Source of the DNA: an uncultured beta proteobacterium
GTDB lineage: Bacteria > Pseudomonadota > Gammaproteobacteria > Burkholderiales > Burkholderiaceae_C
DNA: 36,700 nt
Assembly: GCA_903822435.1 (NCBI GenBank)
Contig: CAIJPE010000196.1
Location: 1-36,700, forward strand
Direction: 5' to 3'
In this document: piece by piece, positions 1 through 36,700 of the stretch
Numbering within the stretch: position 1 is the first letter of the stretch
Layout: the number at the start of each line of letters is the position of its first letter
Notes under the pieces: model-generated
What the model was told of the DNA's origin: nothing
Databases searched by the model: none
What the model saw: the letters and a program-made list of their open reading frames with translations, nothing else
Translations under genes and position numbers: made by a program

Positions 1-1603
1 CGACGCTGCGCAGGCCGATGTCATCCGCCACCATCAGGCCACCGGCTGCGCCCGCCGTCAGACCGAGGTTGTCCCGAAGTTGTGCGGAGCCCAAAGGCCC
101 ATCCGCGAAGCCGGTGCCAAGCGTTCGGGAGCCCGCGAAGGTGGTCACTGCCCGTGCGGTGAGATCGAGTGCCCGGATCAGGCCCCCGGCGTCGAGAACG
201 AAGACCGTGTTGTTCTGCAAGACGAGGCTGCCCGGATTGGGAATGGTGGCACCGGTACCGACGCCGTCTGAGCCCGGGATCGTCGCGGAGCCGTTGCCCG
301 CCAGCGTTTCCACGCTGCCGGCCCCCGTGCCGCTGCGCAGGACGCGTCGCACGCGCTGGTTGAGGGTGTCCGCGACGATGAGGTCGCCATTCGCCGCGAC
401 CGCCAGTTGAATGGGGAACTGGAATTGCGCCGTGGTGGGCGAGCCGTCGGCGAACCCCGCTGTACCGCTGCCCGCGTAGGTGCTCACGACCCCGGACGTG
501 GTCACGCGCCGGATCACGTTGTTGCCGGCATCGGCCACATACAAGTCACCGTCCGGGCCGAGTGCAATGCCCGAAGGCTGACGGAAGCGGGCGGCGTTGC
601 CCGGGCCATCGGCCGACCCGATCTGACCCGCGCTGCCAGCCACAGTGGAGACCGTGCCGTCCGTACCGACGCGCCGGATCACGTGATTCTGGCTGTCGGC
701 CACGTAGATCACGCCCGAGGCGTCGTGGGTGATGCCCAGCGGCAAATTGAATTGCGCCGTGGCGGCCGCACCGTCGGCATAGCCCGCTTGGGTGTTGCCG
801 GTGATCGGCGTGATCGAAAGCCGGTCGGCGCTCAGCCGCTTGAGTTGGGAGCCCACGAAGAAGGCATAGCTCCCGTCAGTGAGCTTGTCGATTACCGAGG
901 CGCCAGTGATCCGTGCCTGGTCTCGAAGACCGGCCAGCGGATACAGGCTCAGCGACGCACTGGCCGGTGCGGCCACAGTCAGGCTCGCCACGTTGCTGGC
1001 GGCGCCGCTCTGCCCACCACAGTTCAGGTTCGCGCGCACCTGGGCACCGCTGTCGCTCAACGCGGTGACGAAACTGTAGGTCGCGGCCGTGGCGCCTGCC
1101 ACGTTGGCGAAGCTGGCGTCCGTGTTGGCGCGTCGCTGCCATTGGATGTTCAAGGTGCCGGCACTGCAGGTGCCTCCCACCGTGAAGCTGGCCGTGGTGC
1201 CCGCCACCACACTGGCGTCGGCGGGCTGTGGAGTGATGGTCAGCACCGGTGCGGGGACCGTCACCGTCAACGTCGCATCGCTGCTTGTGGCACTGCCGGC
1301 CAGGTTCGTCGCAATGGCCCTGAAGACCGCGCCGCTGTCGCTGGCCACGGTGCTGGCCAGGGTGTACGTGGTGGCTGTCGCACCGGCGATGTCGACCCCG
1401 TTGCGTTGCCAGCGGTAGCTCAACGGCGCCGTACCGGTGGCGGCGACAGTGAAGCTGGCCGGCTGGCCTGCGATCACGGTCTGGCTGGCGGGCTGCTGCG
1501 TGATGGTGGGTGGCACGGCCGGCGCCGCACCCGGCGCGGATTCGGCCGGTGGCGGCGCGTCGGCGCTGCCGCCGCCACAGGCCGCCAACATCAGGCACAA
1601 CAT
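1..1603 (-). CDS. Ig-like and NHL-repeat lipoprotein (3' end outside window)
   Basis: Partial gene; the C-terminus lies beyond position 1. The N-terminus has a lipobox (LAAC, then GGG), so it is probably an outer-membrane or periplasmic lipoprotein. Two bacterial Ig-like domains follow, each with an ITxQPA start, a WQR core and a DSGAxxRA strand (about residues 35-115 and 120-205). After these come at least four NHL propeller repeats, seen as VADxxNxxIRRV motifs alternating with VSTxAGSxxxG(F/S)ADG. NHL propellers usually bind protein or carbohydrate. The start is a problem: the ATG at 1603 leaves only eight residues before the lipid cysteine. The upstream in-frame peptide RVALARLALSACA would complete a good signal sequence, but no ATG, GTG or TTG precedes it there. 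The domain calls are firm; the start is uncertain and the role unknown. Confidence 0.8.
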   Translation of the reverse strand, partial: MLCLMLAACGGGSADAPPPAESAPGAAPAVPPTITQQPASQTVIAGQPASFTVAATGTAPLSYRWQRNGVDIAGATATTYTLASTVASDSGAVFRAIATNLAGSATSSDATLTVTVPAPVLTITPQPADASVVAGTTASFTVGGTCSAGTLNIQWQRRANTDASFANVAGATAATYSFVTALSDSGAQVRANLNCGGQSGAASNVASLTVAAPASASLSLYPLAGLRDQARITGASVIDKLTDGSYAFFVGSQLKRLSADRLSITPITGNTQAGYADGAAATAQFNLPLGITHDASGVIYVADSQNHVIRRVGTDGTVSTVAGSAGQIGSADGPGNAARFRQPSGIALGPDGDLYVADAGNNVIRRVTTSGVVSTYAGSGTAGFADGSPTTAQFQFPIQLAVAANGDLIVADTLNQRVRRVLRSGTGAGSVETLAGNGSATIPGSDGVGTGATIPNPGSLVLQNNTVFVLDAGGLIRALDLTARAVTTFAGSRTLGTGFADGPLGSAQLRDNLGLTAGAAGGLMVADDIGLRSV

Positions 1604-3417
1604 GGCGCAGGCCGAAAGGGCCAGGCGTGCAAGGGCAACCCTCGGGTTGAACGCCCCGAGACGCTGAGCAGGCCGTTGTTCACCGCGCTGACGCCGTAGA
1701 CCAGGCTGGTGCCGCTCATCTCGAGCGCACCGTTGTTGGTCAGGCTGCTGGTGACGATCAGGCTGCCGCCGTTGTAGGTGTAGCGGTCGTTGATGATCAG
1801 CTCGCCGACGGTGTTGCTGCCGCCGGTCTGGATGACATGGCCCGCACCCAGCCCGCCGATGGTCTCGGCGACAGCGCTGAGGCTGGCGAAGGTGTTGGCA
1901 CCGCCACCGTTGCCCACGTTCAGGGTGAAGACGCTGCCTTCGGTCGTGCCCAGGTTCAAGTTGACCAACGTGGCGGAGCCCGGTCCGACGAAGCTGCCGC
2001 CGTTCAGGTTCAGCGCCGAGGCACCATCCGCGGTCAAGCTGGTGCCGATGTTCAGCGTACCGCCGGCCAACGTGTAGATCGCAGTGCTGCCAACGGTGCC
2101 CAGAACCAGGTTGCTGACGCTGACCGTGCCGAAGGTCTGCGTGTAGCTCCCGGATGCGCCCGCCACCGACCCCAGGTTCAAGGTGATGACCTCGATGTTG
2201 CCGGTGCCGACAGTCAGCGAGCCGCCGTCGAGGTTGAAGGTGCTGCCGCCTGAACCAGTGGTGACGCTTCCACTGACATTGAGGGTTCCGCCAGACAGGG
2301 TGTACGAGTTTCCACTGCTGCTGCTCGCCGCGCCGAACGCCAGGCCACCCGTGCTGTGGGTTCCGCCGCTTTGGTTGAAGCTGGCGCTGCCCGCGCCCCC
2401 GATGGCCGTCCTGCCGGTGCTCAGCGTACCGCCCGACATGGCGTAGGTGCCGGCCGCACCGCTGCCGTAGCCCATGTCCAGTTCGCTCAGGTTGGCGTAA
2501 CCGGCGACCTGGCTGAAACTACCTGTTCCGTTGGCACCGACATACAAGTAGATGGCGGACAGGTTGCCGTCGTTGAGCGTGTAGTTGCCACTGGAGGTGG
2601 ACGTCAAGCCCAGCCTCATCACGCCGGATTCCACCGTGCCGCTGCCTTGGACGTAGCTGCCGGTCGTACCCGCGACGGACCCCAGGTTGAACCCATAGAT
2701 TCGGATGTTGCCGCTGCCGACCGTCAAACTGCCGCCGTCCAGATTGAAGTAGCCCAGACCCACGGCGCCATTGGTGATAGCGCCGCTCACGTTCAGCGTG
2801 CCACCGGACAAGCTATACACGTCGGAGGGGTTGCCCCCCGGGGTGCCGGTACTGAAATTGAGACTCGCGGCGCTGACGCTGCCGCCGGTCTGGTTGAACG
2901 TGCCCTGGCCCGACACGCCGATCACGATGCTGCCGGCTGTCAACGTGCCCGCCGACAGGTTGTAGGTGCCCCAGCCGGGGTAGCCGCCGCCCAGCGTCAG
3001 GGTCTGGGTCACGGTGTGGCTACCGCCGCTTTGGTTGAAAGCGCCGGTACCCACATCACCAATGACCTCGATGCCCGCAACCAGCGAGCTGCCGCTCTGA
3101 ACGATCGAGGCGGTACCCAGGGGCGAACCGACGTAGAGCGCGTTTGCCACCGCGTCGCCGCCCAGGAAGCTTTCCGTGAGCGCATCGATCTTGAGCGTCG
3201 CACCGGTGCTACCCACAAATCGGACGACCACGTCGTCGGCTGCAGTCGGTACGCCCGCTGGCGACCAGCAGCTGCTGGCGTCCCAAAAGCCCGAAAGGCA
3301 GATCCAGCCCTTGGCTTCGGCCTGGCTGAAGGAGGCCAACAACAACAGCGATACGGCCGCAGAGACGGTTGAGCGGCGCAGTTGGGATCGTGCGGGAGCG
3401 CAGCGATGGGCTTGCAT
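1591..3417 (-). CDS. Secreted beta-strand-repeat (adhesin-like) protein, probably C-terminally truncated
   Basis: 608 residues. A signal peptide spans about residues 1-36 (Arg-rich start, then a Leu/Ala core ending AEA). The rest is a low-charge beta-solenoid-type repeat, with recurring GTFNQ(S/T)GGS, YxLSGGTLNVSG and FNLDGGSLTVG units separated by LGSVAG(T/A)xGSY. Such repeats are typical of surface proteins that end in an autotransporter barrel or a PEP-CTERM tail. Neither is present: after NNGLLSVSG the frame runs into about 20 unrelated residues that overlap the next gene out of frame. The start at 3417 is supported by AAGGA eight bases upstream. It is transcribed toward the NHL gene and divergently from the kinase gene. 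I read it as a real but truncated surface protein; a programmed fusion to the next gene is less likely. Confidence 0.75.
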   Translation of the reverse strand: MQAHRCAPARSQLRRSTVSAAVSLLLLASFSQAEAKGWICLSGFWDASSCWSPAGVPTAADDVVVRFVGSTGATLKIDALTESFLGGDAVANALYVGSPLGTASIVQSGSSLVAGIEVIGDVGTGAFNQSGGSHTVTQTLTLGGGYPGWGTYNLSAGTLTAGSIVIGVSGQGTFNQTGGSVSAASLNFSTGTPGGNPSDVYSLSGGTLNVSGAITNGAVGLGYFNLDGGSLTVGSGNIRIYGFNLGSVAGTTGSYVQGSGTVESGVMRLGLTSTSSGNYTLNDGNLSAIYLYVGANGTGSFSQVAGYANLSELDMGYGSGAAGTYAMSGGTLSTGRTAIGGAGSASFNQSGGTHSTGGLAFGAASSSSGNSYTLSGGTLNVSGSVTTGSGGSTFNLDGGSLTVGTGNIEVITLNLGSVAGASGSYTQTFGTVSVSNLVLGTVGSTAIYTLAGGTLNIGTSLTADGASALNLNGGSFVGPGSATLVNLNLGTTEGSVFTLNVGNGGGANTFASLSAVAETIGGLGAGHVIQTGGSNTVGELIINDRYTYNGGSLIVTSSLTNNGALEMSGTSLVYGVSAVNNGLLSVSGRSTRGLPLHAWPFRPAPCCA

Positions 3418-3848
3418 GTTCAGGGTCCTTCAGCGGTGTTTGCCGCACGGTAGGCGCGGGCTCTGATGACTAGAACGAGGCCAGCGGCTGAAGTCAGACA
3501 CGACGCGACCCCCCAATTTGAGGGGAGAGGGCGCTGACCACGCACCCGCGCTACCCAGCGTCAGCAACAGGGCGACGTCCTTTGAGCCGATCAACGTGCG
3601 CGCTCGCGCGGTCGCAGTGGGTTACAGCTCAATCAACCTGCCGCCGACAAACACGTGGCGGGCGCAGGTCAGCTACCCCAAGCCAAGCATCTCGGCAGCG
3701 CTAGGTTACGATCTTCGCGGGGCGATCCGCGGAGTCAGTAGCGGCGTGGGGCAAATCACAGTGCTGTCAGCGGCCCTTGGCCAGGGCAAGCGTGATGCCG
3801 CAGGCGTACTGCATGTGCCGCTCCATGCCGATCTGCGGAGGCTGGTTC
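3418..3848. other. Divergent intergenic region, no gene recognised
   Basis: About 430 bases separate the divergent starts of the beta-strand-repeat protein and the kinase, and must hold both promoters. A C-run/G-run pair at 3509-3525 could form a four-base-pair stem. A plus-strand frame is open over much of the stretch, but its product resembles nothing I know and has no good ribosome binding site. I could not place a convincing sigma-70 or sigma-54 promoter. Confidence 0.5.
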
Positions 3849-6800
3849 ATGCTGCGAGCCTCATCTGACCTGTCGGCCGCCTGGTCCGCGCTGGATTGGC
3901 AGCAGGCCTTCGAACTCCTCGACGTCGCGCTGGATCTGGACGCCTCGGCGCAGGCGGCCTGGCTGGCCTCGCTGGGGCCGGAGCAGGCCACTCTGAGGTT
4001 GATGGTCGAGAAGTTGCTGCAGAACCGTCTGGCCCTTGGCGCCGGCGAGTTCATGAGCACCCCCGCATACGGCGTGTTGGCCGAAGGGGCGCAGCCACGC
4101 CAGGTTGAAGCGCAGGCTCTCATCGGTCCTTATCGGTTGGTGCGGCAGATCGGCCAGGGCGGCATGGCCGATGTCTGGCTCGCGGTGCGGGCCGACGGCC
4201 TGCTCGACCGCCCCGTCGCATTGAAACTGCCACACACCAGTTGGGGCGGTGCGTTGCATGCCGAGCGCATGGCCCGTGAGCGGCAGATCCTGGCCTCGCT
4301 GACACACCCGCACATCGCCCGCCTGTACGACGCCGGCATCGGCGAAGACGGGCGTCCGTATCTGGCGCTCGAGTATGTCGCCGGCCAGCCGATCGATGAA
4401 TACGCCCGTGCCCACACGCTTTCGGTGCGTGCCCGGGTGGAACTGATGGTGCAGGTTGCACGGGCCGTCGCGTACGCGCATGCGCAGCTGGTCGTGCATC
4501 GCGACATCAAGCCATCGAACATCCTCGTCGATGCGGCCGGCCAGGTGCGCCTGCTGGATTTCGGCATCGCGAAGATCATCGATCCGTTGCTTGACGACGA
4601 GTCCCCTGGAAGCCCGCTGACCCAAATGCACGGTCGCGCGCTGACGCCGGACTACGCCTCGCCCGAGCAGATCCGGGGCGACGCCATGGGAACGTCTTCC
4701 GATGTGTACTCGCTGGGCATCGTGATGTTTGAGTTGCTGGCCGGAGAGCGCCCTTATCGCCTGCCCAAGGGACTGGGTGCGGTGGCCCTGGCCGAGGCGG
4801 TGGCGCGGGCCTCCGTGCCGCGGTTGAGCGCTGTCGCGGCCGACCGGGCCCTGAAGCGCCAGCTTCAGGGAGATCTGGATGCGATCGCCCACCGCGCACT
4901 GGCCAAGGCAAGCGACGAACGCTACGCCACCATGGAAGCTCTAGCGGACGATCTCGAGCGTCACCTCGCCGGCCTGCCGGTGCGTGCGCGGCCAGATTCG
5001 CGCTGGTACCTGGCCGAGCGATGGGTGCGGCGCCACAAGCTCGAGACGGCGGTTGCCCTGGCGATCATCGTGGCCCTGCCGGCCGGCGCAGCGGCGCAGG
5101 TGGCGGTGCTGGCGGCCATCGCTGCGGGCGCGGGCGTGGCCTTGTGGCAGGCCCGCGCGGCTCGCGCCCAGGCACAGCGGGCCGGGGCCGAGGCGGCACG
5201 CGCAGCCGCAGTCAAAGGCTTCCTGACGAGCTTCTTCGAGTCGGGGAGCCTCGACAAGGATGGCGGGGCGCTGCTCGGACGCCTGACGGTGCGCGAGTTC
5301 GTTGAGCGGGGCGCAGCCCGCATCGACACCGGCTTCGAGCGGCAGCCCCAGCTGAAGGCTGAGTTGTACGACGTCGTCAGCGCCCTGTTCGCCGACTTGT
5401 CGGACGGCAATGCCACGGTGACCTATGCGCGCAAGTGGCTGGCCAGCCTCGATCGCTTCCGAGCGTCCGAAGCGGAGCGGGCCAGGGCGCAGCAGCGTCT
5501 GGCGCGTGGCTTGATCCTGCTGGGGCAGTACAGCGAGGCGATCGAAATGCTTGCCAGCAGCATTGCGCGCCTGACTGCGCGAAACGATACCGCCGACGTG
5601 TTGCTGTTGGCCGAGCTATGGATTCTGCGCGCACGGGCAACGGCCGAACGCGGCGACCACCCCAACGCCTTGGCCGGCGTCGATGCCGCCTATGCCTTGC
5701 TCGTCGGCACTGGAGCCGCCGATGACCGTGCGACTGACACCGTCCGTGCCGAGGCCCAGTTCCTGCGGGCTGAACTGATCGCGCTCGACAACCGTCAACA
5801 AGAGGCCGTTCCGCAGTTCGAAGAGGCCATCGCTCTTCTGGAGCGCATCCACGGAGAGCGCTCGCTGGTCGTGGCCCGGCATCGGTTCATCTACGGCAAG
5901 GTGCTGGGCACCGCAAGGCAGGACGCTCAAACCGTTCGCGAGTATCGCCATGCCCTTCGTCTTGTGCGCGAGGCGGGCGGCGCAGATGACCTCAATTCGT
6001 CAATCATTGAACTCGACCTGGGCAGGCACCTCGCCTTGAGAAGCACCTCGCGAGCGGAAGGCCTGACTTTGCTCGATCATGCGCGCCACGTATTCGCTGC
6101 CCGCATCAGGGATGTCTCGCCGAGCTACCCAGCCACCGCGAACCTCTATCTTGCAGAAGCACTGATCGACCAGGGAGAACTCGAGCTCGCCCGCGAGCCC
6201 ATGGAAGCCGCTGCCGCACACTGCCGCGACAAGATCGAGAACGCGGGCCTGCGCAGCCTCGTGACCCTGGTGCATGCTCGATACCTTGCGGATTGTGGAG
6301 ATTACGACGGCTCCGATCGGCTTCTTGAGTCCTGTTATGAAGAACGCGTGCGGACTTTTGGCCCCGAACACCCGCTGAGCGCATCCGTCGTGAACCGCAT
6401 CGGCATGAATCATTCAAGGCGGCAGGACTATGCTCGCGCGATTTCGCATTTCGAGCAGGTTTTGCAGTCGCAGGACCATGTCGAGTCCAGCTGGGGCTCA
6501 GTCAAACACCAGGCGCAGATCAACCGCGCGGTCGCGTATCTTGAATCGGGCGCGGTGGCACAGGCATTGCCCGTGTTTCAGGAGGCGGTCGACCGGTATC
6601 TCGTCCTGCCGCCGGCTTCCCGCAACGACCTGACCGAGGCAACGATCTGCATGCAGCTCGGTCGCGCCCTGCTCGCTGAGGGTCAACCGGCGCCCGCCCT
6701 ACACTTGTTGCAGCGCTCTGTGGACATCTTTTCGAGCATGAATCCGCTGGCAGCGAACGTGGCCTTTCCGCTGGGCTGGCTCGGGCTCTGTCTGCTCGAA

Positions 6801-6935
6801 TTGGGTAGACCGGAACAGGCGCGTGTCCACGCCGAGGCGGCGCGCGAGGCACTGACGGCTCACCCGCTGGCCGGCGCGCACTTCCGTCGAAGCCTTGCGC
6901 TTTTGGACGAGCGGCTTGCGGCCGCAGGCCGTTGA
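3849..6935 (+). CDS. Transmembrane Ser/Thr protein kinase with C-terminal TPR region
   Basis: 1028 residues from the ATG at 3849, chosen because GGAGG lies seven bases upstream; the frame stays open for 24 codons further up without a comparable site. A bacterial PknB-type kinase domain covers about residues 93-375: glycine loop IGQGGMADVW, VALK lysine near 126, catalytic HRDIKPSN with Asp near 219, DFG near 237, and SPE in the activation segment. A hydrophobic segment near 400-433 should anchor it in the inner membrane, with the kinase in the cytoplasm. The region after about 480 is helical and reads as TPR-like repeats, by family a protein-binding module. All key catalytic residues are present. 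Kinases of this layout are often next to an ECF sigma factor, but none lies in this window. Its targets are unknown; the neighbouring surface-protein genes are only candidates by position. Confidence 0.9.
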   Translation: MLRASSDLSAAWSALDWQQAFELLDVALDLDASAQAAWLASLGPEQATLRLMVEKLLQNRLALGAGEFMSTPAYGVLAEGAQPRQVEAQALIGPYRLVRQIGQGGMADVWLAVRADGLLDRPVALKLPHTSWGGALHAERMARERQILASLTHPHIARLYDAGIGEDGRPYLALEYVAGQPIDEYARAHTLSVRARVELMVQVARAVAYAHAQLVVHRDIKPSNILVDAAGQVRLLDFGIAKIIDPLLDDESPGSPLTQMHGRALTPDYASPEQIRGDAMGTSSDVYSLGIVMFELLAGERPYRLPKGLGAVALAEAVARASVPRLSAVAADRALKRQLQGDLDAIAHRALAKASDERYATMEALADDLERHLAGLPVRARPDSRWYLAERWVRRHKLETAVALAIIVALPAGAAAQVAVLAAIAAGAGVALWQARAARAQAQRAGAEAARAAAVKGFLTSFFESGSLDKDGGALLGRLTVREFVERGAARIDTGFERQPQLKAELYDVVSALFADLSDGNATVTYARKWLASLDRFRASEAERARAQQRLARGLILLGQYSEAIEMLASSIARLTARNDTADVLLLAELWILRARATAERGDHPNALAGVDAAYALLVGTGAADDRATDTVRAEAQFLRAELIALDNRQQEAVPQFEEAIALLERIHGERSLVVARHRFIYGKVLGTARQDAQTVREYRHALRLVREAGGADDLNSSIIELDLGRHLALRSTSRAEGLTLLDHARHVFAARIRDVSPSYPATANLYLAEALIDQGELELAREPMEAAAAHCRDKIENAGLRSLVTLVHARYLADCGDYDGSDRLLESCYEERVRTFGPEHPLSASVVNRIGMNHSRRQDYARAISHFEQVLQSQDHVESSWGSVKHQAQINRAVAYLESGAVAQALPVFQEAVDRYLVLPPASRNDLTEATICMQLGRALLAEGQPAPALHLLQRSVDIFSSMNPLAANVAFPLGWLGLCLLELGRPEQARVHAEAAREALTAHPLAGAHFRRSLALLDERLAAAGR

Positions 6936-6944
6936 CCGGTTCTA

Positions 6945-7470
6945 CCGACAAGACATTTTCTGAATAGCGAGGAACCTCGCCAACCCTGATTTCATGCTCG
7001 GGCTGCCGCGGGGTGGCGACGAGTGCGCGCAACAGGTTGCGAAGCATGCCGCGCATCTTGTAGCGCCTGTTGAAGCGGAATTGCACCTCGGCCAGGTAGC
7101 GCGACCCGTACTTGGCGAACTTGATCGAGGGTTACGTACCCGTCTGTGCCGTCTTGATGTTGCCGATCAGCGTGTTGACCGCTCGGAACTGCTCGTTCAA
7201 GACGCTGGCCCTGCCGCCGCCAGTGACCTCTCGGTCGTGCCCTGCACCCATCGAGGCAGCTACCGTGAAGCAGTTCAGGCCATCGGACACGACAATCAGC
7301 GGCAGCAACATGCTCGTGGAGATGAAGGTCTCCAGCGAAGCTTTTGTGAACGGCCCGGCCGACAGGCAGGCCAAGTGAGGCTGGCCGTCTACGGACCTCC
7401 CAGAACATCACGGCACGGGCTTGCCAGCCTGCGCTGCGCTGAGCCCACTCGATGCCACGGACCTGCGCGA
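6945..7470 (-). pseudogene. Decayed IS1595-family transposase remnant
   Basis: Minus-strand remains of the catalytic and C-terminal part of an ISXO2/IS1595-type transposase. From 7374 downward the frame reads VVSDGLNCFT, EVTGGG, EQFRAVNTLIGNIKTAQTGT, then a stop (TAA at 7134-7132) where the family normally has a tyrosine. It resumes in the same frame with IKFAKYGSRYLAEVQFRFNRR and ends near 6950. A second stop lies about 7 codons before GRSVDGQPHL. Further upstream (about 7400-7460) the DNA resembles the DDAYxGGERxGGKxGRG region but is broken by small indels. The N-terminal zinc-ribbon part is not recognisable. It abuts the 3' end of the kinase gene. Family recognition comes from memory of the motif order, not a search; non-functionality is seen directly. 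Confidence 0.75.
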
Positions 7471-7887
7471 GGTGCCCATCGCTTCGGCCACGCCGTCGTA
7501 CTGCCAGGCCATCGAAAGGCGTTCGCCTTGCATGGCGCAACCGCCCCCTGCGCTTTCAGCGCGGGCCTGACATCGCCGAGCATCTGGTGATCGAGATGCT
7601 TTTTGCGCTGATTGGGGAGTGATCCGAGGCCTGGTATGCCAACGGATGCGTTCAAGGCCGCGCGAGGGGCCGGGTTAGCCCGAATTGCCCTGCACGTCCG
7701 CTGAAGCGCCCACTGATTCGGACCGGTCGCTTGTCCACGCCGGTCTGGCACCCGCCCGTTGCGAACATGCCCGAAAGCCGCCCAGATGGCGATGGAGGCC
7801 GCATGCAGTCGAAGTGGAAGCCCGCCGTCTGACTGTTGCTCAACCGCATGTGGCAGCTCCCATGCAAAGACCAACTGGAGACAGACC
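7471..7887. other. Non-coding or decayed stretch upstream of the SGNH hydrolase
   Basis: About 400 bases follow the transposase remnant with no gene I can support. Several frames are open on both strands, but none gives a recognisable protein or has a good ribosome binding site. It may hold further insertion-sequence debris, and it must include the promoter of the hydrolase gene at 7888. Confidence 0.5.
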
Positions 7888-9444
7888 ATGACAAATGCAG
7901 ATTGCACCCAGGCTGTAGTCATTCCCGCGGCCACGGCCACCACCACGCCGCGCGGTCGGTTGATGCGGCGCTGGCGAAACGGCGCCCTGCTGGCCGCCGC
8001 GGCGCTGTCGCTGCCATCGGCGTTCGCGAGCGATGACGACCATGCGGGGGGTCAGAAGTGGGTTGCCACATGGGCAACCTCGCCGGCCGCCTACTTCGTC
8101 TACGGAAGGCCTGTGGCAGAGAACCTGGCCTTGGGATTCTTCTCGCCGACCAAGTCCGCGGTGGCCAACATCCAGCCGGACCTCGTCTTTCCTTTCCCCA
8201 ACGCCCTGACGGGGCCCACCGCGAACAACCAGACCATCCGTTCCATCGTCAAGCCCGACCTGTGGGGACGCAAGATGCGGGTGCGGCTGTCCAACGTCTT
8301 CGGAAGCCAGCCGCTCACCTTCAATGCGGTGACGCTGGCGCTGCAGGAATACGCAGCCAACCTGGTGCCCGGCACGCTGGCGACTGTCAAGTTCAACGGC
8401 TCGAGTTCGGTGACCATCGCGCCGGGGCAGGAAGTCTGGAGCGACAGGGTCGACCTGACCTGGGTGGAGGCCGATGGAAACGATCCAATGCTTCAGGGGC
8501 GCAATCTGGCCGTCAGCTACTCCGTTCAGGGCGACAGCGGCCACATGACCCACCACAGCGGCGCCAACACCACGTCGTTCATCACGGGCGCGGGCACAGG
8601 CAACCACGCGGCCGATGCCGACGGCTTCGCCTTCGAATACACGACGACATCCTGGTTCTTCCTCACCGCGCTGGACGTCATGGCCTCGGCGGATACGGTG
8701 GTTGTCTGCGCCTTCGGCGACTCGATCACCGATGGCACGCACACGACGCTCAACACCAACGACCGGTGGGCCAACGTCCTGTCACGCCGACTCCACAACG
8801 CCTACGGCAACAAGGTCAGCGTGGTGAACGAGGCCATTGGCGGCAACCGGGTGATCAATCCTGTGGTGGCCAACGCCGCGTCCGGACCGTCAGCCGTCGA
8901 CCGGCTCGACCGCGACGTTCTCGGTCTGTCCGGACTGACGCACGTCATCTGGCTCGAGGGCATCAACGACCTGGGCGCGGGCTATGGACAGGGGGCCAGC
9001 GCAACGCCGATCATCGAGAACCCGGTGATCCACACGCCGGCCAACATCATGGCGGGCTATCAGAATGTGGTGGGCCGGCTTCATGCCAGGGGTGTCAAGG
9101 TCTTCGGGGCGACCATGACTTCCGCGCTTGGCTACAACAATCCGGCCCAGGGCTGGGACCTGACGACCTACCCCACGTTCCTGGCCACGGTCGACAACGG
9201 GCCGGTCATCGACGGCTATCGCCAGCAGATCAACACCTACATCCGCACGTCGGGGCTCTTCGATGGCGTCGTCGATTTCGACGCCGCAACCCTCGACCCG
9301 GCCACCGGCAATGTCAAGGCGGCCTACATGCCGAACAGCCAGTTCACGCAATTGCCTTGGGACTACCTGCACCCGAACCACGCGGGCTACAACGCGATGG
9401 GCCGCGTGATCAACATCGCGCCGTTCGCACCGGCGCATCACTAG
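7888..9444 (+). CDS. Secreted SGNH/GDSL-family hydrolase
   Basis: 518 residues. The start at 7888 has GGAGA seven to eight bases upstream. A signal peptide is clear (RRWRN, then a Leu/Ala core ending AFA near residue 48), although the N-region before it is unusually long; an internal ATG at 7963 would give a classical length but lacks a ribosome binding site. The SGNH blocks are complete: GDSITDG with nucleophile Ser279, Gly319 in IGGN, GIND with Asn360, and DYLH with Asp492 and His495. An N-terminal beta-rich domain of about 200 residues precedes the catalytic domain, as in secreted GDSL esterases and carbohydrate deacetylases. It probably hydrolyses an ester in the periplasm or outside the cell; the substrate is not readable. 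A large inverted repeat follows the stop. Confidence 0.9.
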   Translation: MTNADCTQAVVIPAATATTTPRGRLMRRWRNGALLAAAALSLPSAFASDDDHAGGQKWVATWATSPAAYFVYGRPVAENLALGFFSPTKSAVANIQPDLVFPFPNALTGPTANNQTIRSIVKPDLWGRKMRVRLSNVFGSQPLTFNAVTLALQEYAANLVPGTLATVKFNGSSSVTIAPGQEVWSDRVDLTWVEADGNDPMLQGRNLAVSYSVQGDSGHMTHHSGANTTSFITGAGTGNHAADADGFAFEYTTTSWFFLTALDVMASADTVVVCAFGDSITDGTHTTLNTNDRWANVLSRRLHNAYGNKVSVVNEAIGGNRVINPVVANAASGPSAVDRLDRDVLGLSGLTHVIWLEGINDLGAGYGQGASATPIIENPVIHTPANIMAGYQNVVGRLHARGVKVFGATMTSALGYNNPAQGWDLTTYPTFLATVDNGPVIDGYRQQINTYIRTSGLFDGVVDFDAATLDPATGNVKAAYMPNSQFTQLPWDYLHPNHAGYNAMGRVINIAPFAPAHH

Positions 9445-9453
9445 GGCTATCAG

Positions 9454-9505
9454 GGGCCGGTCCGCATGCCACGTGGTCCGCAAGACCGATGCGGCGGACC
9501 GGCCC
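9454..9505. repeat. 12-bp inverted repeat after the SGNH hydrolase gene
   Basis: GGGCCGGTCCGC at 9454-9465 is matched exactly by its reverse complement at 9494-9505. The 28-base loop holds the palindrome CCACGTGG (9469-9476). No T-run follows, so it is not a classical intrinsic terminator. It may end or stabilise the upstream transcript, or bind a regulator ahead of the binding-protein gene at 9544. Confidence 0.6.
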
Positions 9506-9543
9506 TCGACGCGGCATCATCGGGTACCCCAACGGAGGCTGCG

Positions 9544-10755
9544 ATGAAATCAAGTCCATTCGCAACAGGGCTCGGGGCCGTCGCGGCCCTGCTGTTCTCG
9601 TCGTCAACGGCGTGGGCGCAGGCCCGATACGACCCCGGCGCAAGCGACTCCGAGATCAGGATCGGGCAGACCTTGCCCTACAGCGGAGCGGCCTCTTCCT
9701 ACGCCACGTTCGGTCGCGTCGAGGCGGCGTACTTCCGCAAGGTCAATGAAGAGGGCGGCATCAACGGGCGCAAGGTCGTGTTCCTGAGCCAGGATGACGG
9801 CTACAGCCCGCCCAAGAACGTGGAGTTGACCCGTCGCCTCGTCGAGCAGGACCAGGTACTCCTGATGTTCGGCTCCCTCGGAACGCCGCAGAACACGGCG
9901 GTGCATGCCTATCTGAATGCGCACAAGGTGCCGCAACTGTTCGTCTTCTCGGGCGCCGCCAAGTGGAATGACCCCCAGGGCCATCCCTGGACGATGGGGC
10001 TGCAAATCAACTACCAGACGGAGGGGAAGCTCTACGCGAAGCACGTCTTGCAGACAAGGCCGAACGCGAAAATCGCGGTGCTGACGCAGAACGACGACTT
10101 TGGCAGGGACTATCTGAAGGGATTGAAGGACGGTCTTGGCGAACGGGCCTCGACGATGATCGTCGCCGAAGCCACCTATGAAGCCACCGATCCCACGGTG
10201 GATGCGCAGGTCATTCAGTTGCAGGGGTCCGGCGCCGATGTCTTCATGAACATGAGCCTGCCGAAAACCGCGTCGCAGGCCATCCGCAAGGCCTACGATC
10301 TGGGCTGGAGGCCGACGCAGTACCTCACTTCTGTTTCTGCCTCGGTGGGTTCCGTGCTGGCGCCGGCCGGCCAGGAGAAGTCCGTGGGGATCCTCACCGG
10401 CACAGCCGGGAAAGACCCGACCGATGCGAGATGGGCCAACGACCCCGGCATGAACGAGTGGCGTGCGTTCATGAAGAAGTACTACCCCGAGGGGGATCCG
10501 ACCGACGGAAACAATATTTCAGGCTACCGCGCAGCGGTCCTGATGGTCCATGTGCTCAGGCAATGCGGGAACGATCTGACCCGCGAAAACGTGATGCGCC
10601 AGGCCGCCAGCCTGCACGATTTCGCAGTTGCCATCAATCTGCCAGGGATCTTGCTCAACACCAGCCAGACCGACTTTGCCCCGACCAAGTCGATGCAACT
10701 GGTGCGATTCGACGGGAAGTCCTGGACGCCTTTAGGAGACGTGATCGGGCCTTGA
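9544..10755 (+). CDS. LivK-type ABC transporter substrate-binding protein
   Basis: 403 residues. The ATG at 9544 is chosen because GGAGG lies five bases upstream and a signal peptide follows at once (MKSS, hydrophobic core, cleavage after AWAQA). The mature protein matches the Peripla_BP_6 (branched-chain amino acid/amide binding) family: IRIGQTLPYSG at the start, EEGGINGRKV, FGSLGTPQN, and a central hinge region KIAVLTQNDDFGRDY. It is expected in the periplasm, presenting a small solute to an ABC importer. No permease or ATPase gene is adjacent, so it is an orphan here. The gap to the hydrolase gene is about 100 bases and holds the inverted repeat, so co-transcription is uncertain. The ligand is unknown; aromatic or short-chain acids are possible as well as amino acids. 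Confidence 0.88.
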   Translation: MKSSPFATGLGAVAALLFSSSTAWAQARYDPGASDSEIRIGQTLPYSGAASSYATFGRVEAAYFRKVNEEGGINGRKVVFLSQDDGYSPPKNVELTRRLVEQDQVLLMFGSLGTPQNTAVHAYLNAHKVPQLFVFSGAAKWNDPQGHPWTMGLQINYQTEGKLYAKHVLQTRPNAKIAVLTQNDDFGRDYLKGLKDGLGERASTMIVAEATYEATDPTVDAQVIQLQGSGADVFMNMSLPKTASQAIRKAYDLGWRPTQYLTSVSASVGSVLAPAGQEKSVGILTGTAGKDPTDARWANDPGMNEWRAFMKKYYPEGDPTDGNNISGYRAAVLMVHVLRQCGNDLTRENVMRQAASLHDFAVAINLPGILLNTSQTDFAPTKSMQLVRFDGKSWTPLGDVIGP

Positions 10756-10810
10756 TCGTCGGGCCCTTGGCCGCGTGGTCGGCGATCCGCAACCGCCAGC
10801 CCTTGAGCCA

Positions 10811-11455
10811 TCAAAGTCCGCTCAAGGACTGCAGGTAGGCAGCGACGTCGTCGATGTTCTGCTGGGTGAGTTCGTGCGCCACGGTCTTCATGATGCTGCC
10901 CTCGGGACGCTCGTCGGTACGCTGAAAGACGATCAGCTGCTTGACGAGATAGTCGGCGTGCTGCCCGGCCAGCCGCGGAAAGGTGCCGTTGCCCTTCGCC
11001 TGGGCGCCATGGCACGTGGCGCAGGGGGGCACGCCCTTGTCGGGGACGCCGTGCTCGAAGACGGCTTGGCCGCCCTCCAGCCGCCCGCGACCGCCGTCGA
11101 TGACCTCGCCGGTCTGCACCTGACCGCTGTAGAACTTGGCCAATCCCTTGATCTGCTCATCCGTCAGCCTGCGGCTCAGGCCCCACATGTATTCGAAGCC
11201 TGCAGGGTCGTGTCGGCCGTGGCTCTTGAAGCCGTTGAGTTGAGCCTCGATGTAGGCCTCGGGCTGGGCGGCCAGATTCGGAAAGTTCGGCGAGGTGGCA
11301 TTGCCCGTCAGGCCATGGCAGTTCGAGCAGACTTGCTGCGCCAGGGTTGTTGCCGATACCGCCGGATTGGCCAGGTCGCGCGAGCGTTCAGGGTTGGCGC
11401 AGCCGATGGACAACGCCGCAGCGGCCAAGAGCAGCGTCCAGGTGCCAGATTTCAT
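10811..11455 (-). CDS. Diheme cytochrome c (c4-like) lipoprotein
   Basis: 214 residues with two c-type heme sites, CSNCH at 43-47 and CATCH at 145-149, in two similar halves, as in cytochrome c4. Met90 (FEYM) and Met189 (SIMK) are plausible sixth heme ligands. The signal ends in a lipobox (SIGC, Cys19), so it is probably lipid-anchored and faces the periplasm. The start at 11455 has GGAGGA eight bases upstream. It lies 41 bases downstream of the fused cytochrome-barrel gene on the same strand, which suggests one operon and a role in carrying electrons between that outer-membrane protein and inner-membrane carriers. The cytochrome assignment is directly visible; the electron route is inferred. 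Confidence 0.92.
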   Translation of the reverse strand: MKSGTWTLLLAAAALSIGCANPERSRDLANPAVSATTLAQQVCSNCHGLTGNATSPNFPNLAAQPEAYIEAQLNGFKSHGRHDPAGFEYMWGLSRRLTDEQIKGLAKFYSGQVQTGEVIDGGRGRLEGGQAVFEHGVPDKGVPPCATCHGAQAKGNGTFPRLAGQHADYLVKQLIVFQRTDERPEGSIMKTVAHELTQQNIDDVAAYLQSLSGL

Positions 11456-11496
11456 GATGCGGTTCCTCCGGATGGGTGATGGCCTGCCAGCGGCTT

Positions 11497-12960
11497 TCAG
11501 TAGGCCAGCCAGGTGTAGAGGAAGAGGGTGTCGTTGTCGCGGGCATCGCGCCCGAACCCGTCGTAGTTCGTGGAAGCGCCGTTGAATTTGCTGTAGGCCG
11601 TGTATTGAGCGCCAATCCGCATGAACTGGATCGGCAGCCAGAAGGCTTCCAGCGTCGAGCCTCGCGTGGCCGGGTTGCCCGACAGGTTGCTGCCGGCGCC
11701 TGCGGTCTGGGTCAGATTACCGGTTGCGTCGTAACCGGCGGTCTGGGCCGCCGTGTTGGTCGTGCCGGTCAGGCTGAACACACCAAGGCTTGCGCCGTAC
11801 TTGGCCTGGTACACGTAGCTCAGCTTGGCCCGCAAGACGTGATTGGTGTCGGCGGCATTCGTGTTGGGCAGCGTGGCCGCGCCCGCGGCATCGAAGAAGG
11901 CCGACGGCTGATCGGCCTGTGCGGCGGGGTAGCGGTGGTGGTTGTACGTGTAGACCAGCTGGGCCGTGAAGGCGTGGGGATCGAGCTGGTACTGGTATTG
12001 CGAGTCGATGTTGATATCGGTGTAGCGGTGCGTGCTGGCCGGGTCGGATGTGTCCAGCGGATCGTCGTAGACCTGGGCGACCATGCCGGAGGTCCCGACC
12101 ATCAGGCTGTGGGCTCCCCATTCGGTGTTGAGAGCCAGGCGCCAGTACGGATTGATGCCCCTGAGCTGGGTCTTGCTGGCCTTGTCGACGCCCGCGCTCA
12201 TGAAGGCGCTCAGGCCGCGTGAGGTGCCATAGCCGCCCACTTCGACATAGAGGCGCTTGTTCAGGTAGGCGTAGGCCGTGAGCCCGGCGATGTTGCCCCC
12301 GGCGCCAAAGCCCGGATAGGGCGCGCTGCCATCGACGAAGCGGCTGCTGGTCGGGCTGGGCACCGGCACGTATTGCATCCAGGCCGACGCCGTGTTCCAG
12401 GGGTCCGACACCGAAGGATTGTTGTTGGCGCTGATGCCGACGATGAGATCGCGCTGGCTGCTGATGAAGCGGTCCGCGAAGCGGATGTCGATGTTGTCGG
12501 CGCTGGTGTGGCCGTGGAAGGCGCCATTGGCGTCCTGCGTGGCGTAGGGGTCGTAGGTGATCTGCGCGAAGCCGCCGATGTTGTCCGTCACCTTCCCACC
12601 CAACAACAGGCTGGCCGTGGCGAGGATGGGCCGGTTGTTCTTCTGGAAGTCGCCGGCCGGGTCGTCAGACTTTGCCGTATTGGCAACCTTGGACATCGAC
12701 ACCACCGCCATCGCCGAGATGGGCATGGCCCTCTCGCCGATGGTGTAGCCGGTCATCTTGAACAGCCGACCGTAAGGCGTCAGTTCGGGGAACTGACCGC
12801 CCGCGTGGCAAGCCACGCAGTTTTGTCCCGTTTGCCGGTTGAACGCAGGGATGGCTTGCGCATCCAGGGTCAGCATGGCGAGGGTCCAGGGCAGGAAAGC
12901 GAGCAGGGCCGCCCCGCGCCTGGAGACCACACAGCCACTTTCCCGGGTCGAGGTCATCAT
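11497..12960 (-). CDS. Fused monoheme cytochrome and outer-membrane beta-barrel protein (Cyc2-like architecture)
   Basis: 487 residues. The start at 12960 has GGAG eight bases upstream (a second ATG follows immediately). A signal peptide ends near AQA, residue 36. One heme site, CVACH at 48-52, follows directly, with the motif FPELTPYGRLFKMTGY behind it. From about residue 90 to the end the sequence alternates polar and hydrophobic residues in barrel-type strands with Gly/Asn/Asp turns, and it ends in the aromatic TWLAY, the usual C-terminal signal for barrel insertion. This is the layout of fused cytochrome-porins such as the iron oxidase Cyc2: a heme plug joined to a porin that moves electrons across the outer membrane. 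I do not claim it is Cyc2; a related heme-barrel family of unknown role is equally possible. It leads the operon with the diheme cytochrome. Confidence 0.85.
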   Translation of the reverse strand: MMTSTRESGCVVSRRGAALLAFLPWTLAMLTLDAQAIPAFNRQTGQNCVACHAGGQFPELTPYGRLFKMTGYTIGERAMPISAMAVVSMSKVANTAKSDDPAGDFQKNNRPILATASLLLGGKVTDNIGGFAQITYDPYATQDANGAFHGHTSADNIDIRFADRFISSQRDLIVGISANNNPSVSDPWNTASAWMQYVPVPSPTSSRFVDGSAPYPGFGAGGNIAGLTAYAYLNKRLYVEVGGYGTSRGLSAFMSAGVDKASKTQLRGINPYWRLALNTEWGAHSLMVGTSGMVAQVYDDPLDTSDPASTHRYTDINIDSQYQYQLDPHAFTAQLVYTYNHHRYPAAQADQPSAFFDAAGAATLPNTNAADTNHVLRAKLSYVYQAKYGASLGVFSLTGTTNTAAQTAGYDATGNLTQTAGAGSNLSGNPATRGSTLEAFWLPIQFMRIGAQYTAYSKFNGASTNYDGFGRDARDNDTLFLYTWLAY

Positions 12961-13208
12961 TTGCGAGACTCCGTTGAACGATCGATGACATCAGGCTCGC
13001 ATTCGACCGGTGCCAGGTTGACGTGAATCAAGGCCGCGACGGCGCCCGGCAATCCAGGCTGGAAGCGCCCACCCGCCCGTCATGGCGCAACGGCCGATCG
13101 GTTGCGCATCGTGGAGCATCGTTGCTGGCCGGACGCGGCGTCCGTGCGCTACCGAACAGCGCCGGTCGAATTCCGGGGCCCTCTCGAACAGGCGGCAGGG
13201 ACTTGGAC

Positions 13209-14093
13209 TCAGTCGCGCATGATGTCCGCGACCAGCTTGCGCACGATGGGCAGGGCGGGCGGCTCAGCCCGGCGGGCGAGCGTGACGATGCCGAAGCGCG
13301 CGGTCGCGTTCATCGCCGGCTTGAGCACCAACTCTTCGAGATCGGGCGCCGCGGCGCGGATGGCGATCAGCACGGCATCACTGTGGCGCACCACGTCGAC
13401 GAGGCTGGGGATTTCCTCGCAGCGCAGCGTCACGCACGCGTTCGGGTGGGCCTCGGGCCCGTAGCGCTCGACCATCGTGCGCGCGACCTCGTCGCTCAGC
13501 GGCGTCGAGGCGATGGGAAACTGCCGCAGCGCATCGAAGCGAACGGCGCCCTTCCACCGCGTGAGCGGATGGCCTGCGCGCACCATGAAAGCGCCACGCA
13601 TCTCGACCAGGTTGGCCACGCGCAAGTCGGGGGCCGGTGACAACGAGCGGGCGTCGACGACCAACGCATCGAGTTCGCGTTCGCGCAACTGGCGCGTCAG
13701 CACATCGGTATGGCCCCGCGCGATCTCCACGTGAATGGCCGGGTGAGACCTGGCCATCGTCCTCAGCAGCGGGGTCATCAGCATGGCGCCCGGCCCCGAA
13801 CCCAACCCGAGGCGCACCGTGCCCGAGCGACCTTCCTGCATCTGTCTTCCGCTGCCGGCCAGTTCATCGGCGTCGAGCACCAGTTGGCGCGCGCGCTGCA
13901 ACGCCTCGGCGCCGAAAGGCGTCAGGACACTGCGCCGCCCCACGCGGTCGAACAGCGGCTGGCCGAGTTCATCCTCCAGGGCCCGGATGCTGCGGCTGAG
14001 CGCAGGCTGGGTCAGGAACAGCGCCTCGGCCGAGCGCGTGAACGAACCGCTCTGCGCCAGCGCTATCAGGTGGCGAAGCTGCACGAGCGTCAT
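13209..14093 (-). CDS. LysR-family transcriptional regulator
   Basis: 294 residues from the ATG at 14093, chosen because MTLVQLRHLIALAQ is the normal family start; an upstream ATG at 14150 would add 19 atypical residues. The winged helix-turn-helix occupies about residues 1-62 (SGSFTRSAEALFLTQPALSR and the following ALEDELGQPLFDR). The remainder is the periplasmic-binding-like effector domain (GTVRLGLGSG, then HPAIHVEIARG). LysR proteins respond to small molecules and often control the divergent gene, here the MHS-type transporter starting at 14271. It lies about 250 bases upstream of the cytochrome operon on the same strand, so that operon is a second possible target. The effector is unknown. 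Confidence 0.93.
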   Translation of the reverse strand: MTLVQLRHLIALAQSGSFTRSAEALFLTQPALSRSIRALEDELGQPLFDRVGRRSVLTPFGAEALQRARQLVLDADELAGSGRQMQEGRSGTVRLGLGSGPGAMLMTPLLRTMARSHPAIHVEIARGHTDVLTRQLRERELDALVVDARSLSPAPDLRVANLVEMRGAFMVRAGHPLTRWKGAVRFDALRQFPIASTPLSDEVARTMVERYGPEAHPNACVTLRCEEIPSLVDVVRHSDAVLIAIRAAAPDLEELVLKPAMNATARFGIVTLARRAEPPALPIVRKLVADIMRD

Positions 14094-14142
14094 CGGGAAA
14101 ACCTGCTTCTTGCATTCACGAAACTCATCATAAGCGCACCGA

Positions 14143-14152
14143 CAATGCATTG
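14143..14152. promoter_or_regulatory. Palindrome CAATGCATTG in the LysR/MHS divergent region
   Basis: A perfect 10-base palindrome lies in the 177-base space between the divergent lysR-type and transporter starts. LysR operators usually hold short dyads in such spaces, so it is a candidate core of a regulatory site. It does not fit the T-N11-A box closely, and chance occurrence is possible. Confidence 0.3.
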
Positions 14153-14270
14153 GACGTCAAGCATGGCCGCTCCTACATTGCAGCCGGCGCTGGGACGGTT
14201 GAACCGGCGTCACTCGGGCCACCCGGGCCGAGCGCCTTCTCACCGATCGACCCATCCAGCGAGCACCGAC

Positions 14271-15599
14271 ATGAACCCGTCTGCCTCCCATCCCCTGCCG
14301 GTTGCGCCCCATCGCGCAGCGGCTCCCCGAGCCAGCACACGACCCGCGGCCGGCGTGCCCAAGCGCGTGGTGGCCGCCACCGTGGCCGGCAATGCGCTGG
14401 AGTTCTACGACTTCGTCACTTACGCGTTCTTTGCGGTGTACATCGGCAAGACCTTCTTCCCGGCGTCCACGCCGATGGGCAGCCTGCTGCTGTCGGTGGC
14501 GGTGTTCGGTGTCGGATTCTTCGCGCGGCCGGTCGGCGGCGTGCTCATCGGCGCCTTCGCAGACCGCGCCGGCCGGCGCCCTGCCCTGCTGTTGACCATC
14601 GCCCTCATCACCGTGGGCACGCTGGGCCTGGCCCTCACGCCGTCGTACGACAGCATCGGCCTGGCCGCACCGATCATCGTGGTGCTGTGCCGCCTGATCC
14701 AGGGGCTGGCGCTGGGGGGTGAGGTCGGCCCCTCCAGCGCGTTCCTGATCGAGTCCGCACCGCCCGCGAAGCGGGGCCTGTACGCCAGCTGGCAGTTGGC
14801 CAGCCAGGGCGCGGCCGGCCTCGTGGCCGGCGCGATGGGCCTGCTGCTGACCCACGCCCTGGCCCCGGCCGAGATGCTGGCCTGGGGCTGGCGCGTGCCC
14901 TTCCTGGTCGGCCTGCTGCTGCTGCCGCTGGCTCTGTACCTGCGCCACAACATGCCCGAAACCCTGCATGCCGCCCCTGCCCAGGCCGCCCGGTCCGGCA
15001 TGGCGGGCCTGAAGCGCCAGCGCGGACTGATCGGCCTGGCCGTGCTCGTGGTCATCGGTGGCACGGTGTCCACGTACGTGGGCAACTTCATGACCACCTA
15101 CGCCATCACGACCTTGAAGATGTCGCCTGTGCTGGCCATGGGCGCCACCGTGGTCGGCGGCTTGAGCACGCTGGTGTTCTCGCTGATCGGCGGCTGGATG
15201 TGCGACCGCTTCGGCCGCAAGCCGACGATGTTCTGGCCGCGCGTGGCGGCCGCGGTGCTGACGGTGCCGGCCTTCATGCTGCTCGTCGCGCAGCCCTCGG
15301 CCACGACGCTGTTCGCGGTGTCGGGCTTCCTGGCCGCGCTCACGGCCATCAGCGGTGCCGCGTCCCTTGTGGCCATCCCCGAGCTCTTGCCGCGCGGCAT
15401 CCGTGCCACGGGCATGTCCATCGCCTATGCGGTGGGTGTGTCGCTGTTCGGTGGCACCACGCAGCTCGTCATCACCTGGCTCATCGGCGTGACCGGCAAC
15501 CCTGCGGCACCGGCCTGGTACGTGGCCGGCGCCAGCGTCGTCACTGCCTTGGCGATGCTGGCCATGCCCGAGAGCCGCCACCGCGCCCTGGAGGACTGA
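14271..15599 (+). CDS. MFS transporter, metabolite:H+ symporter (MHS) type
   Basis: 442 residues from the ATG at 14271. About 45 Pro/Ala/Arg-rich residues precede the first membrane helix. The MHS signature GNALEFYDFVTYAFFAVYIG at helix 1 and ADRAGRRPAL in the helix 2-3 loop place it with proton symporters for citrate, alpha-ketoglutarate, proline or shikimate. Twelve hydrophobic segments can be traced, and a second loop motif (MCDRFGRKP) opens the C-terminal half. It should import an organic acid or similar metabolite across the inner membrane. It is divergent from the LysR gene, its likely regulator. The ribosome binding site is weak (GAGC before the start). Confidence 0.9.
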   Translation: MNPSASHPLPVAPHRAAAPRASTRPAAGVPKRVVAATVAGNALEFYDFVTYAFFAVYIGKTFFPASTPMGSLLLSVAVFGVGFFARPVGGVLIGAFADRAGRRPALLLTIALITVGTLGLALTPSYDSIGLAAPIIVVLCRLIQGLALGGEVGPSSAFLIESAPPAKRGLYASWQLASQGAAGLVAGAMGLLLTHALAPAEMLAWGWRVPFLVGLLLLPLALYLRHNMPETLHAAPAQAARSGMAGLKRQRGLIGLAVLVVIGGTVSTYVGNFMTTYAITTLKMSPVLAMGATVVGGLSTLVFSLIGGWMCDRFGRKPTMFWPRVAAAVLTVPAFMLLVAQPSATTLFAVSGFLAALTAISGAASLVAIPELLPRGIRATGMSIAYAVGVSLFGGTTQLVITWLIGVTGNPAAPAWYVAGASVVTALAMLAMPESRHRALED

Positions 15600-15686
15600 A
15601 AGCGCAGGCCTGACCCCGTGAATGAGGGGGCCACCGCCCGGCCGATGGTTGGGCGCGTTCTGGCCAGGCTCCCGGACAATGTGCGC

Positions 15687-15959
15687 ATGCTGATTGCAAC
15701 GCACACCCTCCGGGAAACCCTCCGCCCAGGCGGCGCCGAGCACTTCGTCTGCGACGTTTCCTGCCGCCTGATGCGCAACGTGCACGGCCTGGAGTCCATG
15801 CACATCAACGGCTGGCTGAGCAGCGACAGCGCCCGTCGCGAGGTCTCGATCCTGGGCATCGCCAACCCCGGCGCATCCATGGTCGGACGCGAACACGACA
15901 TCGCGCGCGAGCACCTCTCGCGCGCCTGCCTTGCTCTGGCGGATCCGATCGAAGCGTAG
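15687..15959 (+). CDS. Small hypothetical protein
   Basis: About 90 residues if started at the ATG at 15687; the same frame is open from an ATG at 15618, giving 113. I do not recognise the family. Codon third positions are strongly G/C as in its neighbours, which favours real coding. The product has two cysteines close together (VCDVSC), a central GLESMHINGWLSS stretch and a helical C-terminus (EHDIAREHLSRACLALA). No signal peptide or membrane segment is seen, so it is probably cytoplasmic. Neither start has a clear ribosome binding site. Confidence 0.5.
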   Translation: MLIATHTLRETLRPGGAEHFVCDVSCRLMRNVHGLESMHINGWLSSDSARREVSILGIANPGASMVGREHDIAREHLSRACLALADPIEA

Positions 15960-16100
15960 CCGCGACCGCCTTGCGGCAGCGTGCGGTGCACAGCGCGCGG
16001 CGCGGGTGAAGCTCGATGCCCGAGACCGCAACCGCGGCGTCTCGACGGCAATCGCCCATGGGCGTTGGTATGCTGTGCCACCCCCTTGGAAGGCCTGTCC

Positions 16101-17612
16101 ATGACCCGTTGGCTCTGTGCCCTGCTCGCCCCCATCGCCCTGCTGATCACCCCCGCGTGGGCTGGCGAGGCCGGCACCACGGCCGCCTTCCAGCGCCTGC
16201 GCAGCGACCCTTGGCTGCTGCGCCAGTTCATGGCCGAGTTCCCCAAGGGGGGCGACCTGCACAACCACCTGGACGGCAGCATCTACGCCGAGAACATCAT
16301 CGCCTGGGCCGCCGCCGACGGCCTGTGCGTGGAGCCCGCCAGCGCCCAGATCAGCGCGCCGCCGTGCACCCCGCCGCGCGTGTCGATGCGCGACCATGCT
16401 GCCGACAGCGTCAACTACCGCCGCATGGTGGACGCCTACTCGGTGCGCAACTACGAGCGCGGGCCGGCATCCGGCCACGACCACGTCTTCGACGCCTTCG
16501 GCCTGTTCATCCCCGGCACCCTCGGCCGCCAACCAGAGATGCTGCGCGAGGCCAGCAACCGCCGCGGCGCCGAGAACACCGTCTACCTGGAGCTGCTGCA
16601 ATCCTGGGGCATGGACAAGGCCCGCGCGCTGGCGGCCGCCGAGCCCGGTGTGTTCACCCTGCAGGCCTCGCCCGCCGAACTGGCCCGGCACCCCGGGCTT
16701 CAACGGATCGTCGCCGAGACGCGCGCCGAGCTCGATCGGATCGAGGCCCGCTGGCGCGGGCTGTCACGCTGCGGCCAGCCCGATGCCGAGCCCGGCTGCG
16801 GGGTGGCGGTGCGGTACCTGGCACAGGTGATACGAACCTTCCCGCCCGAGCAGGTGCATGCGCAGATCGCGCTGGCCTTCCTGCTGGTCAATGCCGACGC
16901 CCGCTGGGTGGGCCTGAACCTGGTGGCGCCCGAAGACGACCCGAACACCCTGCGCAACTACCGCGAACAGCTGGGCATGATCGGCAGGATGGCCACGGTG
17001 TTCCCCAAGGTGCAGGTCAGCCTGCATGCCGGCGAGTTCGCGATGGGGCTGGTGCCGCCCGAAGACCTGCGCGACCACATCCGCATCGCGCTGGACGTGG
17101 CGGGCGCCCGTCGCATCGGCCACGGCGAAAGCATCGGGATCGAAACCAACGCCCGGCAGACCCTTCGCGACATGGCCACCCGGGGCGTGCTGGTGGAGAT
17201 CAACCTGACCAGCAATGCCATCATCCATGATCTGCAGGGCGAGCGGCATCCCTTCCTGCTGTACCGCAAGTTCGGCGTGCCCACGGCGCTGTCGGCCGAC
17301 GACGAGGGCGTGTTCCGCATCGACCTGACGAACGAATACGTGCGCGCCGCCAGCACCTACCCGGGCCTGGCGTATGGCGACTTCAAGCAGCTCTCGCGCA
17401 ACGGCCTGGCCTACGGCTTCCTGGAGGGTGAGCCGCTGCTGGCCGACACCGCCAGCGGCCGCTTCGTGCCGGCCTGCGCAGGCGAACGAGCAGGCCGCGA
17501 ACCCGCCCGCGCGGGTTGCCGCGCGCTGCTGGCGGCCAGCCCCAAGGCCCGGCTGCAATGGGATCTGGAGACGCGCTTCGCCCGCTTCGAAGCGGCACCG
17601 CATGCTCCTTGA
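16101..17612 (+). CDS. Secreted adenosine-deaminase-like metal hydrolase
   Basis: 503 residues; the start at 16101 has GGAAGG seven bases upstream. A signal peptide ends near TPAWA, residue 21. The amidohydrolase fold of adenosine/AMP deaminases is clear: HxH in DLHNHLDGS (His54, His56), SLHAGE (His309, Glu312), GHGESI (His341) and SADDEGVF (Asp400, Asp401). All metal and catalytic residues are present. It resembles secreted ADGF-type deaminases more than the cytoplasmic enzyme of about 340 residues. Three local cysteine pairs in the predicted mature protein (76/89, 224/233, 459/473) fit disulfides formed outside the cytoplasm. Expected role: deamination of adenosine or a related nucleoside in the periplasm. 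The stop overlaps the start of the next gene, an MFS transporter. Confidence 0.9.
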   Translation: MTRWLCALLAPIALLITPAWAGEAGTTAAFQRLRSDPWLLRQFMAEFPKGGDLHNHLDGSIYAENIIAWAAADGLCVEPASAQISAPPCTPPRVSMRDHAADSVNYRRMVDAYSVRNYERGPASGHDHVFDAFGLFIPGTLGRQPEMLREASNRRGAENTVYLELLQSWGMDKARALAAAEPGVFTLQASPAELARHPGLQRIVAETRAELDRIEARWRGLSRCGQPDAEPGCGVAVRYLAQVIRTFPPEQVHAQIALAFLLVNADARWVGLNLVAPEDDPNTLRNYREQLGMIGRMATVFPKVQVSLHAGEFAMGLVPPEDLRDHIRIALDVAGARRIGHGESIGIETNARQTLRDMATRGVLVEINLTSNAIIHDLQGERHPFLLYRKFGVPTALSADDEGVFRIDLTNEYVRAASTYPGLAYGDFKQLSRNGLAYGFLEGEPLLADTASGRFVPACAGERAGREPARAGCRALLAASPKARLQWDLETRFARFEAAPHAP

Positions 17613-18837
17613 CATCGGCCCGCTGCGGCACAACACGGCGTTCCGCAGGCTCTTCGCCAGCCAGTTCATCTCGGGCCTGGGCACCATGGTCAGCTACGTG
17701 GCCGTGCCCTGGCAGCTTTACGAGCTGACACGCTCCAACGCGCAGGTGGGGTTGCTGGGGTTGGTGCAACTCGTGCCGGTCGTGGTGTGCGGGCTGCTGG
17801 GAGGCGCCGTGGCCGACCGGGTGGACCGCAAGCGGCTGCTGATGGGCTCGGAGGCACTGATGGCGCTGTGCCTGGCGGGCCTGCTGGCCAACGCGCTGCA
17901 GGCCACACCCAGCGTGTGGGCCCTCTACGGGCTGGTGGCCGTGCTGCAGGGCGCCAGCGGCTTCCACCGCCCGGCGCTGGAGGCCTTGACGCAGAAGCTG
18001 GCCCAGCCGCATGAGTTTGCCGCCGTGTCCGCGCTGTCCTCGGTGCGCGGCACGGTGGGCATGGTGGGCGGGCCTGCACTGGCGGGCCTGTTGCTGGCCC
18101 GATGGGGCGCGGTGGGCGCGTATGTCTTCGACTTCGCCACCTTCATCGCGGCCCTGTTCTTCATCGCCCGCATCCCGCGCGAGCGCATCGCCCCGGTGGA
18201 CGCCCTGGCCGAGCGGCCCCACCTGCTGGCCGACCTGGCCGAAGGACTGCGATTCGCGTGGGCGCGGCCTGAACTGATGGGCACCTACATCGTCGACATC
18301 GTGGCGATGGCCTTCGCCTTTCCCATCGCGCTGTTTCCGGCCATGGCGGCGGCCGACGGGCGCACCGAGACGGTGGGCTGGCTGCTCTCGGCGATGTCGG
18401 TGGGCGCGCTGGTGATCGGGCTCTTCAGCGGCTGGACGGTCAAGGTCAGCCGCCGTGGCCGGGCGGTCGTGGTCGCGGCGGCCGTCTGGGCGCTGGGCAT
18501 CGTGGCACTGGGCTTTGCGCCGGGCCTGCTGCTGGCCCTGGCCTGCCTGGCCGTGGCCGGTGCGGCCGACATGGTCAGCGGCGTGTTCCGCGGCACCATC
18601 TGGAACGAGACCATCCCGAACACCCTCCGCGGCCGGCTGGCCGGCATCGAAATGATCAGCTACCTGACCGGGCCGCTCATCGGCAATGCGCGGGCCGGAT
18701 TCATGGCCGATGCTGTCGGCGTACCTGCGGCCATCTGGAGTGGCGGGCTGGTGTGCCTGGCAGGCGTCATTGCCACGGGCTTTGCGCTGCCCCGCTTCTG
18801 GGCCTACCGCGGCAGACCGGCCGCACACCCGGGCTGA
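17602..18837 (+). CDS. MFS transporter (MFS_3/EntS-like)
   Basis: 411 residues. The ATG at 17602 lies inside the last codons of the deaminase gene (11-base overlap), so the two are probably translationally coupled. About twelve hydrophobic helices are visible. The start LRHNTAFRRLFASQFISGLG and the loop ADRVDRKRLL are typical of the family that includes the enterobactin exporter EntS and macrolide exporters. Direction of transport cannot be read from sequence. Coupling to a secreted deaminase suggests a nucleoside-derived substrate, but this is inference; most relatives are exporters. Confidence 0.88.
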   Translation: MLLDIGPLRHNTAFRRLFASQFISGLGTMVSYVAVPWQLYELTRSNAQVGLLGLVQLVPVVVCGLLGGAVADRVDRKRLLMGSEALMALCLAGLLANALQATPSVWALYGLVAVLQGASGFHRPALEALTQKLAQPHEFAAVSALSSVRGTVGMVGGPALAGLLLARWGAVGAYVFDFATFIAALFFIARIPRERIAPVDALAERPHLLADLAEGLRFAWARPELMGTYIVDIVAMAFAFPIALFPAMAAADGRTETVGWLLSAMSVGALVIGLFSGWTVKVSRRGRAVVVAAAVWALGIVALGFAPGLLLALACLAVAGAADMVSGVFRGTIWNETIPNTLRGRLAGIEMISYLTGPLIGNARAGFMADAVGVPAAIWSGGLVCLAGVIATGFALPRFWAYRGRPAAHPG

Positions 18838-18892
18838 GGGCCGTATACCCGGCAACATAGCGTTGCCTGCCCTCGCTGCAGGATTTTTCCAA

Positions 18893-18920
18893 AGCGTTGT
18901 ATATTGAACGCTATAGCGAC
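18893..18920 (+). promoter_or_regulatory. ModE operator over the modA promoter
   Basis: Left half AGCGTTGTATA (18893-18903) and right half GCTATAGCGAC (18910-18920) are separated by exactly six bases. Compared from memory with the ModE consensus ATCGNTATATA-N6-TATATAACGAT, the left half matches 9 of 11 and the right 7 of 11 positions. A -10-like TATATT (18900-18905) lies inside the site, so ModE bound with molybdate would block transcription. The modE gene is in the same cluster. Confidence 0.7.
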
Positions 18921-18937
18921 ATCCTCGGGCTGCAACC

Positions 18938-19717
18938 ATGCCGAATTGGGCATCCCTTCTGCCGACCCTCCCCCTGACCCGCCTGGTCGCACTGGCACTG
19001 GGCGTCAGCCTGGGAGCGATGGCCCACGCCGCCGACCTGACCGTATCGGCCGCCGCCAGCCTGGGCAATGCCTTCAAGGACCTGGCCCCGATGTTCGAGG
19101 CGGCCCATCCCGGCACCCGCGTGCAGACCAATTTCGCGGCCTCGGGGCCCTTGCTGCAGCAGATCGCCCGCGGCGCGCCGGTGGATGTCTTCGCCTGCGC
19201 CGATCAAGAGACCATGGATCAGGCGCAGGCCCAGGGTCTGGTGCGGGGCGCGCAGCGGCACGACTTCGCGTCGAACGCCCTGGTGCTGGTTGTGCCGGCC
19301 GGAGCGGCCCAGGTGCCCGCCAGCCTGAACGACCTCGCGCAGCCCGGCTACGCCCGCGTGGCCATCGGCCTGCCGGCCAGCGTGCCCGCGGGGCGTTACG
19401 CGCAGGCCGCGCTGCAAGCCGAGGGCCTGTGGCCGGCCGTGGTGCCGAAGATGATCGGGGCGCAGAGCGTGCGCCAGGCCCTGGACTACGTGGCCCGCGG
19501 TGAAGTCGACGCGGGCTTCGTCTACGCCACCGATGCCGCCCTGATGCCCGGCAAGGTGAAAGTGGCGTTGGCCGTCGCCACCGACAAGCCGGTGCGGTAT
19601 CCGGCCGCCCCCGTGGCGGCCAGCCCGCAGGCCGCTCTCGCGCAGGCCTTCGTCGAGTTCCTGCTTTCGCCAACGGCCCAGGCGGTGCTGGCCAGGTACG
19701 GATTCGGCAAGCCCTGA
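18938..19717 (+). CDS. modA: Molybdate ABC transporter, periplasmic binding protein ModA
   Basis: 259 residues with a signal peptide ending near AHA (residue 31). The mature start ADLTVSAAASLGNAF is the ModA signature; FAASGPLLQQI and RGAPVDVFA follow, and the fold continues to YGFGKP at the C-terminus. It captures molybdate (or tungstate) in the periplasm and delivers it to ModB. It is the first gene of modABC-modE; modB starts 15 bases after its stop. The start has almost no Shine-Dalgarno sequence. Transcription is probably repressed by ModE through the operator just upstream. Confidence 0.95.
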   Translation: MPNWASLLPTLPLTRLVALALGVSLGAMAHAADLTVSAAASLGNAFKDLAPMFEAAHPGTRVQTNFAASGPLLQQIARGAPVDVFACADQETMDQAQAQGLVRGAQRHDFASNALVLVVPAGAAQVPASLNDLAQPGYARVAIGLPASVPAGRYAQAALQAEGLWPAVVPKMIGAQSVRQALDYVARGEVDAGFVYATDAALMPGKVKVALAVATDKPVRYPAAPVAASPQAALAQAFVEFLLSPTAQAVLARYGFGKP

Positions 19718-19732
19718 AGCGGACCCTGCCCG

Positions 19733-20407
19733 ATGGATGCGGCCTGGGTTGCCCTGGCGCTGACACTGAAGGTGGCGGGCTGGGCCACGGCCTTGAACCT
19801 GCTCCTGGGCGTGGCCGTGGGGCAGGCCCTGGCGCGCTGGCGATTTCCGGGGCGCGATCTGCTCGACGCGGTGCTGACGCTGCCGATGGTGATGCCGCCC
19901 ACCGTGCTGGGCTACTACCTGCTCGTGCTGATCGGAACCCACGGGCCGGTGGGCGCGTGGCTGCTGCAACACTGGGGCATCCGGCTCATCTTCACCTGGC
20001 AGGCCGCCGTGATCGCGGCCACCATCGTGTCCTTTCCCTTGGTGTTCAAGTCGGCGCGCGCCGCCTTCGAGACGGTCGATCCGCAGTTGGAAGACGCCGC
20101 CCGGTTGCTGGGCATCGGCGAGGTGGCGCTGTTTTTCCGGGTTTCGCTGCCGCTGGCCTGGCGCGGGGTGCTGGCCGGTTTGCTGCTGTCATTCGCCCGG
20201 GCGCTGGGAGAATTCGGCGCCACGCTGATGGTGGCCGGCAGCATTCCCGGCCAGACGCAGACCCTCAGCATCGCCGTGTACGAAGCGGTACAGGCGGGTC
20301 AGGACGACACGGCCAACTTCCTGGTGGCCATCACCTCGCTGGTGTGCCTGTCGGTGCTGCTGGGCGCGGGCCGCCTGGTGCCTGGCCGTGTGGCGCCGCG
20401 GGCTTGA
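19733..20407 (+). CDS. modB: Molybdate ABC transporter permease ModB
   Basis: 224 residues, the usual ModB length, with about five membrane helices. The conserved permease loop that docks the ATPase reads ARALGEFGATLMVAGSIPG (EAA-type motif), and LPMVMPPTVLGYYLL is typical of ModB helix 2-3. It forms the inner-membrane channel for molybdate. It starts 15 bases after modA and ends nine bases before modC, so all three should be on one transcript. Confidence 0.95.
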   Translation: MDAAWVALALTLKVAGWATALNLLLGVAVGQALARWRFPGRDLLDAVLTLPMVMPPTVLGYYLLVLIGTHGPVGAWLLQHWGIRLIFTWQAAVIAATIVSFPLVFKSARAAFETVDPQLEDAARLLGIGEVALFFRVSLPLAWRGVLAGLLLSFARALGEFGATLMVAGSIPGQTQTLSIAVYEAVQAGQDDTANFLVAITSLVCLSVLLGAGRLVPGRVAPRA

Positions 20408-20416
20408 AGGCAGGCG

Positions 20417-21097
20417 ATGATCTGGGACATCGATATCGCCAAGCGACTGCAGCACGGGGCCTCCCGCTTCGACCTGGCCGTGGCCTTTCGCAGCGATGCC
20501 CGGCGCCTGGTGCTGTTCGGGCCCTCAGGGGCCGGCAAGACGCAGACGCTGAAGGCCCTGGCCGGCCTCGTGCGGCCCGACCGGGGCCACGTGCGCGTGT
20601 CCGGCGCCACGCTCTACGCCAGCGCTCAAGGCATCCACCAGACACCCCAGCAACGGCGGCTGGCCTATGTGTTCCAGGACTACGCCCTGTTCCCGCACCT
20701 GACCGTGCGCCAGAACATCGCCTTTGCCCGCAGCCGGGGCTGGTTCAACCCGCCGCGGCGGCAGCAACACGCCGGCGTGGAACGCTGGATCGAGACCTTC
20801 GGCCTGCAGTCGGTGGCCGGCCACTACCCGCACCAGGTCTCGGGCGGCCAGCGGCAACGCACGGCCCTGGCCCGGTCGCTGATGAACGATCCGACGGCGC
20901 TCCTGCTGGACGAGCCCTTCGCAGCGCTGGACAAGGGCCTGCGCCGACACCTTCGGGCCGAACTGGCCGGGCTGCTGCACACGCTGCAGATCCCGCTGCT
21001 GATGATCACGCACGACGAAGACGACGTGCAGGCGCTGGCCGACGAAGTGGTGCACCTGCAAGGCGGCCGCGTGGTGGCAGCCGGCGGAGCCGCCTGA
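20417..21097 (+). CDS. modC: Molybdate ABC transporter ATPase ModC, short form without TOBE domain
   Basis: 226 residues. The ATPase motifs are complete: Walker A GPSGAGKT (35-42), Q-loop FQDYALFPH, signature SGGQRQR (142-148), Walker B LLLDEP (162-167) and switch THDEDD. It powers molybdate import with ModB. Typical ModC is about 350 residues because of a C-terminal TOBE/Mop domain that senses molybdate; this one stops directly after the nucleotide-binding domain. The shape is seen in some other ModC proteins, so it need not be a recent truncation. The adjacent ModE carries two Mop domains that may supply the sensing. Confidence 0.93.
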   Translation: MIWDIDIAKRLQHGASRFDLAVAFRSDARRLVLFGPSGAGKTQTLKALAGLVRPDRGHVRVSGATLYASAQGIHQTPQQRRLAYVFQDYALFPHLTVRQNIAFARSRGWFNPPRRQQHAGVERWIETFGLQSVAGHYPHQVSGGQRQRTALARSLMNDPTALLLDEPFAALDKGLRRHLRAELAGLLHTLQIPLLMITHDEDDVQALADEVVHLQGGRVVAAGGAA

Positions 21098-21134
21098 GCC
21101 GCCGGTATCCTTCGCCGCATCCGCAGGAGCAGGC

Positions 21135-21959
21135 ATGGCCCCCCGAAAGAAGCAGAAGGACGAACGGTTCTCGGTGGGCGGCGCCATCTGGCTGAGCGTC
21201 GGCGGCGAGAGCTTCGGCGGCAAGGCCCGCATCGAGCTGCTGCGGGCCCTGGTGCGCGAAGGCTCCATCACCCATGCGGCCAAGGCGGTGGGCATCAGCT
21301 ACAAGTCGGCCTGGGATGCCATCGACCGCATGAACACGCTGGCCGGCGAGCCGCTGGTGGCACGCAGCGCCGGCGGCAAGGGCGGTGGCTCGACCCACCT
21401 CACCGCCCACGGGCTGCGCCTGGTCGAACGCTTCGGGCAGATCGACGCGGCGCACGAGCGCTTCCTGAAGCTGCTGGACGACGAGTCCATCGACCTGTCC
21501 CACGAGTTCTCGCTGCTCAAGACCGTCAACCTCAAGACCAGCGCGCGCAACCAGTTCACGGGCACGGTGACGGGACTGCACACCGGGGCCGTCAACGACG
21601 AGGTGGAGCTGACGCTGCCGGGAGGCGCGCGCATCGTGGCCATCGTCACCCGCGACAGCACGCAGGCGCTCGGCCTGCGCATCGGCATCACGGCGTTCGC
21701 GCTCTTGAAGTCGTCCAGCGTCATCGTGGCGGCCGACATCCGCAGCGTCAAGATTTCGGCACGCAACCAGCTGCACGGAGCGGTGGCCTCGGTCACCCCC
21801 GGGGCCGTGAATGCCGAGGTAGACATCGCGTTGGACGGTGGTGGGCACATTGCCGCCACGGTCACCCAGTCCAGCCTGGATGAGCTCGGCTTCGTGCCCG
21901 GCAGCCGGGCCACGGCGTTGTTCAAGGCCTCCAGCGTGATCCTGGCCGTGGCGGCCTGA
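21135..21959 (+). CDS. modE: Molybdate-responsive regulator ModE
   Basis: 274 residues in the full ModE layout. An N-terminal LysR-like winged helix spans about 27-115 (ARIELLRALVREGSITHAAK, then the recognition helix SYKSAWDAIDRMN). Two Mop/TOBE domains follow (about 133-197 and 205-271), each with the molybdate-binding SARNQ motif (KTSARNQFTG and KISARNQLHG). Bound to molybdate, ModE dimers repress mod transport genes. It lies 37 bases after modC on the same strand, so it is probably autoregulated through the operator at 18893. Confidence 0.95.
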   Translation: MAPRKKQKDERFSVGGAIWLSVGGESFGGKARIELLRALVREGSITHAAKAVGISYKSAWDAIDRMNTLAGEPLVARSAGGKGGGSTHLTAHGLRLVERFGQIDAAHERFLKLLDDESIDLSHEFSLLKTVNLKTSARNQFTGTVTGLHTGAVNDEVELTLPGGARIVAIVTRDSTQALGLRIGITAFALLKSSSVIVAADIRSVKISARNQLHGAVASVTPGAVNAEVDIALDGGGHIAATVTQSSLDELGFVPGSRATALFKASSVILAVAA

Positions 21960-22023
21960 AGCCCGGCCATTCGGTGTAAACCTCGGGGCGGCGCGGGTTC
22001 GAAACACCGCACACTCGGCACCC

Positions 22024-23127
22024 ATGGCCCACGAGACCCCGCCACCCGGACCCGGGCGCGTCCAGCCCGACGCGCTGCTCGATTTCATCGCCCGCGCCTT
22101 CGTCGCGGCGGGCCTGCCCGACGCCGATGCGCGGCGCGTGGCCACGCTGATGACCGAGGCCGACCTGCAAGGCTCGGACGGCCACGGCGTGATCCGCCTG
22201 GCGCCCTATCTCAAGCGCATCAAGGCCGGCGGCATGAACCTGCGGCCGAACATCCGCGTGCTGCACGAGCGCGCGGCCACCGCGCTGCTGGACGGCGACA
22301 ACGGCATGGGGCATCTGGTGATGTCGCGCGCCGCCGACATCGCCGCGCAGAAGGCCCGGCTGTGCGGCATCGCCTGGGTGGGCGCCCGGCTGTCCAACCA
22401 CGCCGGGCCGGCGTCGCTGTATGCCCGCATGGCGCTGCCCCACGACATGATCGGGTTGTACTTCGCAGTAGGCAACGCCAACCACCTGCCGCCCTGGGGC
22501 GGGCTGGAGATGCTGCTGTCCACCAACCCGATTGCCGTGGCCGTGCCCAGCGCGGACGAGGTGCCGGTGGTGCTGGACATGGCCACCACCGTGGCCGCCT
22601 ACGGCAAGGTCAAGGCCAAGGCCCAGCGCGGCGAGCTGATGCCCGAGGGCTGGATGATCGACCGCCAGGGCCAGCCGCTGCGCGACCCGAAGCGTGCCGA
22701 TGAAGGCTTCCTGCTGCCCATCGGTGGCTACAAAGGCTACGGCCTGTCGCTGATCGTGGGGCTGCTGGCGGGCACCTTGAATGGCGCCGCCATGGGGCGC
22801 GAGGTGATCGACTTCAACAAGGACCACACCTCCACGACCAACACCGGGCAGGCCATCGCCATGATCGACGTGGCGGCCTTCGGCGACGTAGCCGGCTTCA
22901 AGCGGCGCGTGAGCACCCTGGTGCAGGACCTGCGCGGCAGCGACCGCATGCCCGGCGTGGAGCGCATCTGGCTGCCGGGCGAGCAGAGCCACGCCAAGCG
23001 CACGGCCCACCTGCGGGACGGCATCGCCCTGGCCCCTTCGCTGCGCGCCACATTGGACGGCGTGGCGGCCGACCTGGGGATCACCCCATTACCTTGTACC
23101 CGCGGCCCCGAGCCGAATCCCGCATGA
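22024..23127 (+). CDS. Ldh2-family (malate/L-lactate dehydrogenase type) oxidoreductase
   Basis: 367 residues. The family pattern is clear: EADLQGSDGHGV(I)RL, the catalytic-region SNHAGPASLYA, the nicotinamide cofactor region MLLSTNPIAVAVPS, VLDMATT and GGYKGYGLSLIVG. Members oxidise 2-hydroxy acids such as malate, L-lactate, ureidoglycolate or sulfolactate with NAD(P). It should be a cytoplasmic dimer. Its stop overlaps the start of the Bug binding-protein gene by four bases (ATGA), so the two are translationally coupled. That suggests the enzyme acts on the compound the binding protein captures. Exact substrate not readable. Confidence 0.9.
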   Translation: MAHETPPPGPGRVQPDALLDFIARAFVAAGLPDADARRVATLMTEADLQGSDGHGVIRLAPYLKRIKAGGMNLRPNIRVLHERAATALLDGDNGMGHLVMSRAADIAAQKARLCGIAWVGARLSNHAGPASLYARMALPHDMIGLYFAVGNANHLPPWGGLEMLLSTNPIAVAVPSADEVPVVLDMATTVAAYGKVKAKAQRGELMPEGWMIDRQGQPLRDPKRADEGFLLPIGGYKGYGLSLIVGLLAGTLNGAAMGREVIDFNKDHTSTTNTGQAIAMIDVAAFGDVAGFKRRVSTLVQDLRGSDRMPGVERIWLPGEQSHAKRTAHLRDGIALAPSLRATLDGVAADLGITPLPCTRGPEPNPA

Positions 23128-24107
23128 ACCGATCCCGCCGCCACGCCCTCCGACTTCTGCTGGCCTCACCCGTTGCCGTGCGGTGGCAGGGTGCCCGCGC
23201 CGATGCCGGCTATCCCACCCGACCGATCCGGCTGATCGTGCCGCTGGGCGCGGGCAGCGCCGTGGACGTGGCCGCGCGGCTCGTGGTGCAGAAGATGAGC
23301 CAGAACCTGGGCCAGCCGATCGTGGTCGAGAACCTGGTGGGCGCCTCGGGCATCCTGGGGACCGACAAGGTGGCCAAGGCCGCGCCCGATGGCTACACGC
23401 TGGGCGGCTTCAACGACAGCATCATGACCATGGTGCCGGCCCTGCAGCCCAAGCTGCCCTGGGACATGCTGCGCGATTTCACGCCCATCTCGCTGGTGGC
23501 CACGGTGGAGTGGTGCCTGGTGGCCCACCCGAGCGCCCCCTTCGACAGCGCCGCGTCCTTCATCAAGGCGGCCCAGGCCGCGCCCGGCAAGCTCGACTAC
23601 GGCTCGGGCGGCATCGGCAGCCCGCAGCACATCGCCATGGCGCTGTTTGCCGCGCAAGCGGGCATCGAACTCAACCACGTGCCCTACAAGGGCGCCTCCG
23701 ACCTGGCCACGGGCCTGGCGGGCAACCAGGTGCCCATCGCCTTCCAGGGCCTGGCGTCGGTGCTGCCGCTGGTCAAGGCCAGGCGGCTCAAGCTGCTGGC
23801 CGTAGGCACACCCCGGCGCATGCCGGCCTACCCCGACGTGCCCACGGTGTCGGAGTCGGGCCTGCAGGGCTTCGAGTTCAATTCCTGGTTCACGCTCATG
23901 GCCCCAGCCGGCACGCCTGCCGACATCGTGGCCCGGCTCAACGCCGAGGTGCTGAAGGCGCTGGCCGACCCCGCCGTGCGCGAGCAGCTCAACGGCCATG
24001 GCCTGACCCCGCGAGGCAGCAGCGCCGAAGAGCTCGCCACGGCCACCCGGGCCCAGCTGGCCCGCTATGCCGCCCTGATCAAGAAGGCCGGCATCAAGGC
24101 GGAATGA
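23124..24107 (+). CDS. Bug/TctC-family periplasmic solute-binding protein
   Basis: 327 residues from the ATG at 23124, chosen for the ATGA overlap with the dehydrogenase gene and the signal peptide that follows (MNRSRRHALRLLL, cleavage near ARA). Bug hallmarks: YPTRPIRLIVPLGAGSAVDVAAR, VVENLVGASGILGTD, PDGYTLG, LDYGSGGIGSPQHIA and HVPYKGASDL. Such proteins bind carboxylates and related small molecules; they are very abundant in Burkholderiales, mostly without their own TctAB membrane genes, as here. Its stop overlaps the next gene's start by four bases. It probably binds a hydroxy or dicarboxylic acid. Confidence 0.93.
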   Translation: MNRSRRHALRLLLASPVAVRWQGARADAGYPTRPIRLIVPLGAGSAVDVAARLVVQKMSQNLGQPIVVENLVGASGILGTDKVAKAAPDGYTLGGFNDSIMTMVPALQPKLPWDMLRDFTPISLVATVEWCLVAHPSAPFDSAASFIKAAQAAPGKLDYGSGGIGSPQHIAMALFAAQAGIELNHVPYKGASDLATGLAGNQVPIAFQGLASVLPLVKARRLKLLAVGTPRRMPAYPDVPTVSESGLQGFEFNSWFTLMAPAGTPADIVARLNAEVLKALADPAVREQLNGHGLTPRGSSAEELATATRAQLARYAALIKKAGIKAE

Positions 24108-24787
24108 TGGCCGCGCCCGCACCCCGAATCGCCCTGATCCACGCGGTCTATGCCGCCATGGCACCGGCCTCGGCAGCCTTTGCGGCGCTGTGGCCCGAGG
24201 CGCGCTGCGTCAACCTCGTCGACGACGCCCTGCCGGCCGACCTGGAGGCCGCGGGCAGCCTCACGCCCGCCATCCATGCGCGCATCGGCCGGCTGGCCCA
24301 ACATGCGGTGCTGGCCGGCGCGGACGGCGTGCTGTTCACCTGTTCGGCCTTCGGCCCGGCCATCGAGGCGGCCGGGGCCGCGGCCCCGGTTCCCGTGCTC
24401 AAGCCCAACGAAGCCATGTTCGACGTGGCCCTGGGCGCGGGCCGCCGCATCGGCCTGCTGGGCACCTTCGCGCCCGCGCTGGCTTCGATGGCCGACGAGT
24501 TCCATGCCCTGGCGCTGGCCCGGGGCCTGGCGCCTGACCTGGTGGCCCACTGCGTGCCCGCGGCCATGCAGGCGCATCGCCGTGGCGACATCCAGGCACA
24601 CGACCAGCTGCTGGCTGCCGACATGCCGCGGCTGGCTGGCTGCGACGTGGTCATGCTGGCGCACTTTTCCACCTCCACGGCGATGGATGCGGTGCGGGCC
24701 GTGTACGCGGGCCCGGTGTTGGCCGCACCCGCCGCGGCCGTCCAGGCCCTCAAGCGCCGAATCGCGGCTGGCCCAGGAAATCGCTAA
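24104..24787 (+). CDS. Asp/Glu/hydantoin-racemase-superfamily protein with one catalytic cysteine
   Basis: 227 residues starting at 24104 in an ATGA overlap with the Bug gene (a second ATG follows at once). The fold pattern matches the Asp/Glu racemase superfamily: RIALIHAVY at the N-terminus, GVLFTCSAFGPAIE with Cys80, KPNEAMFDVAL, and GRRIGLLGTF opening the second half. Racemases use a second cysteine in a GCT-like motif; here the matching place reads VVMLAHFSTS (about 183-192) with no cysteine. This resembles one-cysteine members such as decarboxylases or isomerases, so I avoid calling it a racemase. It closes the coupled three-gene unit with the dehydrogenase and binding protein. Confidence 0.82.
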   Translation: MMAAPAPRIALIHAVYAAMAPASAAFAALWPEARCVNLVDDALPADLEAAGSLTPAIHARIGRLAQHAVLAGADGVLFTCSAFGPAIEAAGAAAPVPVLKPNEAMFDVALGAGRRIGLLGTFAPALASMADEFHALALARGLAPDLVAHCVPAAMQAHRRGDIQAHDQLLAADMPRLAGCDVVMLAHFSTSTAMDAVRAVYAGPVLAAPAAAVQALKRRIAAGPGNR

Positions 24788-24887
24788 GTGGCATGCGCGG
24801 CGGCCGGTGTTACGGTCGCCGCTCCCTCAGAACACGGGCCATCGCCCGACGGATGCAGCACCCCTGCGCCCCCCAACCGGAGACACC

Positions 24888-25541
24888 ATGAGATCCTTCC
24901 TCGGCATCCTGGCGCCAGGCGCCCTGCTGGCCTGCATGACCGCCAACGCCCTGGCCGCCGACCCCCCGGCGGCCGCGCCGGCGCCGCGCTTCGCGCCGCT
25001 GACGATGGACCAGCTCAACATCTACCAGAAGCCGTTGGGCGAGCAGATCATGAAGGTCTCCAGCGTGGGCCTGGCGGGGCCCTACAACCCGATCCTGCGC
25101 AGCCCGATCATGGGGCAACGCATGTTCGACCTGCTGTACTACCTGCGCTGGAATTCGTCGGTACCGCTGCGCCTGAACGAGTTCGCCATCCTGATCATCG
25201 GGCGCCAGTGGCGCTCGCAGGTGGAGTGGTACGCCCACGCGCCGCTGGCCATCAAGGCCGGCCTTTCGCCTGACGTGGTGGCCGACCTGAAGGCCCAGAA
25301 GCGCCCGGCGACCATGCAGGCCGACGAAGCGCTGGTGTATGACTTCGTGACCGAACTGACGCAGCAGCACGCGGTGTCGGACGCCACCTTCGCACGGGCC
25401 CGACAGGTGTTCAGCGAACAGCAGATCGTCGACCTGACGACCATCTCGGGCACCTACGTCACGGTGGCCATGATCCTGGCCATGGGCCAGGAAGGCGTGC
25501 CCGCCGGCAAGGAACTGCCCTTCAAGCCGGGCGAGCCCTGA
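24888..25541 (+). CDS. Exported carboxymuconolactone-decarboxylase/AhpD-like protein
   Basis: 217 residues; the start at 24888 has GGAG five bases upstream. An N-terminal signal sequence is clear (hydrophobic core, possible cleavage after ALA at 23; LLAC at 13-16 could also act as a weak lipobox). The core RLNEFAILIIGRQW, EWYAHAPLAIKAGL, and DEALVYDFVTEL match the helical carboxymuconolactone decarboxylase family. The CxxC pair of AhpD-type peroxidase partners is absent, so redox activity like AhpD is unlikely. Most relatives are cytoplasmic; a signal peptide is unusual. It follows the coupled trio by 100 bases and may share its pathway. Its last 20 bases overlap the convergent MFS gene. Confidence 0.82.
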   Translation: MRSFLGILAPGALLACMTANALAADPPAAAPAPRFAPLTMDQLNIYQKPLGEQIMKVSSVGLAGPYNPILRSPIMGQRMFDLLYYLRWNSSVPLRLNEFAILIIGRQWRSQVEWYAHAPLAIKAGLSPDVVADLKAQKRPATMQADEALVYDFVTELTQQHAVSDATFARARQVFSEQQIVDLTTISGTYVTVAMILAMGQEGVPAGKELPFKPGEP

Positions 25542-26745
25542 GCGGCGCCGCGCCGGGTGCGTGCAGGGCCAGCAACGAGATGAAGGCCAGCGCGCCCAGC
25601 GCACCCGAGACCGCCACGGCGCCCGCGCCCAAGCGGTCCAGGCACAGCCCGAACAGCCAGGGCGCGGCCGCCGCGGCCACGCGCGCCGGCACCAGCAGCA
25701 TGCCCTGCCGCTGCCCGTAGCCCTGCGGCCCGAAGAGGGCCAGCGGCAAGGTGCCCTTGGCGATGGTGAGCATGCCATTGCCCGCCCCGTGGAGCACCGC
25801 GAAGACAGCGGCAGCCGGGCCGCCGAAGAGCGCCAGCGCCACGGCCCCCACGGGATGCAGGGCCGTGGCCAGGCGGGCCGACAGCAAGGGGTGCAAGCGT
25901 CGCAGCACGCCGAACTCGAGCAGCCGCGCCGCCACTTGCGCCGGCCCGACCAGGGCGCCCACGGCCACGGCCGTCGCCAGGGTGGTGCCGCTGGATTGCA
26001 GCAAGCGCGGCAGGTGGGCCGCCATGGCCGTGCTGATGAAGCCGGTGACAGCGAAGGCGAAGGCCAGCAGCACGGCCGTGCTGCGCGGTGGCGGGGCAAC
26101 CGCAGGCTCTGAAGCCGCGGTGCTGGCGCCCGCGCCCGCGGCCGTGGGCACCGCCACAGGCGCAGGCGCGCCCAGGGACGCCGGCGCCACTGGCAGCAGC
26201 AGGTTCAGCGGCAGGCCCAGCACGATGTGCAGCGCCGCCCAGCCCAGGCAGGCGCCCCGCCAGCCCCAGGCGTGCTCGAGCCAGATGGTCAGCGGCCAGC
26301 CGACGGTGCTGGCAAATCCGCCGATCAAGGTGATGCCGGTGATGGCGTTGCGCGCCCGGGACCCGTACAGGCGCACCAGGGCTGCAAAGGCGGCTTCGTA
26401 CAAGCCGCTGCCCATGCCCACGCCGAGCAACAGCCACGCCCCGAACAGGCCCCAAGGGCCCTGCACCAGCGCCAGCAGCGCCAGTCCGGCGGCAAACACC
26501 AGGTTGGTGGCAGCCAATACCGGCCGCCCGCCGAAACGGTCGATGCGGCGGCCGGCGTAGGGCCCGAGGGCCGCCGAGACCACCAGGGACACCGAGAAAG
26601 CCGCAAAGACGGTGGGCACCGACACCCCGATGTCGCGGGCGATCGGCGCAGCCAGCAGCGCCGGCAGGTAGTAGGCCGAAGCCCAGGCCAGCGTCTGCGT
26701 GGTGCCCAGCAGCGCCACCGCCGGCCATTGGCGCGTGTCGGTCAT
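25522..26745 (-). CDS. MFS transporter
   Basis: 407 residues from the ATG at 26745; the frame is open further upstream but overlaps the phosphatase gene. Twelve hydrophobic segments can be followed, with AGRRIDRFGGRPVL as the loop 2-3 motif and a Pro/Ala-rich central loop near 195-225. The pattern is of a general major facilitator carrier; the substrate is not readable. It lies 34 bases downstream of the tyrosine-phosphatase-like gene on the same strand, so the two are probably co-transcribed. Its 3' end overlaps the convergent gene at 24888-25541 by 20 bases. Confidence 0.87.
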   Translation of the reverse strand: MTDTRQWPAVALLGTTQTLAWASAYYLPALLAAPIARDIGVSVPTVFAAFSVSLVVSAALGPYAGRRIDRFGGRPVLAATNLVFAAGLALLALVQGPWGLFGAWLLLGVGMGSGLYEAAFAALVRLYGSRARNAITGITLIGGFASTVGWPLTIWLEHAWGWRGACLGWAALHIVLGLPLNLLLPVAPASLGAPAPVAVPTAAGAGASTAASEPAVAPPPRSTAVLLAFAFAVTGFISTAMAAHLPRLLQSSGTTLATAVAVGALVGPAQVAARLLEFGVLRRLHPLLSARLATALHPVGAVALALFGGPAAAVFAVLHGAGNGMLTIAKGTLPLALFGPQGYGQRQGMLLVPARVAAAAAPWLFGLCLDRLGAGAVAVSGALGALAFISLLALHAPGAAPLRARPA

Positions 26746-26779
26746 CGCCCGGCCTGCCGCGTGAAGCTGGACGGCGGCT

Positions 26780-27583
26780 TCAACGCGTCTCGGGTGCAAG
26801 GCCCACCAGGGGCTCGGGCACGGGTTGCGAAACCGATGCCGGCTCCAGGTAGCGGTCGCGCAGCGAAGCCAGCGCGGCCTCGCCCAGACCCAGGTGGTCG
26901 CGCAGGTAGTGGTCGATGCCGCCGTGCTCGTGCTCCACCACCTGCAGCGCGGCATCGAGGAACCCCTGCTGCACCCGCCACATCACGGCCATCACATCGG
27001 CCGGCACCCCGGTGGCCGCGTGTGCGGGCGGCCGGTAGTGCACGTTGGTCAGGAGGTAGTCCTGCCGCACCACTTCCACCGGCACGCCCAGCGCCAGCAG
27101 AATCAGCGCGGCCGCCACGCCCGTGCGGTCCTTGCCCGCCGTGCAGTGGATGACCAGCGGCGCGTCCGAAGCCAGCAAGTGATCGAAGAGCTCGCGGTAG
27201 CGATGGGACTGCGGCCCCACAAGGCCCCGGTACAGCTCCTGCATCAAGGCGACCATCACGGGCACGGTGATGGCCTGGCCGGCGGCCTGCATCGCCTCCA
27301 TCCGCTGCGCCACGGTGGGCTCGATGGCCAGCGAATGTTCTTGCACGCCCGGCAGGTTGTTGGGCGTGGAGGCCCGCTCGTCGATCCCGCGGAAATCGAA
27401 GACGCGGGCCAAGCCCAGTGCGGCCAGGGTGGCGTGGTCGGCGGCGGTCAGGCCGCCCAGGTGTTCCGAGCGGAACAGGCGGCGCCAGCGCACTCGGCGC
27501 CCGCCATGGCCCGGGTAACCCCCGAGATCGCGAAAGTTGGTGGCGCCTTGCAGCGGCCAGGCGCGGTGGGGATGATTCGGCAT
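26780..27583 (-). CDS. Tyrosine-protein-phosphatase-like protein (Tyr_phosphatase3 type)
   Basis: 267 residues from the ATG at 27583, chosen because NFRDLGGY, the conserved N-terminal motif, follows near residue 16. The phosphatase loop HCTAGKDRTG (Cys147, Arg153) is intact, preceded by the family's LFRSEHLGGL and VFDFRGIDER. These enzymes remove phosphate from tyrosine, or from phosphoinositide-like lipids in some pathogens. No signal peptide is seen, so it is probably cytoplasmic. It is first in a two-gene unit with the MFS transporter. Its natural substrate is unknown. Confidence 0.9.
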   Translation of the reverse strand: MPNHPHRAWPLQGATNFRDLGGYPGHGGRRVRWRRLFRSEHLGGLTAADHATLAALGLARVFDFRGIDERASTPNNLPGVQEHSLAIEPTVAQRMEAMQAAGQAITVPVMVALMQELYRGLVGPQSHRYRELFDHLLASDAPLVIHCTAGKDRTGVAAALILLALGVPVEVVRQDYLLTNVHYRPPAHAATGVPADVMAVMWRVQQGFLDAALQVVEHEHGGIDHYLRDHLGLGEAALASLRDRYLEPASVSQPVPEPLVGLAPETR

Positions 27584-27743
27584 GCACGGGATTGTCGCGC
27601 GCCGCTGCGGTCGTGCGGCAGGCCCGGACGGCTTTGCAAGCGAGTTGCTGAACCACCCGCCCACGTCCGGTTGCAGCCCCATGCCCGAGGCCGACCGCGC
27701 CACCGAGTCCTTCATGAGCCGGTGGTTGCTGCCGCCGGCAGCA

Positions 27744-27771
27744 TTGACACCGGCCCCTTCCACGGTAGATT
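27744..27771 (+). promoter_or_regulatory. Sigma-70-like promoter giving a possible leaderless mRNA
   Basis: A perfect -35 TTGACA (27744-27749) is followed after 16 bases by the -10-like TAGATT (27766-27771). Transcription would start about seven bases further on, at or next to the A of the ATG at 27778. No Shine-Dalgarno sequence precedes that ATG. Confidence 0.5.
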
Positions 27772-27777
27772 TCACGG

Positions 27778-28812
27778 ATGCATAGAACCTGGGCCCTGAC
27801 CCTTTGGCTCGCTTCGGCGGGCATTTTCGCGAGTGCGGCCAGCGCGCAGCCCTACACGCTGGCGGCTACCCACACCCTGGGTGGCGAAGGCGGATGGGAT
27901 TACCTGAGCTACGAGCCGGGCACCCAGCGCCTGTTCGTCACGCGGGGCACGCACATCCAGGTGGTCGCCCCCGAATCGGGCACCGTGCTGGCCGACATCC
28001 CCGACACGCCCGGCGTGCATGGCTTTGCCCTGGCCCCCGAGCTGGCCAAGGGCTATTCCAGCAACGGCAGGGACAACAGCATCGGCGTGTTCGACCTGAA
28101 GACCTTGAAGCCCCTGGCCCGCATCGCCACGCCGGCCGGCCAGAATCCGGACTTCATCGTGTACGACCCGGTTTCGCGCCGGGTTTTCGCCTTCAACGGC
28201 CGCAGCCACGACGCCAGCGTCATCGACGCTGCGACCGACACGCTGGTGGCCACCATCCCCCTGAGCGGCAAGCCCGAGGCCGCGGTGGCCGACGGGAGGG
28301 GCACGGTGTTTGTCGACATCGAGGACACGGCCGAACTCACGGCCATCGACACCATGCGCACCAAAGTCGCCTCCACCTGGCCGCTGCAGGGCTGCGTGGA
28401 GCCCGCCGGCCTGGCCATGGACACGGCCGCCCGCCGCCTGTTCGTGGGCTGCCACAACCGGGTCTTGCTGGTGCTGGATGCCGCCGATGGACGGCCCGTG
28501 GCCCAACTGCCCATCGGGGATGGCGTGGACGCCAATGCCTGGGACCCCTCCACGCAGAGGATCTTCAGTTCGCAGGGCGACGGCACGCTGACCGTGATCA
28601 AGGCGCAAGCGGGTGATCGCTACGCCGTGGAGCAGACCGTCGCCACCCGGCCCGGTGCACGCACCATGGCGCTGAACCCCGTCAATCACGAGGTCTACCT
28701 GGTATCTGCAGCATTCACCGAAGAGCCACCCGCCGCAGGTTCGACCCGGCCACGTCGCACCCTGCAGCCAGGCAGCTTCACACTGCTGGTGCTGCGGCCC
28801 GGCGAGCACTGA
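27778..28812 (+). CDS. Secreted YncE/YVTN-type beta-propeller protein
   Basis: 344 residues with a signal peptide ending near ASA (residue 23). The rest consists of about 40-residue propeller blades of the YVTN kind: GTQRLFVTRG, NSIGVFDLKTLKPLARI, ASVIDAATDTLVATIPLSGKP, HNRVLLVLDAADGRPVAQLPIG. Such proteins lie in the periplasm or outside the cell and bind partners or metals; some relatives are binding modules near cytochromes or copper enzymes. Two cysteines (about 206 and 225) could form a disulfide. The start at 27778 is fixed by the signal peptide, with the candidate leaderless promoter just upstream. No operon partner; function unknown. Confidence 0.85.
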   Translation: MHRTWALTLWLASAGIFASAASAQPYTLAATHTLGGEGGWDYLSYEPGTQRLFVTRGTHIQVVAPESGTVLADIPDTPGVHGFALAPELAKGYSSNGRDNSIGVFDLKTLKPLARIATPAGQNPDFIVYDPVSRRVFAFNGRSHDASVIDAATDTLVATIPLSGKPEAAVADGRGTVFVDIEDTAELTAIDTMRTKVASTWPLQGCVEPAGLAMDTAARRLFVGCHNRVLLVLDAADGRPVAQLPIGDGVDANAWDPSTQRIFSSQGDGTLTVIKAQAGDRYAVEQTVATRPGARTMALNPVNHEVYLVSAAFTEEPPAAGSTRPRRTLQPGSFTLLVLRPGEH

Positions 28813-28838
28813 GCCGCAGCACGGGCCCGAGACGACCG

Positions 28839-28858
28839 ACCCCACATTCGCGGGGTTT
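28839..28858 (+). terminator. Weak terminator-like hairpin after the propeller gene
   Basis: ACCCC (28839-28843) pairs with GGGGT (28852-28856) across an eight-base loop, followed by only two further T residues. It lies 27 bases after the propeller stop. The stem is short, so it is a weak candidate. Confidence 0.35.
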
Positions 28859-28967
28859 CAGGTTTCCCTGATTTCGCTATGGTCGTAAGTGGAGCCAAAC
28901 CAGCTGCCAACTCCCACGCGGAAGTTTCAGCAGGCCCGCTGATTGGGCCCAGAACATAGGGAAGACC

Positions 28968-30482
28968 ATGCAACGCTCAATCCTGATCGCCCGGCGCCTG
29001 AACCGCACCGCCTGCGCCGCCGCCGCGGCACTGGCCTTCCTGGGGGCCGGCGCGCAGGCGCAATCCATCACGGCCAACTTTGCAGGCCTGAGCCTGGCCG
29101 ACACCCGCGGCTTGGTCGGCGGCAACTACGCCCCGCCCGACACCGATGGCGCCATCGGCAACAACGAGTTCGTCGAGTTCATCAACGGCGGCTACGCCGT
29201 GTTCAGCCGTACCGGCACGCTGCTGGCGCCGGTGGTGTCCGACGCCACCTTCTGGGCCAATGCGGGCGTGTCCTCCACCCTCATCAACCAGGGCTTGACC
29301 GACACCCGCATCAAGTTCGATCCCTTGTCGCAGCGCTGGTTCGCCACCGAGATCACCATCGGCACCGGGACGGGCAACAACATCCAGAACAACAGCGTGC
29401 TGGTCGGCGTTTCCAGGACTTCCAACCCCCTGGATGGCTGGACCTCCACGTCCTTCAATGTGGCCGGCAACACCCGCTTCAACGACTACCCCACGCTGAG
29501 CGTGGATGCCAACGCCATCTACGTCGGTTCCAACGACTTCAACACCACGGGCACGGCCTTCATTGGCTCCACGATCTCGACCATCCCCAAGTCGAGCCTG
29601 CTGACCACCGCGCCCACCACCACCGGCATCTCGACCTTCACCCAGAACACCGGCTCGCCGAGCATGGGCTTCACGCCCCAGGTGGCCACCAACTACGGGA
29701 CGGGCTATACGGGGGCGAAGATCGTCGCGATCAGCGCCACCGCTTTCAACCAGGTTCAGGTCACGCCGATCAACAACACCGGCGCGGCCGGTGCCACGCT
29801 GGGTTCTGCGACCACGGTGAACATCGCGTATGACGGTAACACCACGGTGGTCCGCCAGCCCGACGGCAGCCGCAGCGTCGACGGCCTGGACAACCGCTTC
29901 AGTGGCACCATCTACCAGGTGGGCAACAAGATCTATGCGGTCAATGCCATCAATAACGGGAACACTGGAGGCACCACCGCGGCCGGCAGCGACTCCATTC
30001 ACTGGATGGTGCTGGACGCCACGACCAACGCCGTGATCCAGGAAGGCCTGATCACCGACGGCGCGCGTGACCTGTGGCAACCCACCATCGCCGCCAACGC
30101 CAACGGCGATGTGGTCATCGGCTACAACAAGGCCGGTACCGACCTGAACATCAGTTCCTTCGCGGCCGTGGGCAAGACGGTGGGCGGCGTGCTGTCCTTC
30201 TCGCAGCAGGTGCTGCTGAAGACCAGCGGGGTCAACAACTACACGGACGGCTTCAACAGCCCACCCAGCCGCTGGGGCGATTTCAGCGCCACGATGGTCG
30301 ATCCGACCGACCCCAACACCTTCTGGACCATCCAGGAAGTCGCGACGGACAGCACCACCTGGGGCACGCAGATCTCGGCCATCACCACCACCTCGGCAGT
30401 GCCTGAACCCGGCGCCACAGCCATGCTGATGGCGGGCCTGGGATTCGTGGGCTGGGTGGCCCGCCGCAAGCGCGCAGCCTGA
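28968..30482 (+). CDS. PEP-CTERM-sorted secreted protein
   Basis: 504 residues; GGAAG lies three bases before the ATG at 28968. A signal peptide ends near AQAQ (residue 32). The C-terminus (478-504) is a full PEP-CTERM signal: VPEP, a hydrophobic helix, then the basic tail ARRKRAA. Such proteins are processed by an exosortase and linked to exopolysaccharide export and biofilm matrix; no exosortase gene is in this window. The body is rich in Thr, Asn and Gly with DTDGAIGNNEFVEFINGGYAVF near 58-79 and several DxxTNAV-type strands, suggesting a beta-propeller-like fold. No sigma-54 promoter of the kind often found before PEP-CTERM genes was seen. Ends back to back with the next gene. Confidence 0.92.
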   Translation: MQRSILIARRLNRTACAAAAALAFLGAGAQAQSITANFAGLSLADTRGLVGGNYAPPDTDGAIGNNEFVEFINGGYAVFSRTGTLLAPVVSDATFWANAGVSSTLINQGLTDTRIKFDPLSQRWFATEITIGTGTGNNIQNNSVLVGVSRTSNPLDGWTSTSFNVAGNTRFNDYPTLSVDANAIYVGSNDFNTTGTAFIGSTISTIPKSSLLTTAPTTTGISTFTQNTGSPSMGFTPQVATNYGTGYTGAKIVAISATAFNQVQVTPINNTGAAGATLGSATTVNIAYDGNTTVVRQPDGSRSVDGLDNRFSGTIYQVGNKIYAVNAINNGNTGGTTAAGSDSIHWMVLDATTNAVIQEGLITDGARDLWQPTIAANANGDVVIGYNKAGTDLNISSFAAVGKTVGGVLSFSQQVLLKTSGVNNYTDGFNSPPSRWGDFSATMVDPTDPNTFWTIQEVATDSTTWGTQISAITTTSAVPEPGATAMLMAGLGFVGWVARRKRAA

Positions 30483-31553
30483 TCAAGTCCCAGCGCGCCC
30501 GACTGGCGCGCTGGCGGAAACCCACCGCAGCCGACGAACCGCTGCCACGGCCACCGCGAGCACCACCGCCACGGCGACCTGGGCGCCTTCCACGCCGAGG
30601 TTGAAGCCGGCCAGGCTGAGCATCCGGTGCCCGGGGTCCAGATCCCGCAGGGCCTCGGCCAGGCCGAGGCCGTGGATCAGGGCGCAGAGGTAGACCAGGC
30701 CCAGGCGCCAGGCCACCGGCAGAACGCGGCCCGCCGACCACCGGTCGAAGCCCGCCATGCCGACGATGGTGACGGCGATGGCAGGCTCGACGATGGTGGC
30801 CGGCAGGCTGAAGCCGCCCAGCACGCTGGCCATCAGCGTCGTGGCGTGGCCGGCCGTGAAACAGCTCAAGGCCAGCACCGTGCGCCGCAAGCCGCTGCCC
30901 GTGGACAGCACCACCAGCAGGAACAGCAGGTGGTCGATGCCGCCCAGGACGTGCTCGGCGCCCAGGCGACTATGGTCGAGGAAGATCGACCACAGCGGGC
31001 TGAGCAGCGCCAGTTCATCGCGGTCCGGCGCCAGCGTCAGGCGCTGCCGCTCCGGCCCGCGTATGACGGTGAACTCCATCCGCCGTTCGGCGTCTGCCCG
31101 GCCGAACAACGCATGCCGGAACCGCAACGGCAAGGCCGGGTCGGCCAGTGCATAGCGGCCGAGGACGATCAGGTGGCTGACGGGCGCGGTGGGGGCATCG
31201 TCGCGCTGGGCGAGGTTCAGCATCAGCCCTTCCAGCGGCCTGGCACCGCCAGGGTCCGACAGGCGAATGCCCGCACGCACCTGCCGCTCGATGTCGGCGC
31301 CGTGCGCACGCATCTCGGCCAGCGAGAGCAGCCCGTCTTTGTCGTCGTCCACACCCACCAGCGCCGACACCGGCAGCGAGGCCACGAGGTAGGCCCCGTC
31401 CCCCACGATGTTGAGCGTGCCCTTCTGGGCGACCATGAGGTGGGCGTGTGCGGGCGCCGACCACAGCGCGCCCAGGAGCCCGCCCAGCACGCAGGGCCAC
31501 GCGGCCGTCAGCACGGCGCGCCACCACGCAGCCGTGGCACGGCGGCCCTTCAC
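30483..31553 (-). CDS. HupE/UreJ_2-type membrane protein with an EF-hand loop
   Basis: 356 residues. The start is GTG at 31553, overlapping the stop of the upstream YHYH gene (GTGA), so translation is coupled. A signal peptide ends near AHA (37). The extracytoplasmic part carries a complete 12-residue EF-hand loop at 69-80 (DDDKDGLLSLAE: Asp at 1, 3 and 5, Gly at 6, Glu at 12). The C-terminal half holds about six helices with the family marks GGIDHLLFLLVVL, CFTAGHATTL and HGLGLAEAL. HupE/UreJ relatives are nickel or cobalt permeases or membrane proteins of unknown role; histidines in the helices fit metal transport. A calcium-sensing domain on such a channel is the notable point. The transport role is inferred. 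Confidence 0.85.
   Translation of the reverse strand: MKGRRATAAWWRAVLTAAWPCVLGGLLGALWSAPAHAHLMVAQKGTLNIVGDGAYLVASLPVSALVGVDDDKDGLLSLAEMRAHGADIERQVRAGIRLSDPGGARPLEGLMLNLAQRDDAPTAPVSHLIVLGRYALADPALPLRFRHALFGRADAERRMEFTVIRGPERQRLTLAPDRDELALLSPLWSIFLDHSRLGAEHVLGGIDHLLFLLVVLSTGSGLRRTVLALSCFTAGHATTLMASVLGGFSLPATIVEPAIAVTIVGMAGFDRWSAGRVLPVAWRLGLVYLCALIHGLGLAEALRDLDPGHRMLSLAGFNLGVEGAQVAVAVVLAVAVAAVRRLRWVSASAPVGRAGT
30490..30514. terminator. Perfect 10-bp hairpin at a convergent gene end
   Basis: CCAGCGCGCC (30490-30499) pairs exactly with GGCGCGCTGG (30505-30514) around a five-base loop. It lies eight bases after the PEP-CTERM stop and inside the last codons of the opposing HupE-type gene. There is no T-run on either strand, so it may act by stalling or by protecting the PEP-CTERM mRNA end. 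Confidence 0.55.
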
Positions 31554-32545
31554 AGCCTGCCCTTCACGCAGCGCGGCAGGTAGGGGTAGTTGTCGGTGGC
31601 GTAGTAGTGGTAGGTGCCACCCGGGAATTCAGGCGTCACGCCGGTGCGGCCATTGCACTCGTCGAGGTCGCCCAGGCCGGCCACGTATTCCCAGTCCTGC
31701 TTGAACGTGCCCATGGCATACAGGCTGGTCGAGGGCCGGTTGGCATCGGGCGCCGCCTTGGTGCGGTAACTCCCCCGGATCACCTTCAGGGCCGACGTGG
31801 CGTCGCCGGCCGTGCTGTAGCCATAGCGGGCGTAGATGGGAAATCCATCCGCCGCCCAGCCGATCAGGCTCATGGTGGACGTGCCCTTGCCCAGCTTGGT
31901 GATGAAACCTTCGGGCATGCCGTGGTAGTGATAGGCCCCGCCCGGCTGCACGTGGGCGTTGTTGCTGTCGGTGCCGAAGTTGAAGTAGCTCTGGGTCAGC
32001 GCTTCCAGGCTCCAGCTGCCGCTGTTGCCGATCAGGGTGCAGCTGCTGCCGCTGTTGTCGCAAGAACCGGCCGTGCCAGGATCGATCTTCACGCCATTGA
32101 GCAGATAGCCCCCCGCCCCTGCCGGGCCCCCGAGCGTGGTGGCGGTGGTGGTGAGCGTGGGCGAAAGCGTGTAGCTGGCGGCCACCGACTGGGCCGAGAT
32201 GGCATTGGGGTTGTTGGCATTCGGGAACGTGCCCACCGCGTGGTCAGGGATGCCGTTGGCCAGCAGCACGCGGGCCGTGGCGTTGCACGACCACGAGGCC
32301 ATGCTGGTGGCGTTGACCGAGGCCGAGGCGTTGAAGGCGTTCCAGCTGTAGCCGCACTGCACGCCCGCAGTGGAGCCCGAGGTACCGGCCGTCGCGGTGG
32401 TGCCCGTCGTGTCGGTCGTGCCGGTGGCACTGGCCGTGGTGGTGTCGCGGCCGTCCCCACCGCCGCAAGCCGCGAGGCCGAAGAGCACGGACAGCGCGGC
32501 CGATGCGGCACACGCGGGAAGACGGACGGTGGAGGCTTGGATCAC
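31550..32545 (-). CDS. YHYH-domain lipoprotein
   Basis: 331 residues from the GTG at 32545, preferred because AAGGG precedes it and a lipoprotein signal follows (hydrophobic core, LAAC, then GGG). The same frame is open to an ATG at 32647, but that would bury the signal. A Thr-rich linker precedes the YHYH domain, whose mark GGAYHYHGMPEG lies near residue 215. The C-terminal part has DECNGR and GGTYHYYATDNYPYLPRC. Paired His/Tyr residues and several cysteines suggest metal binding and disulfides; the biochemical role of the YHYH domain is not established to my knowledge. It is lipid-anchored outside the cytoplasm and coupled by overlap to the HupE/UreJ-type gene. Confidence 0.85.
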   Translation of the reverse strand: MIQASTVRLPACAASAALSVLFGLAACGGGDGRDTTTASATGTTDTTGTTATAGTSGSTAGVQCGYSWNAFNASASVNATSMASWSCNATARVLLANGIPDHAVGTFPNANNPNAISAQSVAASYTLSPTLTTTATTLGGPAGAGGYLLNGVKIDPGTAGSCDNSGSSCTLIGNSGSWSLEALTQSYFNFGTDSNNAHVQPGGAYHYHGMPEGFITKLGKGTSTMSLIGWAADGFPIYARYGYSTAGDATSALKVIRGSYRTKAAPDANRPSTSLYAMGTFKQDWEYVAGLGDLDECNGRTGVTPEFPGGTYHYYATDNYPYLPRCVKGRL

Positions 32546-32718
32546 GACGAAGGCCCTTGGGTTGCGTGGTACCGGAATGTCGGCACCTGGCGTGGCGCGA
32601 GTCTGGAATTCGAATGTGGGGAAACTGTGTGCGGCTTGCCCCGGCACCCGGCCACACCGTCAGCCCTCCCGGCCTGGATGGGCATACAGTCCGGCTTTCC
32701 ACTCCCCGAGGACGACAC

Positions 32719-34818
32719 GTGGCGGCTTTGGCCGATCGGACCGACGAACTCAATGCGGCGCAACGCCGGGCCGCCGAGCACCCGCCCGCGGCCGGGCCCC
32801 TGCTGGTCGTGGCCGGGGCGGGCAGCGGCAAGACGTCCACCCTGGCCGCCCGACTGGCCTGGCTGGTACGCCAGGGCGCCGACCCGCAGCGTCTGCTGCT
32901 GCTGACCTTCAGCCGGCGGGCGGCGCACGAGATGGCGCACCGCGCCGGCCTGATGCTGCAGGCGGCGCTGGGGCTTCCCGCGCACACCGCACCCCCGGCA
33001 TTGCCCTGGTGCGGTACTTTCCACGCCGTGGCGGCCCGGCTGCTGCGCGAAGAAGCACCGCGCATCGGCCTGGCGCCCGCCTTCAGCGTACTGGACCGTG
33101 CCGACGCCCAGGATCTGCTGGCCATGTGCAGGCAGGCCCAGGGGCTGGCGCAGAGCGAACGCCGGTTCCCGATGGCGCCCACGTGCGCGGCCATCCTGTC
33201 GCGCGGCGTGAACACCGGCCAGCCGCTGGAGGCGGTGCTGCAGGACAGCTATCCCTGGTGCCGCGACCACGCTGCTTCGCTGCAGACGCTCTTTGCCGCC
33301 TACGCCCACGCCAAGCTGCAGCAGCAGTCGCTGGACTTCGACGACCTGCTGCTGGGCTGGTGGCACCTCATGGGCACGCCGGACTTTGCCGCCCACATCG
33401 CGCGCCGCTTCGACCATGTCCTGGTCGACGAGGTGCAGGACATCAACCGCCTGCAGGCCGACATCATGCATGCCCTGGCCAGCCACGGCGCAGGCCTGAC
33501 GGCGGTGGGCGACGACGCGCAGTCGATCTACGCCTTCCGCGGCGCCGATATCCGCAGCATGCTCGACCTGCCGCGGCGCTTCGACCCTCCTGCCCGGGTC
33601 CTGACGCTGGACCAGAACTACCGCAGCACGCCCGAGATCCTGGCGGCATCCAACGCCGTGATCGGGCTGGCCGCCGAGCGCTTTGCCAAGAACCTTTGGA
33701 CGGAGCGGGCCGAGGGCTGCCGCCCCCGGCTCATCACCGTGGCCGACGAGGCGGCGCAGGCCCGCGGCGTAGCCGATGCGGTGCTGGCCACCCGGGAAAG
33801 CGGCCTGGCCTTGAAGCGTCAGGCCGTGCTGTTCCGCACGGGCCACCACAGCGCCGCGCTGGAGCTCGAACTGGTGCGGCGCGGCATCCCCTTCGTCAAG
33901 TTCGGGGGCCTGCGATTCCTGGAAGCCGCCCACATCAAGGACGTCATGGCGGTGCTGCGCTGGGCCGACAACCCCGCGTCGCGCCTGGCCGCCCTGCGCA
34001 CCGCCCGCCTGGTGCCCGGCCTGGGCCCGGCCAGCGTGCAGCGGCTGCTCGACCACCCCGGCCCGCTGGAAAGCTTCAAGCCGCCCGCAGCGGCGGCCGT
34101 GCCCTTCCAGGCGTTGCGTGTGCTGATGGCCCACCTGCGCAGCGACCAGGCCCGTTGGCCCGATGACCTGGTGCGGGTGGTGGCGTGGTATCAGCCGCAC
34201 CTGGAGCGGCTGCATGCCGATGCCCGCGTGCGCGCCGCCGATCTGGGGCAACTGACGCAACTGGCCGCTGGCCACGGCAGCCGCGAACGCTTCGTCACCG
34301 AACTCACCCTCGACCCGCCGCAAGCCAGCAGCGATGAATCGGGCCCGCCGCTGCGCGACGAGGACTACCTGATCCTGTCGACCATCCACTCGGCCAAGGG
34401 CCAGGAGTGGCAGGCCGTGCACGTGCTCAACGTGGTGGACGGCTGCATGCCGGCCGACATGGCCACCGGCACCGCCGCCGAGATCGAGGAAGAGCGGCGC
34501 CTGCTGTACGTGGCCATGACCCGCGCCCGGGACGCGTTGAGCCTGTGGGTGCCGCAGCGTTTCCACGTCACGCAGCAGCGCACGTTCGGCGACCGCCACT
34601 TGTACGCCCTGCGTTCCCGATTCATCCCCGAGGAGCTGACGCCGCATTTCGAGATGCAGGCGGCCCCCGGCGCCTTGCCGTCCGCAACCGCCGAACCGGC
34701 CGCTGGCGATGGCGGGCCCCGCCTGGACCTGGCCAGTGCCCTTCGCGGCCGTTGGCCCGCGGTTGCGGGGTCCCAAGCCCACCCGGAACCAGCAGAACCT
34801 GGGCAAAATCCGGGGTGA
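32719..34818 (+). CDS. UvrD/PcrA-family 3'-5' DNA helicase
   Basis: 699 residues from the GTG at 32719, with GAGG seven bases upstream and LNAAQRRA, the family's Q-motif region, just inside. Superfamily 1 motifs are in order: Walker A AGAGSGKTS (32-40), TFSRRAAHEM, GTFHAVAARLLR, DEVQD (237-241, Walker B), GDDAQSIYAFRGA (264-276), QNYRSTPEI, STIHSAKGQEW and VAMTRARDAL. It should unwind DNA 3' to 5' with ATP in repair or replication restart. At 699 residues it is close to Rep/UvrD size but lacks a clear UvrD-type C-terminal tail. It is divergent from the YHYH gene (173-base gap). Which UvrD-like paralogue it is cannot be said from this window. Confidence 0.93.
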   Translation: MAALADRTDELNAAQRRAAEHPPAAGPLLVVAGAGSGKTSTLAARLAWLVRQGADPQRLLLLTFSRRAAHEMAHRAGLMLQAALGLPAHTAPPALPWCGTFHAVAARLLREEAPRIGLAPAFSVLDRADAQDLLAMCRQAQGLAQSERRFPMAPTCAAILSRGVNTGQPLEAVLQDSYPWCRDHAASLQTLFAAYAHAKLQQQSLDFDDLLLGWWHLMGTPDFAAHIARRFDHVLVDEVQDINRLQADIMHALASHGAGLTAVGDDAQSIYAFRGADIRSMLDLPRRFDPPARVLTLDQNYRSTPEILAASNAVIGLAAERFAKNLWTERAEGCRPRLITVADEAAQARGVADAVLATRESGLALKRQAVLFRTGHHSAALELELVRRGIPFVKFGGLRFLEAAHIKDVMAVLRWADNPASRLAALRTARLVPGLGPASVQRLLDHPGPLESFKPPAAAAVPFQALRVLMAHLRSDQARWPDDLVRVVAWYQPHLERLHADARVRAADLGQLTQLAAGHGSRERFVTELTLDPPQASSDESGPPLRDEDYLILSTIHSAKGQEWQAVHVLNVVDGCMPADMATGTAAEIEEERRLLYVAMTRARDALSLWVPQRFHVTQQRTFGDRHLYALRSRFIPEELTPHFEMQAAPGALPSATAEPAAGDGGPRLDLASALRGRWPAVAGSQAHPEPAEPGQNPG

Positions 34819-34867
34819 GCGCCCTGCGCAGGCGCAGCCCCCATACCCGCCATCCTGAAAGTTCGCC

Positions 34868-35437
34868 ATGTCCGACCATTCCCCCGCGGCACGTGCCGGT
34901 GGCGCGTACGCCGATGTCGACGATCCGCAGCAAGCCCTTCGCCACATCGGCTCTCACGCCCACCAACTGCGTGCGATCACGCGGGCCGCAGACCGCTTCA
35001 ACGCCAACGACACGACCGCTGACCGCAACACAGCCGTCTGGCTGGTGTCCAGTGCCGTCGGGGCCTCGGCAGAGCTGGCTTCGGAACTGGACGGACTGGC
35101 CCGTGCGCTGAAAGAACGGCCGGCGGACGCCGGCCTGCGGCAGACGGTCGCCAGCCTGCGGGTGGGTGCGCATCAGCTGCACGCCGCCGCCCGCGCGGCC
35201 GACCATTACCTCGAGCAGGACAACCGCGAAGACCGCGAAACCGGCTCCTGGCTGATCGCCAGCGCCTACGAACTGGCGAAGAAACTGGCGGCGGCGTCAG
35301 ACGACAGCATCACCCCGGCCCGCAGCGGCCAGGCTGCGGCCAATGGCGCGGCTGACAAGACGCTCATCGAGCCGCACGACCCGGCTTTTGCGCGCCGCAT
35401 GGCCGCGGCCACGGCCCCGATTCGCGGCGCGGCCTGA
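34868..35437 (+). CDS. Two-repeat helical protein of unknown function
   Basis: 189 residues. I do not recognise the family. Residues 31-75 and 101-145 align without a gap and share 20 of 45 residues, including AHQL, RAAD, DR, WL and S-A; each should form a pair of amphipathic helices, so the protein is probably a small helical bundle made by internal duplication. The tail (about 146-189) is Ala-rich and likely disordered. No signal peptide or membrane segment is seen. It follows the helicase by 49 bases on the same strand and may share its transcript. Its stop is one base from the stop of the convergent Cys-rich gene. Confidence 0.75.
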   Translation: MSDHSPAARAGGAYADVDDPQQALRHIGSHAHQLRAITRAADRFNANDTTADRNTAVWLVSSAVGASAELASELDGLARALKERPADAGLRQTVASLRVGAHQLHAAARAADHYLEQDNREDRETGSWLIASAYELAKKLAAASDDSITPARSGQAAANGAADKTLIEPHDPAFARRMAAATAPIRGAA

Positions 35438-35438
35438 T

Positions 35439-35711
35439 TCACGGCGCCCAATCCACCTGCACCGCCTGCGCAGCCACCGCATGCAACCGAATTTGGCGCG
35501 CAGGCGTGATGGGCGGGCCGGGTTCGTCATCGCTGCCGGGCTCGCGGTCGAAGGCGCTGCAGCCCCCGGAAGGGCCGGCCTGCACCCGCGGGCCGTTGGG
35601 CAGCAGGCACCAAGCGGCACTGCCACCATGGATCATCTGCTGGTAGTGGCGGCAGTGCCAGCACGGCCTTGAGGGCGCAGGCGGCGCCGGGATCACGGGC
35701 ACATGATGCAT
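35439..35711 (-). CDS. Small Cys-rich protein
   Basis: 90 residues. Four cysteines lie within 35 residues (CWHC at 17-20, WC at 35, C51), with HCRHYQ and GGxAWC spacing that could bind zinc or a similar metal. The pattern CWHCRHY...AWC...REPGSDDEPG resembles a small uncharacterised protein I associate with Burkholderiales, from memory only. The ATG at 35711 abuts the opposite-strand ATG at 35706 of the collagen-like gene, so the two genes diverge from overlapping starts. The upstream Shine-Dalgarno (GGGTG) is weak. Confidence 0.65.
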   Translation of the reverse strand: MHHVPVIPAPPAPSRPCWHCRHYQQMIHGGSAAWCLLPNGPRVQAGPSGGCSAFDREPGSDDEPGPPITPARQIRLHAVAAQAVQVDWAP

Positions 35712-36700
35712 GTCACCCAGCGTACTGGCCGATGGGCTCAGGGCGTGAGCCTGCTGGCCCTGTGCCTGCTGGGCGCGTGCACGGCGATTCAATTGGCCAC
35801 GGGTGCGCGCAACCGGCTGGACAAGCTGCCGATCACGGGCGTGACGGCCATGCTGGCCTCGGGCCCCGGCCTGGCGCCGGGACAATCGGCCAATCTCGTG
35901 CTGACGGCCACTGGACCGGACGGCAAGGCGTGGGTCACCGAGGGCGCAGGCAACGGCACCGTGCTGTGGGACAGCTACACGCTGGAAGCCCAGGGGGTGG
36001 CCGTCAGCCCCGAAGGCGTGGTGTCGCTGCCGGCTGATCCGCGGCTGAGCGAGGGCCGGACCGGCCTGCTGCGGGCCCGCGTGGTGGGGCACCCCGAGGT
36101 CGCCACCGAGTTGGCCGTTCCGGTGCGCTACGACGTCAACTTCATCTGCGACGTCTCTTCGCCTGCAGGCGCAGAGGGCCACACGGGTGCCGACGGCAAG
36201 CCCGGCAACAACGGCACCGATGGCACCACGGCCCCCAACCGCCCGGGCCCCGGCCCTGGCGGAAACGGAGGCAACGGCACCAACGGGCGTGACGGCGGCA
36301 ATGGCCAGCCGGGGCGTGCCGGCCCTGCCATCACGGTGTGGATGACGCTGCGGCAGGGCCCGAGGCCCCTGCTGATGGTGCGCGTGGCGGATGCCCAGCA
36401 TCTGCAGGACTTCCTGGTCGATCCGGAGGGCGGCACCCTGGCCATCAGCGCCAACGGCGGCCGCGGCGGCCGCGGGGGACCGGGCGGCAAAGGCGGGCCC
36501 GGCGGTGCAGGCGGCGCGGGAAGCCCGCCGGGCGCAGCCGGCGTGCGGGGACTGGATGGCCGTCGCGGCCTGGATGGCCTGGAGGGCGCGGCCGGCACGA
36601 TCACCGTGGTCGTCGACCCCAAGGCCGAGCGCTACCTGAACCGCCTTCGCCTTTCCAACCACACCGGCAACGGCACGCCCGGGCAGGCGCCGAGCATCGC
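35703..36700 (+). CDS. Collagen-like Gly-X-Y repeat lipoprotein (3' end outside window)
   Basis: At least 332 residues; the gene runs off the window. The start at 35703 (or the adjacent ATG at 35706) is followed by Arg residues, a Leu-rich core and the lipobox LLGAC (Cys26), so it is probably a lipoprotein. Residues 40-150 form a beta-rich domain with PGQSANLVLTATGPDG and LLRARVVGHPEV, like a bacterial Ig-type fold. Collagen-type triplets follow: seven at 156-176, eight at 186-209 and, after a 40-residue non-repeat domain (ITVWMTLRQGP...), about fifteen at 252-299. Bacterial collagen-like proteins form trimeric stalks at the cell surface. The second block is Gly-Gly-X rich, unusual for stable triple helix. 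Function unknown. Confidence 0.8.
   Translation, partial: MMHVTQRTGRWAQGVSLLALCLLGACTAIQLATGARNRLDKLPITGVTAMLASGPGLAPGQSANLVLTATGPDGKAWVTEGAGNGTVLWDSYTLEAQGVAVSPEGVVSLPADPRLSEGRTGLLRARVVGHPEVATELAVPVRYDVNFICDVSSPAGAEGHTGADGKPGNNGTDGTTAPNRPGPGPGGNGGNGTNGRDGGNGQPGRAGPAITVWMTLRQGPRPLLMVRVADAQHLQDFLVDPEGGTLAISANGGRGGRGGPGGKGGPGGAGGAGSPPGAAGVRGLDGRRGLDGLEGAAGTITVVVDPKAERYLNRLRLSNHTGNGTPGQAPSI

Follow-up and report, generated by a model that had tools for sequence, protein, structure and literature searches.

A predicted Cyc2-type cytochrome-porin and its diheme partner gene in a Burkholderiales genome: a probable electron gate

A single polypeptide that joins one c-type heme site to an outer-membrane-type β-barrel raises the question of whether it belongs to Cyc2, the fused cytochrome-porin described as an Fe(II) oxidase (PMC8406198, PMC7029218), and of what it would do in its host. 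Such a protein is encoded on a 36,700-nucleotide stretch of DNA (hereafter the window), which corresponds to contig C196 of a 6.07 Mb, MAG-like assembly of 426 contigs (98.5% complete, 3.17% contamination).

Domain layout and predicted fold

The reading frame at 11497..12960 (minus strand) was taken from the list of open reading frames and encodes a protein of 487 aa, which Cyc2 homology and the AF2 barrel mark as a Cyc2-type fused monoheme cytochrome-porin. Its signal peptide (residues 1-36; 12853..12960, minus strand) was recognized by eye as a hydrophobic run followed by AQA. The heme domain (residues 37-77; 12730..12852, minus strand) is supported by its conservation and by column counts and contains the CVACH heme site (residues 48-52; 12805-12819, minus strand), while residues 78-487 (11500..12729, minus strand) make up a porin barrel of the outer-membrane type, assigned by AF2, Foldseek and VIA-align. 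The polypeptide thus runs from a hydrophobic N-terminus closing in DAQA through IPAFNRQTGQNCVACHAGGQFPELTPYGRLFKMTGYT to a portion of approximately 410 residues, and the heme site is flanked by IPAFNRQTGQN upstream and by FPEL and YGRLFKMTGYT downstream. In the AF2 model, the signal peptide forms a helix (residues 6-32), and the barrel comprises 16 strands, with a long loop (residues 180-223) joining strands 5 and 6 and a Tyr at the C-terminus. Porins of the PDB match this predicted barrel in Foldseek and VIA-align, and the fold is that of general porins. The first-pass annotation, made from the letters alone, had described a single CVACH heme site joined to an outer-membrane-type barrel with an aromatic end and had proposed a predicted barrel of 14-18 strands as a check; the model bears out both.

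Searches with the complete protein returned no Pfam family above the cut-off (one sub-threshold row, E 0.084), no NCBIfam match at E<=0.1 and no PDB sequence at E<=10; a phosphate-porin (PF07396) paralogue, sought as a control in the same genome, gave no match. The frame is not a chance one, since 2783 of 8000 scored candidates match it at E<=1e-3. Among the matches listed, 119 others show 67-84% identity, and the names on the listed relatives, where given, are 'cytochrome C', 'cytochrome c' or 'hypothetical protein' (Leptothrix, Caldimonas, Burkholderiales).

Conservation is highest, among the long segments, in the heme domain, with a mean of 3.99 bits for residues 36-77 versus 2.93 overall (91 rows). 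Across three groups comprising 375 relatives, P38, R42, Q43, C48, C51, H52, P58, L60, G64, F67 and K68 are retained in 97-100% of sequences, with G64, F67 and K68 at 98-100% in all three. The 100% conservation of C, C and H in these 375 rows is circular, because the rows were picked by a CXXCH pattern; P38 and R42 likewise belong to the row-picking pattern, and Q43 to the pattern used to fetch the Gallionellaceae type, whereas P58, L60, G64, F67 and K68 lie outside the selection patterns. Within this set, K68 is a candidate heme contact.

Relation to Cyc2 and the Gallionellaceae type

The published Cyc2 signature comprises AXPXFAR[Q/K][T/Y] and a PXL motif four residues past CXXCH, and sequences lacking PXFAR were excluded from the published tree (PMC8406198). 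Set against this definition (Keffer et al. 2021, PMC8406198), the window protein has a signal peptide (by eye), a single N-terminal CXXCH and, at 487 aa with 16 strands in AF2, the required length of at least 365 aa and fused 16-strand porin barrel; its AIPAFNRQT, however, carries one mismatch (N for A), and its PEL follows the heme H at a spacing of 5 residues. Judged strictly by the published motif, the protein misses Cyc2 membership by one residue and one spacing. The FNR variant occurs in 115 of the 120 proteins listed as closest relatives, and in a second listing of 120 relatives FNR or YNR was counted in 55, FAR or YAR in 57 and no pattern in 8.

A single-sequence search gave heme-domain-only matches to distant relatives (E 9e-10 to 1.8e-6), which turned out to be Gallionellaceae-type Cyc2; one of these sequences is that of Gallionella sp. 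STC_7. A profile scan of named genomes then yielded 505 relatives, the best 80 of which were used as the Gallionellaceae-type set; their titles include Gallionella, Sideroxydans, Candidatus Ferrigenium altingense, Nitrosomonadales, and Deltaproteobacteria and Nitrospirae MAGs. Judging from organism names and papers, we infer that these rows represent Cyc2 Cluster 1 (published for Mariprofundus PV-1). The heme-PXL spacing is 4 in 79 of the 80 loci, the remaining one being without a pattern match.

In hhalign, 131 window-clade rows and the 80 Gallionellaceae-type rows align over their full length (396 columns) with a probability of 98.8% (E 4.2e-17); pairwise identity of the window protein to ten Gallionellaceae-type rows is 17-22%. 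Once the heme region is removed, the same comparison becomes weak (39.1%, E 3.1e-4). A set of 22 intermediate rows, also without the heme region, matches the window clade at 100% and the Gallionellaceae type at 96.1%. Reversed profiles, the only controls in these comparisons, scored 0.1, 0.1 and 0.1% against the Gallionellaceae type and 1.3% for the window clade versus the intermediates. Since the direct barrel-only comparison falls to 39.1%, homology of the barrel to that of Gallionellaceae-type Cyc2 is supported through the intermediates and not directly.

In a tree of 87 picked rows, in which 15 of 81 inner branches are below 80 and four rows deviate in letter make-up, a long branch (100/100) separates 25 Gallionellaceae-type rows from the 62 others, and the window protein is among these 62. 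The 25 rows also take in MAGs of Nitrospirota, Myxococcota and Campylobacterota. The window clade thus lies outside the Gallionellaceae-type clade. From the sets of relatives analyzed, ten without a pattern-found heme site had been dropped.

The two types share a signal peptide, one CXXCH, PxFxRQ, PxL and the GxxFK segment. Used as an AF2 control, Gallionella sp. STC_7 Cyc2 also shows 16 long strands, with strands 5 and 6 again linked by a long loop (strand counts by eye), as in the window protein, and differs by an extra short hairpin ahead of the barrel. The segment FPELTPYGRLFKMTGY is the window clade's form of a Gallionellaceae-type segment resembling FPxLNxFGRxFKxxGYT, whereas the spacing (4 in the Gallionellaceae type, 5 in the window) and FAR in place of FNR set the two types apart. 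Altogether, homology to the Gallionellaceae-type reference rows identifies the 11497-12960 product as a Cyc2-type fused cytochrome-porin of a variant clade, and it probably works like Cyc2.

The Cyc2 layout proposed in the first-pass annotation was therefore right, and the profile comparison it suggested aligns the two types end to end, with the reservation on the barrel given above. Its further proposal, a separate and little-described family recognizable by the motif around the heme, does not hold in that form: the core PxL followed by GRxFKxxGY recurs in Gallionellaceae-type Cyc2. The clade is distinct in FNR for FAR, in one extra heme-PXL residue and in the deep branch from the Gallionellaceae type.

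The diheme partner, host genome and distribution

Overlooked in the first-pass annotation of the cytochrome-porin gene, a second cytochrome gene lies directly downstream at 10811..11455 (minus strand). Its ATG is located 41 bases past the cytochrome-porin stop, with a GGAGG in between, and it encodes a Cyc1-like diheme c4-type cytochrome c of 214 aa, a predicted lipoprotein (LSIGC), as judged from Pfam, which finds two Cytochrom_C stretches, from the lipobox and from a structural match. Among solved structures, the top match is 1h1o, 'cytochrome c-552' (E 2.2e-33, 118.8 bits; cytochrome c4 1etp, 95.3 bits), which we take to be Acidithiobacillus Cyc1 (AfCyc1, CYC41). The same structure ranked first for all four partners tested. 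Eighteen other extracted partners are 38-60% identical to that of the window; [YM]MWG occurs in 18 of the 19, with YMW in the aligned 1h1o sequence, and a lipobox pattern following the PROSITE rule in 16 of 19. Cyc1 itself is described as a membrane-bound diheme c4 (PMC2754497), and the window pair shows the arrangement expected of it, a diheme c4-type cytochrome gene directly after cyc2.

To judge how regularly the two genes travel together, downstream frames were counted by eye in the 30 best-scoring, not random, window-type loci, the window included. A same-strand two-heme ORF follows in 21 of them, a single-heme ORF in 2, an ambiguous one in 1 and no heme ORF in 6. In the Gallionellaceae type, by contrast, 65 of the 80 loci had enough downstream sequence (15 were too short), and a two-heme ORF follows in 3 and a single-heme ORF in 2. 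In 19 neighborhoods (21 loci, less 2 without a cytochrome-porin by pattern), the partner is at position +1 in 16, the window's own being hidden by a longer overlapping frame, and besides the pair no gene family recurs in more than four. The partner, together with published reports, points to Cluster 2 as the likely placement of the window clade, with Cluster 3 as the alternative.

The host assembly carries RuBisCO (E 7e-132, both domains; Pfam returned RuBisCO matches only on the frames of that locus) as well as pufL, pufM and a PufC. The PufC reaction-centre cytochrome ORF, on contig C218 (L208:1988-3529), has a C-terminal OmpA domain (PF00691, E 2.9e-14); its OmpA part was also matched in 3 of the 6 congener loci examined, and a literature search for PufC with an OmpA domain found none. 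Rusticyanin, which with Cup and an aa3 oxidase belongs to the electron-transfer partners of AfCyc1, gave no match in the host genome at E<=1e-3 and, across 398 genomes of the phylum, 51 weak matches with none above the cut-off; a Pfam scan of 24 window frames gave no cox, cup or rus match. Elsewhere in the window, an apparent molybdate cluster occupies 18938-21959 (plus strand), with SBP_bac_11, BPD_transp_1 and ABC_tran followed by LysR-type HTH and TOBE domains, apparently ModA, ModB, ModC and ModE, and a 1052-aa frame at 3777-6935 (plus strand) fuses a protein kinase domain to tetratricopeptide repeats. A LysR-type gene at 13209-14150 was considered as a dedicated regulator of the pair and rejected, as an 84-88% identical gene is present in three pair-less congener stretches. 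Recent insertion found no support in composition: GC of the pair is 0.649, versus 0.658 to the left and 0.705 to the right, and its GC3 is 0.84-0.87, versus 0.80-0.87 in four neighbors.

Within the genus, 6 of 41 genomes carry a cytochrome-porin of the window kind; apart from the window host, the five versions are 32-49% identical to it, and two of them match by the heme domain only; two of these congener loci also carry a partner relative (39% and 44%). Carriers number 38 of 299 genomes in the family and 58 of 250 in the order. RuBisCO (E<1e-100) is present in 20 of the 38 family carriers versus 77 of 261 others (odds ratio 2.7, Fisher p 0.0085, kinship ignored) and in 8 of the 13 closest carriers (p 0.032, kinship ignored). 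As the remaining 18 of 38 have no RuBisCO match at that threshold, lithoautotrophy is not required for carriage. Of 21 genomes of the genus, 14 have Photo_RC. A family-wide link to phototrophy was rejected: Photo_RC is found in 6 of 38 family carriers versus 42 of 261 others (p 1.0) and in 2 of the closest 13, so that a photosynthetic reading is one for the window host alone.

Plasmids, too, carry relatives of the cytochrome-porin, in Ideonella, Paraburkholderia, Caballeronia and Methylocystis. In 6 of 7 plasmids the next gene downstream is annotated 'c-type cytochrome', including those of Ideonella dechloratans, Caballeronia and Methylocystis, a count that covers 7 of 9 records and reflects annotation, not heme number; on the Paraburkholderia plasmid such a gene lies two genes upstream of the cytochrome-porin instead. 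The Caballeronia plasmid has a HiPIP gene upstream of the cytochrome-porin, and that of Methylocystis sp. MJC1 has three consecutive c-type cytochrome genes after it. A plasmid of Acidithiobacillus ferrooxidans and a conjugative one of Acidiphilium cryptum share the same neighborhood, in which a cytochrome-porin relative adjoins a transposase, which suggests exchange between iron-cycling acidophiles.

Proposed function and comparison with published systems

We propose that the genes at 12960-10811 (minus strand) probably encode a Cyc2-type electron gate with its periplasmic acceptor and with Fe(II) as the most likely donor. That the cytochrome-porin is a transmembrane redox gate can be held with considerable confidence; for Fe(II) as donor with inward electron flow, we lean towards acceptance. 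The barrel would span the outer membrane and have both its ends on the periplasmic side, so the N-terminal heme domain would be placed at the periplasmic mouth of the pore or inside it. A small donor in solution, for which Fe2+ is the likeliest candidate, would enter the pore and pass one electron to the heme, from which it could move to the lipid-anchored diheme cytochrome, on to the periplasmic pool and finally to a putative terminal oxidase, in the window host possibly also to the photosynthetic reaction centre. Cyc2 homology, the shared predicted topology, the Cyc1-like partner, the cyc2-cyc1 order and the RuBisCO enrichment count for an Fe(II) gate. The missing rusticyanin, cox, cup and rus matches, the weak barrel-only match, FNR, the spacing of 5, the 9 of 30 loci without a clear two-heme ORF, the MAG-like host, the 18 of 38 family carriers without a RuBisCO match at the threshold used, the 6 of 41 genus carriers and a betaproteobacterial Fe(II) oxidizer that has no Cyc2 (PMC8552755) count against it.

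The direction of flow is the first point on which another reading bears. The same pair could run outward and deliver electrons to Fe(III) or to some other acceptor outside the cell, as has been proposed for Acidithiobacillus Cyc2B/Cyc1B (PMC8790237), and Cyc2B or Cyc2/Cyc1 isoforms are reported from Fe(III)-reducing acidithiobacilli (PMC8790237, PMC10715153). Sequence cannot give direction, and nearly half of the family carriers have no RuBisCO match at the threshold used; the RuBisCO enrichment nevertheless leans weakly to lithotrophy, and none of the 24 scanned window frames is a bc1 or CymA-type gene in Pfam, which leaves outward flow unlikely.

Alternatively, the gate could oxidize a small non-iron donor (Mn(II), reduced flavins or phenolics, nitric oxide), or the protein could serve in redox sensing or as a gated pore, in organisms whose metabolism does not run on iron. 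The wide spread over the order and over the plasmids named above would suit this, and the published classification allows further Cyc2 functions, with Cluster 3 the most uncertain (PMC8406198). Yet the heme-domain core is common to Fe(II)-oxidizing Cyc2, the partner is Cyc1-like, and no neighbor points to another substrate, because none besides the pair recurs in more than four of the 19 neighborhoods; we regard a non-iron role as improbable. That the protein is an ordinary porin whose heme segment is a relic, for which the general-porin fold could be cited, is scarcely credible given the conservation of the heme domain, including the five residues outside the selection patterns, and the adjoining two-heme ORF in most of the best loci.

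A further possibility concerns the window host, whose genome is of the purple type (pufLM, PufC, RuBisCO): the gate and its lipoprotein partner might supply the reaction centre with electrons from iron. This would be Cyc2-based photoferrotrophy in a Burkholderiales lineage whose genus is largely phototrophic. We consider this doubtful; the RuBisCO and puf genes of the window host give light-driven iron oxidation the standing of a concrete hypothesis. Among the papers listed in title- and abstract-level literature searches, none dealt with Cyc2 in phototrophic members of Burkholderiales. The FNR-bearing clade, widespread in the order sampled, would be missed by the published PXFAR screen, and the two genes together, not the barrel by itself, offer a testable marker. 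Cultured carriers such as Ideonella dechloratans (Sphaerotilaceae), whose homolog is 64% identical to the window protein, open the function of non-Cluster-1 Cyc2 to testing in hosts not known as iron oxidizers.

Several published observations frame these possibilities. For Cyc2 of PV-1, a redox potential of 208 mV is given (PMC8406198). Burkholderiales and Cupriavidus were among the putative iron oxidizers in weathering cultures (PMC7767972), and iron-rich springs yielded Burkholderiales-like cyc1 and a phototrophic Rubrivivax MAG reported without carbon-fixation genes (PMC12501874); Rubrivivax has also been named as rich in pet and pio/mto components (PMC10654088). Betaproteobacterial Fe(II) oxidation can do without Cyc2, because Rhodoferax lithotrophicus, a betaproteobacterial Fe(II) oxidizer, is described as having none (PMC8552755).

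Among known systems, the Acidithiobacillus Cyc2-Cyc1 pair offers the same order of a cytochrome-porin followed by a diheme c4-type cytochrome, the latter being represented by the closest structure in all partner tests. The rus operon, with the reported order cyc2-cyc1-cup-cox-rus (PMC10654088), differs in that the window pair lacks cup, coxBACD and rus among the frames scanned. Photosynthetic Acetobacteraceae encode Cyc2 beside a mono- or diheme cytochrome and share with the window the two-gene arrangement in phototroph genomes (PMC10715153); their Cyc2 is alphaproteobacterial, whereas the nearest named protein relatives of the window assembly are Burkholderiales. Related in host is the Leptothrix-Sphaerotilus group, for which Cluster 2 cyc2 and cyc1 homologs are reported (PMC11412304, PMC13386937), and a Leptothrix sp. 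'cytochrome C' is 80% identical to the window protein over 95%. A published similarity network also ties AfCyc2 to Burkholderiales and heterotrophs (PMC10654088). The window clade is probably the same as these Leptothrix-Sphaerotilus and AfCyc2-linked Burkholderiales homologs, a correspondence drawn from hosts and reports. Cyc2-Cyc1 pairs and Burkholderiales Cyc2 homologs are already published, and the window pair is a variant of this known kind of gate.
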